Of a DNA stretch of 64,000 nt, positions 1 through 64,000 are shown one piece after another. The translations under genes and the position numbers were made by a program. The DNA comes from Oceanococcus sp. HetDA_MAG_MS8 (GTDB lineage: Bacteria > Pseudomonadota > Gammaproteobacteria > Nevskiales > Oceanococcaceae). Location of the stretch: NCBI GenBank assembly GCA_019192445.1, contig JAHCMK010000007.1, forward strand, positions 62,001 to 126,000. The letters are read 5' to 3'. The notes under the pieces were generated by a model. That model saw nothing but the letters and a program-made list of their open reading frames with translations, was not told where the DNA came from and searched no databases. Each line of letters begins with the position of its first letter. The stretch's first letter is position 1.

Positions 1-429
1 GAGTTGGTATCCAGCCTGACCTTAGCCCGCTCCATGGCTATCAGCCAGCGTGCGCCGAGCATTGTGTGTCGTAGCGCGAATGCCACGGCGCAAGCGCCAG
101 CCTGTGGTGGGGACGGTCGCTGGGAGGATGGCTGGATCGTGTTTAGCGACCTCAACGGTGACAACGCCTTTAACGCAGCCAATGAGCCCTTGTGGCAGCA
201 GCGGGGGGCGGCGCCAGCATTAGTTGAAATTGGGGCCGGCGCTAACCTCGACCCGATGGTGCGCTTTGCTCCCATCGGTACGGCTCCAGGGTTTAACGGC
301 ACCTTTTCCGTATGTGATGACCGCAAAGGGGAAGCACGCCATGCCAACCGTATGCGCGAGATCGTTGTCTCTATCGTCGGTCGTGTGCGGGTCGTGGATG
401 GCGATGGAGGGACCGCATGTCCAGAGTGA
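1..429 (+). CDS. GspH/FimT-type minor pseudopilin (5' end outside window)
   Basis: The open frame runs in from before base 1, so the N-terminal methylation segment is missing. The visible start reads ELVSSLTLARSMAISQR, which matches the helix after the hydrophobic segment in FimT/FimU/GspH pseudopilins (usual form LxxALxxARSEAI), and a Cys-bearing strand (IVCRS) follows. The C-terminal half is a beta domain ending TACPE. In this family such proteins act as minor pilins that prime type IV pilus assembly in the inner membrane. The gene overlaps pilV by 13 bp and opens the minor-pilin operon. The assignment rests on this context plus the ARS-AI motif; FimT and FimU cannot be told apart without the N-terminus. 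Confidence 0.8.
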   Translation, partial: ELVSSLTLARSMAISQRAPSIVCRSANATAQAPACGGDGRWEDGWIVFSDLNGDNAFNAANEPLWQQRGAAPALVEIGAGANLDPMVRFAPIGTAPGFNGTFSVCDDRKGEARHANRMREIVVSIVGRVRVVDGDGGTACPE

Positions 430-1058
430 ATAATCCAATGGCGAGTCCTCAGAGCAATGTGGTCTACAGCCAACAACGAGGGGTCAGCCTAATCGAGGTG
501 CTAGTGGCCCTGGTGGTTCTCAGCGTAGGCTTTGTAGGCTACGCCGGGCTGCAAATGATTGGGGTGCGCACGGCCAGCGATGCCTTACTGCGGACGCAGG
601 CTATTGGCTTGGCTGAAAACATGGTTGAGCGTATGCACGCCAACCGTTCTGCGATTAACGATGTAGAGGTCAACGGTGGCAATAGCCTATACGCCGGTAT
701 TCGTTCGGCCAACATCAATTGCGCCGCGCCGCCCTTGAATTGCGACCGTATGGGCGATGGCACCGCCGCTTCTATGTGTAATGTTCCGGAACTGGTGGCT
801 TGGGATGCTTTTACCGTGTACTGCGGTTTCCCGGCGGCCAATGGCGAAACCATGGGAGGAATTCAGGACACCCTCCCCGATGGCGCGCTGGCTGTAGATT
901 GCATTGGAGCCGGTGGTGCTTGTTTGCCCGGCTCTGCTCATCAGGTCACCGTGAGCTGGGAGGAACTGGAGTCTGATGGTGATGCCAACGCCGACCAAGA
1001 CGGCGATGGAGACAAATTGATGCAAACCCGTCAAGTCCAGCTGCAGGTGGTGCCATGA
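417..1058 (+). CDS. pilV: Type IV pilus modification protein PilV
   Basis: A 213-residue minor pilin. After a leader of about 23 residues ending QQRG comes the class III prepilin sequence VSLIEVLVALVVLSVGF, with Glu at mature position 5 as PilD processing and pilin assembly require. The downstream helix (GYAGLQ, then LRTQAIGLAENMVERMHANR) is typical of PilV. Several Cys pairs lie in the C-terminal beta domain. In this family PilV is part of the minor-pilin priming complex with PilW, PilX and PilY1. Translation probably starts at 417, inside the end of the preceding gene; an internal ATG at 438 is the alternative. The stop overlaps the pilW start by 4 bp, so the genes are translationally coupled. 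Confidence 0.9.
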   Translation: MSRVNNPMASPQSNVVYSQQRGVSLIEVLVALVVLSVGFVGYAGLQMIGVRTASDALLRTQAIGLAENMVERMHANRSAINDVEVNGGNSLYAGIRSANINCAAPPLNCDRMGDGTAASMCNVPELVAWDAFTVYCGFPAANGETMGGIQDTLPDGALAVDCIGAGGACLPGSAHQVTVSWEELESDGDANADQDGDGDKLMQTRQVQLQVVP

Positions 1059-1861
1059 GGGAGTCAACGCAGCAGGGTTTAACGCTCACCGAACTGCTCA
1101 TTGCGATGGCGCTGGGGTCGGTGTTAGTGCTTGGAGTGGTTCAGGTCTTTATGTCAGGTAAGGCCTCCTACACCGTGCAGGAGTCGCTGGCCAGGCTGCA
1201 GGACAATGGCCGCTACGCAGACTTTTTCTTGGAGCGTACTCTGCGTCAGGCTGGGCGCCCGCAGGAACGCGTGCCCACCAATAATTTTCAGCCGGTGGAC
1301 TTCCGCCCAGATGGCAGTGGGGAGCCGGCTACTCGCGACGGTGGCGCCAACGGAAACGGGCCCGATGTGGTCACCGTCATGTATCGCTCGAATACCAATT
1401 GCTTAGGCAACAATACCAATTATGGTGCGCAAAGCATGGTCGATGCGGAAGGCGCTCTGTATGCGCGCGACCAGTTCTTTCTCGATGACGAGAATCCACC
1501 AAACCTGCGCTGCGTCGGTCTTGGAGCGAATGGGCTACCCACACCAGGCAACAATCAGCCGGTGGTGGAGGGCGTGGAAGATTTCCAGCTGCTGTACGGC
1601 GTTGATGTGGATGGCGATGGTCAACCTAACCAATATCTGCGCGCCAGTGATGTCCCCAACTTGCAGCGGGAGAACATCGTGAGTATTCGCTATGCCGTGC
1701 TGCTGCGGTCGGAAGATGCCATGGGCGCCGCCATGCGCGGCACCACTGCCAGTGATCGCCGCTATGCCGTGCTCGACGCACCCATGCATGGCCCCTTTGA
1801 TGACCAACGTTTGCGCGAGGTCTTTCAGTCCACTGTAGAACTTCGGAACCGTACCCAATGA
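1055..1861 (+). CDS. pilW: Type IV pilus minor pilin PilW
   Basis: A 268-residue protein with a very short leader (MRESTQQG) and the prepilin motif LTLTELLIAMALGSVLVLGV, including Glu at mature position 5. The following SGKASYTVQESLARLQDNGR matches the PilW signature, in which QxxLARLQxxGRYA is strongly conserved. The central and C-terminal parts hold the long PilW beta region with the usual EGVEDFQLLYGVDVDGDG stretch, a possible calcium-binding acidic loop. It lies between pilV and pilX with 4-bp overlaps on both sides. The known role is in the minor-pilin initiation complex at the inner membrane. Identification is firm from motif and operon position together. Confidence 0.92.
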   Translation: MRESTQQGLTLTELLIAMALGSVLVLGVVQVFMSGKASYTVQESLARLQDNGRYADFFLERTLRQAGRPQERVPTNNFQPVDFRPDGSGEPATRDGGANGNGPDVVTVMYRSNTNCLGNNTNYGAQSMVDAEGALYARDQFFLDDENPPNLRCVGLGANGLPTPGNNQPVVEGVEDFQLLYGVDVDGDGQPNQYLRASDVPNLQRENIVSIRYAVLLRSEDAMGAAMRGTTASDRRYAVLDAPMHGPFDDQRLREVFQSTVELRNRTQ

Positions 1862-2367
1862 TTGCTTTGCGCCCCCTTCAGTTGCGTCAACAACAAGGTG
1901 TTGCTCTGGTCATCGGGCTCATCATGTTGCTGGTGCTCACCTTGATTTCCCTGTCCGCCCTCAAGATGACCACCCAGCAGCAGCAAATCAGTACCAATGC
2001 TGAGTATGCAGCGCTTACCTTCGCGGCCGCCGAAAGTGCTATTCGGTCGACCTATAACGAAGTTTTGGGGCGGTCGGCCCGGCCTGATGATGCGCCTGGT
2101 CCTTTGCTGGCAACCACCATGCGGGCCTCTGAAGTCGAAGACCCAACCTGGCCTACACGGGGAGTGGGCGAGATTGAAGGTTTGGATGTGCGCAGCACTA
2201 TTCGCTACTTAGGCCAAGGTCGCGGTGACGGCCAAACCATCAACATCGGGAGCGGCGGCTTGATATTCCATTATTTCGTCATCGAGGGGCGTGCAGCACT
2301 GAATCCTGAAGACTCGCTCTCCGCAGCATTTCACCGCCAGGGTATCCGTCAGGCTGCGCCGCAGTAA
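1858..2367 (+). CDS. pilX: Type IV pilus assembly protein PilX
   Basis: A 169-residue minor pilin. The N-terminus reads RQQQGVALVIGLIMLLVLTL followed by TTQQQQISTNAEYAALTFAAAESA. The QxG-VALV segment and the helix ending in AExA are the PilX_N pattern. Unlike PilV and PilW it lacks the Glu at mature position 5, which is normal for PilX. It would sit with PilV, PilW and PilY1 in the pilus tip/priming complex. The start overlaps the pilW stop by 4 bp and 17 bp separate it from pilY1. The C-terminal half is short and low in Cys. Confidence 0.88.
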   Translation: MIALRPLQLRQQQGVALVIGLIMLLVLTLISLSALKMTTQQQQISTNAEYAALTFAAAESAIRSTYNEVLGRSARPDDAPGPLLATTMRASEVEDPTWPTRGVGEIEGLDVRSTIRYLGQGRGDGQTINIGSGGLIFHYFVIEGRAALNPEDSLSAAFHRQGIRQAAPQ

Positions 2368-2384
2368 CAGCTGGAGTTCATAGT

Positions 2385-5300
2385 ATGTATCAGCATTTTT
2401 CTCAGTCGATTACGCGCCTGACAGCCCTTGCGCTTTGTGCATGCACTCTCAGCCTGCAAGCCGATGACACGGAGGTGTTTTTTCCTCAGGTCGACAATCT
2501 CACCACCGAAACAGCCCGACCTAACATCCTGTTCATCATGGATACCTCGGGCTCCATGGGCAGCACCGACGGTACCGGCGAGACTCGCCTAGAGCGCGTC
2601 AAAGAAGCCCTGAATTTGGTTCTGGACGAAATCAACCAAAATGCGAATGTGGGGTTGATGCGCTTGTCGGATGATGAGGGCGGGCCGGTGCTGTTTCCCG
2701 TTGCGCCCATTGACTCCAACGCCGAGGCCATCGAAGCCAGCTGCGCTTTGGAGGGTGTAGACGGCAACATTCTCTACACCACAAATCTGGCGACCAATAA
2801 CCTGCAGGATGTGCGGCTCAATGTTTTAAACCTGCTCGGCACTTTTACATCGCAAGCCAATGTCGAGACTCTCAGCATGGGCCGTGGGCAAGGCGTGCTT
2901 AGTCTAGTGGGGCTGGGGGATGACGACTTAGCAAACATGACGGTTGCCTTGCGCTTTCCCAATATCGCCATTCCTCAAGGGGCAACCATTGAAAATGCCG
3001 TATTGGAGCTGATGCCAGGAGCCATCAATGCGGGTACCGCAACCTTTAGCATCCAAGCTGAGGATGCGGGCGATTCTGCGGTCCTCACTTCAGGGACCAA
3101 TATTTTGTCGCGTGACCTCACCACGGAGGAGGTGATTTGGCCTGCAGACGAAGTCGGTGATTGGTTAGACCCGTTTACCGAAATATTAGGTGTCACCGGC
3201 GGTGGAACATCGCAGACGACGCCAGACCTTGCGCCGGTTATTCAAGAGGTGGTCAGTCGTTCTGATTGGTGCGGCAGCAATGCATTGACCTTGGTCTTAC
3301 GGCCGCGCGGCGACACATCCAGTGTGCGGCAATTTTTGGCTGGCCTCACCAATTCCGATGTCGCGCCTACCTTGAGGATTGGCTACAACCGTTTCTTACC
3401 GGGATCAGCCAACGGCTGTAGCCTGACCGAGGCGGTGACCGCAGTCGATGTGCGCGCCGATGATGCTGAGGAAAGATTGAATAACGGCCAGGTCCTGCTG
3501 TCGAGTAATGACTTGGAACTAGGCCGGGATGGCCGCCGCGAGCAGCTAGTGGGGCTGCGCTTCAACGATATCCAGATTCCACAAGGCGGGACGGTCTCTG
3601 AAGCCGTGCTGACATTCACGGCGAAGAACCGCTCCAGTGGCAACTCCAGTTTGCGTATTACGGCGGAGAACACTGGGGACGCGTCTGGGTTTAGCAGCTC
3701 GCGCGATTCGATCAGCGATCGATATGCCGGACGCGCGCCAGGGAGCGTCAGTTGGAATCCGGAGAATTGGACCAACCGGAATGGGACTTACGACAGCCCA
3801 GATATCTCCGCCTTACTTCAGGCCGTTGTTAACCGACCGGATTGGCAGCCTGGTAACTCGGTGGTGTTTTTCATCGAGGGTTCAGGCACTCGGCGCGCGT
3901 TCTCTGTGGACGGATCTAACTCCAAGGCGCCCCGTTTGCGGTACCGGGCACAAGGCACGCTGGAGATTAAGACGGTCCGCACTCGTCTGAAAGAATTGGT
4001 CAACGACCTCACGGCCACGGGTTTCACGCCGGTGACCGAGGTACTGACGGAGGCTGCACATTACTACCGTGGCGATGAGGTTTTCTTCGGACGCACTCGC
4101 GGTAGTGGCCAGTTCCTGAACGACAATAGTAACGGCGATGGAACTAGCGGCGGCCAAGACGACATCACCAGCAGCGGCCGGTATATGCGTGTAAGCCACT
4201 GCGCAACCTACACCGGCGGCCAGCAGGAAGATCCAGATGGTTGTAATCCTCAGGACCCCAACGACTCGGACTGCCGATTCCAATCGATATCGGGTAACCC
4301 GCAGTACATCTCGCCAATCGTTGATGAGTGCTCTAGCAATAACATCGTTTTGTTGACCGATGGCTTTCCCAACAACGACACCAATCGGCAATTGGTACGC
4401 CGTTTGGCGGGCGGCACCTGTTCGGGCAGTGACTGTGCACCGGAGCTAGCCCGCTTCCTGGCCACAGGCGATCAAGCCTCCGGATTGGAAGGCCTGCAGT
4501 CGGTGAACACCTATACCATCGGTTTTGCCAACTTCAACACCCGAGAATACTTAGAAGAGATTGCCGCCGCAGGCAACGGCACCTTCAGCCCGGCCTCCAA
4601 TGCCGAAGATTTGGCAGAACGTTTCCGGGAAATCATTGCCGAAATTTTGGATAAGAACACCACCTTTGTGGCGCCGGCTGTGACCATCAATACCTACAAT
4701 CGATTGTCACACCTCGATCAGCTTTACTTTGCCTTGTTCCGTCCGGACGTGGACCCACACTGGCAAGGCAACCTCAAACGTTTCCGTTTGCGGGCCAACC
4801 CCGGCCAAATTGTGGACAAGAACGAGAATGCGGCTGTAGATCCCAACACTGGCTTCTTTTTCGACAGTGCGTTTAGTTTCTGGAACGACAGTGGACAGGC
4901 CGACGGCGGAAATATTGATAAAGGTGGCGCCGAGGCGGAAATCGTCGCCCCCGGTCAGCGCCGGTTGTACACCAATATTTCTGGCAGCAACCTCACAGCG
5001 AGTGGCAATGCCGTAGACGTTGGTAACGACGCCATTAGCAAAGAGGTTCTGGATTTAGTGGGTGAGCCAGACGAGCGCCGGGCCGAAGTGCTGAATTGGG
5101 CCCGCGGTATTGATGTGAATGATGATGACGCTGACGGAGACGACACCGATCTGCGCCATGTCATTGGTGATCCTCTACATTCTGAGCCTGTCTTGGTGAC
5201 GTATTCCGAGGATCAGATCAACCCGGATATCACGATTTACATGGGGACCAACGAAGGCTTTATTCATGCCATCGACGGGCGTGATGGCAGCGAGATCTTC

Positions 5301-6665
5301 TCCTTTATTCCCAAAGAGCTGCTGCCCAACCTCACCACACTGCAGGAGAACACAGGCACCTGGGCCAGTCGTCCCTACGGCATGGACGGCCCCTTGGTCG
5401 CCGTAGTCGAGAGCCCGAATACACCATCACGGAAAATCACCGTTGTGGCGGGTATGCGCCGTGGCGGTACTAGCTACTATGCCTTGGATGTGAGCAACCG
5501 AGATGCACCACGCGTGCTGTGGCAGATCAAAGGAGGCTCTACACCGGGCTTTGACGAGTTAGGTCAAACCTGGTCCACACCGATTCCCGTCCGCGTGCAG
5601 TTTGGTGGAGCCGTGGAAACCGCCTTGCTCTTCGGTGCCGGATATGACGAAAACCAGGATGCGCGCAACTCTGTCCGGCGCAGCGATGCCGTCGGGCGCG
5701 GCGTTTTCCTGGTCCGCGCCAGTGATGGAGCACTGCTATGGTCCGCCGGTAATCCTGAGTTTGGTCCAAGCTTGGCCGTTGCCGACATGCAAGCCAGCGT
5801 GCCAGCTGCGCCAGCCGCCATCGACTTAGACGACGACGGCCTCATGGACCGCTTCTACATTGCCGACACCAACGCCAAGTTGTTCCGCTTTGACGTCAAC
5901 CCCGGCAATTCGGGTGCTGGCAACTTTGCCACGGGTGGACTTATGGCCGACTTAGGCGAGGATAACTCTATTGTGGGCAATCGCCGCTTCTACAATCAGC
6001 CAGACGTGGCCTTTGTGCAGCCCGGCACAGTAGAGCCTTTGTTGACGGTGTCGATTGGTAGCGGCTTTAGGGCCGGGCCTCTGGAGACATCCACCCAAGA
6101 TCGGTTCTATGTGCTGTTCGATCCAGATACTACGGTTGCTGGCCGCAGCTTCTTTAGCAAGGGGGTTATCGATGATCCGGACGCGCAGTTATATGACGCC
6201 ACGGCGAATGATCTGCAAAGTGCGAGCAACAGTGAGCGCGAGGCGGCGATCCAGGAACTGTTCTCAAAGCGTGGAGCCTATATTGATATGCGAGCCGGCG
6301 AAAAGGTACTGACGGTATCGCGCACCTTCGACAATCGCGTATTGTTCGGCAGCTTCCAGCCACCATCAGCCAATGCCAACGTGTGTACTGCCGGGGAGGG
6401 CATTTCCAGGCTGTACTTTATGGATGTGATTGGCCTTACGGCCGCTGCAGACCTCAATGACTCCGGCGGCGATCTGACCACGGGGGATCGGGACAAGGAG
6501 CTGGCGCACGGCGGTATTCCGCCCAACCCGGTGATTTTGTTCCCTGATTCTGGAGAACAGCCCGTGAACCCCATCGTTTTTGTGGGGCCTGAAAGCTTTG
6601 AGTTGCCGACCCAGGTCCGCGCCGAGAAGACCTTCTGGGAGGAGGTTGAGCCATGGAACAACTAA
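2385..6665 (+). CDS. pilY1: PilY1-type pilus tip adhesin with VWA and beta-propeller
   Basis: A 1426-residue secreted protein with a signal peptide (cleavage near residue 26, LSLQA). A von Willebrand A fold opens with the MIDAS motif DTSGSMG at residues 53-59 and resumes with VLLTDGFPNND after about residue 650. Between these lie about 400 extra residues that look like two tandem beta-sandwich domains (about nt 2742-3389 and 3447-3956), sharing the patterns F-xI-IPQG-T and PxL-R. The C-terminal half is the PilY1 beta-propeller (about nt 5150-6560), with a calcium loop DLDDDGLMD at about nt 5824. Known PilY1 proteins act at the pilus tip in adhesion, surface sensing and control of retraction. 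The start has a GGAG ribosome site. The end overlaps pilE by 13 bp. Confidence 0.93.
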   Translation: MYQHFSQSITRLTALALCACTLSLQADDTEVFFPQVDNLTTETARPNILFIMDTSGSMGSTDGTGETRLERVKEALNLVLDEINQNANVGLMRLSDDEGGPVLFPVAPIDSNAEAIEASCALEGVDGNILYTTNLATNNLQDVRLNVLNLLGTFTSQANVETLSMGRGQGVLSLVGLGDDDLANMTVALRFPNIAIPQGATIENAVLELMPGAINAGTATFSIQAEDAGDSAVLTSGTNILSRDLTTEEVIWPADEVGDWLDPFTEILGVTGGGTSQTTPDLAPVIQEVVSRSDWCGSNALTLVLRPRGDTSSVRQFLAGLTNSDVAPTLRIGYNRFLPGSANGCSLTEAVTAVDVRADDAEERLNNGQVLLSSNDLELGRDGRREQLVGLRFNDIQIPQGGTVSEAVLTFTAKNRSSGNSSLRITAENTGDASGFSSSRDSISDRYAGRAPGSVSWNPENWTNRNGTYDSPDISALLQAVVNRPDWQPGNSVVFFIEGSGTRRAFSVDGSNSKAPRLRYRAQGTLEIKTVRTRLKELVNDLTATGFTPVTEVLTEAAHYYRGDEVFFGRTRGSGQFLNDNSNGDGTSGGQDDITSSGRYMRVSHCATYTGGQQEDPDGCNPQDPNDSDCRFQSISGNPQYISPIVDECSSNNIVLLTDGFPNNDTNRQLVRRLAGGTCSGSDCAPELARFLATGDQASGLEGLQSVNTYTIGFANFNTREYLEEIAAAGNGTFSPASNAEDLAERFREIIAEILDKNTTFVAPAVTINTYNRLSHLDQLYFALFRPDVDPHWQGNLKRFRLRANPGQIVDKNENAAVDPNTGFFFDSAFSFWNDSGQADGGNIDKGGAEAEIVAPGQRRLYTNISGSNLTASGNAVDVGNDAISKEVLDLVGEPDERRAEVLNWARGIDVNDDDADGDDTDLRHVIGDPLHSEPVLVTYSEDQINPDITIYMGTNEGFIHAIDGRDGSEIFSFIPKELLPNLTTLQENTGTWASRPYGMDGPLVAVVESPNTPSRKITVVAGMRRGGTSYYALDVSNRDAPRVLWQIKGGSTPGFDELGQTWSTPIPVRVQFGGAVETALLFGAGYDENQDARNSVRRSDAVGRGVFLVRASDGALLWSAGNPEFGPSLAVADMQASVPAAPAAIDLDDDGLMDRFYIADTNAKLFRFDVNPGNSGAGNFATGGLMADLGEDNSIVGNRRFYNQPDVAFVQPGTVEPLLTVSIGSGFRAGPLETSTQDRFYVLFDPDTTVAGRSFFSKGVIDDPDAQLYDATANDLQSASNSEREAAIQELFSKRGAYIDMRAGEKVLTVSRTFDNRVLFGSFQPPSANANVCTAGEGISRLYFMDVIGLTAAADLNDSGGDLTTGDRDKELAHGGIPPNPVILFPDSGEQPVNPIVFVGPESFELPTQVRAEKTFWEEVEPWNN

Positions 6666-7093
6666 TTCGCACTAAGCGTCGCTTCCAGACCGGGTTCAGT
6701 TTGATTGAGCTCATGATTGTGGTGACCATTGCCGGCATCGTGATGGCGGTGGCTGTGCCGGCTTACCAGGATCATGTGGTGAATGTGCGACGCGGTGACG
6801 CCCAGGGGGCGCTCATGGGCTTAGCCAACGCGCTAGAGCGTTATCACGTGACCAATCGAACCTTCACTGGAGTGGACGCAGACGAGATCCACCCCGGCAA
6901 GTCTCCAGTGGATGGCGACGAAACTCACTACTTGCTAAGTATTGAAAATGCCGATGCACGTGGGTTCACCGTGGTCGCCACGCCCAAAGGTGTGCAGGCA
7001 AAAAAAGATGATTGTGGCGCCCTAACGTTGACCCGCTCTGGCGCGCGCGGTGTTAGGGGCAGTGCCGACGTGGAAGATTGCTGGCGCAATTAG
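6653..7093 (+). CDS. pilE: Type IV pilin-like protein PilE
   Basis: A 146-residue pilin with leader MEQLIRTKRRFQTG and the canonical prepilin motif FSLIELMIVVTIAGIVMAV, giving Phe1 and Glu5 after PilD cleavage. The PAYQDHVVNVRRGDAQGAL stretch and a C-terminal Cys pair (DDCGALTL and VEDCW) fit the minor pilin PilE that closes fimT-pilVWXY1 operons in Pseudomonas and relatives. A strong GAGGAGG ribosome site lies inside the end of pilY1. It is probably the last gene of the operon. A short inverted repeat follows at 7098-7113 (ACGCACC/GGTGCGT), but it has no T-tract. Confidence 0.9.
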   Translation: MEQLIRTKRRFQTGFSLIELMIVVTIAGIVMAVAVPAYQDHVVNVRRGDAQGALMGLANALERYHVTNRTFTGVDADEIHPGKSPVDGDETHYLLSIENADARGFTVVATPKGVQAKKDDCGALTLTRSGARGVRGSADVEDCWRN

Positions 7094-7112
7094 CTCTACG
7101 CACCACGGTGCG

Positions 7113-7142
7113 TTGAGTTTCGCTGGTTGCTGCCGCTATAAT
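7113..7142 (+). promoter_or_regulatory. Sigma-70 promoter of tRNA-Thr
   Basis: TTGAGT, an 18-base spacer and a perfect TATAAT lie just before the tRNA. They are followed by a GC-rich discriminator TTGCGGG, as expected for stringently controlled stable-RNA promoters. The rpsP promoter at 38346 has the same -35, spacing and discriminator. Confidence 0.75.
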
Positions 7143-7152
7143 TGCGGGCTTG

Positions 7153-7228
7153 GCCGGTGTAGCTCAGTCGGTAGAGCAACGCATTCGTAATGCGTGGGTC
7201 GGGAGTTCAAATCTCTTCACCGGCACCA
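7153..7228 (+). tRNA. tRNA-Thr (anticodon CGT)
   Basis: A full cloverleaf of 76 bases with encoded CCA. The acceptor stem is GCCGGTG/CACCGGC, the D-arm AGCTCAGTCGGTAGAGC, the anticodon stem ACGCA/TGCGT with loop TTCGTAA (anticodon at 7186-7188), and the T-arm carries GTTCAAATC. It reads ACG codons. It has its own promoter and is followed by a rho-independent terminator. Confidence 0.96.
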
Positions 7229-7239
7229 GTATCAAATCA

Positions 7240-7268
7240 AAGCCCTCTCCTTTGGAGAGGGCTTTTTT
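7240..7268 (+). terminator. Rho-independent terminator of tRNA-Thr
   Basis: A strong hairpin AGCCCTCTCC-TTT-GGAGAGGGCT is followed by a run of T. Confidence 0.9.
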
Positions 7269-7303
7269 TATGCGTCAGTATTCTTCAGTTCTCTGACATG
7301 CAT

Positions 7304-7335
7304 AAAAAAGCCGGCCTGATGGGCCGGCTTTTTCT
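7304..7335 (-). terminator. Terminator of the secreted subtilase gene
   Basis: AAAAAGCCGGCC and GGCCGGCTTTTT form a hairpin with A- and T-runs on both sides, so it can work in both directions. It lies 14 bp past the stop of the leftward protease gene. Confidence 0.85.
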
Positions 7336-7348
7336 TGGTGTGACAGCG

Positions 7349-10342
7349 TTAGCGCAGCTGACGGCGACAGCCCAGCAGCAACATGCAGAGCACCAAGCCC
7401 AGGCCCAGGCTACCGCCTCGGCCACCAGTGCCCAGCAGGCGAGCATCTGCTTCGCCACCAGTGCCAGACTGGCTCACCTTGGACAGCGTTCCATTGCGGT
7501 GCACGCGCACAAACGCTGTGCTCACTCCAGCAGGCAGGGTGGCGAGGTAGCGACCGGTGCGGGTATCCACCGAAGCCCACTGAGAGTTGCTGAAATCAGC
7601 GCTCGCGGACACCTCAACCTGCACAGACACCGGCGCGAAGCCAGCGTTGCCCAAGTCATCATCCAGACCCATGTCAGGGACAAAGACCTGACCGCCAACG
7701 CGCGTTCCCTCGGCGACTGCGCCCAGCGTATCCACGGTGGCCCCAAAGACCAACTCGCCCGCCTGTGGTGCTGCAGGGGTGATGGTCAGACGCGAGGCGT
7801 GTGCGCCTTCAAAGCCATAGGCCCATTCCACCTGGCCGGTGAGCTGGAAGTGCACACCCAGGGTTTCTCCGGTGAAGGCCGGCAGGAAGGTGTCAAAGTT
7901 GAAGCTGTACTCCGTCCAGGTGGCCGGCGTCACCGCCTGAATAACCGGCTGTGAGCGTGCAATAACGCGGTCGTTGGCACTCAGCACCGCAGTCAAGGTC
8001 ATGGGGCCGGGTGTAGCGCCTTGCACATAGACCTTGGCGTCGATGGCCGAACCGGTGGGCAGCGCGCCGGTCAAAGGAGCATCCGCATGGAAGATACCTT
8101 TGGGGCGGAAGCCGGCTACGGTACTGGTGACGCGCGAGTCAAAGCAGGGCTCCAAGTCGCCAGGCAGGTTTGGCGTGAGCGACATGAATTGCTCATGGTC
8201 GCCTTCAGTCGCCGTTTGTGGCAGGCCACAACTTTCGGCGCTGCGGTAAGGCTCACTTTTCTCCCGACGGTGTAACTCGTAACGCAGCACGGGGGCTACC
8301 GCCATCTGTAGATCGATGGGAGCATTCTTGTTCGGGAAAGTCTTGAACGGAGCTTGGTTGCTCAGCGGGCCAGCGCCTTTGAACTCAGCCGCGTTGGCAA
8401 TGTCAGCTGCGCAGGTGTCTTCGTTGCCGTCACCGTCACGGTCGTAGCTGCCGTACAGGGCGTCGCGGAGTTCACAATCCTGGGCGAAGAAGCTGTCCGC
8501 GTCGTCGCGGTTCGGCATCTCCATATCGCCCAGCAGCACGGCCAAAGCCCGCTGGCCAGCATTAGGAGTTGCCGCTCCATAGCCCTCCAGGGCGAAGCGA
8601 CCTTCGGCATTGAGGTTGGCCGGGTAGGGGAACAAAGACAGATCCGCATTCAGCGGTGCCGCAGTCTTAAGCACAGCGGCCCGAAGCTCGCGTCGGGTCA
8701 GCTTGCCATCGGCCAAATAAGGGCTGTTTGGAATGGCACGACCTTCGGCGATAACCTGTCCAGGGCGCGTGCCCGTGCGGTAGTCGCCCAAAGCTGCACG
8801 AACTTCTCGCAGTACCCAGCCGAACACACCAGCGGTGTAGGGCGAAGCAGCAGAGGTGCCCCCGAAGGCGCATGTGCCGTACAGACCGGTGCGGCAGGCC
8901 GAAGGGAGGAAGCCATCACCCCAAGAGGAGATTTGTGCGGGCGTGCCTTCACCAATAATGGCGCCGGAGGTATCGCGGCGCAGAGCGCCCACGTTAATGG
9001 TCCAGGAGGGGCCGGTTTGATCGGAGCCGTAGGTGTTGTTGGTAACAGCAAAGGCATTGCCCACACCATTACCAGCTGAGAACAAGATGGTCACACCACG
9101 CTCAGCCGCTTCTTTCGACGGCGGGGCGTCGGAGATTGGATCCAAAAAGAGTACGCCCAGTGGAGCACTGCCGACATAGCCATGGCTATGTGAGGTGATC
9201 TCCGCGAAGGGCAGTCCATAGACCTCTTCATCGCGCAGTTCATCAATGCTGTAGATCAGACAGGAAGGGCAATAACCGTAGCGGTTGCCCGTCGACACAC
9301 TGGCCGAGCCCGTACCGTGCCCATTGTTGTCCAAGATGAGATCTGAAGGAGCTGCATCGTAGCCATCAAAGGTCAAGGCACCAATAATCTTCGTGCCGGG
9401 GATCCAATGTAGCATTCCGGGCTGCGCCATGGGCACCGCCGAGGAACCATCGAAGAAGAACAGATCCATGTCCTGTTCCGGGTAGTACTCGCCGTTGAGC
9501 GTGATCGGCAGAGCGATGGAGCTGCAGGGGTAGTCGCTAATGTATTCACACGGGTGGCGGGTGAAGTTCTGGGTCAGCTCCAGAACCCGCGGGTCTGGAT
9601 AACTTTCGGCGGAGAACTCCGAGTGGTAAGGGTTAATCCCCGAGTCAGAAATACCAATGATCGCCAGCGGAATGGCCATATCGGCCACTTGGTCTTTGCT
9701 GCCGACGTAGACCGATGTCATTTGCTGGGATTCCAGGCCCTGGGCATCGGTCACCAGAAAGCGTACCAAGTGGTGACCCACAGGCAACTCGGTCTGAATG
9801 CTTTGGCCGCGGGCATCCACTTCGCCGTCCAAGTCCAAGTCCCAGCCGGTGGCGAAGGGCGGCGTACCGCCGGAAATGGTGCCGCTTAACACTTGCGTGT
9901 CGGTGCTGCGAAACTCGTAAGTACCGCCGGCTTGTGCCACGGGGCGGTCGCTGCCCCCGACAACAAAGGACACGGTATCGGTGCTGCTCACACCGAAACG
10001 GTCGGTGAGCATCAGTTGAGCTTGGTAGCGGCCCGGCGCCCAGTCCCGCACTTTGAGCCTAGCAAATGCGGTATCTGCTCCAGTGATCGTTTGGCCGTCC
10101 ACGGTCCACTGGAAGCGATAAGGAGCGGCGCCGCCCCAGCCGCTGCCCTTGAGGACCACAAAGCCATTATTCACATCGGGGCTGGCGCCAGCATCGGCAA
10201 CGAGGGGTTGGGTGGCAGCAAGGGTGCTGCCCATCAAATCGTCTGCATCAAGCGTGCTGCCAAGGTTAGCCAGCGCCGACCCACAGAAGGTCAGGCACGC
10301 TATAGCAGCCGCCGCACGAATACGCGCAGTTGGTCTCATCAT
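7349..10342 (-). CDS. Secreted S8 (subtilisin-like) protease with PKD-like domains and GlyGly-CTERM tail
   Basis: A 997-residue exported protease with a signal peptide (cleavage near GSALA). Residues about 45-215 form two PKD/Ig-like repeats (QWTVDG, then WDLDLDGEVDA). The S8 catalytic domain follows with Asp233 (ISDSGINPYH), His342 (NNGHGTGSAS), oxyanion Asn425 (FSAGNG) and Ser497 (GGTSAASP). Past the catalytic domain are a long region and a beta-sandwich-like C-terminal part. The last 24 residues (Gly-Gly, hydrophobic stretch, CRRQLR end) match the GlyGly-CTERM tail, which rhombosortase is known to cleave during type II secretion. A GGAG site 9 bases upstream supports the ATG at 10342. Its own terminator makes it monocistronic. 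Confidence 0.88.
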   Translation of the reverse strand: MMRPTARIRAAAAIACLTFCGSALANLGSTLDADDLMGSTLAATQPLVADAGASPDVNNGFVVLKGSGWGGAAPYRFQWTVDGQTITGADTAFARLKVRDWAPGRYQAQLMLTDRFGVSSTDTVSFVVGGSDRPVAQAGGTYEFRSTDTQVLSGTISGGTPPFATGWDLDLDGEVDARGQSIQTELPVGHHLVRFLVTDAQGLESQQMTSVYVGSKDQVADMAIPLAIIGISDSGINPYHSEFSAESYPDPRVLELTQNFTRHPCEYISDYPCSSIALPITLNGEYYPEQDMDLFFFDGSSAVPMAQPGMLHWIPGTKIIGALTFDGYDAAPSDLILDNNGHGTGSASVSTGNRYGYCPSCLIYSIDELRDEEVYGLPFAEITSHSHGYVGSAPLGVLFLDPISDAPPSKEAAERGVTILFSAGNGVGNAFAVTNNTYGSDQTGPSWTINVGALRRDTSGAIIGEGTPAQISSWGDGFLPSACRTGLYGTCAFGGTSAASPYTAGVFGWVLREVRAALGDYRTGTRPGQVIAEGRAIPNSPYLADGKLTRRELRAAVLKTAAPLNADLSLFPYPANLNAEGRFALEGYGAATPNAGQRALAVLLGDMEMPNRDDADSFFAQDCELRDALYGSYDRDGDGNEDTCAADIANAAEFKGAGPLSNQAPFKTFPNKNAPIDLQMAVAPVLRYELHRREKSEPYRSAESCGLPQTATEGDHEQFMSLTPNLPGDLEPCFDSRVTSTVAGFRPKGIFHADAPLTGALPTGSAIDAKVYVQGATPGPMTLTAVLSANDRVIARSQPVIQAVTPATWTEYSFNFDTFLPAFTGETLGVHFQLTGQVEWAYGFEGAHASRLTITPAAPQAGELVFGATVDTLGAVAEGTRVGGQVFVPDMGLDDDLGNAGFAPVSVQVEVSASADFSNSQWASVDTRTGRYLATLPAGVSTAFVRVHRNGTLSKVSQSGTGGEADARLLGTGGRGGSLGLGLVLCMLLLGCRRQLR

Positions 10343-10884
10343 TGAATTGTTCTCCGGCCGCAGGCGCTCTTAGGCGCAGCAGGGCATTTGCAAGGTTTCT
10401 CCTGGAATCAGCGCCTACGACCTATGCCGCAGGGGTGCTCACCCAAGCACTTAGAGTCAGCAAAAACCTTGCCCTAAGTCAAATGCGGCCGCCCGCATGA
10501 TGACCATCTTCGGCACTCACATGGCTCTAAGTGATTGATATTCCGCCTAAGAGCAATCTGTATCGATAGAACCGTCAATGTAATTCTGCGTAGACCCGGT
10601 GAGACCTGAGCTTGCCGCCCTGAGGCCTACCTGCGATTTACTGGGCTGGTGAAGGTTGCCTTCAAATGGAACTCTGAAGCTTGGTCTTGGGACTGGCAAG
10701 AGGCTCAGTCGGCGATGTCAGCCCAAGTTTGCTCTGGCGCTCCCCACGCGGGTGGGGTCGGTCGGCTGACGCAACAGTTCGAGGCCGGGCCAACAGACGC
10801 TCGTAGCCTCGGCCACGCAGCTTGCTATGTGGATTTGCAGTACTCTTTGGCACTTTCGGAGACACACTTCAGGGACGAAGCGCC
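10343..10884. promoter_or_regulatory. Long intergenic region with clustered CTTAG/CTAAG motifs
   Basis: A 540-bp stretch between two divergent genes with no convincing coding frame. Five copies of the pentamer CTTAG or its complement CTAAG occur within about 185 bp (10369, 10450, 10474, 10527, 10547). The outermost two lie in an exact 11-bp inverted pair: GCTCTTAGGCG at 10366-10376 and CGCCTAAGAGC at 10544-10554. This may be a regulator-binding array for the protease. The part from 10560 to 10870 shows nothing clear beyond the ribosome site of the next gene. Confidence 0.35.
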
Positions 10885-11919
10885 ATGACAGACAAGCCCC
10901 TTTCCGGCTTACGCATTCTCGACCTTACCCGGCTGTTGCCCGGCCCCTATTGCACTTGGCAGTTGGCTGAAATGGGCGCAGAGGTCATCAAAATTGAAGA
11001 CCCGGTTTTGGGAGATTACACCCGCAGTTTGAATCCGGCGATGTTCGAGCTGCTGAATCACAACAAGGTTCAGGGCACCAAGCTGGATTTCAAACAGGAA
11101 GCCGACCGCCAGCGTTTTCTCACCGAAATGGTTCCGCAGGCGGATGTCGTCGTAGAGGGTTTCAGGCCGGGCGTGCTCGATAAATTAGGTGTGGGCTACC
11201 ACGCAATTCGCGAGCACAATGCCGCCATCGTCTACTGTGCCATCACCGGTTACGGGCAAGACGGCCCCTACGCAGATCACGCCGGCCATGACTTGAACTA
11301 CTGCGGTTACTCGGGTTTGCTAGAACAAACCGGGCACTCTGATCGCGAGCCCACGCCCATCTCCTTCCAAATTGCCGATTTGGCTGGTGGAGCGCAGAGC
11401 GCCACCATCGGCATTCTGGCGGCGGTGCTCAGTGCTCGGCAAAGTGGTCAGGGACGATTGGTGGACATTTCTATGACCGATTGCACCGCTGCACTGCAGG
11501 TGGTGCAGTTTGCCAGCATGGCTGCCCGTAAAGATGATCCTCCTCGCGGACAAGACATGCTCACTGGTGGGCTGCCCAATTACCGGGTGTACCGCTGTGG
11601 CGATGGCAAGTTCTTGGCTTTGGGCGCGCTAGAACACAAATTCTGGCAGCGTTTCTGTGCTGCGGTTGGCCGGGATGATCTGGCTAGGGCGCCGCTCGCA
11701 CCTGGTGCGCCAGCACAGAAAATTGCTGATGAGGTTTCTGAGTTGCTGCAAACAAAGACGCGCGATCAGTGGATGGAAATCTTAGGCCCGGCCGATTGCT
11801 GTGCATCTCCCGTTCTTACGCCTAGCGAAAGCCTGCATGACCCGCACCTAAGGGCCCGCGGTGTGCTGGGTGGGGAAGTGGCCAAGCCCCAAATTCATTT
11901 GCCGATTCGCTTTGGCTAG
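10885..11919 (+). CDS. CaiB/BaiF CoA-transferase family protein, alpha-methylacyl-CoA racemase-like
   Basis: A 344-residue member of the CoA-transferase III family. It begins LSGLRILDLTRLLPGPYCT and carries AEVIKIEDP, as all members do. The stretch GQDGPYADHAGHDLNYCGYSG matches the racemase branch, where the His and Asp of this region are the acid/base pair in alpha-methylacyl-CoA racemase. In that family the enzyme epimerises 2-methyl-branched acyl-CoAs for beta-oxidation; true CoA transferases use an Asp in a related place, so the exact reaction is open. The ATG at 10885 has AGGGACG upstream and replaces a longer frame. The stop overlaps the convergent LysR gene by 4 bp. The nearby thiolase and SDR genes suggest a lipid role. 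Confidence 0.82.
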   Translation: MTDKPLSGLRILDLTRLLPGPYCTWQLAEMGAEVIKIEDPVLGDYTRSLNPAMFELLNHNKVQGTKLDFKQEADRQRFLTEMVPQADVVVEGFRPGVLDKLGVGYHAIREHNAAIVYCAITGYGQDGPYADHAGHDLNYCGYSGLLEQTGHSDREPTPISFQIADLAGGAQSATIGILAAVLSARQSGQGRLVDISMTDCTAALQVVQFASMAARKDDPPRGQDMLTGGLPNYRVYRCGDGKFLALGALEHKFWQRFCAAVGRDDLARAPLAPGAPAQKIADEVSELLQTKTRDQWMEILGPADCCASPVLTPSESLHDPHLRARGVLGGEVAKPQIHLPIRFG

Positions 11920-12890
11920 TTCGGCCTTGGTTCGCGAATAAGCTGCTGGCCATCAAACTGTGCCTGGGCCGGCGGATGCTGGTTCTCGAGTTGCTCAAGT
12001 TGTTGGGGCAGGTGCTCGACTAACCATTGTTTACAGCTGCGAATGCGGGCATTGCCGCGGGTGTCACGATGGTTGAGTAGCCATATACCAACGCTTGGGA
12101 AGCTGGGGACCTCGGCCACTCTGAGAACGGGCGCGGTAGCAGGCACATTCAGGCAAGGCAGTAAGGCCACACCAGCGCCGGCCAGCGTGGCTGCTTGTAA
12201 TGCCATGGCTGAACCAAATCGTGACACCACATTGCGCTGGGGTAGATGTTGTGCCAGCCAGCGGGCTTGCAAGCCATGGGCCAATTCGCCGGTATAGCCC
12301 AGCCATGGCCAACGCTCGGCCGGCGTTTTTTCTAGGGCGGGGAGCAGCGAATGATGGGCGTAAAGGGCCGATGGTGTGTTGCCCACCCTCCGACCGACGA
12401 GGTTGTCCGGTGGCGCGCGGGTAGCGCGAATGGCCAGATCAGATTGCCGCCGCTCTAGATCCTGCGCCGCGTTGGTGACGTCAATATCGAGCTTCACCTG
12501 GGGAAAGGCGCGCTGGAAGTCCGGTAATAAACGAGGCAGCAGTACCGTCGCTAGGATTTCGCTGGTGGTCAGTCTGAGCACCCCGGCGATGCGGTCATCC
12601 TGGCCAAGTAGCTGGCGTTCGGCGGCCAGGACCAAATCCTCTATCTCCGCGGCCGCTTGGGCCAGAATCAAGCCCTGCTCATTGCAGCGATAGCCCTGTG
12701 TAGCACGAATAAACAAGCGCATTTGTAGGCGCGTTTCCAGCTTGTCCAAACGCCGCAGCAATGTGGAATGTTGGAGCTGCAGGCTTCGCGCGGCGGCTGC
12801 CACGCTGCGATGGCGGTGGACGGCCAACACCGTTCTCAACTCATCCCAGTCCAGCCCGCCTGTGCGTGTGTGCACATCCAGTTTGCGCAT
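11916..12890 (-). CDS. LysR-family transcriptional regulator
   Basis: A 324-residue LysR-type regulator. The N-terminal winged helix-turn-helix reads LDWDELRTVLAVHRHRSVAA followed by LQLQHSTLLRRLDKLETRL, and then a substrate-binding-like effector domain starts at about residue 100. It is transcribed divergently from the SDR dehydrogenase at 12982, across a 91-bp gap. In LysR biology this arrangement usually means it controls the divergent gene and itself. No effector can be inferred. The C-terminal 30 residues are a polar Gln-rich extension. Confidence 0.88.
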   Translation of the reverse strand: MRKLDVHTRTGGLDWDELRTVLAVHRHRSVAAAARSLQLQHSTLLRRLDKLETRLQMRLFIRATQGYRCNEQGLILAQAAAEIEDLVLAAERQLLGQDDRIAGVLRLTTSEILATVLLPRLLPDFQRAFPQVKLDIDVTNAAQDLERRQSDLAIRATRAPPDNLVGRRVGNTPSALYAHHSLLPALEKTPAERWPWLGYTGELAHGLQARWLAQHLPQRNVVSRFGSAMALQAATLAGAGVALLPCLNVPATAPVLRVAEVPSFPSVGIWLLNHRDTRGNARIRSCKQWLVEHLPQQLEQLENQHPPAQAQFDGQQLIREPRPN

Positions 12891-12981
12891 ATGTGTATTT
12901 ATTGACAGGACGCCTTCAGCCTACTGTATGTCTCACGCCAGCAACAGGCGGCAACCTCAGCACCGACATAGGAGCAACACC

Positions 12982-13728
12982 ATGCAGCGTTTCCAAGACA
13001 AAACAATATTGATCACCGGCGGCACCAGCGGTATTGGTTTAGCCACCGCGCAGCGCATCGAAGCAGAAGGGGGGCAGGTTCTGGTGACCGGCTCTAGAGA
13101 CCAAAGCATTGAGGCTGCACGTCAGGTGTTGAGCTCTAGCGCACAATTCCTGCGCAACGACGTGGCTCAGGTGAACGAAATTGCGGCCCTAGAGGAGTTT
13201 GTGCAGCACCACGGGCCTCTGGATGGAGCCTTCTTGAATGCCGGATTTGGCCGCTTTGCACCCCTGGGCCAGATTAGCGCAGAAGAAATCGATGCCAATT
13301 ACGCGGTGAATGTGCGCGGCCTTTTACTGCAAGCCCAAGCCCTTCAACCTCATTTGGGGCAGTCGGCCAGTTTGCTGCTGACCACCTCGGTCGCCCGTGA
13401 TATGGGTTTGCCGGCTGGCGCGGTTTATACCAGCACCAAGGGCGCGGTACGCACACTGACTCGGGCACTGGCCAGAGAACTGGCGCCACAAGGTGTACGC
13501 GTGAATGCGGTGAGCCCAGGGCCCATCAGTACGGGTTTCTTCGCGCGAACGGGCATGCCTGATTCGGCCATTGCCGAATTTGGCGAGCAAATTCTCAGTC
13601 AGGTTCCGTTGGGGCGCTTTGGGACGCCGGCCGAGGTGGCTGCAGTGGCCGCTTTCCTGCTCGCCGACGAAGCCGGTTTTGTCACGGGTTCTGAGTACGT
13701 GGTGGATGGCGGCATGAGCGAACTCTAA
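12982..13728 (+). CDS. SDR-family oxidoreductase
   Basis: A 248-residue classical short-chain dehydrogenase/reductase. It has the dinucleotide motif TGGTSGIG at residues 11-18, the structural NAG (LNAGFG), the catalytic Ser (LLLTTSVAR) with Tyr-x3-Lys (AVYTSTKGA), and the C-terminal GSEYVVDGG. Family members are NAD(P)-dependent reductases acting on carbonyl or hydroxyl groups in the cytoplasm; the substrate cannot be read from sequence. The ATG at 12982 was chosen because AGGAG lies 8 bases upstream and the SDR fold starts there, rather than at an earlier in-frame start. It is divergent from the LysR gene. Confidence 0.9.
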   Translation: MQRFQDKTILITGGTSGIGLATAQRIEAEGGQVLVTGSRDQSIEAARQVLSSSAQFLRNDVAQVNEIAALEEFVQHHGPLDGAFLNAGFGRFAPLGQISAEEIDANYAVNVRGLLLQAQALQPHLGQSASLLLTTSVARDMGLPAGAVYTSTKGAVRTLTRALARELAPQGVRVNAVSPGPISTGFFARTGMPDSAIAEFGEQILSQVPLGRFGTPAEVAAVAAFLLADEAGFVTGSEYVVDGGMSEL

Positions 13729-13807
13729 CTGCCTCGTGCAAGAACCTGATTGGGGTTGCAGGCGAGGCCCTGGTGCTCGCTTTGGTCGCATGGCCCCATG
13801 ACAGGCA

Positions 13808-13838
13808 CAAAAAAGCCCGCCTTAGTGGAGGCGGGCTT
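13808..13838 (-). terminator. Terminator of the thiolase gene
   Basis: Read leftward, AAGCCCGCC and GGCGGGCTT form a 9-bp stem followed by a T-run (A-run on the plus strand at 13808-13814). It lies 28 bp past the thiolase stop. Confidence 0.85.
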
Positions 13839-13865
13839 GGTATGTCGCCGACCTAAGGCCAGCGT

Positions 13866-15176
13866 TTATTTTTCCAGGATGGCGGTAACGCCCATGCCAC
13901 CTGCGGCGCAGATGGAGATGAGGCCGCGACCACCTTTGTTTTCTTCCAGAATCTTGGCCAGGGTGCTCACAATGCGGGCGCCCGTAGCAGCGAAGGGGTG
14001 ACCCATGGCCAGCGAGCTGCCTTTAACGTTGAGCTTGCTGCGATCAATGCTACCCAGCGGCTTGTCGAGGCCCAGGTACTCTTTGCAGAAGCGCTCGTCT
14101 TCCCAGGCTTTGAGGGTGCAGAGCACCTGAGCAGCAAATGCTTCGTGGATTTCATAGAAGTCAAAATCCTGCAGTTTCAGACCACTGCGCTCCAGCATGG
14201 CCGGCACGGCGAAGGCTGGTGCCATGAGCAAGCCCTCGGCGCCGCGCACAAATTGGTCTTTAGAGTCGTTGGCTTTGACGAAGTCCACACCCGCGGTTTG
14301 ACCGGTCACGAACCAGGCTTGAACCTCGAGGTTATTGGCCTTGGCGTATTCCTCAGAGCAGAGGAACACCGCAGCTGCACCGTCGGTGAGCGGCGTTGAG
14401 TTCGCGGCGGTCAGGGTGCCAGCCCCGCTCTTGTCGAAAACTGGCTTCAAGGTCGCCAATTTCTCCAGGGTGGAGTCGGGACGCATGTTGTTGTCACGCG
14501 TTACGCCGGCGTAGGGCACGACCAGATCGTCGTAGAAACCAGCCTCGTAAGCGGCAGCGGCTTTTTTATGCGACTCAAAGGCCAGCTGGTCTTGGTCGGC
14601 ACGTGCGATGCCCCAAGCTTGAGCCATATCTTCACAGCTTTGGCCCATGCTCTTGCGGGTGCGGGCTTCGGCGTTAGAAGGAATCTTGGGGGCCAGATGC
14701 TTGGGCCGAATTTTGGTCAGAGCCTTGGCGCGCTGCTGTCCGGTCTTGGCGCGGTTCACTTCCATGAAGATCTTACGCAGACCCTCATTAATCATGATGG
14801 GAGCGTCCGAGGTCGTGTCGGTGCCGGCAGCAATACCAGATTCGATTTGGCCGGTAGCGATTTTGTTGGCGACCAGAATCACGGTTTCCAGGCTGGTTCC
14901 GCAGTATTGGCCGACGTCGTAGGCGGGGGTCTGTGGGGCCAGCTTGGACTCGAGCACGGCCTCACGGGTCATCACATCCTGTGGGTTGAGCTTCAGGACT
15001 GTGCCGCCGGCGACTTCGCCCAAGGTCTTTCCAGCCAAGTCGTACTTATCGGCAATTGCGTTGATCGCTGCCGTGAGCATTTGATGGTTGGAAATTTTGG
15101 AATAAGCCGTGTTTGAGCGGCAGAAGGGAATACGCGCTCCGCCAACGATGGCAACACGTTTGAGTGACTGACTCAT
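13866..15176 (-). CDS. Acetyl-CoA C-acetyltransferase (thiolase)
   Basis: A 436-residue thiolase, the length of E. coli FadI. The acyl-carrying Cys lies in DVGQYCGTSLE. The C-terminal catalytic set is complete: EIHEAFAAQVL, GHPFAATGAR and the second Cys in CAAGGMG. It cleaves 3-ketoacyl-CoA with CoA, or condenses two acetyl-CoA in the reverse sense. It is a separate gene from the FadA-type thiolase at 36.3 kb and has a strong terminator, so it is probably monocistronic. Whether it serves beta-oxidation, ketone-body or polyester metabolism cannot be told here. The hairpin at 15242-15263 lies between it and spoVR. Confidence 0.9.
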   Translation of the reverse strand: MSQSLKRVAIVGGARIPFCRSNTAYSKISNHQMLTAAINAIADKYDLAGKTLGEVAGGTVLKLNPQDVMTREAVLESKLAPQTPAYDVGQYCGTSLETVILVANKIATGQIESGIAAGTDTTSDAPIMINEGLRKIFMEVNRAKTGQQRAKALTKIRPKHLAPKIPSNAEARTRKSMGQSCEDMAQAWGIARADQDQLAFESHKKAAAAYEAGFYDDLVVPYAGVTRDNNMRPDSTLEKLATLKPVFDKSGAGTLTAANSTPLTDGAAAVFLCSEEYAKANNLEVQAWFVTGQTAGVDFVKANDSKDQFVRGAEGLLMAPAFAVPAMLERSGLKLQDFDFYEIHEAFAAQVLCTLKAWEDERFCKEYLGLDKPLGSIDRSKLNVKGSSLAMGHPFAATGARIVSTLAKILEENKGGRGLISICAAGGMGVTAILEK

Positions 15177-15241
15177 GGATTAATCTCTCCCGAATAGTAT
15201 GCGTTGCAGTGCAACATTGCGCCGCGACCATAGCAGATTTG

Positions 15242-15263
15242 CGCCTGCGACGATACGCAGGCG
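15242..15263 (-). other. Perfect hairpin between spoVR and thiolase genes
   Basis: CGCCTGCG and CGCAGGCG form an 8-bp stem with a 6-base loop. It has no T-tract, so it is a weak terminator or attenuator at best, at the end of the prkA-yeaH-spoVR operon. Confidence 0.4.
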
Positions 15264-15300
15264 TATGGGCGCCTTCGGGAGGCAGGTGGAATGAGCAGCC

Positions 15301-16827
15301 TCAAATGAGGGCGGCATCTTCCTCGCGCATGTCCGGAACCTCATGCACTTGTTCGCCTTGTTCGTTTCGTGTTTCTAAGTGCACTGGGTATCCCCACAAG
15401 GATTCCACATGGCCGAGCACTACTTCGGCCTCTTTGCTCAGGGGACGGCCGCGGCGTTGGAAGTGGGTGAGTGTGAGACTGCGGTCACCCTTGTGATCAA
15501 AGCGAGTGATCTGAATGTCCGGCACCATAGACTCACGCGCGTACTGGCGCGAAAGCAGCTGGCGTAATTTTCGATAGCCTCCCTCGTTGTGGATGGCTTC
15601 TACATGCAAATACTCTTCGTCCTCGCGATGGTCGCCAATGGCGAAGAGATGGAGCTCACGCATCAGCCGTGGACTGAGAAACTGGGCGATAAACGACTCA
15701 TCTTTAAATTGGCGCATGGCAAAATCCAGCACCTTGCGCCAATCACCGCCTGCAATGTCGGGGAAGAAACTGCGATCTTCAGCGGTGGGCGATTCGCAGA
15801 TACGACGCAGCTCCGAGAACATGCCAAAGCCCAGTGCGTAGGGGTTGATGCCTGAGTAGCCGCGTTGATCGAAGCCTGGTTGATAGACCACATTGGTGTG
15901 ATTCGCCAGCACCTCGAGTAGGCAGCCATCATCCACATGGCCCTCATCGTATAGACGGTTCATGAGGGTGTAATGCCAGAACGAGGCCCACCCTTCGTTC
16001 ATGACCTTAGTCTGGCCTTGGGGGTAAAAATACTGCGCCAACTTGCGCACGATGCGCACCAGCTCTCGCTGCCAAGGCTCTAAGGCTGGAGAGTGCTTTT
16101 CAATGAAGTACAGCAGGTTCTCTTGGGGCTCCTGAGGCAGAGGGTTGTGGGTGGCGAGATCATCCTGGGCTTCAGGTTGGCGTTTCTTCGGCAGCGTGCG
16201 CCAGATGTCGTCAAAGTTGGCCCAGTCATGCGCGGCCCGGTCTGCTTGCCGCGCCGCCTCTGCTTCTGCGGATAGGGGGCGAGGGTGGTGGTATCGATCC
16301 ACCCCGTGGTGCATCAGAGCATGGGCTGCGTCTAAAACAGCTTCTACGTTCTCCGGGCCATAGCGTTCTTCGCAATCCATTACGTAACGCCGGGCAAAAA
16401 CCATGTAGTCGATGATGGCGTCGGCCTGGGTCCACTGCCGGAATAAATAATTACCTTTGAAAAAGCTGTTGTGTCCGTAGGCGGCATGGGCGATGACCAA
16501 AGCCTGCATCGCTAAGGTGTTTTCCTCCATCAGATAGCTAATGCAGGGGTTGGAATTGATCACAATTTCGTAAGCGAGCCCGGCGCGGCCCCGTTTGTAC
16601 TGTTGCTCGTGGCCAATAAAGGCCTTGCCAAAACTCCAGTGGGGATAGTGGATGGGTAAGCCCAGTGAGGCATATGCATCGAGCATTTGCTCGGAGGCAA
16701 TGACCTCGATTTGATTGGGGTAGCAATCTAGGCCGAAGTGGTTTTGAGCCACATCGCCAATGGTCTTATCCAGTTTCTCCAGCAGAGGGAAGGTCCAGTC
16801 GGAGCCATGGATTAAGCGTTGACTCAT
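15301..16827 (-). CDS. SpoVR family protein
   Basis: A 508-residue SpoVR/YcgB-family protein. Typical stretches include PNQIEVIASEQMLDAY, YPHWSFGKAF, YEIVINSNPCISYLMEEN and NEGWASFWHY. The family is named for a Bacillus sporulation gene but is widespread in non-sporing proteobacteria, where it travels with prkA and yeaH; its biochemical role is unknown. The start overlaps the yeaH stop by 4 bp, so the two are translated together. It is the last gene of the prkA-yeaH-spoVR operon and is probably expressed under nutrient stress with it. Confidence 0.93.
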   Translation of the reverse strand: MSQRLIHGSDWTFPLLEKLDKTIGDVAQNHFGLDCYPNQIEVIASEQMLDAYASLGLPIHYPHWSFGKAFIGHEQQYKRGRAGLAYEIVINSNPCISYLMEENTLAMQALVIAHAAYGHNSFFKGNYLFRQWTQADAIIDYMVFARRYVMDCEERYGPENVEAVLDAAHALMHHGVDRYHHPRPLSAEAEAARQADRAAHDWANFDDIWRTLPKKRQPEAQDDLATHNPLPQEPQENLLYFIEKHSPALEPWQRELVRIVRKLAQYFYPQGQTKVMNEGWASFWHYTLMNRLYDEGHVDDGCLLEVLANHTNVVYQPGFDQRGYSGINPYALGFGMFSELRRICESPTAEDRSFFPDIAGGDWRKVLDFAMRQFKDESFIAQFLSPRLMRELHLFAIGDHREDEEYLHVEAIHNEGGYRKLRQLLSRQYARESMVPDIQITRFDHKGDRSLTLTHFQRRGRPLSKEAEVVLGHVESLWGYPVHLETRNEQGEQVHEVPDMREEDAALI

Positions 16828-18041
16828 GCCGAGGCCTCCTGAGAAAACAGCGAGCGTAAAACCGGGTAGATCTCGTTGCGATGTCGAGCCTCAGCCATCG
16901 CGAAATGCGGGTGGTCGATACGCGCATAGGCACCGGCGAGGGGGCTGGTTCGTCCGGAGGTGTTACCCACTTCCAAATACGCGAAATAGCGCAGTCGATC
17001 GAGCAGGCCTTCTAAGCAGCTGCGACTTTTCTCAATGTCGGCCCCAAAGGCATCCCCATCGCTGGCTTGGGCGGCGTACAGATTCCAGCCTTGCCCATAG
17101 CGCTCTTGAATGATGTCGTCCAGCAGAGTCAGGGCGGTATTGACAACCGTGCCTCCTGATTTGGGATCGTGAAAGAAGGTGTCTTCGTCAACTTCTTCGG
17201 CGTCGGAGGTGTGGCGGATGAAGATGAGTTCTACGGCTTCGTACTTACGGCTGAGGAATAAATACAGCAAAGTGAAGAAGCGTTTGGCCAAGTCCTTGCG
17301 GGCCTCATCCATCGAGGCAGATACGTCCATTAAGCAGAACATCGCCGCCCGTGTGACGGGCTCGGCACGCATGGCCCGATGCACATAGCGCAGGTCAAAG
17401 TCATCCACCCAAGGAACAGCCGCGATACGCCGCTCCAAATCTGCAATGTCGCTGGCGGGTGCGCCGGCTTCTTGCAGTTGGCGCAGCTCTTCTTTGAGGG
17501 GGTTTTGTACGGCCATGCGCCGCGCCATGGCATTGCGCAGCGAACGTACGACGGCCAAATTGGCAGGGGTGCCTTGGGTGGCAAAACCGGCCCGCCGTGG
17601 TTTGTTCTCGGTGATGGGTCCCAGCTGAGTGCGCGCCAGGCGGGGAAGTTCCAGATCATCGAAGAACAAGGACATAAACTCGTCCCGCGATAAGGTAAAC
17701 AGGAACTCGTCTACGGTGTCCTCTCCATCACTGGCATCACCGTCGCCTTGGCCCTGACCTTGGCTGGGTGGGCGCGGAATTTTGTCGCCGGTTTCAAACT
17801 CGCGATTCCCAGGGTGAACGACTTCGCGGTCACCTCCCGAGCCATAGCTGAACTGGGGCTCGGAAATGTCTTTGGCGGGCAGTTTGACTTTGGCTCCGCG
17901 CTCGAAGTCCCCCATTTTTCGCTTGCTGACAATGTCATCCAAGGAGCGACGAATTTGTTTCTTGTAGCGCCGCAGAAAGCGCACACGGTTCGCTGTGCTT
18001 TTGCGTCGATCGTTCAGGCGGCGGTCAATAAAGGTACTCAT
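16824..18041 (-). CDS. YeaH/YhbH family protein (DUF444)
   Basis: A 405-residue DUF444 protein like E. coli YeaH. The N-terminus is highly basic (FIDRRLNDRRKSTANRVRFL), a Gly/Asp-rich linker lies around residues 95-115, and the C-terminal half is a VWA-like domain with FCLMDVSASMDEARKD, a MIDAS-type DxSxS motif. In known operons it is paired with the PrkA kinase and SpoVR and is linked to stress and stationary-phase survival. The 425-bp gap to prkA is unusually long for this operon and contains a structured repeat (18258-18312), so expression relative to prkA may be attenuated. Confidence 0.92.
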   Translation of the reverse strand: MSTFIDRRLNDRRKSTANRVRFLRRYKKQIRRSLDDIVSKRKMGDFERGAKVKLPAKDISEPQFSYGSGGDREVVHPGNREFETGDKIPRPPSQGQGQGDGDASDGEDTVDEFLFTLSRDEFMSLFFDDLELPRLARTQLGPITENKPRRAGFATQGTPANLAVVRSLRNAMARRMAVQNPLKEELRQLQEAGAPASDIADLERRIAAVPWVDDFDLRYVHRAMRAEPVTRAAMFCLMDVSASMDEARKDLAKRFFTLLYLFLSRKYEAVELIFIRHTSDAEEVDEDTFFHDPKSGGTVVNTALTLLDDIIQERYGQGWNLYAAQASDGDAFGADIEKSRSCLEGLLDRLRYFAYLEVGNTSGRTSPLAGAYARIDHPHFAMAEARHRNEIYPVLRSLFSQEASA

Positions 18042-18466
18042 GACACTATCCTGTCGCGATGGCTCGACCGATGAAGCGGCGTCTTGCGCCGGCCATCAGT
18101 CCGCCCGGCTGCGTCCGGTACTTCCCGTTGTAGGAAGACAAAGATTTTTTTGTACCTGCAAAAGTCGTTCGCGTCGAAGCTGCATGACTCCGGCGAGGGC
18201 TGCAGGAGCCACCCAGCACGGGCACACGGTCGGGCGTATGTCGGCGACTCTGCGGGGCTTTGGGAGTCGGCATCCTGCCTCCGCCCAAAGCGGCGGGCGT
18301 CCATGCCCGCCGCCCTGCGGGCCAAATCCTCCGTGTCGCCGCGCCCTCCCTACAGTGCCCGTGCTGGGTCACGCCTGCTGTAAACGTCTGCGTGCAGTTG
18401 TGCGCTGGCGCGCAACAACTGATTGCCGCATTGCAGCTTTCCCGGTCGATGGCGAGCATCGAGACC
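18042..18466. other. 425-bp gap in the prkA operon with structured repeat
   Basis: No gene is visible between prkA and yeaH. The stretch is GC-rich and full of short palindromes; the clearest is the double hairpin at 18258-18312. Open frames on both strands lack start signals and recognisable protein character. Confidence 0.5.
18258..18312 (+). repeat. Double-hairpin repeat, copy 1
   Basis: Hairpin 1 (18258-18290) has outer stem CTTTGGG/CCCAAAG, an A-G mismatch, a shorter imperfect inner stem and the loop ATCCT. Hairpin 2 (18291-18312) has the perfect stem CGGCGGGC/GCCCGCCG around the loop GTCCAT. The same order, loops and mismatch occur at 59131-59185 and, inverted, at 59373-59427, with different stem sequences. 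Confidence 0.6.
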
Positions 18467-20389
18467 TCAGGCGCTTTTACGAACGCGTAAATACCATTCG
18501 CAGAGCAACCGCACCTGTTTCTCGGTGTAGCCTTTTTCCACCATGCGGGCCACGAAGCTCTCATGCTTGCGTGCCTCATCGGCCGTGGCCTTGGTGTTGA
18601 AGGAGATCACCGGCAGTAACTCTTCGGTGGATGAGAACATCTTCTTCTCAATCACTTCACGCAGCTTTTCGTAACTGGTCCAGCGTGGATTCTTGCCCTC
18701 GTTATTGGCGCGGGCACGCAGCACGAAGTTCACGATTTCGTTGCGGAAGTCTTTGGGATTGGCAATGCCTGCGGGCTTCTCGATTTTCTCCAGCTCGGTG
18801 TTCAGCTGAGCGCGATCGAAGATGGCACCGGTATCGGGGTCGCGGTAATCCTCGTCCTGGATCCAGTAGTCGGCGAAGGTGACATAGCGGTCGAAGATGT
18901 TTTGACCGTACTCGGTATAGCTCTCCAAGTAGGCAGTCTGTATTTCTTTGCCAATGAACTCCGCGTATTTGGCGGCGAGATGCCCTTTAATGAAATCCAG
19001 CCACTGGCGCTGCAGATCGTCAGGGAGCTGCTCACGCAGGATGCGCTGTTCGAGGATATACATCAGGTGGACGGGGTTGGCGGCCACTTCTTCAGAGTCG
19101 TAGTTGAAGGTGGCCGAGAGCACTTTGAAGGCAAAACGGGTCGAAGAACCACTCATGCCCTCATCCACACCGGCGAAGTCGCGATACTCCTGGATGGATT
19201 TTGCGCTGGGCTCCGTATCCTTGAGATTTTCACCGTCGTAAACCCGCATTTTGGCGACCATCGACGAGTTTTCTGGCTCCACCAGTCGGGTCAGTACGGA
19301 CCACTGCGCCAACATATTCAGCGTGCCAGGGGCGCATGGGGCCTCGGCCAGCGAACTCTTGGACAGCAGCTTTTTGTAGATCTTCTCTTCTTCGGAGACC
19401 CGCAGGCAGTACGGCACTTTGACGATGTACACCCGATCAAGAAAAGCCTCGTTGCTGCGATTATTTCTAAAGGCCTGCCACTCCGACTCGTTACTGTGCG
19501 CCAGCACAATGCCCTGGAAGGGAATCGCGCCCAATCCCTCGGTGCCTTTGTAGTTAGCTTCTTGGGTGGCCGTCAGCAGGGGGTGCAGCATCTTGATGGG
19601 AGCTTTAAACATCTCCACGAATTCAAGGAGGCCTTGGTTAGCCAGACACAACCCTCCGGAGTAGGCATAGGCATCCGGATCATGCTGGGCGTGTTTTTCC
19701 AGTTGCCGAATGTCGACTTTACCCACCAGGGCGGAAATGTCCTGGTTGTTTTCATCACCAGGTTCGGTTTTGGCAATGGCAATTTGGCGCAGCACGCTGG
19801 GCTGTAATCGCACTACGGTGAACTGGCTGAGGTCACCATCAAATTCTTCCAGGCGTTTCACCGCCCAGGGCGAGGCAATGCCCCCGAGGGCGCGGCGCGG
19901 GATGCCGTACTCTTCTTCTAGCTGGGGGCCATCGCGGTCAGGGTTAAAAAGCCCTAAGGGTGATTCATTGATGGGGGAACCTTTGATGGCATAGATGGGA
20001 TAGGTTTCCATCAAAGACTTGAGGCGTTCGGCAAGCGAGCTTTTACCGCCGCCAACAGGGCCCAGTAAGTACAGAATCTGTTTACGTTCTTCCAGGCCCT
20101 GAGCCGCATGCCGGAAGTAGGCCACGATCTGCTCAATCACATCTTCCAAGCCGAAAAATTCGGCAAAGGCCGGATAGCGGCGGATCACGCGATTGGAGAA
20201 GATGCGGGACAAGCGAGGGTCGGAGCGGGTGTCGATACTTTCGGGCTCGCCAATGGCGGCCAACATGCGTTCGGCTGGGCTGGCCCAGGCTAAAGGGTCC
20301 TGTTTACACAGTTCCAAGTAGTCCGCTAAGGACATCTCCTCTTCGCGATGCGCTTGAAAGTTCTTTTGGTATTCGGCCAGTAAGGACAT
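18467..20389 (-). CDS. prkA: PrkA family serine protein kinase
   Basis: A 640-residue homologue of PrkA/YeaG. It has an AAA-type Walker A, LLGPVGGGKSSLAERLKSLM, near residue 95, and long blocks typical of the family (IAKTEPGDENNQDISALVGK, FVEMFKAPIKMLHPLLTATQ). The PrkA C-terminal domain ends VRLLCEWYLRVRKS, as in E. coli YeaG. The family is described as a serine kinase and/or AAA+ protein; in proteobacteria it is a starvation-induced cytoplasmic protein. The ATG at 20389 is chosen over one 12 codons upstream because AGGAG lies 7 bases before it and the protein then aligns with YeaG from its first residues. A sigma-54 promoter lies 75 bp upstream. Confidence 0.95.
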   Translation of the reverse strand: MSLLAEYQKNFQAHREEEMSLADYLELCKQDPLAWASPAERMLAAIGEPESIDTRSDPRLSRIFSNRVIRRYPAFAEFFGLEDVIEQIVAYFRHAAQGLEERKQILYLLGPVGGGKSSLAERLKSLMETYPIYAIKGSPINESPLGLFNPDRDGPQLEEEYGIPRRALGGIASPWAVKRLEEFDGDLSQFTVVRLQPSVLRQIAIAKTEPGDENNQDISALVGKVDIRQLEKHAQHDPDAYAYSGGLCLANQGLLEFVEMFKAPIKMLHPLLTATQEANYKGTEGLGAIPFQGIVLAHSNESEWQAFRNNRSNEAFLDRVYIVKVPYCLRVSEEEKIYKKLLSKSSLAEAPCAPGTLNMLAQWSVLTRLVEPENSSMVAKMRVYDGENLKDTEPSAKSIQEYRDFAGVDEGMSGSSTRFAFKVLSATFNYDSEEVAANPVHLMYILEQRILREQLPDDLQRQWLDFIKGHLAAKYAEFIGKEIQTAYLESYTEYGQNIFDRYVTFADYWIQDEDYRDPDTGAIFDRAQLNTELEKIEKPAGIANPKDFRNEIVNFVLRARANNEGKNPRWTSYEKLREVIEKKMFSSTEELLPVISFNTKATADEARKHESFVARMVEKGYTEKQVRLLCEWYLRVRKSA

Positions 20390-20463
20390 AACTAACTCCT
20401 GCGCTGAGGTGATCGTCCGGGCCACCGCGCCGCGCCGCGCGGCGGCTCCTTTGAGTTAATTGC

Positions 20464-20479
20464 AGCAAAGCACATGCCG
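20464..20479 (-). promoter_or_regulatory. Sigma-54 (-24/-12) promoter of prkA
   Basis: Read leftward, CGGCATG-TGCT-TTGCT fits the RpoN consensus TGGCACG-N4-TTGCW at 10 of 12 fixed positions, with the invariant GG and GC exactly 10 bases apart. The start point would be near 20453, giving a 64-base leader to the prkA ATG. E. coli yeaGH is known to be RpoN/NtrC-controlled, which supports this reading. Confidence 0.65.
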
Positions 20480-20512
20480 TACTCAACACACCTTCCACCA
20501 TACGCTGATCAG

Positions 20513-20542
20513 AGAAGGTGTCTAGTGCGTTTTGCACCTTCT
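20513..20542 (-). promoter_or_regulatory. Inverted repeat upstream of the sigma-54 promoter
   Basis: AGAAGGTG and CACCTTCT are exact 8-bp arms around a 14-base spacer, about 60-90 bp upstream of the predicted start. A further half-site CACCTTC lies at 20489-20495. This is the place for an enhancer-binding activator, but which one is unknown. Confidence 0.4.
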
Positions 20543-20657
20543 GACTACTAGGGATCAGATCAGTTCGGCGGTCAGAAAACCGTCAAGAAATTGGCGTGCC
20601 GTCAAGCCTTCGTCCACCCATGCGGAGGAGCAAGGCGAAAAAAATTTGCTTCGGGCT

Positions 20658-20685
20658 CTTGAAACATGGATGCCTACCCCCAAAG
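20658..20685 (+). promoter_or_regulatory. Sigma-32-like heat-shock promoter of groES
   Basis: CTTGAAA (7 of 7 to the -35 consensus), a 13-base spacer, then CCCCAAAG, which keeps the CCCCA of the -10 consensus. It ends directly against the CIRCE operator. Confidence 0.65.
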
Positions 20686-20712
20686 TTGGCACTCGCAGCC
20701 GGGGAGTGCCAA
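20686..20712 (+). promoter_or_regulatory. CIRCE operator (HrcA site) of groESL
   Basis: TTGGCACTC, nine bases, GAGTGCCAA: a perfect 9-9-9 inverted repeat in the CIRCE layout (consensus TTAGCACTC-N9-GAGTGCTAA, with the two inner differences compensated in both arms). HrcA is the known repressor; its gene is not in this window. Confidence 0.88.
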
Positions 20713-20814
20713 CGGGTACAGCCTCGGATGATTTTGATCCTGCGGTGCATCGCTGTGCGATGTGGCGCGGGAGACACGTTCGGACACCTGTATTAACACT
20801 GGGAGATAACACTC

Positions 20815-21102
20815 ATGAGTTTGCGTCCTCTGCACGATCGCGTGATCGTCAAGCGCCTGGAAGAAGAAACCACGTCGCCGGGCGGCATCGTGATTCCCGA
20901 CACTGCTACCGAAAAGCCTTCGCGTGGCGAAGTGCTGGCTGTGGGCAACGGCAAAGTGAACGACAACGGCGAAGTGCGCGCGTTGGACGTCAAGGTCGGC
21001 GACAAAGTGCTGTTCGGTAAGTACTCCGGCACTGAAGTCAAGATGGATGGCCAAGAGCTTTTGGTCATGCGCGAAGACGACATCATGGCGATCATCGACT
21101 AA
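20815..21102 (+). CDS. groS: Co-chaperonin GroES
   Basis: A 95-residue 10-kDa chaperonin: [18 protein letters not shown], the mobile-loop region [14 protein letters not shown], and [20 protein letters not shown]. It caps the GroEL ring during ATP-driven protein folding in the cytoplasm. GGAG precedes the ATG. The gene is 54 bp upstream of groL and shares its promoter and CIRCE operator. Confidence 0.98.
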
Positions 21103-21138
21103 GACTCGGCGCCTCTGCGTATTTCACCTATTTACTAA

Positions 21139-22797
<1,659 letters not shown>

Positions 22798-22857
22798 GAG
22801 CGCTTATGTCTTGGTCGGGAGGGCTGGTCAGCTTCGTCCCGACCCCTACTTCAAGAA

Positions 22858-22884
22858 AAGCCCGGCTATATGCCGGGCTTTTTT
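22858..22884 (+). terminator. Terminator of groESL
   Basis: AAGCCCGGC and GCCGGGCTT form a 9-bp stem with a 5-base loop, then a T-run. Confidence 0.92.
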
Positions 22885-23042
22885 GTGTGCATTGGGTAAG
22901 GGCAGCTTGCAACATGCCAGTGCTCCCCGCTTAGGTTCGTTATGTGGAGCTTTTGCTGCAGCAGCTCATGAGCGTTCTGTGGATAAGGTGGCAAGGTTCC
23001 TGCTTGCACAATGAATGTCGCTATGACATTTTATTAACACTA

Positions 23043-23061
23043 CGCCAAAGCCTCTTTGGCG
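23043..23061 (+). other. Hairpin in the leader of the lipoprotein subtilase gene
   Basis: CGCCAAAG-CCT-CTTTGGCG is a perfect 8-bp stem with a 3-base loop, 27 bp before the ATG. It could be an operator or an RNA control hairpin. The ribosome site that follows is weak. Confidence 0.4.
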
Positions 23062-23088
23062 CATTTGTTTGTAACGAGAACCTCCCCC

Positions 23089-24471
23089 ATGACATCTAAA
23101 TTTTTGACGGCCGGCTCCGTGCTGGCGAGCACTTTTGTGTTGACGGCCTGCGGTGGCGGTCAAAGCAGCACTGCTACCAGCCGCGCTGATGCCCCCCTAG
23201 AAGTCCGCGCCGATGACAAGGCCCGCGTGGTTGTGGCGTCTATCGATACCGGCATTAACCCGTACCACCAGTTCTATTACGCTGGCGGCCCGCAGTACAG
23301 CGACGGCCTTATTCCTAACTCTGTCACCCCGGCCGTACTGGAAGAGTTTGGTATTGGTCCAGAGTGTCAATTAGAAGTGACCCGTACCGGTGACTTCGCC
23401 GCCGACTATCAGGCCGACGTGGACAGCGGCCTATGGCGCCAGGCCGAGGTTTGTGAGTTTGTGTGGTTTAAGGGAACAAACTTGTTGTCGGCAAGCTTTT
23501 CGGCCGGGTCTATCCCCCACATGCCGGACGACGACGGTGATACCCATGGCGTGGGCGTAAGCGCTGCAGTGCTCAACGCTAACCCAGAGGCTATTGTGCT
23601 CTCCGTTGAGGGGATGGCTTCGCCCGACGGTGAAGCGATGTCCTTCACTCACCCAGGCGTGGACATCATCACTACCAGCTATGGACTGCCTGGTTCTTTG
23701 CCAATTCCTGGGCACGTGATTAATTCCTACACCGGTGTATGGGGGAATGGGAAGCTGCACTTTGGTGCTTGTGACAACACACCCGCATTGTCTTCAGTGG
23801 ACACGACCTGTGGCCCGTGGTGGAGTATCGGGATTTCTGGCGTAGAGGAAACCGCCGAAAACGAGCCCGGCGAATCTTCTCTGGGGCGTCAACCGCTGTC
23901 CGGCACCTTCCCGGATTTTGTAGCTGACTTCACACAGACCCTCCCATACTGTGCCTTATGTGAAGACGGATACCGCGACGGTGTTGGCGGTACTAGCTTT
24001 GCCACACCGCGTTCCGCCGGTATTGCCTCCAAAATCCTTCTCGATGCCCGCCGCCAGCTTGGCCATGTGGGCGGTATCATCAAGATGGCAGACGGCGACA
24101 CCGTGATGGCTGCTGGTAACGGCATGAACATCACGAATTGGCAAATCCGCCGGGCGCTGGAACAAGCCGCCTGGATTCCAGAAATGGGTGATCAAAACCC
24201 CGGGGCGGATGATGCGTTGCCGATCATCCCGCAGATTGGTTTTCTGCAAATTGGCTGGGGTGTGCTCACTACCAACGAAGCGGCCGGCGTGATTACCAAT
24301 ACCAAGATTGCGTTGGGCTTAGAAGAGGGCGAGGTGCCAGCCAAAGGTTTGGGCTATTGCGAATTCCAAACGGGCATCATCCAACTGCGGAAGGTGTATT
24401 GGGATAACCTCAATATCGACTCTGAAACCTTTATGAACGCGCCTGCAGAAGATCCATTCATCTTTTGCTGA
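23089..24471 (+). CDS. S8 (subtilisin-like) protease lipoprotein
   Basis: A 460-residue predicted lipoprotein. The signal peptide ends in the lipobox LTAC, with Cys21 followed by GGGQSS. The S8 triad is Asp53 (SIDTGINPYH), His153 (DGDTHGVGVS) and Ser303 (GVGGTSFATP). The usual SAGN oxyanion motif is absent; GACDN around residue 230 is in the expected place. The DTGINPYH block is nearly the same as in the large protease at 7.3 kb, so the two are related. No Asp follows Cys21, so the mature protein is likely sorted to the outer membrane. The ATG at 23089 was chosen because the lipobox lies 20 residues later; earlier starts add a charged extension. A terminator follows. Confidence 0.87.
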   Translation: MTSKFLTAGSVLASTFVLTACGGGQSSTATSRADAPLEVRADDKARVVVASIDTGINPYHQFYYAGGPQYSDGLIPNSVTPAVLEEFGIGPECQLEVTRTGDFAADYQADVDSGLWRQAEVCEFVWFKGTNLLSASFSAGSIPHMPDDDGDTHGVGVSAAVLNANPEAIVLSVEGMASPDGEAMSFTHPGVDIITTSYGLPGSLPIPGHVINSYTGVWGNGKLHFGACDNTPALSSVDTTCGPWWSIGISGVEETAENEPGESSLGRQPLSGTFPDFVADFTQTLPYCALCEDGYRDGVGGTSFATPRSAGIASKILLDARRQLGHVGGIIKMADGDTVMAAGNGMNITNWQIRRALEQAAWIPEMGDQNPGADDALPIIPQIGFLQIGWGVLTTNEAAGVITNTKIALGLEEGEVPAKGLGYCEFQTGIIQLRKVYWDNLNIDSETFMNAPAEDPFIFC

Positions 24472-24492
24472 AGCGGATATTCTGAGTGCTTG

Positions 24493-24518
24493 AAGGGCGC
24501 CTACGGGCGCCCTTTTTT
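24493..24518 (+). terminator. Terminator after the lipoprotein subtilase gene
   Basis: AAGGGCGCC-TACG-GGCGCCCTT followed by Ts: a 9-bp stem with a four-base loop. Confidence 0.92.
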
Positions 24519-24621
24519 CTGCATAGCGGATAGGCCTGTGGGACTATGATGTTGAACACCGGACGCCTTCGCCTCCTGCCGCTACAATCGCAGGCCAAAT
24601 AGCACACCATTTTGGGGAAAC

Positions 24622-25470
24622 ATGTTGGTTCATCCGGGTTTTGACCCCGTCGCTATTGCCCTCGGGCCTTTGCAAATCCACTGGTACGGCTTGTCTTATT
24701 TGGCCGGCTTTTATTTGGGCTGGTATCTGGCAATCCGCCGCCTGCGCTTGCCGCATGTCGCGGTTCAAGGTTGGACCCGCGAGCAATTGGGTGACTTGCT
24801 GTTTTACCTGGTGCTGGGTGTCATCCTTGGCGGCCGCATCGGATACGTGCTGTTCTACGCCTTCGACCGCTTGGCAGAAAACCCTCTTTACCTTGTCAAG
24901 GTATGGGAAGGCGGTATGAGCTTCCATGGTGGGCTGCTCGGCGTGCTGGTGTCCATGGCGCTGTTTGCGCGGAAGTACCAATACCGGTATTTCCAGGTGA
25001 CCGATTTTTTAGCCGTGGTGATTCCTGCGGGGCTGATGACCGGGCGCATCGGTAACTTCATCAATGCCGAACTCTGGGGGCGAGTCACCGATGTGCCCTG
25101 GGGAATGGTGTTTCCGCTAGTGGGGCCGGAGCCGCGGCATCCCTCCCAGCTCTATCACGCGGCGCTGGAAGGCTTGTTGTTACTCATCGTTCTGCATTGG
25201 TTTGCCAAGAAGCCGCGGCCGATGATGGCCACCTCCGGGCTATTTTTAGTGGGCTACGGGGTGTTTCGCACCTTTGTGGAGTTCTTCCGCACGCCGGACG
25301 CGCATATAGGATTTTTAGCCTGGGACTGGCTCACCATGGGTATGGTGCTGTCGGCTCCAATGTGGATGGCCGGCCTGGCTCTCATGCTTTGGGCATACCA
25401 GCGCAATGAACTCCCTCCTGCGGCGCAAGCACCGGGCAAACCCGGCGGGCGGCGGAAAGCTAAGCGATAA
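24622..25470 (+). CDS. lgt: Prolipoprotein diacylglyceryl transferase
   Basis: A 282-residue polytopic inner-membrane enzyme that attaches diacylglycerol to the lipobox Cys of prolipoproteins, the first step of lipoprotein maturation. Visible family motifs are [12 protein letters not shown] near the N-terminus, [10 protein letters not shown], the MSFHGGLLG block, and the signature [14 protein letters not shown] with its essential Arg. The C-terminus is a basic tail (GGRRKAKR). thyA starts 7 bp after its stop, the lgt-thyA order common in gammaproteobacteria. Upstream a TACAAT lies at 24583 but no good -35 element. Confidence 0.97.
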
Positions 25471-25477
25471 TACGACC

Positions 25478-26269
25478 ATGGAGAGTTACCACGCTTTAAT
25501 GCAGCGCATTCTCGATGAGGGTGTCGATAAGGCTGACCGGACTGGAACCGGGACGCGGTCGCTGTTTGGTGCGCAGATGCGCTTTGACCTGCGTGAGGGC
25601 TTCCCCTTGGTCACCACTAAAAAGTTGCACCTGCGTTCCATCATTCACGAACTGCTGTGGTTTTTGAGCGGTGACACCAATATCGGCTATCTCAAAGACA
25701 ACGGCGTGAGCATTTGGGACGAATGGGCCGATGACAACGGCGATTTAGGGCCGGTGTACGGGAGTCAGTGGCGCAGCTGGCCCAATTACAACGGTGGGCA
25801 CATCGATCAAATTCAGCGCGTGCTCGACGACTTGCGGGCCAACCCCAACTCCCGTCGCCACATCGTGTCGGCCTGGAATGTGGGTTTGGTCGATCAAATG
25901 GCCCTTCCGCCCTGCCATTTGTTGTTCCAGTTTTATGTGGCCGAAGGCCGCTTGAGCTGCATGCTCTACCAGCGTTCCTGCGACTTCTTCCTCGGGGTGC
26001 CGTTCAACATCGCCAGCTACAGCTTGCTGACGCATATGGTGGCGCAGCAGGTGGGGCTGGATGTGGGCGATTTTGTCTGGACCGGTGGCGATGTGCATTT
26101 GTACTCCAACCACTTCGAGCAGGCCCGTTTGCAGCTCTCGCGCGAGCACCGGCCGCTGCCCAAGTTGGTATTGAACAAAGCCTCCGATCTCTACAGTTAC
26201 CGCTATGAAGACGTGCAGATAGAAGGCTATGACCCGCATCCGGCAATCAAGGCGCCGGTCGCCGTCTGA
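25478..26269 (+). CDS. thyA: Thymidylate synthase
   Basis: A 263-residue ThyA, one residue shorter than the E. coli enzyme. It makes dTMP from dUMP with methylene-tetrahydrofolate. The nucleophilic Cys lies in [12 protein letters not shown], the phosphate-binding Arg set in [19 protein letters not shown], and the C-terminus ends KAPVAV. The start at 25478 (MESYHAL) is chosen over an in-frame upstream ATG inside lgt because the family begins with (M)xxYxxLMxxIL. It lies in the lgt-thyA-ferredoxin run. Confidence 0.97.
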
Positions 26270-26274
26270 GTTCG

Positions 26275-26643
26275 ATGGCCGGGCAGGGGAGGTCCATCTG
26301 GAGGCGAATGTGGCGGGTGCTGCATCAGTCGACTTCTCCGCCAGTTGTTCATACCGTTCGTATTGGTCCCTCAGGGCGAGAACTTCTGGTGGCCTCCAAC
26401 CAAAGCATCCTGGAAGCCGCGCTGGCTGAGGGTCTGCCTTGGCCGCACAACTGCAAGGCGGGCATCTGCCATTCGTGTCGCTGTCAATTGGAGCAGGGTG
26501 AAGTCTATGTGCGGCGGGACAAAACCCTGTTCATGACACCAGAAGAGCCCGAAGAGCCGAACACCATACTGGCCTGCCAGAGCGAGCCCCGCAGTGACCT
26601 GCGCGTGCATGTGGACGCGCGCGGGAATCGGCCGATCGCTTAG
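26275..26643 (+). CDS. Small [2Fe-2S] ferredoxin-like protein
   Basis: A 122-residue protein whose C-terminal 90 residues are a plant-type 2Fe-2S domain. The cluster motif is CKAGICHSC (C-x4-C-x2-C), with the fourth Cys in TILACQSEP. A basic N-terminal extension of about 25 residues (GRSIWRRMWRVLHQ) precedes the domain. Such domains carry electrons for oxygenases or reductases; no partner enzyme is adjacent. It starts 5 bp after thyA and is likely co-transcribed. An alternative ATG at 26308 has GGAGG only 3 bases upstream, so the true start is unsettled. Confidence 0.85.
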   Translation: MAGQGRSIWRRMWRVLHQSTSPPVVHTVRIGPSGRELLVASNQSILEAALAEGLPWPHNCKAGICHSCRCQLEQGEVYVRRDKTLFMTPEEPEEPNTILACQSEPRSDLRVHVDARGNRPIA

Positions 26644-26800
26644 GCTGCAACATCTTGGAGAGCGGGTGCGACGACTCGGCGCTTTGGTTTCTTAAATGGT
26701 GTGCACATCCAGCGATTGAGCCAAAACGCGCGTCCCTTGGACATCCTGCTGCAACTACGGTTTCCGTCGGGAATAGCGGCTTCTCGGGTTGAAGCTATTT

Positions 26801-27166
26801 TCAGCGGATGAACTGCTCAATCACGCTATCTGCACCAATGAGGGGAATGATGCGTAGCAGAACCTGTTCCATCACGCCGGCCTCTGCATGAGTAATGAAC
26901 TTCGCTTTGCGCTCTTTCCAAGATAGCGTTTGAATGAGGCTGGCTGCCACCACTGACCGTTGATCCAAGTTGCCAATTGGAACTTCGGTAGGACCGCCAC
27001 GAATACTGGTGCTGATTGGGCAGCAAATGAGCAAGCCCGTTTTCTGGTTGTACGCTTTGGATGACAGCACCAGGGTGGGGCGGTACTTGCCGACCTCCTT
27101 TCCCTTGGTGGGCTCAAAATCCAGCCAAGTTACGTCGTTACGCGCGGGAACGTAGTGGCCGGCCAT
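26801..27166 (-). CDS. mazF: MazF/PemK-family endoribonuclease toxin
   Basis: A 121-residue toxin aligning with E. coli MazF along its length: YVPARNDVTWLDFEPTKG, KYRPTLVLSSKAYNQKTGL and CPISTS. The Arg of YRP and the Thr of STS match the catalytic Arg and Thr of MazF. Known MazF toxins cut mRNA at short motifs and stop growth when the labile antitoxin is lost. Its ATG overlaps the mazE stop by one base (TAATG), a tight translational coupling. The 157 bp beyond its stop, towards the ferredoxin gene, holds nothing recognisable. Confidence 0.93.
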   Translation of the reverse strand: MAGHYVPARNDVTWLDFEPTKGKEVGKYRPTLVLSSKAYNQKTGLLICCPISTSIRGGPTEVPIGNLDQRSVVAASLIQTLSWKERKAKFITHAEAGVMEQVLLRIIPLIGADSVIEQFIR

Positions 27167-27426
27167 TACTCCCCAACTTCCGAGTCGATTGGTGCAGTAA
27201 TTTCGTCAGCGTGAGCGGTGTGCGCGTCGAGACCTGCTAACAGCGCAGCCTCGGTAAACGGAAGACGAAGGTTTTTGAGGCGCGGACCGGTAGGTTCAAT
27301 AATGATGCGGCCATCTTTGGCCTCAATGCGAATTGTGCTGTTCACGGCGAGGCCCGTTTCGGAAAGTATGCCGGCGGGAATCCTCACCGCAGCGCTGTTG
27401 CCCCACTTGTTGATCTGGCTGTCCAT
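27166..27426 (-). CDS. mazE: MazE-family antitoxin (AbrB fold)
   Basis: An 86-residue antitoxin. The N-terminal swapped-hairpin AbrB DNA-binding domain reads INKWGNSAAVRIP, the MazE signature, and continues to GRIIIEP. The C-terminal 40 residues are acidic (THADEITAPIDSEVGE) and would bind and block MazF. In this family the antitoxin also represses its own operon; a short palindrome at 27491-27504 upstream may be the operator. Antitoxin-before-toxin order and one-base overlap are classic. Confidence 0.93.
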   Translation of the reverse strand: MDSQINKWGNSAAVRIPAGILSETGLAVNSTIRIEAKDGRIIIEPTGPRLKNLRLPFTEAALLAGLDAHTAHADEITAPIDSEVGE

Positions 27427-27483
27427 GACTGCCTCATGAGCTGTTACTGCTACGAGTCGCTACGCTATCACAGGCATGAAATG

Positions 27484-27504
27484 TGTCAACTATGTAGATA
27501 CATA
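27484..27504 (-). promoter_or_regulatory. Putative mazEF -35 element and operator
   Basis: Leftward TTGACA lies at 27489-27484. One base upstream is the inverted repeat TATGTA-GA-TACATA (27491-27504), a good place for MazE autorepression. The matching -10 element is weak. The rest of the 300-bp gap up to 27727 shows no gene or clear signal. Confidence 0.45.
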
Positions 27505-27727
27505 TGTGTGCGTGTAGGGTCACCGGGCTCAGCGAGCACCATCAGGGGCGAATGCCACTCCCGCGCCTCCCTCATGGCTGTGGTTACCCATAAAAAACGA
27601 GCCAGTGAGCGAGCTGCACTGTCGCTTGACGAGGCAAGAACACCTGGCACCACTGTCATGAGTGCTGAGACTTTTGTTGTTTATGCAAGGCGCAGCGATG
27701 CGCGAGTGAACCACGCATAATCCTCAC

Positions 27728-28696
27728 ATGGATAAATTCGACCGCATCTACGAACTCCATCGGCTTTTCGCCGGGCGCCGAGTGCCTATCTCCATGGACG
27801 AGATCATGACGCGCATGGAGTGTTCCAAAGCCACTGCTAAGCGCGGCATCGAAACCCTGCGCGATCAGCTCAACGCGCCTTTAGTGTATGACCGTGACCG
27901 CGGCGGCTATCTCTACGCCGCTGGCCAGGATGCCTGGGAGCTTCCTGGCCTCTGGCTCACCAGCCGCGAACTGGTTGCCATGTTGGCGGCCATCAAGTTT
28001 CTGAACGAGTCCGGCCAGGGCGTGGTGAGCGAGATGCTGCGTCCTTTCCGGCAGAAGCTGGAAACCATTCTGGCCGGTAAATACACCGGTGCCGGCGAGC
28101 TTATCAAGCGGGTGAAGATTCTCTCGATGAATGCGCGCCCCCAAGGAGACTGGTTCCATGTGGTTGCCGAGGCCGTCGCCCGCCGCCGCCAGCTGCATAT
28201 GCACTACCACGACCGCGCTCGCGACACCCGCAGCGAGCGAACCGTGTCACCTCAGCGCCTGGTGCACTATCGCGATGTTTGGTATCTCGACGCCTGGTGT
28301 CATAGCCGTGAGGGGCTGCGGACTTTTTCGCTAGACCGTGTCTCCAACGCTCGCGTTCTCACCGACAAAGCCAAGGATGTGGGTGAAGCTCAACTCGATG
28401 CCGAGCTCGCCTCGAGCTATGGCATTTTTTCCGGGCCAGCACGTGACCGCGCGGTACTGATCTTCAGCGCCGAGGCCGCCCGCTGGGTGCAGGCCGAAAC
28501 CTGGCACCGAGACCAAAAGGGTGAAGAACTGCCGGACGGGCGGTATCGCCTGGAGGTTCCTTTTAGTAACCCCACAGAGCTGGTGCGCGATCTGCTGCGC
28601 TACGGAGCGGAGGTTCTGGTCGAGTCGCCGATGGAGCTACGCAAAGCTGTGCAGGGCAACCTGCAGCGCGCTCTCGCGCAGTACTCCAAAGACTAG
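27728..28696 (+). CDS. WYL-domain (YafY-type) transcriptional regulator
   Basis: A 322-residue HTH-WYL protein. The N-terminal winged helix (FDRIYELHRLFAGRRVPISM, then MECSKATAKRGIETLRD) is HTH_11-like. The WYL domain follows at about residues 145-215, with LVHYRDVWYLDAWCHSREGLRTF; the RxxWYL-like motif appears as RDVWYLDAW. A C-terminal WCX-type domain closes the protein. WYL regulators bind ligands or nucleic acid and often control DNA-damage or defence genes; here the neighbours are MazEF on one side and a convergent GMC oxidoreductase on the other, so no clear target is seen. Confidence 0.9.
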   Translation: MDKFDRIYELHRLFAGRRVPISMDEIMTRMECSKATAKRGIETLRDQLNAPLVYDRDRGGYLYAAGQDAWELPGLWLTSRELVAMLAAIKFLNESGQGVVSEMLRPFRQKLETILAGKYTGAGELIKRVKILSMNARPQGDWFHVVAEAVARRRQLHMHYHDRARDTRSERTVSPQRLVHYRDVWYLDAWCHSREGLRTFSLDRVSNARVLTDKAKDVGEAQLDAELASSYGIFSGPARDRAVLIFSAEAARWVQAETWHRDQKGEELPDGRYRLEVPFSNPTELVRDLLRYGAEVLVESPMELRKAVQGNLQRALAQYSKD

Positions 28697-28733
28697 CCGC
28701 CTCTCGAGGAGGCGGCGGAGGCTCATGCGCCTT

Positions 28734-30368
28734 TTAAGCGGCGTGCGCAGATTTTTTCTCGACCAGTTTAGGTCCATATTTGGCTTCGGCCAGAATCATC
28801 CGGGCCGCTTTTTCGCCGATGGCCATGCAGGGGGCATTGGTATTACCGCGCAGGATGGTGGGCATAATGCTGGCGTCGGCCACCCGCAGGCCATCAATGC
28901 CGTGCACGCGTAGCTTATCGTCGACCACGGCCATTTCGTCGCTACCCATACGGCAGCTGCCCACCGGGTGATAAACCGTCTCCGCGCGGGCTCGGATGGC
29001 GGCATCAATGTCGGCATCACTTTGCACCCCAGGTCCAGGGTAAATTTCTTCGCCGCGGTGCGGCTCCAAAGCCGGTTGATTGACGATGTTGCGGACGATC
29101 TTCACCCCAGCACGTAGCTTGAGGATATCGGCCGGATTGCTGAGATACTGCGGGTCAATGCGTGGGTCAGCAAGCGGGTCTGCCGACTCCAGGGTAATTC
29201 TCCCCCGGCTGAGAGGCTGCAGGTCGCACACATGTACAGAAAAGCCATAGCCGTGCACCAGCTTGCGCCCATGATCTTCGATTAAAGCGGGCAAAAAGTG
29301 GAATTGGAGATCCGGTAATGCTGCCTCGGGGGAAGACCTGGCGAAGCCTCCAGCCTCAGCAACATTCGATGCAAACTGGCCTGAGCCCGTGAGTAGGTAG
29401 CGCAGCAGCTCGGACATGGTTTTCGGCACCGCACTGGCAGCCATTCCGATCGGCGCTCGGGTCCTAGATTTATAGCTGAGGATGTAGTCCAAATGGTCTT
29501 GGAGGTTGTGCCCAACACCCGGTAGCGCATGCACCAGCGGAATATTGTGCTGCTTGAGTTCGTCAGGGTCGCCAATGCCCGAAAGCATCAGCAGTTGCGG
29601 GCTGTTGATAGCGCCCCCAGCCAGAACCACTTGGTCATTGACGCGTAGACGTTCCAGTTGCCCTCGCTCATTGCGCAGCTCCACACCTACGGCGCGCCCA
29701 TCTTCGACGAGAACACGTGTGACGTGGACGCCGCAGCGAACACTCAGGTTCGGTCTGCCGAGCGCCGGCCGCAAAAAGGCACTCGCGGCGCTCCAGCGAC
29801 GGCCGTTTTTTTGTGTGACTTGGAATGGGCCTACCCCCTCAAGCTGCTCTCCATTGAAGTCTGTGTTGATGCAATGACCAGCTTCATGCCCAGCCTGGAC
29901 CCATAAGCGGCTAAGCAGGTTTGGGCTGCGCACGTCGGCGACATTCAGCTCTCCCTTGTCACCGTGATAGCTATCTTGTAGCCGCTCGTTGTGTTCCAGC
30001 GAACGAAAAATGGGCAGCATATCGGCATAGCTCCAGCCCTCATTTCCTAGCTCGGCCCAATGATCGTAGTCCGCCGCATGCCCGCGGATATAGACCATGG
30101 CATTAATACTGGATGAGCCGCCCAGGGTTTTGCCCCGTGGCCAGAACAAGCGGCGCTTGTTCATGTGTTGCTGAGGAGTGGTATCAAAGCCCCAGTTTCT
30201 GGCGTTTTTGCGAATGAGGCCGATGACACCTAGCGGCATGTGAATCAGAGGGTTGTTGTCACGCGGCCCAGCCTCTAGCAACAATACTTGCCGACGAGGG
30301 TCGGCCGATAATCGATTGGCCAATACGCAACCAGCACTGCCGGCGCCCACGATGATGGTGTCTACCAT
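28734..30368 (-). CDS. GMC-family FAD oxidoreductase (choline dehydrogenase-like)
   Basis: A 544-residue GMC enzyme. FAD-binding GAGSAGCVLANRL lies at the N-terminus, and the GMC signature 1 region is WPRGKTLGGSSSINAMVYIR. VLAGGAINSPQLLMLSGIG gives signature 2. The catalytic His lies in VYHPVGSCRMG and the C-terminal second His/Asn region in LRGNTNAPCMAIGEKAA. It should oxidise an alcohol; close relatives are annotated as choline or long-chain alcohol dehydrogenases, but the substrate is not readable. The ATG at 30368 is preferred to one 7 codons upstream because AGGA lies 8 bases before it. The nearest genes do not include betaine aldehyde dehydrogenase, so a choline role is unproven. Confidence 0.9.
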   Translation of the reverse strand: MVDTIIVGAGSAGCVLANRLSADPRRQVLLLEAGPRDNNPLIHMPLGVIGLIRKNARNWGFDTTPQQHMNKRRLFWPRGKTLGGSSSINAMVYIRGHAADYDHWAELGNEGWSYADMLPIFRSLEHNERLQDSYHGDKGELNVADVRSPNLLSRLWVQAGHEAGHCINTDFNGEQLEGVGPFQVTQKNGRRWSAASAFLRPALGRPNLSVRCGVHVTRVLVEDGRAVGVELRNERGQLERLRVNDQVVLAGGAINSPQLLMLSGIGDPDELKQHNIPLVHALPGVGHNLQDHLDYILSYKSRTRAPIGMAASAVPKTMSELLRYLLTGSGQFASNVAEAGGFARSSPEAALPDLQFHFLPALIEDHGRKLVHGYGFSVHVCDLQPLSRGRITLESADPLADPRIDPQYLSNPADILKLRAGVKIVRNIVNQPALEPHRGEEIYPGPGVQSDADIDAAIRARAETVYHPVGSCRMGSDEMAVVDDKLRVHGIDGLRVADASIMPTILRGNTNAPCMAIGEKAARMILAEAKYGPKLVEKKSAHAA

Positions 30369-30555
30369 AGCGTTTTCCTGGGGTCTCACTCCAGCTCGAA
30401 GGATAACAAATCATGGTCGCAATCCTCGTAGGAGATAGTCTCGAGCTGACCCTCACGATCCAGGATACTGACGCTAGCCTATAGCGGAGGAACCCGCAGC
30501 TTAGACGCTGGTGTCGTTCATAATATGTGGATGATAAGCACCACCAAATCTTTGT

Positions 30556-30572
30556 ACCCAATGGCATTGGGT
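30556..30572 (+). promoter_or_regulatory. 17-bp palindrome before galE
   Basis: ACCCAATG-G-CATTGGGT is a perfect palindrome 14 bp before the galE ATG, in operator position. No binding protein can be named. Confidence 0.35.
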
Positions 30573-30586
30573 GACCTCCGAGCCCC

Positions 30587-31630
30587 ATGACGCCCATTTC
30601 TGCAAGAGCTCTGAAAAAGAACACTCCAATTCTTGTGACGGGTGGCTCGGGGTATATCGGTAGTCACACCGTCGTGGCCTTAATTGAAGCGGGATTAGCG
30701 CCTGTTGTCGTTGACAACTTCAGTAATAGCTGCAGCATTCCGCTCAAACGTATACAGGAGCTTACCGGCCATTTCGTGCCCTGGGTTGAGTGTGATGTTC
30801 GCGACCAGGCCACGTTGAGAAAGGTTTTCCAGCGGTACAAACCTCAAGCAGTGTTCCATTTTGCTGGACTCAAGTCCGTCGCTGAGTCTGTCGCTCAACC
30901 GACGCTGTATTACCGCAACAATGTGGAGGGAACATGGGCGGTGCTGGACGTGATGCGCGAACACGACTGCAGGCAATTGGTATTTAGCTCAAGCGCTACG
31001 GTCTATGGAAGTCCTCAATTCCTCCCCTATACCGAAGATCATCCGGTCGCTCCAATGAACCCATATGGACAGAGCAAAGCAATGAGTGAGCAGGCTATCG
31101 CAGATATGCGGATCGCTTGGCCCGAGTTGCTTGCGGTGAGCTTGCGGTACTTTAATCCCGTAGGCGCACACCCAAGCGGGTGTTTAGGAGAAAACCCACG
31201 AGGTACACCGAATAATCTGATGCCTTTCTTATCGCAAGTCGCAGTCGGGAGGCGTCCCTATTTACAGGTATTCGGTACTGACTATCCCACGGTGGATGGT
31301 TCTGGCGTTCGTGATTACATTCACGTATCGGATCTGGCCCAAGGCCATGTGGCTGCTTTGCAAGCGCTGCCTACGTTGAGAGATGTCGCAGCAGTTAACT
31401 TGGGAACGGGGCATGGTGTCAGCGTGCTACAAATGGTCCGGGCGTTTAGTGAAATATGTGGTCGCGACCTGCCTTGGAAGGAGGCGCCTCGTCGCGCCGG
31501 TGACTTACCGGAGTACTTCGCGGATGTTCGGCTGGCAAAGAAAAAGCTGGGCTGGGAGGCTCGCCAGAGTTTAAAGGCCATGTGTGCTGACACTTGGAAT
31601 TGGCAGCAGTCGAATCCAGAGGGGTACTAG
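30587..31630 (+). CDS. galE: UDP-glucose 4-epimerase GalE
   Basis: A 347-residue extended-SDR epimerase interconverting UDP-glucose and UDP-galactose. The NAD motif is GGSGYIGSHT, the catalytic Ser lies in VFSSSATVYG, and Tyr-x3-Lys appears as YGQSK. YFNPVGAHPSG and VRDYIHVSDLAQGH are GalE hallmarks. The N-terminus has a 12-residue extension before the first strand (ISARALKKN). Base composition looks lower in GC than the neighbours, and the gene stands alone between convergent or divergent units, which could mean horizontal acquisition; that is only an impression. The product feeds surface polysaccharide synthesis. Confidence 0.94.
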   Translation: MTPISARALKKNTPILVTGGSGYIGSHTVVALIEAGLAPVVVDNFSNSCSIPLKRIQELTGHFVPWVECDVRDQATLRKVFQRYKPQAVFHFAGLKSVAESVAQPTLYYRNNVEGTWAVLDVMREHDCRQLVFSSSATVYGSPQFLPYTEDHPVAPMNPYGQSKAMSEQAIADMRIAWPELLAVSLRYFNPVGAHPSGCLGENPRGTPNNLMPFLSQVAVGRRPYLQVFGTDYPTVDGSGVRDYIHVSDLAQGHVAALQALPTLRDVAAVNLGTGHGVSVLQMVRAFSEICGRDLPWKEAPRRAGDLPEYFADVRLAKKKLGWEARQSLKAMCADTWNWQQSNPEGY

Positions 31631-31780
31631 CCTACTGTGTGTTTTGCCGGTTTTACCCAACGCAGTTTGGGAGCTTCGCATGTTGCCGTTATCGATAAAT
31701 AACCGCTGTTGAAGCTGCGCTCGCGGCATCGTGGTGCTCAGCCGTACAGCAATGGCATGCAGGCGCGAGGGTTTACAAGC

Positions 31781-31812
31781 AAAAAAAACGCCCAGCCGAA
31801 GCTGGGCGTTTT
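31781..31812 (-). terminator. Terminator of the fad operon
   Basis: ACGCCCAGC-CGAA-GCTGGGCGT with a long A-run on the left (T-run for the leftward fadE transcript) and TTTT on the right, so it may also stop galE transcription. Confidence 0.88.
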
Positions 31813-31834
31813 GTGTGGCGGTGTTGGTTGTGGC

Positions 31835-34078
31835 TTAAGCCGCAACCCGCTGCAGCTCGGCGCTGGGAACCGTGTCGCGGAAGAAGTCTTCGGGTTTGAA
31901 AACGTCGACCTCGATGGTTTCCATGCGGGCTTCGTGAGCGGCTTTGAGCTGGTCGGCCTCGGCGCCGGTGATGATCTGCGCTTGCAGGGCGGCATCGATG
32001 CTGTCTTCGATGGCAGCCCGTGGGAGCTGCTTGGCGCGGATCGCTTTGGCGATCTTGGCGGCAGCCGGTTGGGCTTCGCAGATCAGCTTGAAGGCGTGCA
32101 GCAAGCGGCCGGCGCCAGCGACGTCGGAACCCGCGAGGAAGGTTTCGCGGGTGATTCGTGCCTGTTGCTCGCTGAGGCTTTGCAGGGTTGCTGCACAGGC
32201 CACGGTGACCTTGTCCGAGGGGCCGCGGCTGAGCGGATTCACCCGCAGCAGGAAGCTGCCCACGGTGCGTAGGTAGGCGCCAAGGACTGGTGCTTCGAAG
32301 TTGGCATAAATGCCTTCGAAGGCCTGTTGGATCTGCGCCAGGGCGTATTCCAGGCTGTATTCCACTAGCACCAGGTCTTCGGCTTTGCGGCCTTCGGCCT
32401 CGTAGCGACGCAGGGCTGAGAAGCCCAGGGTGAGCCAGGTCAGCACATCGGCGTAGCGGCCGGTGAGATTGCCCTTGGCCTTGAGCTTGCTGCCCATGAG
32501 GAACATGGCCAGGTTTGTAAGCACCGAGAAACGGGTGCTGGCCCAGCCCAGGCGGCGGTAGTAAGTTGCCGTGGGGCCGGAAACCGGCGAGCCGGCACTG
32601 TAACCGCGCGTGAGGAAGCGGGTGAAGGCGCGGCCGATGTTCAGGGCGAAGTGACCCATCCAGCCCAGCAAATTCTTGCGGAAGGCGCTGACGTCATTGT
32701 TCTCGACGGCCGCCACCGTCTTCATGGCGTAAGGGTGGCAGCGGGTGGCGCCCTGACCAAAGGTAATCAGGGTGCGGGTCATGATGTTTGCGCCCTCGAC
32801 GGTGATCCCTACTGGGGCCGTGCAATAGCCGGGGCCCACCACATTGGAGGGACCTTGCATCACACCACGACCAGCGAACACATCCATGGCATCGGTGACC
32901 ACATCCCGGCCGAGCTGGGTGGTGGAGTACTTGAGCGCCGCCGAGACCACCGGCGGTGCAATGCCGCGGTCCAGGGCGGAGCAGGAGTACACCCGCGAGC
33001 CTTCAAGCATGTAGGTGAGGCCGGCAATATGGCCGATCTTGGCTTGCACGCCTTCCATTTGGCCGATGTCGATGCCGAACTGCTGACGAACCACCGAATA
33101 GGCACCCGTCATCAGGGCCACGGCCTTGGCGCCGCCAATGGCGCCAGCAGGCAGGGAAATGGCGCGGCCACCGGCCAGACCTTCCATCAGCATGCGCCAG
33201 CCTTCGCCGACGGCGCTGCGGCCACCAATGACCTGATCCAGACTCGCCACTACATCCGTGCCGATGATGGGGCCGTTGTAGAAGGGCTCGCCAATGGGCT
33301 CGTGATGATCGCCGTTGTGCAAACCCGGCGTGCCTTTCTCCAGCAACACCACGGTGATGCCCGGATTCTCGCCCTTGCCCAGCAGATTCTCGGGGTCGTG
33401 CACGCGGCAGGCCAGGGAGATCAGGTTGGCGATGGGGGCCAGGGTGATATAGCGCTTGCGGAAGTTCATCCGCAGTTTCAACTCGCCATCGTCGTCCTTG
33501 AAGACCACGCCTTCAGCTTTAATGGAAGCCGCGTCCGAACCAGCTGTGGGCTCGGTGAGGCCAAAGCAGGGCATCATCTCGCCCGCAGCCAGCTTGGGCA
33601 GGTAGTGCCGTTTTTGCTCTTCGGTGCCGTTCATCTCGATGAGTTCGGCGGCGCCGATGGAGTTGGGAATGACCACCAGCGGCGAGAGCACGCCCGAGAC
33701 CGCGCCCACCTTGGCCATCACCGAGGAGCGGCCCAGGGCCGAAAAGCCCTTGCCGCCGTACTCTTTGGGAATGATCAGGCCGAAGAAGCCTTCGCGCTTC
33801 ATGAAGGCCATCACGGTATCGGGGATGCGGCGGCTCTGCGAGATTTCGTAGGGCTTGATCATCCGCAGCAATTCTTCGACGGGGCCATCCATGAAGGCCT
33901 GCTCTTCCGCCGGCAGGTCGTTGTAGGCCTCGTTAAGCATCCGCTTGAAGTCAGGGTTACCGCCGAAGAAATCGCCGTCAATCCAGACATGGCCGGCATC
34001 GAGTGCCTGGCGCTCGGTATCGGAAATCTTGGGCAGCATGCCGCCCTTACGCATGGTGTTTAGCAATGTTCCAAACAT
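31835..34078 (-). CDS. fadE: Acyl-CoA dehydrogenase, FadE family
   Basis: A 747-residue FadE-type acyl-CoA dehydrogenase with the DUF1974 C-terminal extension. Shared FadE blocks are MPCFGLTEPTAGSDA, KRYITLAPIANLISLA and the catalytic-Glu region GITVEGANIMTRTLITFGQG followed by RCHPY. Compared with E. coli FadE (814 residues) it lacks the N-terminal membrane segment and begins at FGTLLNTMRKGGMLP. It makes trans-2-enoyl-CoA in the first step of beta-oxidation. AGGAG precedes the ATG. It is the third gene of the fadA-fadB-fadE run, 126 bp after fadB; that gap holds a GGCCGGC/GCCGGCC hairpin (34172-34193) without a T-tract. Confidence 0.93.
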   Translation of the reverse strand: MFGTLLNTMRKGGMLPKISDTERQALDAGHVWIDGDFFGGNPDFKRMLNEAYNDLPAEEQAFMDGPVEELLRMIKPYEISQSRRIPDTVMAFMKREGFFGLIIPKEYGGKGFSALGRSSVMAKVGAVSGVLSPLVVIPNSIGAAELIEMNGTEEQKRHYLPKLAAGEMMPCFGLTEPTAGSDAASIKAEGVVFKDDDGELKLRMNFRKRYITLAPIANLISLACRVHDPENLLGKGENPGITVVLLEKGTPGLHNGDHHEPIGEPFYNGPIIGTDVVASLDQVIGGRSAVGEGWRMLMEGLAGGRAISLPAGAIGGAKAVALMTGAYSVVRQQFGIDIGQMEGVQAKIGHIAGLTYMLEGSRVYSCSALDRGIAPPVVSAALKYSTTQLGRDVVTDAMDVFAGRGVMQGPSNVVGPGYCTAPVGITVEGANIMTRTLITFGQGATRCHPYAMKTVAAVENNDVSAFRKNLLGWMGHFALNIGRAFTRFLTRGYSAGSPVSGPTATYYRRLGWASTRFSVLTNLAMFLMGSKLKAKGNLTGRYADVLTWLTLGFSALRRYEAEGRKAEDLVLVEYSLEYALAQIQQAFEGIYANFEAPVLGAYLRTVGSFLLRVNPLSRGPSDKVTVACAATLQSLSEQQARITRETFLAGSDVAGAGRLLHAFKLICEAQPAAAKIAKAIRAKQLPRAAIEDSIDAALQAQIITGAEADQLKAAHEARMETIEVDVFKPEDFFRDTVPSAELQRVAA

Positions 34079-34204
34079 GCCTTGCTCCTGTTGAGAACTG
34101 TAATAACTACGCGCTGCGCAGGGTTCTTGGATTCGAGAATGCCGGCAGGGCGCGGTTCATAAGGGATTGAAGGCCGGCCCGCAGAGGCCGGCCCCCAACA
34201 GGTG

Positions 34205-36334
34205 TTACTCGAAGCGCTGGCCTTTTTCGGCCATGTCTTTGAGCAGTTGTGGCGGAGCAAAGCGCTCGCCGTATTGGTCGGCCAGTTGTTGGGCGCGAGC
34301 CACAAACTGGGGCAGACCGATCTGGTTGATGTACTGCAGCGTGCCACCACTCCAGGGCGCAAAGCCCCAGCCGAAGATGGAGCCAATGTTGGCGTCGTTG
34401 GTTTTGAGCACCACACCTTCTTCCACACAGCGGGCCGTCTCGATGGCCTGGGCGTAGAGCAGTCGATCTTTCATGTCCTGCACGCTGAGCTGCGTGTCGG
34501 CCGTGGGGTAATGCTTAGCGAGGCCTGACCACAGCGACTTTTTCTTGCCGTCGTAGTCATAAAAGCCCTTGCCAGCTTTCTTCCCTGGTCGATCCAGCTC
34601 GTTGACCATTTTGTCGATGACCTTCAGGCCCGGATGGACGGGGACCGGTTTACCTTCGGCTTCCAGATCCTTGCGGGTCTGCTCGGCCACATGCCAGCCC
34701 AGCGAGAGCGACACTTCGTCCTGCAGAGCCAAGGGCGGCATGGGCATACCGGTGGCCTTGCCGGCGGCTTCAATCCGCGAGGGTGCATTGCCTTCGGCGA
34801 GCAGGGCAATGCCTTCCATCACGTAGGTGCCAAACACCCGCGAGGTGTAAAAGCCGCGGGAGTCATTGACCACGATGGGCGTCTTGCCGATGGCCAGCAC
34901 ATAGTCAAAGGCGCGGGCCAGAGTTTCGGGCGAGGTTTGCTCGCCGACGATGATTTCCACCAGCGGCATCTTCTCGGCGGGCGAGAAGTAATGCAGGCCG
35001 ATGAAGTTCTCCGGCGCCTTGCTGGCCTTGGCCAGGCCGGTGATGGGCAGGGTAGAGGTGTTCGAGGCAAACACCCCGCCGGCGGCCATCACTTCTTCCG
35101 ATTCTTTGGTGACCTGGGCCTTGAGCTCACGATCCTCAAACACCGCTTCGATGATCAGGTCGCAACCGGCCAAGTCATCAGCAGACGCTGTTGGCGTGAT
35201 GCGATTGAGCAGCTCTTGCCCGGCCTCTTTGGTCATCTTGTTGCGGCCGACCAGCTTCTGCACAATGCCTTCGGCATAGGCCTTGCCTTTGTCGGCGCCT
35301 TCCTGGCTTACGTCTTTGACTACGGTTTCGAAACCGGCCTTGGCCGAAACATAAGTAATGCCTGCGCCCATCATGCCAGCGCCCAATACACCCACCTTGG
35401 TAAAGCGGGATTTCTCCACCCCAGCCGGGCGGGAGGCGCCTTTTTTGATTTCGTTCAGGCCATACCAGAAGGTACCGATGGTGTTCTTGGCCACTTGGCT
35501 GACCACGCAGTTGGCGAAGTAGCGGGCCTCGGTGTCGCAGCCGGTGTCGAAGTCCACCAAGCAGCCTTCGAACACGCAGGACATGATGTTCTGCGGTGCC
35601 GGGTATAGACCTTGGGTTTTGTCCCGCAGCATGGAAGGGGCAATGGCCAGCATTTGCACCACGGCCGGATGCTTGGGATCGCCGCCGGGGATCTTGAAGC
35701 CTTTTTGATCCCAGGGCTGGCTAGCCTTGGGGTTGGCCACACACCAGGCTTTGGCCTGGGCCAGCATGTCTTCGGGCGTATCGGCGATGGCATCAATCCA
35801 GCCCTGGGCCTTGGCCGCATCCACGCGCAGCTCTTTGCCCTCAAGCAGGAAGGGCATGGCTTTCTGCAAGCCCATCATGCGTGGCAGGCGCTGGGTGCCA
35901 CCGCCACCGGGCAGCAGGCCCAGCTTGACTTCCGGCAAGCCGAACTTGGCCTTAGGATTGTTCAATGCCACCCGGTAGTGACAGGCAAGAGCTAGCTCCA
36001 GGCCGCCGCCCAGGGCGGTGCCGTTGAGCGCGGCCACCACCGGTTTGCCGGTGGTTTCCAGGCGGCGAATCAGCGCCTGGAAGGCCTTGGAGGCTTCATA
36101 GGCTTCTTGCGGGTCGGTGATCTTGAAGACCTTATCGATATCCGCCCCGGCCAAAAATTCTTTCTTGCCGGAGGTCAGAATCACGCCTTTGATGCTGTCA
36201 TCGCTTTCCACATCAGCGATAGCCTGGGCAAAGGGGTCGGTGAGTTCTTCGTTGAGCACATTCATCGACCGCCCCGGCATGTCCAGGGTGAGGGTGAGAA
36301 TGCCGTCGGCGTCGAGGTTGCGGGTAATACTCAT
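34205..36334 (-). CDS. Fatty acid oxidation complex alpha subunit (enoyl-CoA hydratase/3-hydroxyacyl-CoA dehydrogenase)
   Basis: A 709-residue bifunctional enzyme of the FadB/FadJ family. Residues 1-190 are a crotonase domain with the oxyanion loop SGKKEFLAGADI and NGTALGGGLELALACHYRV. The two acid residues of hydratases fall in KFGLPEVKLGLLPGGGGTQRL. A Rossmann NAD domain starts at GVLGAGMMGAGITYVSAKAG near residue 320, and the dehydrogenase C-terminal domain contains IGLHYFSPAEKMPLVEII with the catalytic His. It turns enoyl-CoA into 3-ketoacyl-CoA. The length is closest to FadJ. It starts 3 bp after the fadA stop, with GAGAGGG as ribosome site. Confidence 0.94.
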   Translation of the reverse strand: MSITRNLDADGILTLTLDMPGRSMNVLNEELTDPFAQAIADVESDDSIKGVILTSGKKEFLAGADIDKVFKITDPQEAYEASKAFQALIRRLETTGKPVVAALNGTALGGGLELALACHYRVALNNPKAKFGLPEVKLGLLPGGGGTQRLPRMMGLQKAMPFLLEGKELRVDAAKAQGWIDAIADTPEDMLAQAKAWCVANPKASQPWDQKGFKIPGGDPKHPAVVQMLAIAPSMLRDKTQGLYPAPQNIMSCVFEGCLVDFDTGCDTEARYFANCVVSQVAKNTIGTFWYGLNEIKKGASRPAGVEKSRFTKVGVLGAGMMGAGITYVSAKAGFETVVKDVSQEGADKGKAYAEGIVQKLVGRNKMTKEAGQELLNRITPTASADDLAGCDLIIEAVFEDRELKAQVTKESEEVMAAGGVFASNTSTLPITGLAKASKAPENFIGLHYFSPAEKMPLVEIIVGEQTSPETLARAFDYVLAIGKTPIVVNDSRGFYTSRVFGTYVMEGIALLAEGNAPSRIEAAGKATGMPMPPLALQDEVSLSLGWHVAEQTRKDLEAEGKPVPVHPGLKVIDKMVNELDRPGKKAGKGFYDYDGKKKSLWSGLAKHYPTADTQLSVQDMKDRLLYAQAIETARCVEEGVVLKTNDANIGSIFGWGFAPWSGGTLQYINQIGLPQFVARAQQLADQYGERFAPPQLLKDMAEKGQRFE

Positions 36335-36337
36335 GAT

Positions 36338-37542
<1,205 letters not shown>

Positions 37543-37553
37543 TTTATGCCTCG

Positions 37554-37569
37554 GGTAATAGTGATTACC
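37554..37569 (-). promoter_or_regulatory. Putative TetR operator, fadA side
   Basis: GGTAAT-AGTG-ATTACC, a perfect inverted repeat 11 bp upstream of the fadA ATG, next to its ribosome site. A near-copy lies at 37676-37691 in front of the divergent tetR gene. Confidence 0.6.
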
Positions 37570-37675
37570 GAATGTCTGAGGGCACGATATGTGTCCCCTC
37601 CAAGGGAAGGGCCAAACTAGCCCATAAATTCTTGCAGTGCAATAAGACTCGACTCTTGTGTACGAGTTCAAAAAG

Positions 37676-37691
37676 GGAAATAATGATTACC
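37676..37691 (+). promoter_or_regulatory. Putative TetR operator, tetR side
   Basis: GGAAAT-AATG-ATTACC, 14 of 16 bases identical to the repeat at 37554, ending one base before the tetR ATG. Binding here would block translation start or transcription of the regulator itself. Confidence 0.55.
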
Positions 37692-37692
37692 A

Positions 37693-38328
37693 ATGAGCAA
37701 GAAAACACCGTCAAAAGGCCTTCCTCCATGCCCTGCCAGCCTGCGCCCGGCAACGCGCCGGCGAGTGGAGCAGGCGGTACTGGATATTTTCTCCCGGCAG
37801 GAGTTTCATAAGGTCAGCCTGTCCGAGGTAGCCAAGCAGGCTCAGGTGAGTCTGCAGACCATTTACAAGTACTACGGCAGCAAGGAATTCCTGCTGTTCG
37901 CGACCATCGACGCGATGTTTTCGGGCTTGGCCGCGCGGATGATCGAGCACCTACAGGGGATTGAGACCTTTGCCGATAAGCTTCGCAAAGTGATCTGGGT
38001 CATGTTCGATTACTTTGAGCGCCATCCGCGCCTCGCGCAGGTGGTGATCAGTTCGGTGTACCTGAACTCCTGGGCGCGGACGGATGCATTTCGCCAACCA
38101 GAGCTGACCGGTGTTTTCCTTAAGGTGCTCCGCGATGGGCGTGAGGCCGGCGTTCTGACCGATGAAGTCGATGAACTCGTAATCATGGATGTGATCATCG
38201 GGATCGTCGCGCGGCGTATCACCATGTCGAGTCTGCGCCACAAAGCCGAGCCGCTCACCGCGCAAACCGGGCCGATTTTCAACATGGTGTGGCGGGCCAT
38301 TACCCCGCCGCCACGCCTCGCCGTATAA
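37693..38328 (+). CDS. TetR/AcrR-family regulator of the fad genes
   Basis: A 211-residue TetR-type protein. The helix-turn-helix spans about residues 25-70, with [20 protein letters not shown], then [20 protein letters not shown], the TetR recognition pattern (TxYxxFxSK-like). The ligand domain is all-helical with no family-specific motif. It is divergent from fadA across 150 bp containing two copies of one operator-like repeat, so it very likely represses the fad operon and itself, with an acyl-CoA as probable signal (inference). The start is set at the ATG at 37693; its ribosome site is poor. Confidence 0.88.
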
Positions 38329-38345
38329 AAAAGTGCACGCAGGGC

Positions 38346-38375
38346 TTGAGTAAGCCCTTAGGCTGCAGGCATAAT
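38346..38375 (+). promoter_or_regulatory. Sigma-70 promoter of rpsP operon
   Basis: TTGAGT, an 18-base spacer and CATAAT, followed by TGCGGG. The -35, spacing and discriminator are the same as for the tRNA-Thr promoter. The -35 lies inside an inverted repeat, AGGGCTT-GAGT-AAGCCCT (38341-38358), which may also end the tetR transcript. Confidence 0.65.
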
Positions 38376-38426
38376 TGCGGGTTTCATGGGCCTAGCCCAG
38401 TCTATTCATCAGGATTTCAAGACTTC

Positions 38427-38747
38427 ATGGTCAAGATTCGCCTGGCGCGCGGTGGCGCCAAGAAAAAGCCCTTCTACCACATCGTGGCTGCAGACATTCG
38501 TTCGCGCCGTGACGGCCGTTCCATTGAGCGTCTGGGTTTCTGGAACCCGGTTGCCCGTGGTAAAGACGAAACCTTGCGTCTAGACCTGGATCGTGTGGAT
38601 CACTGGGTGAGCAACGGCGCCGAAATGAGCGATCGTGTTGCTGCTCTGGTGCGTAACCTGCGCAAGGAGCGCGCTCAGGCTCCAGAAGCTGTGCCCGCCG
38701 CAGAAGCTGCAGCCCCGGCGGCTGCCGAAGACGCTGCCGCCAGCTAA
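38427..38747 (+). CDS. rpsP: 30S ribosomal protein S16
   Basis: A 106-residue S16: [20 protein letters not shown], then [20 protein letters not shown]. The family core ends near residue 85, after which an Ala/Glu-rich tail (about 22 residues) is added, common in gammaproteobacteria. The start at 38427 is fixed by the family N-terminus. It heads the classic rpsP-rimM-trmD-rplS operon. Confidence 0.98.
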
Positions 38748-38754
38748 AAGCCCG

Positions 38755-39279
38755 GTGCGCAAGTCGTCCGAGGTTGTGCTCGGGCGTATTCGCGGGGTTT
38801 TTGGGGTGCATGGCTGGGTGCGGGTAGAGTCCTTCACCGAAGAGCCCTTAGACATCCTCGACTACACACCCTGGTCTGTTCATGCACGGGCCGGGGTGTT
38901 GTCGTTGGTGCCTCTGCAAGGCCGCTGGCAAGGGCCCGGCTTGGTGGTGCAGCTCGGTACCACTGATGGCGGTGTTATCGCTGATCGGGAGTACGCCCAA
39001 ACCCTGCTGAACGCCGAGATCACCGTTCCCCGCAGTGCCTTGCCCACAGCCGGCGAGGACGAAATCTACCTGGTCGACCTGGTGGGTATGCGGGTGCATG
39101 GCAACGACGGCCATGACTTCGGCCGCATTACCCGGGTATTGGATAATGGGGTGCAGCCGGTGATGGAACTGGACGAGGGCGCGCAGCTCATTCCCTTTGT
39201 TCGCGGCCCTGTAGTCACACGCACCGATGTTGCGGCTGGGGTTGTCACCTTGGCCTGGACGGCCGAGTATGCGCTTTGA
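38755..39279 (+). CDS. rimM: Ribosome maturation factor RimM
   Basis: A 174-residue RimM. The N-terminal barrel starts VVLGRIRGVFGVHGWVRVES and the C-terminal PRC-barrel carries DEIYLVDLVGMRV and PFVRGPVV. It binds S19 in the 30S head and aids 16S rRNA processing. The start is taken as GTG at 38755, 7 bp after the rpsP stop, because no ATG fits and the family begins a few residues before VLGRI. It overlaps trmD by 11 bp. Confidence 0.94.
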   Translation: MRKSSEVVLGRIRGVFGVHGWVRVESFTEEPLDILDYTPWSVHARAGVLSLVPLQGRWQGPGLVVQLGTTDGGVIADREYAQTLLNAEITVPRSALPTAGEDEIYLVDLVGMRVHGNDGHDFGRITRVLDNGVQPVMELDEGAQLIPFVRGPVVTRTDVAAGVVTLAWTAEYAL

Positions 39280-40000
39280 CCTGATTACCGTTTTCCCAGG
39301 GGTGGTGGCCGACTTTGGTCGCCTCGGAGTCACTGGAGATGCGGTCCGTGCTGGCAAGCTCAGCTTACGCGGGCATAACCTGCGCGATTTCGCTGGCGAC
39401 AGCGGCCGGCCCGACGACACGCCCTACGGGGGCGGGGCGGGAATGCTGCTTCAGGCCGAGCCCTTGGCGCAGGCTATAGAGGCTGTGCGCGGGATGGCAC
39501 CGAGCAAGCGGCCGGTCATCGCTCTTGGTCCTCATGGCCGGCCCTTTACGCAGGTGGCCGCACAGCAGCTCAGAGACGTGGGTGGCGCCATTGTGGTTTG
39601 TGGTCGCTACGAAGGTTGGGATGAGCGGCTGAATAGCTTGGTCGACGAATGCTTTTCGCTCGGGGACTTCATTATGTCGGGCGCGGAGCTTCCTGCTTTG
39701 TGCATTGTTGATGCCTGTGCACGCTTAATTCCGGGTGTGCTCGGCGCCGAAGACGCCTTAGACAGTGAAAGCTTTGTTGACGATTTGCTTGAATTCCCGC
39801 AATATACGCGGCCTTACGAATGGCGGGGCCAAGTGGTTCCGCCTGTTTTGTTATCGGGTAACCATGCTGAAATCGCGCGTTGGCGCCGTCAGCAGTCCCT
39901 CGGTCGTACTTTTATCCGACGGCCAGACTTGCTCGATAACTTGAATTTATCCGCTGATGATCGCGCACTCCTGCGCGAGTTTCTTGAATCTGAGAGTTGA
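39269..40000 (+). CDS. trmD: tRNA (guanine-N1)-methyltransferase TrmD
   Basis: A 243-residue SPOUT methyltransferase making m1G37 in tRNAs. It begins [13 protein letters not shown] and has [13 protein letters not shown], the trefoil-knot SAM site around [13 protein letters not shown], and [13 protein letters not shown]. The ATG at 39269 lies inside the end of rimM and matches the family start, so an upstream frame was trimmed. m1G37 prevents +1 frameshifting and is essential in most bacteria. Confidence 0.97.
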
Positions 40001-40002
40001 AC

Positions 40003-40362
40003 ATGCACGCGCTGGTCCAGGCGATTGAAGCCGAACAAATGCAAAAGGACGTCCCGGACTTTGCCCCCGGTGACACTGTTGTCGTTCAAGTAAAGGTGAA
40101 GGAAGGCGACCGCGAGCGTCTGCAGGCCTTCGAAGGTGTGGTGATTGCCAAGCGTAACCGCGGCCTGAACTCCGCTTTTACGGTCCGCAAAATTTCCCAC
40201 GGTGAGGGTGTGGAGCGCACCTTCCAAACCTACAGCCCACTGATTGCTGAGATTCAGCTCAAGCGTCGCGGTAAAGTTCGCCGCGCCAAGCTCTACTACC
40301 TGCGTGATCTGCGTGGTAAGGCTGCCCGCATTAAAGAAAAGCTGGCTCACAAGGCCAAGTAA
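40003..40362 (+). CDS. rplS: 50S ribosomal protein L19
   Basis: A 119-residue L19: [40 protein letters not shown], and the basic tail [18 protein letters not shown]. It lies at the 30S-50S interface. It is the last gene of the operon, 2 bp after the trmD stop, and is followed by a strong terminator. Confidence 0.98.
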
Positions 40363-40413
40363 CCTGCCTGAGTTCCTCTGGCTCGGCCAGGGAATTTACG
40401 GCCAAATAATGAG

Positions 40414-40443
40414 AACGCCCGCTACCTGCGGGCGTTTTTTTTT
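40414..40443 (+). terminator. Terminator of the rpsP-rplS operon
   Basis: AACGCCCGC-TACCT-GCGGGCGTT then a nine-T run: one of the strongest terminators in the window. Confidence 0.95.
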
Positions 40444-40513
40444 GCCTGGCCTAGGTGTGGGCTAGACAAACCCGCATCGGGAGCTTGTGAAAAAAATCAC
40501 ACAGGAGTAGATT

Positions 40514-40585
40514 ATGGAAAACGGTGCAATAGTTGCACCGGTTCCAATCTGGCTCATTGAGGTGTTACATGGTGATGTTTCTTAG
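40514..40585 (+). CDS. Possible 23-codon leader peptide
   Basis: A short frame, MENGAIVAPVPIWLIEVLHG and three more residues, with a near-ideal ribosome site (AGGAG, 6 bases before the ATG). It holds a perfect 19-bp inverted repeat, CGGTGCAA-TAG-TTGCACCG (40522-40540), and its end overlaps the start of the DUF5666 gene by 17 bp in another frame. It may couple translation or act as a leader; the hairpin could instead be a DNA operator. No homologue is known to me. Confidence 0.35.
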   Translation: MENGAIVAPVPIWLIEVLHGDVS

Positions 40586-42080
40586 GTCTAGTGCTGCTTT
40601 GTTCGCGGCAGTGGCGGTTGCGGCTTGCGGTGGTGGTTCCAGCGCGGATTTGTCAGGTACGGGAAAGAAAAGCCAAGTTGATGGCACGGTCACCGGGTTC
40701 GGCTCGATTATCGTGGACGGCGTGCGCTATCCCACGCCCAATGTGCAGGTGGACGCAGATGGTGACGCTGGAACTCTGCAGGATCTCAGCGTGGGTATGG
40801 TGGTTTCGCTGCGGGTGAATGAGGCCGGCGAAGCAATCTTTGTACGCTACCGCGACAATGTCGAGGGCCCGGTATCGAGCGTGGACATGGACAGGGAAGA
40901 GTTTGTGGTGCTCGGTCAAACGGTGCGGGTGGATGAACTGACCACCTTCGAGGATGTATCACTGGCGACGCTACAGGTGGGCGACCGCGTCGAAGTTAGT
41001 GGGGCAGTGGACACCGATGGCGCAATCCTGGCCTCGTTTGTCGAGTTGGAAACGGATGGGCTCGACGGGGAAGAAGTACTGGGCAATGTGCGTGACTTGG
41101 ATACAGCCGCATTGACCTTCCGCATCAATGATCTGGTGGTGGACTACAGCGCTGCCTCGGTGGATGTCACCGGTGGTCTGCGGAATGGCCCGCCGGTCGA
41201 AGTAGAAGGCGTTTTGAATGCAGATACAGGCGTACTGCAGGCGACCGAAGTCGAATCCTTCGATGTGGTGGTACGTGCGCCTGGTGAAGACGACCTCGAT
41301 GAGGAGGAGCAGGAGTTGTCCGTCTCTGGTGTGGTCCGTGATCTGGCCGCTGATGGCAGCCGTTTTTCGCTCAACCAGTTCACCGTATTGGTTACGCCCA
41401 CAACCGAGTTTGATGACGATGGCCCGCAGACTTTGTCAGTCCGCCAACGGGTGGAGGTCGACGGTGTTCTGAACGAATTCGGCGAGTTGGTGGCCACGGA
41501 GATTGAGGTGCAGCCTAAGGTGGACTTCGAGATTGAGGGTACCGTCGATGCTGTGGATATCACTGCTGGTACCTTAACGCTGTTGGGTGGTGTCACGGTG
41601 ACGGTGACGGAGGACACCAGCTTCAAGGATGACAGCGATCAGCCGGTACGCGAGTTCGGATTGGCGGATATCAATCCAGGTGATCGGGTGGAAATTGTTG
41701 GCGTGTCGGAGTCGGAACGAATTGTGGCTATTCGGCTAGAACGCGAAGATAGCGATGATGATGAGGATGGCGACGGCGAGCGCGATGGTGACAAGCTGCG
41801 CGGTGCGGTAACGCAGGCGGATGCCAACAGCAGTCAGTTTGTCGTGCAGGGCACGACGGTGCAGGTGGATGCATCGACTGAGTTTGAGGGCTACGCCGAC
41901 GCGGCGGATTTCTTTGCTCGGATACGGCCGGGTGATCAGGTAGAGGTCGAGGGGCGCTACAGTGCTGGCACAATGACTTTGATCGCAACTGAAGTTGAAG
42001 CTGAAGAACGCGACGAAGACGACGAAGACGACGAAGACGACGAAGACGACGAAGATGATGAGGTCGATGAGGACGAGTGA
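40569..42080 (+). CDS. DUF5666-repeat lipoprotein with acidic tail
   Basis: A 503-residue predicted lipoprotein (lipobox VAAC, then GGGSSAD). It holds about six repeats of 65-80 residues in the DUF5666 style: a line like VxGxVxxxD, a short beta stretch ending VxVDxxTxF, then GDRVEVxG and a Leu/Ile-rich close (GDRVEVSGAVDTDG, GDRVEIVG, GDQVEVEGRYSAGT). The last 30 residues are almost only Asp and Glu, coded by a 9-bp tandem repeat. Function is unknown; the fold is probably a string of small OB-like beta barrels on the outer membrane. The ATG at 40569 has GAGGT before it and places the lipobox correctly. It is followed by a DUF6502 gene. Confidence 0.85.
   Translation: MVMFLRSSAALFAAVAVAACGGGSSADLSGTGKKSQVDGTVTGFGSIIVDGVRYPTPNVQVDADGDAGTLQDLSVGMVVSLRVNEAGEAIFVRYRDNVEGPVSSVDMDREEFVVLGQTVRVDELTTFEDVSLATLQVGDRVEVSGAVDTDGAILASFVELETDGLDGEEVLGNVRDLDTAALTFRINDLVVDYSAASVDVTGGLRNGPPVEVEGVLNADTGVLQATEVESFDVVVRAPGEDDLDEEEQELSVSGVVRDLAADGSRFSLNQFTVLVTPTTEFDDDGPQTLSVRQRVEVDGVLNEFGELVATEIEVQPKVDFEIEGTVDAVDITAGTLTLLGGVTVTVTEDTSFKDDSDQPVREFGLADINPGDRVEIVGVSESERIVAIRLEREDSDDDEDGDGERDGDKLRGAVTQADANSSQFVVQGTTVQVDASTEFEGYADAADFFARIRPGDQVEVEGRYSAGTMTLIATEVEAEERDEDDEDDEDDEDDEDDEVDEDE
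42012..42056 (+). repeat. 9-bp tandem repeat in the DUF5666 gene
   Basis: Five head-to-tail copies of GACGAAGAC (only the last base differs). Each codes for three acidic residues, so copy number can change without a frameshift and would lengthen or shorten the acidic tail. Confidence 0.85.
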
Positions 42081-42173
42081 TCCTCAGCGTGGGAGGAGGT
42101 CGGCAGCGTTGTGGCTGCCGGCCATCGCATGCCATGTGGCGGCGGTTATGGCTAAGCAGAAGGAGCTAGAGAC

Positions 42174-42983
42174 ATGACAGGGGAGTCGCGCACACTCAAC
42201 CTTGCTCTGCGCAGAATCTTGCGACCTTTGGCGCGCTTCTGCCTGGCGCAGGGTGTGTCCGCACCCCAGTTCTACGACTTGGTCAAGCAAGAGTTCGTCG
42301 CCGCGGCTTTGGAGAAGAAAGGCCGCGATGGTAAGCGCCAAACCAAGTCTGCAATCGCCTTGGCCACAGGACTAACTCGAGTGGAAGTGAGTAAGCAGTG
42401 GGGCTCACACTCGGAGAACGATGCGCCTGCGCAAACACGGGTGAATTATGGTCAACGGCTAGTCGCGGCATGGGTGCGCGAGCCGGCGTTTACAGAAGCT
42501 CCTGGCAAGCCGCGCCCACTGGCTTTTGATGCGGATGAGTGTAGTTTTGCGGAGTTAGTGCGACGTTTCGGCGCCAATATGCCTCCACGGGCGGCGCTGG
42601 ACGAACTTCTTGAGAGAGGCGTCGTCAGTGATGATGGGCAGTACATTCGGCTGCTCCGCCGGAGCTACATACCCGAAGGGCTTAGTCCAGAGAAAGTGAC
42701 CCTACTCGGCATTGATGGTGCTGCGATGCTTGGAACGCTGGAGCATAATCTTCGCCCCGGGGTAAGGCCGCGCTTCGAGCGTAAGGTGAGTTTTCGCCAC
42801 CTGAATGCGGCAGGCGTAGCCTTGCTTAAGCAGCGGGCCGAGGAGCAAGGGCAGCCTCTGTTGGAGGCCTTGGACGCCGAGTTGGCGAAATTTGCGGCAG
42901 ATGAGGCGAGTGAAGATACCGCTCACGCGGGCCTGGGGATTTATATTTACGAGGAGCCAGATCACCCTTCCAGCGAATCCTAG
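42174..42983 (+). CDS. DUF6502 family protein
   Basis: A 269-residue soluble protein resembling DUF6502. The N-terminal pattern is LRRILRPLARFCLAQGVSAP followed by FYDLVKQEFV, then a putative helix-turn-helix (KSAIALATGLTRVEVSK). No catalytic motif or membrane segment is seen. It sits 93 bp after the DUF5666 lipoprotein, a pairing I believe recurs in other proteobacteria, so the two may act together; the role is unknown. The start is supported by AGGAG 9 bases upstream. The HTH-like segment suggests DNA binding, but this is an inference. Confidence 0.75.
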   Translation: MTGESRTLNLALRRILRPLARFCLAQGVSAPQFYDLVKQEFVAAALEKKGRDGKRQTKSAIALATGLTRVEVSKQWGSHSENDAPAQTRVNYGQRLVAAWVREPAFTEAPGKPRPLAFDADECSFAELVRRFGANMPPRAALDELLERGVVSDDGQYIRLLRRSYIPEGLSPEKVTLLGIDGAAMLGTLEHNLRPGVRPRFERKVSFRHLNAAGVALLKQRAEEQGQPLLEALDAELAKFAADEASEDTAHAGLGIYIYEEPDHPSSES

Positions 42984-43062
42984 CGGTGTATCAGGCACGG
43001 GGTTGCTCAGCAGGGGCGGCTCGGCGAGTGGCCCAGCGGCGCTAGCCGAGTGCACACACCCA

Positions 43063-43092
43063 CAAAAAAGCCATCAGCCTGAGGCTGATGGC
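43063..43092 (-). terminator. Terminator of the M4 metalloprotease gene
   Basis: GCCATCAGCC-TGA-GGCTGATGGC with an A-run on its left (T-run for leftward transcription), 26 bp past the protease stop. Confidence 0.88.
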
Positions 43093-43117
43093 CGGTGATC
43101 AAAGTTGTCAGCAAGCC

Positions 43118-45670
43118 TTAGGCAGCAAGCATGCGCCGTCTGCGCAGCGCCAGTAGGCCTAATGCCAGTAGCGCGTAGCCCATCGCTCCGCCCTGGCTGA
43201 AGGCTCCGCGGCTGCTTGCAGTGTTGGGTTGCTGCCGGCTGGCTGTGGTGCAATGGCTGAGCTGGACATGGTCCACATACCAACCCAGGTTGCCGTTACA
43301 GCCGTCCTGACCAAACTCAAATCGTAAGCGCAGGCTATCCCCGGCCTTGGCGCCCAAAGCATCCAAACTGATTTGGCTGGTACCCCAACTGGACTTGGAT
43401 TCGCCCTGATCAGAGCCAGACCAGGCTGGTTGGCCCGCAATGGGGTTGGTGTTGCCGCCGGCAGTCGCGTCAGTCAGGGTCATGTTGTAGGCGTTCCAGA
43501 GGAAAGCCTCTGCGGGCACCAAGGCAAAGTCCGCGCCATTCAGGCTGTATTTGAGGTTGCCGCCGTCAAATTCCGCTTCCGTTTGAATGAACTGATTGAT
43601 CGACAGCACGCTTTGCTCGGCGGTGATAGCGATGTCGGCAGAGTCCAGTTGGAAGCTGGCTGAAATGTCGCCACCAGGTGCGCAGCTTCCGCCAAAGGTG
43701 TTGGCGATAAAAGCGGCTTGACCAGTGTGTGGTTGGGGAATGTCGTCGGTGACGACCCAATTAATTCCTTCGTTACTATCGCCGGTTTGGTTCAGAGTGG
43801 CGCTCCAGCCGGCAGGTAGGCTAGTTCCTGCGAAACCCTCTTCGAAACTCACCACCTCTGCTTCACCAGCCGCACAAACTGGCGGGGTCTCGGCCTCGGG
43901 TTGGAGCAGGGGTTTGTAGTTGCATTTCACCGTGGGGTCTTGACGCATTTCCACAGCGGTCATCGCCGCTTCCACCGCGGCGCAGGTCTGCGGGGTAATT
44001 CGCTCCTCACTAGCGTTGCCGAGCACATCATTCAATGGGACATCGAGCAGATCTAGGCAGGATTGCGCCAAGGCATCGGCGTGATCGGCAAAGTTGGTGC
44101 TGGGGATCTGGTAATTCACCATAGCGTGGAAATAAATATGCGCAGCCCGCGTCATGCCGATGGCTGGAATATCCACTCCATTGAAGCTCTTGCCATCGAC
44201 CAGCATGGCAAAGGCGTGGTTGGGCACTCCAGAGTTCGTGTGCACACCACCGCCGTCGCCAGTTCCGCAGAAGTAGTTTTCCGAGGAGATGACGCTGCCA
44301 GGAGAGGGAGTGCTGAGAATGGGAATGCCCAGAATGGGGACATTGGCGCCGAAGTTGTCCGGGTCCCACATGTCGCGTAATAACAGCCCAGCGGCAAGCT
44401 CGCTCAGATCTTCACCTAAGACCCAGCGGCTGCCTCCATTTTCGAAGTATTCACCTTCCAGCAAGGTGACACCCAGCGGTCCCTCGATGCCATTCACAAG
44501 GTCGTACATTTCGCCAAAAATATCCGAATAGGCTTCATTCAAGGCGCCAGATTGATACTGGTAAATCAGTCCGTGGGTGAACTCGGTGTAGGCATGGCTC
44601 CATTCGTGGCTAACAACATCATCGGTATCAAAACCTGGGCAGTAGTTAGTGGAGTCGCCGTTCCAGTAAGCGTTAGGGCAATTCTCGTTAATTAGGTAAA
44701 CGCTTTTTTGCACCTGCTCAGCGGGGTCTACGGCACCTTCGTCATAGCCTTCACGGCCGAATAAGTTGCGATAGAGATCGTAGGTGCCGCCAGCGAAGAT
44801 ATATAAGTTGTCTGTGGGCAGCTTGGGGATGCGTGAGAGTGGGTCTGAGGACACATCCCCGGCCAGCGGGATGTCAGCGGGTGCCAGCGCACTGCCTTCG
44901 GTCAGCAGCGCAGGTACGTCTTGGTTGGGGGTATAAATTTCCCGGTTGAGCTGGGTGTGAATGTTGTTGATGCGATTAATCAGCGCACCATTGCTATGGT
45001 CAAGAATGACTTGCTCGCGCACATCGCCGGCTTGGCTGCTAATGCCGACACTGTAGGCCAGGATGGTGGGGCCACCAAAGCCTTCCAGCAAACCGATGGT
45101 GTAGTACAGCGGGCCAGCATCTTGGATGTGCAATTGCGACCGCGGATGCGCCTTCTGGACCGCTTGCATGGCCCGCTTTTGGAGCTCTGCTGGGCTCAAA
45201 CTCTGGCGTGCATCAGCTGCGGGCAGGTCGGCCATGTAGCTCCCGCTAACGCCTTGAATGCCGGCATCATCCATGTGCACTACGAGGCGGGCGCCAAAAA
45301 CCGGGATGCCTGCATGGGTTTGATCCAAGTGCACGTGAGTGCGCCCGCTACGGTCTTGGCTGATACGAGCCAGCGCGAATTCTTCGGCAGCATCCTCTAA
45401 GCCCCAAAGCGACGAGAACTGGTTTAGAAAAGACGTCGCTCGGGTGAAAGGGGCAGCATCCACTGCGTCGACTAACAAGGGGAAGTCTCCCAAGGCGCGC
45501 AATATGCTGTGCGGGCGATTTGGGGAGACCTGCCATTGCAGCTGTTGCTGCGTGTGGTTCAACAGGTCAGTCAGTGCGCGGCTACGCGCGGTGTCTTGAG
45601 CGGCCACCGGCACGGTAGCGGCGAGGGCGCTGGCGCAAAGTAATGCGCGCGCCATCCGATAAGTCGGCAT
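43118..45670 (-). CDS. Secreted M4 (thermolysin-like) metalloprotease with GlyGly-CTERM tail
   Basis: An 850-residue exported zinc protease with a signal peptide (cleavage near PVAAQ). The propeptide (about 30-245) has FTP/PepSY-like character (THVHLDQTHAGIPVFGARLV). The catalytic domain has HEWSH at residues 355-359, the third zinc ligand Glu379 (GALNEAYSD) and the late His in GVHTNSGVPNHAF. After about residue 600 comes a beta-sandwich (MAM/CUB-like) ending before the tail. The tail has Gly-Gly, a hydrophobic stretch ALLALGLLAL and RRRR, a GlyGly-CTERM signal for rhombosortase after type II secretion. GAGGAAAA before the ATG fixes the start. Confidence 0.9.
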   Translation of the reverse strand: MPTYRMARALLCASALAATVPVAAQDTARSRALTDLLNHTQQQLQWQVSPNRPHSILRALGDFPLLVDAVDAAPFTRATSFLNQFSSLWGLEDAAEEFALARISQDRSGRTHVHLDQTHAGIPVFGARLVVHMDDAGIQGVSGSYMADLPAADARQSLSPAELQKRAMQAVQKAHPRSQLHIQDAGPLYYTIGLLEGFGGPTILAYSVGISSQAGDVREQVILDHSNGALINRINNIHTQLNREIYTPNQDVPALLTEGSALAPADIPLAGDVSSDPLSRIPKLPTDNLYIFAGGTYDLYRNLFGREGYDEGAVDPAEQVQKSVYLINENCPNAYWNGDSTNYCPGFDTDDVVSHEWSHAYTEFTHGLIYQYQSGALNEAYSDIFGEMYDLVNGIEGPLGVTLLEGEYFENGGSRWVLGEDLSELAAGLLLRDMWDPDNFGANVPILGIPILSTPSPGSVISSENYFCGTGDGGGVHTNSGVPNHAFAMLVDGKSFNGVDIPAIGMTRAAHIYFHAMVNYQIPSTNFADHADALAQSCLDLLDVPLNDVLGNASEERITPQTCAAVEAAMTAVEMRQDPTVKCNYKPLLQPEAETPPVCAAGEAEVVSFEEGFAGTSLPAGWSATLNQTGDSNEGINWVVTDDIPQPHTGQAAFIANTFGGSCAPGGDISASFQLDSADIAITAEQSVLSINQFIQTEAEFDGGNLKYSLNGADFALVPAEAFLWNAYNMTLTDATAGGNTNPIAGQPAWSGSDQGESKSSWGTSQISLDALGAKAGDSLRLRFEFGQDGCNGNLGWYVDHVQLSHCTTASRQQPNTASSRGAFSQGGAMGYALLALGLLALRRRRMLAA

Positions 45671-45801
45671 TTTAGGTTTTCCTCAGGCGGACCGCGTCAG
45701 CCCCCACGGCGGGGCTTGCAGGCGGCTAATCAGGTTCTATCGCGTGCAGGGCGATGCGCAGACTCTAGCGGGTTTCATGCCATTGTGGCGAATGCTGGGG
45801 G

Positions 45802-45830
45802 GTTGAAAAGCGGGTTGGCGGCCCTCATTG
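45802..45830 (+). promoter_or_regulatory. Sigma-32-like promoter of htpG
   Basis: GTTGAAA (6 of 7), 14 bases, CCTCATTG (resembling CCCCATNT). It lies 23 bp before the htpG ATG, as expected for a heat-shock chaperone gene. Confidence 0.5.
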
Positions 45831-45852
45831 CAAGCGCTTCGCTGACTAATGG

Positions 45853-47733
45853 ATGACACGCCCCATGGCGGAAAAACACGTCTTTCAAGCCGAGGTGCAG
45901 CAACTTCTGCACTTGATGATTCACTCCTTGTATTCCAACAAGGAGATCTTCCTGCGTGAGCTCATCAGTAACGCGTCGGACGCAGCCGACAAGTTGCGCT
46001 TTGAGGCCCAAACGACTCCAGACCTCATGGCCGGAGATGCGGAGCTCAAAGTCGAGATTGAGGCCGACAAGGATGCCGGCACCCTAACCATCCGCGATAA
46101 CGGCATCGGCATGAGCCATGACGAGCTCATGGAGAACTTGGGAACCATTGCCCGCAGCGGAACCAAGAAATACCTGGAGGCCCTGTCTGGCGATCAAGCC
46201 AAGGACTCCAACCTCATTGGTCAGTTTGGTGTGGGTTTTTATTCCGCCTTTATCGTTGCGGACAAAGTCACCGTGCACTCGCGGAAAGCGGGTGCAGACG
46301 AATCCTGGACCTGGGTCAGTGAGGGGACTGGCGAATACACGCTAGAGCCTAGCGATTTCAATCAGCGCGGCACCCAAATTACCTTGCACCTGCGAGGGGA
46401 TGATGCGGAGTTTTTGGACTTCCATCGTTTATCGCACATCATCAAGACCTACAGCGATCACATCTCCCTGCCGGTTCGTCTGCGTAAGGACACAACCGAA
46501 GACGGTGAGGACGAGGGCTTCGAGGTTGTCAATAAGGGGACAGCTTTGTGGGCGCGGTCCAAGTCTGAGATCAAAGACGAGGATTACCAAGAGCTATTTC
46601 GCACGCTCGCTTGGGATTCCGGCGAGGCCTTAGCCTGGGTGCATAACAAAGTAGAAGGCAAACTGGAGTACACCAGCTTGCTGTTCATCCCCTCCAAGGC
46701 GCCTTTCGACCTCTACGAACGTGATAGCCGGCGCGGCCTCAAACTGTATGTGCGCCGGGTGTTCATCATGGACGATGCCGAGAAGTTGCTGCCGAATTAT
46801 TTGCGCTTTGTGCGCGGGGTGATCGACTCTAACGATCTACCGCTGAATGTGTCGCGGGAGCTGCTGCAATCCAACCGGGTTATTGAGCAAATCAAGTCTG
46901 CTGCGGTGAAGCGTGTGCTGAGCTTGATTGAGACGATGGCTGAGAAGGAGCCAGAGAAGTTCCAAACGGTGCTTAAAGAGTTTGGGGCTGTGCTTAAAGA
47001 GGGTGTGGTAGAGGACCCTGCCAATAAAGAGCAGATTCTCAAAATTCTGCGCTTTGCCACCACCAAGCAGCATGCTGATGACGTTCCGCAGGTGTCGCTG
47101 GCGGACTATGTGAAAAACATGCCCTCCGGCCAGGACGCGATTTATTACCTAACCGCCGAATCACGTAAAGCGGCGTTGTCCAGCCCACACTTGGAGATGT
47201 TCAAGTCTAAAGATGTGGAGGTTTTGCTCCTCACCGACCGCGTTGATGAGTGGATGATCAATAGCGTGCCCGAGTTCATGGAGAAACCCTTGAAATCGGT
47301 GGCGCGGGGCGACATTAAGCTCGACAGCATTATTACTGATGCCAAAGCTGAGGCCGAGAAGGAACGTGTAGCGTCCAGCTTCAAGGAGACTTGCGAGCGC
47401 TTGCAAGAAGCGCTCGGCGCTAAGGTCAAAGAGGTCAAGGTGTCCGACCGGCTCACCGAGTCGGCGGCATGCCTAGTCGCCCCAGAGCACGCTATGTCGC
47501 GGCATTTAGAGCGCTTGCTCGCGCAGGCCGGTGAAACTGTGCCCGGTAGTGAGCCCATCTTGGAGGTGAACCCCCAGCATCGCCTACTGGAACGCTTGAA
47601 AGAGACTAGCGACTCAGACCAATTCGCGGATTTGGCACTGCTGGTCTATGAGCAAGCCGTGTTGGCCGAAGGTGGTCAGCTAGAAGAACCAGCGGCCTTT
47701 GTGGCCAGGGTGAATCGCTTAGCCTTCGCTTAA
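45853..47733 (+). CDS. htpG: Molecular chaperone HtpG (Hsp90)
   Basis: A 626-residue bacterial Hsp90. It has the N-terminal GHKL ATPase with SLYSNKEIFLRELISNASDA, DNGIGM, and GQFGVGFYSAF. The middle domain shows FDLYERDSRRGLKLYVRRVF and the catalytic-loop Arg in LPLNVSRELLQSNR, followed by the dimer C-terminal domain. It remodels client proteins under stress. Two starts are possible (45853 or 45865); neither has a good ribosome site. Its stop faces the convergent BLUF genes across a hairpin. Confidence 0.97.
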   Translation: MTRPMAEKHVFQAEVQQLLHLMIHSLYSNKEIFLRELISNASDAADKLRFEAQTTPDLMAGDAELKVEIEADKDAGTLTIRDNGIGMSHDELMENLGTIARSGTKKYLEALSGDQAKDSNLIGQFGVGFYSAFIVADKVTVHSRKAGADESWTWVSEGTGEYTLEPSDFNQRGTQITLHLRGDDAEFLDFHRLSHIIKTYSDHISLPVRLRKDTTEDGEDEGFEVVNKGTALWARSKSEIKDEDYQELFRTLAWDSGEALAWVHNKVEGKLEYTSLLFIPSKAPFDLYERDSRRGLKLYVRRVFIMDDAEKLLPNYLRFVRGVIDSNDLPLNVSRELLQSNRVIEQIKSAAVKRVLSLIETMAEKEPEKFQTVLKEFGAVLKEGVVEDPANKEQILKILRFATTKQHADDVPQVSLADYVKNMPSGQDAIYYLTAESRKAALSSPHLEMFKSKDVEVLLLTDRVDEWMINSVPEFMEKPLKSVARGDIKLDSIITDAKAEAEKERVASSFKETCERLQEALGAKVKEVKVSDRLTESAACLVAPEHAMSRHLERLLAQAGETVPGSEPILEVNPQHRLLERLKETSDSDQFADLALLVYEQAVLAEGGQLEEPAAFVARVNRLAFA

Positions 47734-47758
47734 GCGACGCAACTGGGTAAATTCGCAG

Positions 47759-47786
47759 GGCCCTGCAGCAATATTGCTGTGGGGCC
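47759..47786. terminator. Hairpin between htpG and BLUF gene 1
   Basis: A 14-bp stem with two G-T pairs, centred on the palindrome CAGCAATATTGCTG. No T-run follows, so it is a weak terminator or a roadblock between convergent genes. Confidence 0.4.
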
Positions 47787-47829
47787 TTGCCTGTTACGGT
47801 GCAGACTCAGCGCATCTGCCGTCGCCGCA

Positions 47830-48282
47830 CTAAACCGCAGCGCGTGAAGGCTCGCCCGCCAATACTTGAACCAGGGTTGGGTAATGCGTAGCGGCAATAT
47901 CCTCCAATTCCTCAGCGCCATCCGGCCAGACCACATCTACGCCAGCGGCAGTGAGCATCCTGAAGAGCATGGGCTTGGGAATATAGGACATGGCCCAGCC
48001 ATCAAAATTACGCTGGCTGATACCGATGAGCTGCACGCGTTTCACATGTGAGTGGCGAGGGTCTAGGCAAATGGTCTCGTAGGTAGACTCAACAGCGCTG
48101 TGGGCGCCTTCTAAAATTTGCAAAAAATAGCCGTTGCCGAAGGACAGCACTCCGGTGATTCCATGGCGTAAGTTGTTATGTCGGGCGCTATGCAGAATGT
48201 CGTCTACATCAGCCAGGGTCAGGCTGTTAGACGGCACGCTCACATAGCACAACTGGACAAGACTATGGTCTGGTTTGGTCAT
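47830..48282 (-). CDS. BLUF-domain blue-light photoreceptor 1
   Basis: A 150-residue single-domain BLUF protein. FAD-pocket residues are all present: Tyr13 (LCYVS), Asn37 (HNNLRHGITG), Gln55 (YFLQILEG), Trp96 and Met98 (FDGWAMSY), matching Tyr21, Asn45, Gln63, Trp104 and Met106 of AppA. Blue light shifts the flavin hydrogen-bond network in this family. No output domain is fused; a C-terminal helix region of about 45 residues follows. The start at 48282 is chosen because Tyr then lies at the same place as in the two next genes; a GTG at 48291 is possible and no good ribosome site is seen. It is the last of three tandem BLUF genes. Confidence 0.93.
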   Translation of the reverse strand: MTKPDHSLVQLCYVSVPSNSLTLADVDDILHSARHNNLRHGITGVLSFGNGYFLQILEGAHSAVESTYETICLDPRHSHVKRVQLIGISQRNFDGWAMSYIPKPMLFRMLTAAGVDVVWPDGAEELEDIAATHYPTLVQVLAGEPSRAAV

Positions 48283-48342
48283 GGCTTGCACGGCAGTGTT
48301 GAACGGATCCCCTCCGAACCCAGGCGGATGGGCCTGGGCGGC

Positions 48343-48361
48343 GCTGTTGTTCTACAACAGC
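48343..48361. other. Inverted repeat between BLUF genes 1 and 2
   Basis: GCTGTTGT-TCT-ACAACAGC: perfect 8-bp arms with a 3-base loop, about 60 bp before BLUF gene 1. Flanking it is a 13-base direct repeat, GGCCTGGGCGGCG (48331 and 48412). It may be an operator or RNA hairpin. Confidence 0.4.
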
Positions 48362-48483
48362 TGAGGGCAGTGTGGTTGGAAGCCCCACGATGGTCAAGCC
48401 TTGAGGTTGAAGGCCTGGGCGGCGGGTAATGCATGCTGGCGAATCAACCGCGTAGTAGTGCGAGCAGGGCAATACGGGCGCAT

Positions 48484-48954
48484 TTACGCGGAAGGGTTAT
48501 GGTGCGCAATATTGAGCTGCGGTTCGCGGCGGATAACACTGAGAGCTTGCGTCGCCTGGCCTTTATTCCAGCTGCGAATGTGGGCGTCAACGTCGGTCCA
48601 ATCCAATGGCAGCCCGGCACTGCGCAGAATTTCAATGAGCAGCGGTTTGGGGACGTAGGCCATGGGCCAGGCTGGGAACCAGCGCTCTTCAATAGCGTGC
48701 TGATAAATCACTTGAATGTCTGAATGGCGACTGTCGCTGCGAATCGTGTCCAGACATTGGTTGACCTGGTATTCCTGACCTTCTAGGGCCTGCAAAAAGT
48801 AGTGTCTCCCAAATGACAATATGCCGGTGATACCCAGCTGTGAGTTTCGCTTTTGGGCGTCGCGCACGATGGTATGAAGATCATCCAAGCCCACCCCAGG
48901 GGCGGGGCGGCTGATGTACAGCAGCTGTATCAAAGTTTGGCCAAGGTCTCGCAT
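48484..48954 (-). CDS. BLUF-domain blue-light photoreceptor 2
   Basis: A 156-residue BLUF-only protein with Tyr13 (LLYIS), Asn37 (KRNSQLGITG), Gln55 (YFLQALEG), Trp96 and Met98 (FPAWPMAY). It carries an extra Trp92 just before the conserved one. The C-terminal part (LIEILRSAGLPLDWTDVDAH) matches BLUF 3 more than BLUF 1, so 2 and 3 look like the most recent duplicates. The ATG at 48954 has GAGG 6 bases upstream, which rules out a GTG start 12 bases earlier. It has no fused effector. A 201-bp gap separates it from gene 1. Confidence 0.93.
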   Translation of the reverse strand: MRDLGQTLIQLLYISRPAPGVGLDDLHTIVRDAQKRNSQLGITGILSFGRHYFLQALEGQEYQVNQCLDTIRSDSRHSDIQVIYQHAIEERWFPAWPMAYVPKPLLIEILRSAGLPLDWTDVDAHIRSWNKGQATQALSVIRREPQLNIAHHNPSA

Positions 48955-49197
48955 TCTCACCCTCACGCCAGACCCAGAAAATAAATAATTCCAGGGCTAG
49001 CGAAAAATAAGAAACTTATTGCTGAGAATGCTGCGTTTTCAGTCAATAAAAAGTAAATGCAATGACCTTGTGGCGCATTCCTCGATGTGATTATTCGGGG
49101 CACTGTCCTGCATTAATACATGCTCAGCTTCCAACTGAGACATTGACTCAGTGCAATTCGCGGTGCTCAGGCATGCCGCATACGGTCTGTTAATGGC

Positions 49198-49668
49198 TCA
49201 GATGCGATGGTTGTGGCGGATGACATTGGCCGGGGGTTCTACGCTGACGAGACGGAGTGCGCTCTCCGCGACGGGTTGATTCCAAGCGAGAATCTGGTCT
49301 TCGGCCTCAAACCAGTCCAGTGTCAGTCCACTGCTGCGTAGAATTTCAAACAGCATGGGTTTGGGTATGTAAGCCATGCTCCAATGGGGGAACATGCGTT
49401 TCGCCACGGGTTCGGAGTACACCACGCGAAGATCCGAATGACGATCATCCTGAGTAATGCCGCCTAGGAGTCGCATCACCCGCATCTCGCTACCCTCTAA
49501 GGCCTGCAGAAAATAGCTAGGCCCAAACGACAGCACTCCGGTGATGGCTTCGTCGCGGTTTCGTTTCTGGGCAACATCAAGAATGTCGTGGACGTCAACT
49601 AGGCTGAGGTCTGCTCGTGGCTTGCTGACATAGACAAGCCGGATAAGCGGGTGGCCCATATGCTCCAT
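49198..49668 (-). CDS. BLUF-domain blue-light photoreceptor 3
   Basis: A 156-residue BLUF-only protein with Tyr13 (LVYVS), Asn37 (KRNRDEAITG), Gln55 (YFLQALEG), Trp96 and Met98 (FPHWSMAY). The ATG at 49668 is fixed by GGAG 6 bases upstream and by the common distance to Tyr13. It is the first of the three genes in reading direction, with its own likely promoter at 49719-49746. The 243-bp stretch to gene 2 is AT-rich for this genome and may hold another promoter. Such short BLUF proteins act by touching a separate partner (in other bacteria, EAL proteins or repressors); no partner is next to it here. Confidence 0.93.
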   Translation of the reverse strand: MEHMGHPLIRLVYVSKPRADLSLVDVHDILDVAQKRNRDEAITGVLSFGPSYFLQALEGSEMRVMRLLGGITQDDRHSDLRVVYSEPVAKRMFPHWSMAYIPKPMLFEILRSSGLTLDWFEAEDQILAWNQPVAESALRLVSVEPPANVIRHNHRI

Positions 49669-49718
49669 GTCGAACTCCGCAATGCTTAGGCGACCGTGTC
49701 GGCCGCTCATTGAGAACG

Positions 49719-49746
49719 GTCATAGCATGTACGCTCCGAGGCTAAA
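49719..49746 (-). promoter_or_regulatory. Putative promoter of BLUF gene 3
   Basis: Leftward TTTAGC, 16 bases, TATGAC with an extended TGC in front of the -10. It lies about 50 bp before the BLUF 3 ATG. Confidence 0.4.
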
Positions 49747-49814
49747 CCGCGCTGCGTTAAGGAAGTGTGAGCTTCAGCAGCGCCGCCAGGGTGGGATTAC
49801 GGAGTGGAGCTTGA

Positions 49815-50999
49815 CTACTGGTTTCGGTAGTAGTCCATCAGAATTTGGGCCACTTCGGGGCGTGAGAACTCTGGCGGAGGCGCAATGCCCTGGCCCAGCA
49901 TTTCCCGGACCTTTGTTCCCGAAAGCAGGACGAAGTCCTCTTTGCTGTGGTCAGGAGCGTCGCGCATCATCACCACTTTATTGAGCTTCTTGGACCAAGC
50001 CGTGTGGTCGGCCCGATAAATCTCGATCGCCAGCGCGCCGGCCGGAACCTGTTGATCGAAGATAGTTTGAGCGTCGAAGGCACCGTAATAGTCGCCGACT
50101 CCGGCATGGTCGCGGCCCACGATGAGGTGAGTGCAACCGGCGTTTTGGCGGAAGACGGCATGCAGCACGGCTTCGCGCGGGCCTGCGTAGAGCATGTCAA
50201 AGCCATAGCCGGAGATCATCACCGTGTTGGCGGGAAAATAGCAGTCCACCATCTTGCGAATGCAGGCATCGCGGACTTCGGCGGGAATATCGCCGGGCTT
50301 GAGTTTGCCCAGCAGCATGTGCACCAAGATGCCGTCGGCTTTGAGGTCGGTGTGCGCCATACGGCACAGCTCTTCATGAGCTCGGTGCATGGGGTTGCGG
50401 GTTTGAAACGCCACCACGCGCTCCCAGCCGCGCTGAGCGAATTCGGCCCGAATTTCGTAGGCCGTTTGGAAGGTTTGGGGAAACTCCTCCGGGAAGTAGC
50501 TAAAGTTGAGAACGTCGATGGGACCACTGACAACAGTGGAGCCCAAGCTGCGGAAGGTGGCAACGCCAGGGTGCTCTGCGTCATCGGTATTGAAGACGGC
50601 GCGCACGATGCTTTCCCGCTCGTCCTCGCTGAGGTGTTCAACCGCAGATACTGTTTGCACCGCAATAATAGGGTGGCCTTCAACATTGGGGTCGCGCAGA
50701 GCGACGCGTTGCCCGGCCTCAAAGCTCAAGTCTTCCGTACTCAGGTTGAGTACCGGAACCGGCCAAAACAAGCCATCCGGCATGTGCATGGTTTCGCTCA
50801 CGGCCAGGGCTTCGGCTTTATTCATATAGCCGCTGAGCGGGTTGAAGTAACCTGCACCCAGCATGACGGCGTTGGCCGCCGCAGCCGAATTCAGCAGTAG
50901 GCTGGGCAGAGATTCCGCCTCGGCAGCCATTGCTGCACGGTGGGCTTCATCCTGGATGTAGCGGGGCTGAAGGGTTGCAGTGCCGTGCGGTGCAATCAT
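49815..50999 (-). CDS. sat: Sulfate adenylyltransferase (ATP sulfurylase)
   Basis: A 394-residue homo-oligomeric ATP sulfurylase, the Sat type also used by sulfur oxidisers and sulfate reducers, rather than the CysD/CysN type. Motifs: FQTRNPMHRAHE (HxxH-like nucleotide site), HLIVGRDHAGVGDYYG, and ISGTKVRE-like LLSGTKVREML. It makes APS from ATP and sulfate, or ATP from APS and pyrophosphate. No aprAB or APS kinase is adjacent, so the physiological direction cannot be told. The start at 50999 gives the usual N-terminus; a TTG 21 bases earlier is possible. It is divergent from ileS. Confidence 0.94.
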   Translation of the reverse strand: MIAPHGTATLQPRYIQDEAHRAAMAAEAESLPSLLLNSAAAANAVMLGAGYFNPLSGYMNKAEALAVSETMHMPDGLFWPVPVLNLSTEDLSFEAGQRVALRDPNVEGHPIIAVQTVSAVEHLSEDERESIVRAVFNTDDAEHPGVATFRSLGSTVVSGPIDVLNFSYFPEEFPQTFQTAYEIRAEFAQRGWERVVAFQTRNPMHRAHEELCRMAHTDLKADGILVHMLLGKLKPGDIPAEVRDACIRKMVDCYFPANTVMISGYGFDMLYAGPREAVLHAVFRQNAGCTHLIVGRDHAGVGDYYGAFDAQTIFDQQVPAGALAIEIYRADHTAWSKKLNKVVMMRDAPDHSKEDFVLLSGTKVREMLGQGIAPPPEFSRPEVAQILMDYYRNQ

Positions 51000-51160
51000 G
51001 GGGGCATACTTGTGATTCAAAACCGAAATAACTGTAGCGTGTTAAATGATGCGCTGCAGCGAAACTGCGACCAATGGCTGCGTCCGGTCCATCTCGCAAT
51101 GACCCAGCTTGAACTTCTGGCACAGTCTTGCGGCCCATCCCGCTGTGGCTTGGCGCAGCC

Positions 51161-51169
51161 TGTTAAAAT
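51161..51169 (+). promoter_or_regulatory. Extended -10 promoter of ileS
   Basis: TGTTAAAAT, an extended -10 (TG-n-TAAAAT), without a clear -35. Transcription would start near 51176, leaving a leader of about 15 bases. Confidence 0.45.
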
Positions 51170-51189
51170 TCTGCGCTTTTGAGCTGACC

Positions 51190-54100
51190 ATGGCGCGCTT
51201 TCCCGAAATCAAGCCCGCAGCGTTTTCTGCTGGGCAGTACGAGCCCGACATCCTGCAGTGGTGGGAGGAGCAGGGCATATTCCAGCGTCAGCTCCAGCTA
51301 CGCGCCGACGCGCCTACCTTCAGCTTTTACGAAGGTCCGCCAACGGCGAATGGTCGTCCCGGTGTGCACCATGTTCTGGCGCGCACCATCAAGGACACCT
51401 TCTGCCGCTACAAGGCTATGTGCGGCTACCGCGTCGAGCGCAAGGCCGGCTGGGATACGCATGGCTTGCCGGTCGAGATCGAGGTGGAAAAAACCCTGGG
51501 TCTGAAGAACCGCGCCGAGATTGAGGCCTACGGCATCGAGGCCTACAACCAGGCCTGCCGCGAGAGCGTGAATAAGTACACCTCGTTGTGGAACGACCTC
51601 ACCCGGCGTACCGGCTATTGGGTGGATCTGGACAACCCCTATGTCACCTACGAGAACAACTACATCGAGTCGGTGTGGTGGTTGCTCAAACGACTAGCCG
51701 ACAAGGACTTGCTGTACCGCGGGCACAAGATTCACTGGTACAGCCCCGGCACCGGCACCGTACTCAGCTCGCATGAGGTCTCCCTGGGCTACAAGGAAGT
51801 GGATGACCCTTCGGTTACCGTGCGCTTCCCGCTGGCGGATGCGGAGGGCGTGTTCTTCCTGGCCTGGACCACCACGCCCTGGACGCTGCCATCCAACCTG
51901 CTGCTGGCCGTGGGCGCCAGCCTGGATTATGTGCGCGTGCAATGTGGTGAGGAGCAGCTGATTCTGGCGGCCGCCCTGGCGCCGCAGGTGCTCAAGGACC
52001 GCGACTACACCGTGCTGGCCGAGCTCAAGGGCAGTGACCTCATCGGTATGCGATACCAGCCGGTCTTCGATCACTTTGCTGATCATCCCGGCGCTTTCCG
52101 GGTGGTCGGGGCGGATTACGTCACCACCGAGGACGGTACGGGCATTGTGCATACCGCACCCGCCTTTGGTGCCGACGATTACGCCACTGCCCAGCGTGAG
52201 CAGGTGGAGATGGTCAACCCCGTGGGCCGGGATGGGCACTTCTTGCCCGAGGTGCCCTTGGTTGGCGGACTGTGGTTCAAAGAAGCCGATTCGGTGATCT
52301 GTCGCGACCTCAAAGAGCGCGGTCTGCTGTTCGCGCGTGAGCAATATCGCCACAACTACCCGCATGACTGGCGCAAGGGCACGCCGCTGATGTCCTACCC
52401 GGTGGAGAGCTGGTTTGTGCGCACCACCGCCTTTAAAGATCGGCTGGTGGAGCTCAATGCCAGCATCAACTGGCAGCCTGAGCATGTAGGCCGGGGGCGC
52501 TTCGGGGAATGGCTGTCCAACAATGTGGACTGGGCCTTGTCGCGGCATCGCTTCTGGGGCACACCGCTACCGATCTGGGTGAATGACCAAAACCCCGAAG
52601 ACTATGTGGTGATTGGCTCGGTGGCCGAGCTCAAGAATAAGGTGCCCGCCGAGCAGTGGCCGGGGGAAGAGCTGGATCTGCACCGGCCTGGCGTTGACAA
52701 CCTGCATTGGCCAGCGGCCGATGGTGGCACTTACCGCCGTGTGCCGGAGATCATCGACGTCTGGTTTGATTCCGGTGCCATGCCCTTCGCCCAATGGCAT
52801 TACCCCTTCGAGAACAAGGCCGAGTTCGAGCGCGCATTCCCGGCCGACTTCATCGCCGAAGGTCTGGACCAAACCCGGGGCTGGTTCTACACCCTGCATG
52901 CCATTGCCACCCTGGTGATGGATTCGGTGGCGTATCGCAACGTGGTGGTCAACGGCCTGCTGCTGGACGCCAAGGGCGAGAAGATGTCCAAGTCCAAGGG
53001 CAACACCGTCGATCCCTTCGAGGCCGTGGATGAGCATGGCGCCGACGGCTTGCGCTGGTACTTGATGGCGGCCTCGCCACCCTGGGAGAACGTCAAGTAC
53101 GACAATGCCGGCGTGCTAGAAACCCGGCGCAAGCTCTTCCTGACCCTGGCCAACGTCTACGGCTTCTTCGCCACCTACGCCAACATCGACGGCCTGGATC
53201 CCAGCCAGGATGCGCCGCCAATCAATGAGCGACCGGAGCTGGACCGCTGGCTGCTGTCCCGGCTGCACAGCACCATCGCGGTGTGTCGCGAAGCCCTGGA
53301 TGCCTACAATCCCACCCGGGCGGCCAGAGCCATCGAAACCCTGGTGGATGATCTGTCTAATTGGTACATCCGCCGCTCGCGGCCCGTGTTCTGGGCGGGT
53401 AAAAAAGACACCGGCGTGGCCGATGGCGACAAGCGCGCCGCCTACGCCACCACCTACGAGGTGCTGCTCAGCGTCTCCCGGCTGATGGCCCCCATCGCGC
53501 CCTTCTTTGCCGACTGGTTGCATCAGGCTTTGCTGCGCTCGCAGGAGCCCGAGTCCTCCGTGCACCTGGCGGACTATCCTCAGGCCGAATCCGATCTGAT
53601 CGATGCGGCTCTGGAAACGCGCATCGATCTGGCGCGTCGCGTCGTCTCCACCGCCCTGCAGCTACGCAATACGCACAAGATCAATGTGCGTCAGCCGCTG
53701 TCTCGCGTGATTGTGGTCACCGAGGCCAGCGTGCGCGAAGCCGATCTGGCTCTGGTGCGCAGCCAGATCTGCGAAGAAGTGAATGTGGATACGCTGGAAA
53801 CGGTGGAGGCCGGAGCGGGCATCGTCACCCGCAGTGCCAAGGCCAACTTCCGCTTGCTGGGCAAGCGGGCTGGCAAGCAAATGAAGGCCGTCGCCGCCGC
53901 GATTGCCGCGCTGGATGACGCCCAACTGCAAAGCTACAGCGAGCAGGGCCGTCTAGAATTGACTCTGAGCGACGGCAGCGAGTTCGCGCTGGAAGAGGGC
54001 GATCTGCTGATTGAGTCTCAAGGCCTGGAGGGTTGGGCCGTGGCGCGCGAAGCCGGCGTGACCGTAGCGCTGGACACGGCCCTGACGCCCGAACTGCTGG

Positions 54101-54363
54101 CCCGTGGCTACGCCCGGGAGCTGATCAACCGCATTCAGAACGAGCGCAAACGGCGTGACCTAGATGTGACCGCGCGCATCAGCGTGCAGTACCGCGCCGC
54201 AGAGGCCCTGGCTGAGGCCATTCAGACGCATGCTGAACTCATCGCCAAGGAGACTCTGGCGCTGAGTCTGACTGCTACCTCTACCGACCTCGGCGAGGCC
54301 GCCATCGCAACCGACATCGGCGGCCACGACCTGCAATTCACCCTGGATATTGCCTCCGCATGA
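51190..54363 (+). CDS. ileS: Isoleucyl-tRNA synthetase, type 2 (IleRS2) with altered HIGH motif
   Basis: A 1057-residue class I synthetase, longer than the bacterial type 1 enzyme (about 940) and lacking its C-terminal zinc-finger Cys set, as in eukaryote-like IleRS2. Opening blocks are FYEGPPTANGRPGVHHVLAR and WDTHGLPVEIEVEK. The editing domain shows WTTTPWTLPSN, then VHTAPAFGADDY, and KMSKSKGN lies at residue 598. Where HIGH (HxGH) is expected the sequence is G58-V-H-H, i.e. first and third places swapped. IleRS2 is known to resist mupirocin. It charges tRNA-Ile in the cytoplasm. gltX overlaps its stop by 4 bp. Confidence 0.95.
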   Translation: MARFPEIKPAAFSAGQYEPDILQWWEEQGIFQRQLQLRADAPTFSFYEGPPTANGRPGVHHVLARTIKDTFCRYKAMCGYRVERKAGWDTHGLPVEIEVEKTLGLKNRAEIEAYGIEAYNQACRESVNKYTSLWNDLTRRTGYWVDLDNPYVTYENNYIESVWWLLKRLADKDLLYRGHKIHWYSPGTGTVLSSHEVSLGYKEVDDPSVTVRFPLADAEGVFFLAWTTTPWTLPSNLLLAVGASLDYVRVQCGEEQLILAAALAPQVLKDRDYTVLAELKGSDLIGMRYQPVFDHFADHPGAFRVVGADYVTTEDGTGIVHTAPAFGADDYATAQREQVEMVNPVGRDGHFLPEVPLVGGLWFKEADSVICRDLKERGLLFAREQYRHNYPHDWRKGTPLMSYPVESWFVRTTAFKDRLVELNASINWQPEHVGRGRFGEWLSNNVDWALSRHRFWGTPLPIWVNDQNPEDYVVIGSVAELKNKVPAEQWPGEELDLHRPGVDNLHWPAADGGTYRRVPEIIDVWFDSGAMPFAQWHYPFENKAEFERAFPADFIAEGLDQTRGWFYTLHAIATLVMDSVAYRNVVVNGLLLDAKGEKMSKSKGNTVDPFEAVDEHGADGLRWYLMAASPPWENVKYDNAGVLETRRKLFLTLANVYGFFATYANIDGLDPSQDAPPINERPELDRWLLSRLHSTIAVCREALDAYNPTRAARAIETLVDDLSNWYIRRSRPVFWAGKKDTGVADGDKRAAYATTYEVLLSVSRLMAPIAPFFADWLHQALLRSQEPESSVHLADYPQAESDLIDAALETRIDLARRVVSTALQLRNTHKINVRQPLSRVIVVTEASVREADLALVRSQICEEVNVDTLETVEAGAGIVTRSAKANFRLLGKRAGKQMKAVAAAIAALDDAQLQSYSEQGRLELTLSDGSEFALEEGDLLIESQGLEGWAVAREAGVTVALDTALTPELLARGYARELINRIQNERKRRDLDVTARISVQYRAAEALAEAIQTHAELIAKETLALSLTATSTDLGEAAIATDIGGHDLQFTLDIASA

Positions 54364-55769
54364 GTATCGTTACCCGCTTCCCACCCAGTCCTACGGGTTA
54401 TCTGCATCTCGGCGGTGCACGCACCGCCCTGTACAACTGGCTGTACGCACGCCAGCACGGGGGCAAGTTCATCCTGCGTATCGAAGATACCGACCGTGAG
54501 CGCAGCACCCCCGAGGCCGTGCAGGCCATCCTGGATGGTATGGCCTGGTTGGGTCTGGACTATGACGAAGGGCCGTATTACCAGACCCAGCGCTTTGATC
54601 GCTACAAAGCGGTGGTTCAACAATTACTGGAGGCCGGCCAGGCCTACGTTTGCGATTGCCCGCCGGAGCGCCTAGAACAGGTGCGCGCCGAGCAGATGGA
54701 AAAAGGCGGCAAGCCCCGCTACGACGGCCACTGCCGCCACCGTGATCTGGAGCCAGGGCCGGGGCGAGTAGTGCGCTTCAAGACGCCCCTGGAAGGCGTC
54801 ATCGGCTGGGAGGATTTGGTCAAAGGCCCCTTGAGCGTGGCCAACAGCGAACTCGATGATCTGATTATTGCCCGCAGTGACGGCACCCCCACCTACAACC
54901 TCTGCGTGGTGGTGGATGATCTGGATATGGGCATGACCCACATCCTGCGCGGCGATGACCATGTGAACAACACGCCCCGGCAGTTGCATATCCTGCATGC
55001 CCTGGGTGGGGAAGAGCCACGCTACGGCCATATCCCCATGATTTTGGGGCCCGATGGCAAGCGCTTGTCCAAGCGGCATGGGGCTGTATCCGTGATGCAA
55101 TATCGGGACGCTGGCTATCTGCCGCAGGCCATGCGTAACTACCTGGCCCGGCTGGGCTGGTCGCATGGTGATGAAGAAATCTTCTCCGACGCGGCGCTGA
55201 TTGAGGCCTTCAGTCTGGGAAATGTGCAGCGGTCTCCAGCGCGCTTCGATATGGACAAATTGGGCTGGGTGAATCAGCACTGGCTGCAGAACACCTCCCA
55301 AGAAGAGATGGATGCGGCGCTGAGCGATCTGGCCCAGCGCGAGCAGTTGCGCTGGCAGTCCGGGCCACTGGCCACAGCAGCCGTGGAGTTGCTGGGGTCG
55401 CGCTGCAAGACCTTGCGCGAATTGCTGCAACAGGCCCAGTTCCTGTTCGAGGCTCCCACCAGCTATAACGACAAGGACTGGCAGAAGCAGGTTCGCCCTG
55501 AGGTGACGCCGCGAGTGCTTGGCGCCTTCATGCAGAACCTGCGCAGTCTGGAGCAGTGGACCAGCGAGAGTCTGCAGGGTGCAGCCAAAGACACCGTGGC
55601 GCAGTGCGAAGTGGGCTTTGCCAAGTTGGGCATGCCGGCGCGCCTGGCGTTGGCTGGTCAGGCGCAAGCGCCAGCCCTGGATGGCATTTTGCTGGCTCTG
55701 GGGCTGGAGGAGTCCTGTCGTCGGCTTCAGACCCTAGTGGACCGCATTGGTGGCGAGAGTCCGGTCTGA
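54360..55769 (+). CDS. gltX: Glutamyl-tRNA synthetase
   Basis: A 469-residue GluRS: RFPPSPTGYLHLGGARTALY (HLGG as the HIGH motif), RIEDTDRERS, and KRLSKRHGAV as KMSKS. A zinc site of the C-x-C-x(n)-Y-x3-C type appears as CDCPPERLEQ to YDGHCRH. It starts within the ileS stop (ATGA) and is likely translated with it. The C-terminal anticodon domain is of normal length. Confidence 0.97.
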   Translation: MSIVTRFPPSPTGYLHLGGARTALYNWLYARQHGGKFILRIEDTDRERSTPEAVQAILDGMAWLGLDYDEGPYYQTQRFDRYKAVVQQLLEAGQAYVCDCPPERLEQVRAEQMEKGGKPRYDGHCRHRDLEPGPGRVVRFKTPLEGVIGWEDLVKGPLSVANSELDDLIIARSDGTPTYNLCVVVDDLDMGMTHILRGDDHVNNTPRQLHILHALGGEEPRYGHIPMILGPDGKRLSKRHGAVSVMQYRDAGYLPQAMRNYLARLGWSHGDEEIFSDAALIEAFSLGNVQRSPARFDMDKLGWVNQHWLQNTSQEEMDAALSDLAQREQLRWQSGPLATAAVELLGSRCKTLRELLQQAQFLFEAPTSYNDKDWQKQVRPEVTPRVLGAFMQNLRSLEQWTSESLQGAAKDTVAQCEVGFAKLGMPARLALAGQAQAPALDGILLALGLEESCRRLQTLVDRIGGESPV

Positions 55770-55895
55770 GCCAGCCGTGGAGCGGCTTAGCAATGATTCG
55801 GGGTCAAAACACGGGTCGGGCAAGCAGCTAATTTTGAGGCCCAACAGCTCCGAATGGAGCATGCGGGGACACTCATGGTGATAGAGGAATACGGG

Positions 55896-56795
55896 ATGAA
55901 AACGGGGCAGGAAGAGATCACTCGCAGCGCAAACCGCGGGCACCGGTCGAGCCGGATGCTGGGCCGGATTCTGGTCTTGGCTGCCATCGTTGCGGTTGCA
56001 CCGGCCTGGGCGGCGCAGCAGGATCTGCGCGCCGCAGCGCTAGAGCTGCGCGGCCAATGGTGTCAAGGACATTTGCTGCGCGGACGGACCCAGGCGGGGG
56101 CCCAGGTGCAGCTCAACGGCAAAGCTCTGCGGCTGAGCCCGCAGGGAGAATTCGTGTTCGGGTTTTCCCGCGACGAGGACAGCCCGCAGAGTCTGGAAGT
56201 CCGCCTGCCCGATGGCGGGGTGTGGACGCGCGCTGGGACGCCTTGCAAGCGCGACTACGACATTCAGCGCATTGATGGCTTGCCACCCTCCAAAGTCACT
56301 CCCGACGCCAAGGCGTTGGAGCGGATTCGAGCCGAAGCCGCCGAAACTCGGGCCGCGCGCGATACCGACACCGCCATGACCGCCGTATTCAGTGACTTTA
56401 TCTGGCCATCCACCGGCATTATTTCCGGCGTCTACGGTTCGCAGCGCATTCTCAACGGCCAGCCGCGCCGTCCGCATTTCGGGGTGGATGTGGCCGCGCC
56501 CACCGGCACCGAAGTTGTGGCCCCCGCCGCTGGGGTGGTGCGAATGGCCCATCCGGATATGTATTTCTCCGGGGGGACCTTGATCATCGATCACGGTCAC
56601 GGCGTTACCTCGTCCTTTCTGCACCTGTCCAAGATTCATGTCGAGGTGGGGGAATCGGTGGAGCAGGGCCAGCGCATTGCCGACATCGGCGCAACCGGTC
56701 GGGTGACCGGCCCGCACCTGGACTGGAGGATGAACTGGCACAGCGTGCGCGTGGATCCACAGCCTCTGGTGGGGCCGATGCCGGACGCACCCTGA
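55896..56795 (+). CDS. M23-family metallopeptidase (LytM domain)
   Basis: A 299-residue exported protein with a signal peptide ending near APAWA. An N-terminal beta domain (about 45-150, with a Cys pair) precedes an M23 peptidase domain. Zinc motif 1 is HFGVDVAAPTG (H-x3-D), then DHGHGVTSSFLHLSK, and the last motif is GPHLDWRMNW, where most LytM enzymes have HLHW. The second His (a zinc ligand in LytM) is thus Asp here, a variant I recall from other periplasmic M23 proteins. It should act on peptidoglycan cross-links. The ATG at 55896 has GAGGAA 8 bases upstream; earlier in-frame starts lack one. Confidence 0.87.
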   Translation: MKTGQEEITRSANRGHRSSRMLGRILVLAAIVAVAPAWAAQQDLRAAALELRGQWCQGHLLRGRTQAGAQVQLNGKALRLSPQGEFVFGFSRDEDSPQSLEVRLPDGGVWTRAGTPCKRDYDIQRIDGLPPSKVTPDAKALERIRAEAAETRAARDTDTAMTAVFSDFIWPSTGIISGVYGSQRILNGQPRRPHFGVDVAAPTGTEVVAPAAGVVRMAHPDMYFSGGTLIIDHGHGVTSSFLHLSKIHVEVGESVEQGQRIADIGATGRVTGPHLDWRMNWHSVRVDPQPLVGPMPDAP

Positions 56796-56820
56796 CATGA
56801 TGCCGGGGTTGGTCAGCGAC

Positions 56821-57162
56821 TTAGCCGGGCGGCCATTGCAGGTCGCGCCCACCGATCAGGTGCAGGTGCAAATGGAATACCGTTTGCCCGGCACCTTCAC
56901 CGTTGTTGATGACCACCCTAAACGCATCGGCGTAGCCCAGCTCGGCGGCGATCTTGGGGGCGATTTTGAGCAAGTGTCCCAGTACCGGCGTGTCGTCGTC
57001 GCTGGCTTCGGCCAACATCGGGATGGGTTTGCGGGGCACCAGCAACACATGCATCGGAGCTTGGGGGTTGATATCGCGGAAGGCCACGCAGTGATCGTCG
57101 CGATAAACGATATCTGCCGGGATCTCAGCTGCAATAATTTTTTCGAACAAGGTTTGGCTCAT
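56821..57162 (-). CDS. HIT family (histidine triad) nucleotide-binding protein
   Basis: A 113-residue HIT protein of the HinT type. It has SQTLFEKIIAAEIPADIVYR, FRDINPQAPMHVLLVPRK, and the triad FHLHLHLIGG. HinT enzymes hydrolyse nucleoside phosphoramidates such as lysyl-AMP. The ATG at 57162 has AGGAG 7 bases upstream, so a 6-residue-longer start is rejected. It converges with the M23 gene and diverges from the GT39 gene, a monocistronic position. Confidence 0.94.
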   Translation of the reverse strand: MSQTLFEKIIAAEIPADIVYRDDHCVAFRDINPQAPMHVLLVPRKPIPMLAEASDDDTPVLGHLLKIAPKIAAELGYADAFRVVINNGEGAGQTVFHLHLHLIGGRDLQWPPG

Positions 57163-57221
57163 CAATGCACTCCTGATCAATCAGCGAGGAGCATAACGCG
57201 AGGCGCGGGAGAAGATTTGTT

Positions 57222-58895
57222 ATGAGTCGCTTGCGCGATCTGCTGTATTGGTTTGACCAGGATGATCGGCATAAAGCCTGGCGCTTGGCAGCCTTGGCTT
57301 TGCTAGTGCTGGGCTCGGGTTTGGGTTTGCGCGACCCCTGGCCACCGGGTGAGCCTGAGCTGGCGCTGATGATGCGTGATATGGCGTTGAGCGGGGAGTG
57401 GCTGATCCCGTTTCGCGCAGGACTACCCTTTAGCGAACATCCGCCTCTGGTGATATGGCTGGGCGCCTCTATTTATTCCCTCAGCGGCAGCTTGCGCCTG
57501 GCGGTGTTGCTGCCTAGCTTGCTTGCGGCCTTCGGCATGCTGTGGCTGGTCTACGACTTAGGCCGGCGTATATGGGGCCTGCGCGTCGGGCGTTTGGCTG
57601 CGATCACACTACTGTGTACCTTCCAGTTCACCTTGCAGGCTCACCGCGGGCAAGTGGATATGGTTTATGCCTTCTTCATTTGCTTAGGCCTGTACACCTT
57701 GCTGCGTTATTTACTGCTGGAAAATAGCCCGCGCTGGCTGGTCAGTAGTGGTGCAGCGATGGGTTTTGCCACGCTCAGTAATGGTGCCGGCTACGTGGTC
57801 CTGGCGCTGTTGGTGCCTTGGTGGTGGATGCGTCGCCGGGATTGGGAAGAGCTGCCAGCACGACCGGGTACAGCTTTGCTGTGGCCCTTGCTTGGCGGTT
57901 TTGCGGGTGTGCTCCTAGCCTGGGTATTGCCAGCCCTGGCCTTTGTCAGTGGTGCTGATGATCCAGCTTTGGATCGCTTTCGTGCGGCATTGCCCATGAG
58001 CCTGTTAGGGGGGTGGGATTTATTCCTGAGTGAGCCTCCAAGACCCCTGTGGTACTTGCCCCTACAAACCTTAATGCTCTGGCTGCCGCTCAGCCTGCTG
58101 TTGCCCTGGTTAATGCCCATTTGGCGTCAGCGCTTGCGAGTGGAGGACCCGCGCACCGGCCTATTGCTGGGCTATGTCTTCGCCCTGCTGCTGTTTTATA
58201 TGTTTCTACCCGGCAGGCATGGGGTGCAGGTTCTACCGGCTTTGCCGGCCATGGCACTGTTAGTCGGAGCCAATATTGGTGGGACTTGGTGGCGCCCCAG
58301 TGTGCAATGGCTGAGTCGCGGCACCCTGATAGTTGTGGGGGTGATCCTGACTGGCTTTGCCACTCAGGCGGTGCTGAACCCAGACTGGTTTGGTGTGCGT
58401 TTGCCACCAGATACCCCTCTAGGCTTGGTGGTTTTTGTCGGTGGGCTTGGTGTCTTAGCTTTGGTGCTGGCGGTGGTTTTCAACCTACGCAGTCGGCACC
58501 AAGCTTTGGCTCTGCCGGTTTTTATTGGTTTGTCGTGGATGCTGGTGGGCTGGGGTTTGTACCCCTGGTTGAACGATGTACGCACGCCCAATTCCCTGAT
58601 GTTGGTCGCGGATACTCAGCTCGAGGATTGGGCAGGCAACAAGCCCGCTCGTTGGGGCATGCTGGACTGGCGGGCCCAATTTGTACTGGCCAGTCGATAT
58701 CCCATACAACCCTTAACGGCCGACGCCGTGCACCAGTTTTGCGTGGCGGCTGGTGCGGAGCAACGGGCGATCCTCGGGCCCGTGGAGCTTCTACGGATGC
58801 AGCCAGGGCTACGGCCTTTGCAGGAGCTGGGCATTCGACATCGCGCGCATTGGGCTATGGCCAATTGCCCGGCGGCTGAAGGCCCTTCAGTCTGA
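57222..58895 (+). CDS. GT39-family (ArnT-like) membrane glycosyltransferase
   Basis: A 557-residue inner-membrane protein with about 11-12 hydrophobic segments. The first periplasmic loop has the GT39/PMT_2 pattern: LRDPWPPGEPELALMMRDMA, then FSEHPPLVIWLGASIY, where the acidic residues of (G/D)E-ELA bind the lipid-linked sugar donor. QAHRGQVDMVYAFF follows as in ArnT. The C-terminal 100 residues are a small periplasmic domain. The family moves a sugar from undecaprenyl phosphate to lipid A or proteins; the substrate is unknown, and no arn operon is adjacent. The gene stands alone. Confidence 0.85.
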   Translation: MSRLRDLLYWFDQDDRHKAWRLAALALLVLGSGLGLRDPWPPGEPELALMMRDMALSGEWLIPFRAGLPFSEHPPLVIWLGASIYSLSGSLRLAVLLPSLLAAFGMLWLVYDLGRRIWGLRVGRLAAITLLCTFQFTLQAHRGQVDMVYAFFICLGLYTLLRYLLLENSPRWLVSSGAAMGFATLSNGAGYVVLALLVPWWWMRRRDWEELPARPGTALLWPLLGGFAGVLLAWVLPALAFVSGADDPALDRFRAALPMSLLGGWDLFLSEPPRPLWYLPLQTLMLWLPLSLLLPWLMPIWRQRLRVEDPRTGLLLGYVFALLLFYMFLPGRHGVQVLPALPAMALLVGANIGGTWWRPSVQWLSRGTLIVVGVILTGFATQAVLNPDWFGVRLPPDTPLGLVVFVGGLGVLALVLAVVFNLRSRHQALALPVFIGLSWMLVGWGLYPWLNDVRTPNSLMLVADTQLEDWAGNKPARWGMLDWRAQFVLASRYPIQPLTADAVHQFCVAAGAEQRAILGPVELLRMQPGLRPLQELGIRHRAHWAMANCPAAEGPSV

Positions 58896-59130
58896 ATTGC
58901 GGTGCCGGTAATGCCGGTGTGCAGCAGTACGGACCAGAAGTAGCCGCTACCGAAGGTATTTCTTCGCGAAGAGTTCCTCGTCAGGCTGAAAAAAAGAGTT
59001 TCTTGCGTTTTAGCGGGAGGATGGATTTGGGCTGCCGACCGCAGCGCGGGAGCGTCTGCCGGCAGAGCTAAGCGCCTGTGTCCTCCGCGCCGCTGCGCGG
59101 TTCCCTCCGGGTCGCGCCGTTATGGGGGGC

Positions 59131-59185
59131 GTCTCGACGCAACGTCCTGTTGCGGCGAGACTCAATCCGGCGTCCTGCCGGATTG
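59131..59185 (+). repeat. Double-hairpin repeat, copy 2
   Basis: Hairpin 1 (59131-59161): GTCTCG, A, CGCAAC, loop GTCCT, GTTGCG, G, CGAGAC. Hairpin 2 (59163-59185): stem CAATCCGGC/GCCGGATTG with loop GTCCT. Same layout as 18258-18312. Confidence 0.65.
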
Positions 59186-59372
59186 TCCCCCGGCACTCTG
59201 CGCCCCTGCGGCGCTCCCCCTCAATCAGGCGCTTAACTGTGCCGCCAGCCGCTTTCGAGCCTTGCCACGCACTGAGGGGGTGGCAGTCGATGTGGGGTTC
59301 GGGGCCGGGGCGCGTTGAGCCGTTGGGGCCGCATTCAGGAGGAGCGCCGCAGGCACCTGGAGCGACTGTGGT

Positions 59373-59427
59373 CAATCGGCCATGGACGGCCGATTGAGGC
59401 TTGCCGCGACAGGACGTCGCGTCAAGC
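59373..59427 (-). repeat. Double-hairpin repeat, copy 3 (inverted)
   Basis: Read leftward: GCTTG, A, CGCGAC, loop GTCCT, GTCGCG, G, CAAGC, then hairpin 2 with stem CAATCGGCC/GGCCGATTG and loop GTCCAT. Against copy 2 the outer stem differs fully and one inner pair changes from A-T to G-C, while loops and the A-G mismatch are kept. Confidence 0.65.
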
Positions 59428-59538
59428 TGGCCACACAAAGCGTAGGGTGCCGGAGGGAACCGCGCAGCGGCGCGGGGGACAGCGGCCCCAACGGACCGAC
59501 CCGCATCGGCGGGCGCCACGGTTAACCAGACTCATTAG

Positions 59539-59573
59539 CAAAAAAAAACCGCAGGACCAGGCATCCTGCGGTT
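59539..59573 (-). terminator. Terminator of the DUF1329 gene
   Basis: AACCGCAGGA and TCCTGCGGTT form a 10-bp stem; an A-run on the left gives the T-run for leftward transcription. Confidence 0.88.
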
Positions 59574-59623
59574 GTGCGGTTTGGACCCGTGCCTCAGTCA
59601 AGCATGGGCCGACGTGATTGCTT

Positions 59624-60958
59624 CTAGCGAGCGCGCGATAGACGGGCTAGGTTATTCGGATTGAAGTACTCGTCTTCAAAATCGGCAATCGCAATGGGTG
59701 GGTCTTCATTGCTCATATCCATGGTGAGGTAACGGCCACCTTGCAGGTCATATACTGTCCCCAGTACCGGCATCACTGCGAGAAGGTCGTAGGCCATCGC
59801 CCAATGAGCCTCTTGGAAGCGCCACAGAGAATCACGTTTGTCGTAGATATCCACCAGAGCAATCGACCAGGAGTCTTCGTCTACGTAGAACACGCGCTTT
59901 TTGTAGATATGGCTGGTCCCATCTTTGAGTTCGGCTTCCACCACCCACACCCGATGAATCTCGTAGCGCGCTAGGTTTTGGTCAATATGGCCGGGCTTGA
60001 CGATGTCCTCGTATTTGAGGTCGCCAGAGTTCAGGCCATAGCTGTTGTAGGGGATAACCATCTCTTTTTGGCCGACCAGCTTGAAGGTGTAACGGTCGGT
60101 AGCGCCATTGAAGGCGTCGAGCTGGTCGTTGGTGCGCAGCCCATCAGCGCCTGTTCCAGGGTTGTCATAAGCCACATTAGGCGCACGTCGTGTACGGCGT
60201 TGCCCAGGGTTGTACAGCCAAGCCCGACGCGGCTCTTTGATTTGGTCGATGGTCTCATGCACCAACAAAATGCCACCGGCCTGGCGAGCTGGCGCTAGGG
60301 TCTTCTGTAGGAAATAGGTGGAGACATTGGCCAAGTCATCAAGGCTGATATCTGGATAGCTCCAGCCAAACTTCACGTCTTCTTTGAGCTTGAACAAAGC
60401 AAAGCTGCCGTTTTGCTGGACGGCGGCTTGGTTGTTATAGCGCACGATGGAACGCCCGCGAAAGCGCAGCTTGTGGTTCCAAATGACTTCTTTACCGGAA
60501 CTGGGGATGGGGAAGGGGATGCCGGTTACGGCGCCTTCCAAGGATTCGCCATCATTCTTTAAGGACGCTTGAGCGGCGTTCTTTTTGGTGGCCGCATAAA
60601 TATAGTCCGGTGCGGCGGCGCTACGGCGGGTTTTATAGACAGGAATGGTGTAAGACCCTTGTTCCAGCAATGCCTTTTGCCCGGCGCTGAGCATGTTGGC
60701 ATAGTCACCCATGTTGTCTTTGCTAATGACAAATTGCGGCTTGTCAGCCGCGAAGGGATCTTTATAGCGAGTCCCCTCTGGGCGGTCTTTTTTCGCGATA
60801 CCGCCATCCCAAGCGGGTATGGCACCACCATTGCCGGCCATGATTCCACCCATCGGGGTGAGCTCGGTGCCGAGCTTGCCGGGGTCGGCGGCATTGGTCG
60901 CGAAGCTAAGGCTGCTGAGCAGCGCAGCGGTCGCTAGAGTCGGAGTTAGACGTATCAT
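59624..60958 (-). CDS. DUF1329 domain-containing exported protein
   Basis: A 444-residue periplasmic or outer-membrane-associated protein with signal peptide (cleavage near FATNA). The DUF1329 region runs nearly full length, beginning KLGTELTPMGGIMAGNGGAI and containing IPAWDGG, RRAWLYNPGQRRTRRAPN, and FYVDEDSWSIALVDIYDKRD with WRFQEAHW. The fold is LolB/LolA-like by family annotation. These proteins often occur with RND or BNR-repeat partners in degraders of hydrophobic compounds, but here it stands alone, 70 bp after aguB. The ATG at 60958 has GGAG 8 bases upstream; a 44-residue longer frame is rejected. Confidence 0.9.
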   Translation of the reverse strand: MIRLTPTLATAALLSSLSFATNAADPGKLGTELTPMGGIMAGNGGAIPAWDGGIAKKDRPEGTRYKDPFAADKPQFVISKDNMGDYANMLSAGQKALLEQGSYTIPVYKTRRSAAAPDYIYAATKKNAAQASLKNDGESLEGAVTGIPFPIPSSGKEVIWNHKLRFRGRSIVRYNNQAAVQQNGSFALFKLKEDVKFGWSYPDISLDDLANVSTYFLQKTLAPARQAGGILLVHETIDQIKEPRRAWLYNPGQRRTRRAPNVAYDNPGTGADGLRTNDQLDAFNGATDRYTFKLVGQKEMVIPYNSYGLNSGDLKYEDIVKPGHIDQNLARYEIHRVWVVEAELKDGTSHIYKKRVFYVDEDSWSIALVDIYDKRDSLWRFQEAHWAMAYDLLAVMPVLGTVYDLQGGRYLTMDMSNEDPPIAIADFEDEYFNPNNLARLSRAR

Positions 60959-61028
60959 TGTTTGGTCTCCAGGCGAGTGTTTACGGGGGTTTTTGCTGAA
61001 TAATCGCATAGCCCTTGGCGGGCTCGCA

Positions 61029-61931
61029 TTAGCCGTCATGGTCTCTGTAGCGTTTAAGCAGGTCGCCGTAAGCGTCAATCCGCCGATCACGGAGGAATGG
61101 CCATATACGGCGCACGGATTCTGCGCGGCGCAAATCTAAGTCTGCCATCAAGGTGCAGCTTTCATCGGTTGGGGCCTGAGCTAGCCATTCACCTTGGGGG
61201 CCGCAAATAAAACTCGATCCCCAAAACTGAGCGCCAGCGGTGTGCCCGCTAGGGTCTAATTCGTGCCCAATGCGGTTGCAACTGAGCAGCGGCAAACCGT
61301 TGGCGATGGCATGCCCGCGCTGCACCGTCAGCCAGGCTTCACGCTGACGAGCTTGCTCCTCAGCGCTGTCATCAGGGTCCCAGCCGATGGCGGTGGGGTA
61401 GATCAGAATCTCGGCGCCGGCTAAGGCCATGAGGCGCGCGGCTTCTGGGTACCACTGATCCCAACACACCAGTACACCCAGACGACCTATAGCAGTATCA
61501 ATGGGTTCGAAACCCAGGTCGCCGGGGGTGAAATAGAACTTTTCGTAATAACCCGGATCATCGGGGATGTGCATTTTCCGGTATTTGCCCGCCAAACTGC
61601 CGTCCGCATCCAAGACGACGGCTGTGTTGTGCGACAAACCCGCTGCGCGACGCTCGAATAACGAGGCAACGATGACGCAGTTGCACTCTTCGGCGACGGC
61701 GCTCAGTGCCTGGGTGGAGGGGCCTGGTATGGGCTCCGCAAGATCATGTAAGTCGGGATCTTCCACCTGGCAAAAATAAGGCGTGTTGTGCAGTTCTTGC
61801 AGGACCACGAGCTGCGCACCCTGGGCCGCAGCGCTACGAATGGCCTCGATGTGAGCCTGAAGATTTTGCTCCGGGTGAGCACTGCATGCGCTTTGCACGG
61901 CAGCCACGCGAATAGTTTTGGGTTTATTCAT
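61029..61931 (-). CDS. aguB: N-carbamoylputrescine amidase
   Basis: A 300-residue nitrilase-superfamily amidase. The catalytic triad is Glu in VVLQELHNTPYFC, Lys in KYRKMHIPDDPGYYEKFYF and Cys in LVCWDQWYPEAARL. The DDPGYYEKFYFTPGD and GWDPDD stretches are typical of AguB. It turns N-carbamoylputrescine into putrescine, CO2 and ammonia, the step after AguA. The start at 61931 overlaps the end of aguA by 8 bp, so the two are coupled. A TTG two codons upstream is less likely. Confidence 0.94.
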   Translation of the reverse strand: MNKPKTIRVAAVQSACSAHPEQNLQAHIEAIRSAAAQGAQLVVLQELHNTPYFCQVEDPDLHDLAEPIPGPSTQALSAVAEECNCVIVASLFERRAAGLSHNTAVVLDADGSLAGKYRKMHIPDDPGYYEKFYFTPGDLGFEPIDTAIGRLGVLVCWDQWYPEAARLMALAGAEILIYPTAIGWDPDDSAEEQARQREAWLTVQRGHAIANGLPLLSCNRIGHELDPSGHTAGAQFWGSSFICGPQGEWLAQAPTDESCTLMADLDLRRAESVRRIWPFLRDRRIDAYGDLLKRYRDHDG

Positions 61932-62952
61932 GCGCAAGCGGGATATTCATGGTGGCGCAGTGCAGGCCGCCATATTGTTCGACCAGAGCACTGCAATCAA
62001 CGCCTTCGACCCGATGCTGGGGGCACAAGTTGCGTAGCAGCTCCAGCGCAGCGGAATCCGCGGGGTCGCTATACTGCGGAACCAGCAAAAAATCATTAAT
62101 AAACAGGAAGTTAGAATAACTGCTGGGCAAACCTGTCGGTGCCCGCGTATGCGCTTGCTGTGTATGCGGCAGAGCATGCAGCTCATAAGCTTGGCCGTTG
62201 GCTTGCTGCCACTGTGCTAACTCCTCGGCCATGGCCTGGAGTTCGGCAGAGTTGGGGCCTTCGCTTTCCGGTGCACCTTGGTAGACCAATACGCCGGGGG
62301 CAACAAAACGAACCAGCGTATCGATGTGGCCATCGGTGTCGTCGCCCGCTAAGCCGCCGTGTTCTAGCCAATGGAAACGCTTGATACCCAGGCTTGCGCG
62401 GAGCTTGTCTTCGATCATGGCTACGGAGAGCTCAGGGTTGCGCTTGGGGTCGAGCACACTCCGCGTGGTGGCCAGTAGCGTGCCCTGGCCATCGGTTTCC
62501 ACGCCTCCACCCTCGAGTACCCAGCCTTGAGTCTCCAAATCATGAATGTGCGCAAAGTCAGCGTTGTCGACCAACCAGGGCAGTAAAGCATTGTCATTTT
62601 GACTCGGGTACTTGCCGCCCCAACCGTCGAACTCGAACTTCAGTAGGCGAACCCGCCCCTTATCGTAGACCCCTATAGGCCCATGGTCGCGTACCCACAC
62701 ATCGCCCACCGGAGCATGTTGGCAGTGCACCGGGTGCGGCGTAATGCCAATAGCCTGCCTGAGATTGGCGATGTCTAAAGCCGCAGCCAGGCTGATGTAG
62801 ACCGGAGCTGCCTGAGCCAGTGCCTTAGCGAGGCTGATGAAAGCCTGATTGATGCGCGCAAAATCGGCGAAGTCGCCGGCGGGATCCGGCCAGGTCAGCA
62901 TTACAGCGGCCTGCCGCTCCCATTCTGCCGGCCAGCGTCGTTGCTCGGTCAA
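61924..62952 (-). CDS. aguA: Agmatine deiminase
   Basis: A 342-residue enzyme of the guanidino-modifying superfamily that turns agmatine into N-carbamoylputrescine and ammonia. Key residues: VWVRDHGPI, LEGGGVETDG, DDTDGHIDTLVRF with the catalytic His, and the nucleophilic Cys in YGGLHCATMNIP. The start is TTG at 62952: it has GAGGG 7 bases upstream and gives the family N-terminus (RWPAEWERQAAVMLTWP). It forms an operon with aguB, so the cell can make putrescine from arginine via agmatine. Arginine decarboxylase is not in view. Confidence 0.93.
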   Translation of the reverse strand: MTEQRRWPAEWERQAAVMLTWPDPAGDFADFARINQAFISLAKALAQAAPVYISLAAALDIANLRQAIGITPHPVHCQHAPVGDVWVRDHGPIGVYDKGRVRLLKFEFDGWGGKYPSQNDNALLPWLVDNADFAHIHDLETQGWVLEGGGVETDGQGTLLATTRSVLDPKRNPELSVAMIEDKLRASLGIKRFHWLEHGGLAGDDTDGHIDTLVRFVAPGVLVYQGAPESEGPNSAELQAMAEELAQWQQANGQAYELHALPHTQQAHTRAPTGLPSSYSNFLFINDFLLVPQYSDPADSAALELLRNLCPQHRVEGVDCSALVEQYGGLHCATMNIPLAHE

Positions 62953-62954
62953 AC

Positions 62955-63242
62955 TTAGCCCTCGGTGCTAGGACTACGCAGTCCGTCCTTGCGCTGTAGC
63001 TCGGGGTGAGCGTTGCGCGGCACAGCGATGATGAGCTGTTGGTGCTCGAAGTACAGCCGGTCTTCGGGATAAACCCAGGTTGTAATCGGCGGTTCGCCTA
63101 CTGGCCCGCGGATACTTTGGGGCTCGCCGCGCTCAGCGCGCACTTGGTCCATGGTCGCTCCAGGCGTCTGAGCCCAGGCCGCAGAAAGACAGCCAAGCAA
63201 AAGGGTGCAGCCTATTAGGCGCAAAAACATGCGGATTGCCAT
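62955..63242 (-). CDS. Small exported protein (BamE/SmpA-like pattern)
   Basis: A 95-residue protein with a signal peptide (FLRLIGCTLLLGCLSAAWAQ). The mature part has the spacing GATMDQVRAERGEPQSIRGP and PITTWVYPEDRLYFEHQQLI. Short proteins of this pattern resemble the BamE/SmpA fold, where Gly-x-Thr-x-x-x-Val starts the first helix, but function is unknown. Its stop is 2 bp before the aguA start, so it may be the first gene of the agu operon. The start is uncertain (63242 or 63230); neither has a ribosome site. Confidence 0.65.
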   Translation of the reverse strand: MAIRMFLRLIGCTLLLGCLSAAWAQTPGATMDQVRAERGEPQSIRGPVGEPPITTWVYPEDRLYFEHQQLIIAVPRNAHPELQRKDGLRSPSTEG

Positions 63243-63278
63243 CGGTTCATAACAGCAGCTGAGTATACTGCGCCTGCA

Positions 63279-64000
63279 ATGCAACTCCCGATCCCTCTCC
63301 GTATTGGCCTGCGCTACACCCGCGCCAAGCGCCGCAACCACTTCATCTCCTTTATTTCTGCCACCTCCATGGGCGGAATTGCGCTGGGGGTGACGGCATT
63401 GATTACCGTCATCTCGGTGATGAACGGATTCGAATCCGAACTGCGTAGCCGAATTTTGGGCATGACCCCGCACTTGCAGCTGCAGCGTTGGGATGGGCCG
63501 ATGACGGAATGGCCTACCGTTCAAGAGCAACTAGCGCAGCGCCCCGAGGTGCGTAGTGTGCGGCCTTTTGTTTCCGGTGAGGGCATGGTGCGCGGGGCAG
63601 GGCAGCTGTCCGGCGCAATCTTGCGCGGCGTTGATCCAGCGCATGAAACCGGTGACCAAGGCCTGGCACCGCATGTGATTGTGGGGCAGCTGGACGACCT
63701 ACAGCCAGGCAGCTTTGATGTGGTACTAGGGCGCCATCTTGCGCGTGCTCTGGGCGTGGCTCCGGGCGACAGTATCGATTTGATGATCCCGCAGGCGCAG
63801 GTGACACCACTGGGCCTCACTCCGCGGTTTCGGCGCTGCACGGTGGTCGGCTTGTTTGAAGTGGGCATGTACGAGTTCGACCGCAGCCTGGTTTTGATGC
63901 ACCGGAGTGATGCGGCCAAGCTGTATCGATTGGGTGATGCGGTGCATGGCCTGAGCCTCAGCCTGCATGAGCCAATGCGCGCCCCTTGGATTGCGGCGGA
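63279..64000 (+). CDS. Lipoprotein-releasing ABC transporter permease LolC/LolE (3' end outside window)
   Basis: The first 240 codons are visible; the frame runs off the end. It begins PLRIGLRYTRAKRRNHFISF, followed by a transmembrane helix with GIALGVTALITVISVMNGFE, the hallmark of LolC/LolE and of the MacB periplasmic core. The periplasmic domain follows (LRGVDPAHE, VVLGRHLARALGV, FEVGMYEFDRSL). With LolD this permease lifts mature lipoproteins from the inner membrane to LolA. It fits the lipoproteins and lgt seen here. TATACT at 63264-63269 is a good -10 just 10 bp before the ATG, so the mRNA may be almost leaderless. Confidence 0.92.
   Translation, partial: MQLPIPLRIGLRYTRAKRRNHFISFISATSMGGIALGVTALITVISVMNGFESELRSRILGMTPHLQLQRWDGPMTEWPTVQEQLAQRPEVRSVRPFVSGEGMVRGAGQLSGAILRGVDPAHETGDQGLAPHVIVGQLDDLQPGSFDVVLGRHLARALGVAPGDSIDLMIPQAQVTPLGLTPRFRRCTVVGLFEVGMYEFDRSLVLMHRSDAAKLYRLGDAVHGLSLSLHEPMRAPWIAA

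Follow-up and report, generated by a model that had tools for sequence, protein, structure and literature searches.

The double hairpins of the window (the whole stretch of 64,000 nucleotides analysed, from Oceanococcus sp. HetDA_MAG_MS8) are the cores of a dispersed, amplified, non-coding palindromic repeat. Judged from sequence, the three copies present belong with TwoAYGGAY (RF01731), a named, functionally unexplained RNA family; copy 1 lies below Rfam detection. A CsrA-binding RNA module carried on the repeat is the best guess at its role and a tentative one.

Description of the copies in the window

Copy 1 has its core at 18258..18314 on the minus strand, here the strand with GGA in the loops (GGA strand). 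Loops on this strand are ATGGAC in hairpin 1 and AGGAT in hairpin 2; hairpin 2 contains two extra mismatches. Matched by covariance model R1 at 39.0 bits (E 1.4e-6), without a match in Rfam. The core is enclosed by a palindrome of ~177 bp found by repeat search (18202..18378, minus strand), which has arms of 24 nt (18202-18225 and 18355-18378) with 88% complementarity and is partly conserved in the congener G001.

Copy 2 has its core at 59130..59187, minus GGA strand, with the loop AGGAC in both hairpins. It is the core of an A-type repeat unit, a palindrome of ~210 bp at 59042..59253 (minus strand) delimited by blastn against the own genome. Copy 3, at 59371..59429 on the plus strand, has loops ATGGAC in hairpin 1 and AGGAC in hairpin 2 and is the core of a B-type unit, a palindrome of ~190 bp at 59307..59500 (plus strand) delimited by blastn against the own genome and by RF01731. 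Together the units form an inverted two-unit composite at 59042..59500 (A minus, B plus; no strand of its own) with GGA strands outward; taken whole, it makes an imperfect inverted repeat of 69% over ~400 bp.

Layout on the GGA strand is common to the three copies: hairpin 1, 0-1 nt, then hairpin 2 with a C.T mismatch. On either strand, 198 or more of 200 dinucleotide shuffles fold less well than each of the three stretches (z -3.3 to -6.0), which confirms the double hairpins that a preliminary description had placed there; its loops, its A-G mismatch and the two extra mismatches of copy 1 are all as described. Its extents hold for the double hairpins, but the copies are cores of longer palindromes (~177 bp; ~190-210 bp), and copies 2 and 3, counted separately in it and both real, make up one inverted composite.

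The gathering threshold of RF01731 is 43 bits. Copy 3 (47.9 bits) and copy 2 (44.7 bits) score above it, contrary to the earlier statement that no named family fits; copy 1 is not matched up to E 5. The covariance-model search that had been proposed as a check was run with R1, built from 13 cores, all from other genomes. By default search of the 64-kb window, copies 3 (43.7 bits, E 1.4e-7) and 1 were recovered and copy 2 was missed; copy 2 scored 35.3 bits once filters were off and a 301-base stretch was searched, so that all three copies match. The same 13-core alignment minus its structure yielded one match in the window, of 11.1 bits, to hairpin 1 of copy 1. The detection signal is therefore mostly structural.

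Two further structures were recorded in the window. At 57157-57207 (minus strand) the ROSE_3 thermosensor family is matched at 27.7 bits (threshold 43), probably by chance. At 59547-59573 (minus strand) a strong hairpin resembling an intrinsic terminator, with 11 pairs and then a T run, lies between the repeat and the DUF1329 gene.

Distribution

The own genome (3.53 Mb, 20 contigs) contains at least 20 units: 14 RF01731 matches above cut-off, four A-type units, copy 1 and one unit matched by R1 alone. Among the 14 is the unit of copy 3, and eight span the whole 168-position model. Besides copy 2, A-type units with visible double hairpins occur at C3:230778, C2:295182 and C2:110784. Absence of further copies, named beforehand as telling against the element, was not what was found: both this genome and its relatives carry more of them. 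Cores sit in palindromes of ~180-210 bp. Three B-type units of the own genome (L002, L006, L014) lie inside a larger shared repeat of ~500 bp.

In the order Nevskiales, matches were obtained in 33 of 81 genomes (own included) and 10 of 21 genera, with up to at least 30 per genome, 30 being the number scored. In a sample of the phylum, 32 of 398 genomes (own included) had a match, 28 of them above cut-off, with six candidates scored per genome. Both surveys scored part of the candidates in each genome, so copy numbers are lower bounds. Pseudomonas, Lysobacter, Halothiobacillus, Thioalkalivibrio, Desulfofustis and others were among the matches listed by a one-hairpin sequence scan. For extraction of related units 120 loci were fetched and 80 processed, 31 of these without a unit. 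RF01731 matches at E <= 0.001 number 20 in Pseudomonas protegens FD6, 43 in a Halothiobacillus MAG, 22 in Desulfofustis (2 above cut-off) and 6 in Lysobacter enzymogenes (0 above). Copies are alike within a genome; the best full-length matches in P. protegens reach 88-92%.

In P. protegens FD6 (NZ_CP031396.1, 6.67 Mb) 19 of the 20 RF01731 matches lie within ~0.8 Mb of coordinate 0, at 0.54-0.62 and 5.87-6.49 Mb, with the odd one at 4.66 Mb; perhaps they cluster around the replication origin. In the Myxococcales MAG CSSed165cm_238 a lone hairpin with this GGA loop sequence is repeated in short tandem arrays at a spacing of ~31-42 bp (L219, L221, L232, L242, L250, L256, L264), unlike the double-hairpin units.

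Pairing, loops and stem features

Selection on structure is strongly supported by compensating sequence changes. In 122 distinct sequences, in an alignment fitted to the structure and thereby favouring pairing, 96.7% of cells are paired and 19 of 20 pairs have changed on both sides. Double-changed cells number 772, against 214.7 (sd 17.3) in column shuffles; the covariation score is 0.798, against 0.177. When one arm is slid by 1-3 columns, pairing falls to 31-47%. Compensation is likewise visible by eye in cores from alignments that were not fitted to structure. A MAFFT alignment, in which penta- and hexaloops are out of register, was excluded from the counts. The preliminary description had proposed selection on structure with near-fixed loops and had named mutation of stems without compensation as the contrary outcome; the two-sided changes uphold the former, the structure-fitted alignment being borne in mind, and the latter did not occur.

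C-G closes the loop of one hairpin in 107 and of the other in 108 of 112 distinct cores. The loop code A(N)GGA(N) is nearly fixed, in hexaloop and pentaloop forms. Loops of AYGGAY type are common among cores, but AGGAN, ARGGAN and ACGAN are frequent too. ACGAN pentaloops, which lack GGA, account for 12 hairpin 1 and 7 hairpin 2 loops (19 of 224) in the 112 cores and occur in several genera; ATGAN and AAGAN are absent from this set, the finder of which gave a bonus for A[GC]GAN and ANGGAN loops and accepted one fitting loop as enough. Chance accounts for a few hairpins of the set, some ten having one odd loop. A loop-independent finder placed GGA in or near the loop in 78 of 86 distinct double hairpins. 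In a further set of 176 cores both loops had to fit the pattern, so its loop tallies are no test of loop conservation; within it no core has ACGAN in both loops, and 174 have their two loops 22-24 nt apart. The 94%-identical loci L040 and L170 (genomes G002 and G003) carry an orthologous unit with hairpin 2 loops ACGAT and AGGAT, a recent loop change.

Hairpin 2 almost always has T as the 3' base of its mismatch: 104 of 112 cores and 121 of 122 fitted sequences do. The hairpin 2 stem also holds nearly fixed pairs. Between distant genera stems share little and loops persist.

Mismatch counts and folds were compared between the strands and point in different directions, so that the structured molecule may be RNA or single-stranded DNA. 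On the GGA strand of the 112-core set, G.T and A.C mismatches stand at 9:9 in hairpin 1 and 46:10 in hairpin 2; the model-fitted alignment, which itself leans to G.U, gives 38:13. Minimum-energy folds of ~140 nt for 170 cores (6 without flanks omitted) contain 421 G.U pairs on the GGA strand and 523 on the other; among the groups that differed, the GGA strand is the more stable in 48 of 75.

Copy 1 between prkA and yeaH

Copy 1 lies between prkA (PrkA serine kinase; 18467..20425, minus strand; Pfam PF08298 and PF06798, NCBIfam NF011999) and a DUF444 gene (16824..18041, minus strand; Pfam PF04285), which we take to be yeaH. A spoVR-like gene (15301-16827; Pfam PF04293) follows the latter. The GGA strand of copy 1 is sense for the operon, with prkA upstream and the yeaH-like gene downstream.

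The congener G001 carries a unit in the same gap, matched by R1 at 50.9 bits. Relative to copy 1, three hairpin 2 pairs and one hairpin 1 pair show two-sided changes, one hairpin 1 pair becomes T.G, and GGA is retained in both loops; the two hairpin 2 mismatches of copy 1 are paired in G001. The gap measures 425 nt in the own genome and 369 nt in G001. In five other relatives it measures 101, 21, 55, 38 and 37 nt, the last four after frames with PrkA domains; a yeaH-type gene was found at E <= 1e-60 in 7 of 41 genomes. The presence of the unit and of a long gap in two congeners, against gaps of 21-101 nt in the five relatives, suggests insertion in an ancestor of the genus, after which the unit was probably kept as a structure; this is the only site compared, and by gap lengths, not by exact junction. 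Gene conversion from other copies could also have caused the likeness in the two species.

Arrangement and genomic setting

Two-unit elements in the order have GGA strands outward in 23 of 23 cases. Composites of P. protegens are outward too; those of Halothiobacillus and Lysobacter are inward. Most of the copies examined in Solimonas aquatica belong to a composite of ~700-800 bp consisting of two inverted units, more stem-loops and a terminal palindrome, which ends in CTACG and is clear at 14 of 26 ends. Palindromes of GTAG type occur at the outer ends of the composite in S. aquatica and at its centre in P. protegens.

The 96 elements divide into 33 with convergent, 15 with divergent and 48 with tandem neighbour genes, where gene calls are longest-ORF guesses and 28 contig-edge elements are left out. 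Where a single unit has tandem neighbours, it runs with them in 15 cases and against them in 27; the GGA strand hence shows no preference for the transcript of the adjacent genes.

A search for empty sites in the genus of G015 gave no clean one; the matches stop at the element, and for some of them this is a contig end. A search of plasmids and phages with three elements gave two matches, neither naming a mobiliser: a 4.9-Mb Aeromonas record filed as plasmid and a short Pseudomonas phage record, in which the match adjoins a transposase with HTH_21 and rve domains. A Y1 transposase was considered as the mobiliser and rejected as a general requirement, PF01797 being present in 19 of 33 element-bearing and 35 of 48 other genomes and absent from some of the richest hosts.

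Possible function

If transcribed, a unit would offer two CsrA/RsmA sites, which one CsrA dimer may bridge. Scattered copies would then act as CsrA decoys, and copies inside an operon, such as copy 1 between prkA and yeaH, as cis control sites. Rather doubtful is the wider proposal that a mobile palindromic repeat scatters CsrA/RsmA docking hairpins across many proteobacterial genomes and that some copies, the prkA-yeaH one included, have been recruited as cis control of stress genes.

An A(N)GGAX loop directly on a C-G closing pair is a high-affinity target of RsmE; the rule holds for RsmZ too (PMC4005645). Pairs of sites 10-60 nt from each other are regarded as bound by a single CsrA dimer (PMC4066749). 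The present cores agree with the CsrA/RsmA loop rule in the closing pair (C-G in 107 and 108 of 112) and in most loops, which are A(N)GGAN. Also counted for CsrA are the covariation of the stems, the loop spacing of 22-24 nt, the published proposal for RF01731 (PMC4333381), the sense placement of copy 1 and its retention in the congener with paired stems, against the short gaps of the five relatives. csrA is present in 39 of 39 genomes outside the order with RF01731 matches (some of these below the Rfam cut-off), and within the order in 30 of 33 element-bearing against 35 of 48 element-free genomes, a difference confounded by kinship; the three element-bearing genomes without a csrA match are assemblies 79-91% complete. 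Several features keep the CsrA reading tentative. ACGAN loops count against it because the core loop bases of RsmE targets are described as not replaceable (PMC4005645), and ACGA is absent from the weaker CsrA sites listed in the available part of PMC4066749. In genome G060 (6 contigs, 91% complete) csrA was not found, although its units number at least 10 (one spurious unit dropped) and all 20 of their loops are intact. There is no sense bias, no sigma-70-like promoter was detected in the two composites scanned, and the excess of G.U pairs on the other strand (523 against 421 in ~140-nt folds) also counts against CsrA, as does the near-invariant stem T; CsrA is not known to require this T or the fixed stem pairs of hairpin 2.

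A selfish origin, to which CsrA would be irrelevant, is possible though rather unlikely: the hairpins would be single-stranded DNA structures recognised by a spreading enzyme, as with REP or IS200/IS605-type elements, and the loops and unpaired T would be contacts. Hairpins of IS608 carry a recognised unpaired T, and the near-invariant T opposite the mismatch in hairpin 2 would be a counterpart. Dispersed, patchy occurrence with amplification within genomes, both orientations with inverted composites and no sense bias, and loops left intact where csrA was not found all agree with spread as DNA. Against it, searches for the Y1 transposase PF01797 (E <= 1e-5) came up empty in 14 of 33 element-bearing genomes, the hosts with 30 and 19 matches among them, and two reading frames overlapping composites have no Pfam family. 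Among 43 diverse cores, 6 have the GT(A/G)G head of REP elements (PMC2817692) at the 5' edge; among 168 cores with flanks (8 of 176 without flanks omitted), 42 do. Copy 1, moreover, is fixed at one site in two species with compensating changes, although gene conversion could do likewise.

Improbable is an RNA module that tolerates both A(N)GGA(N) and ACGAN loops and either is bound by a different protein than CsrA or forms a tertiary RNA motif. It would account for tolerance of ACGAN where ATGAN and AAGAN were not seen (the finder favoured A[GC]GAN and ANGGAN and needed one such loop) and for base-specific stem features beyond the loop; but the CsrA/RsmE loop rule fits closely and calls for no new protein, and the ACGAN loops could be damaged sites, no core having this loop twice in the set in which both loops had to fit the pattern. 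Very improbable are transcription terminators or stabilisers of mRNA ends, for which stable hairpins alone would suffice: near-fixed loop bases, fixed loop distance and the near-invariant T would not be required. The structures are indeed very stable, the bias of 33 convergent against 15 divergent settings is as in Pseudomonas repeats (PMC2718517), and the Solimonas composite L107 has 4 terminator-like sites against 0.8 in shuffles. These sites are distinct from the double hairpins: the four in L107 lie beside units, and the one within window positions 58900-59620 is apart from the hairpins.

On the CsrA reading, if true, these repeats would form a concealed sink or wiring layer for a global regulator; on the DNA reading, if true, they would be a hairpin-based mobile system. 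A dispersed, amplified repeat in culturable P. protegens and S. aquatica, together with a copy held in an operon, makes the question answerable by experiment.

Comparison with known systems

A search for literature on CsrA with repetitive extragenic palindromes as a sponge found no paper, and searches on repeats in Burkholderiales and Lysobacter and on RsmA CLIP-seq with repeats gave no paper title naming the present repeat.

Like REP, BIME and REPIN elements, the repeat consists of dispersed extragenic imperfect palindromes and forms inverted pairs. Differs from them in the much larger unit with a loop code, in the head at 6 of 43 cores and in the RAYT not found in 14 of 33 hosts. With CsrB, CsrC, RsmX, RsmY and RsmZ it shares GGA loops closed by C-G and several sites per RNA. 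Differs from these in its many dispersed copies, its extra conserved stem T and its CsrA sites, which are predicted from sequence; scans of two composites detected no sigma-70-like promoter. R178 (101 bp) and R200 (320 bp) of Pseudomonas fluorescens are multi-copy intergenic repeats (PMC2718517); likeness to the present repeat, compared by description, lies in these same properties, and they may be the same element.

TwoAYGGAY is listed from human gut, gammaproteobacteria and Clostridiales (PMC2864571). In the portions of its literature available the family has no proven function and is not described as a dispersed repeat; CsrA binding has been proposed for RF01731 by motif comparison (PMC4333381). 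The present repeat resembles TwoAYGGAY in two adjacent hairpins with AYGGAY-type loops within an outer stem. Differs in that copy 1 has no match to the family, pentaloops and ACGAN loops are common, and the element is a dispersed repeat, often in inverted composites, that reaches Desulfofustis.
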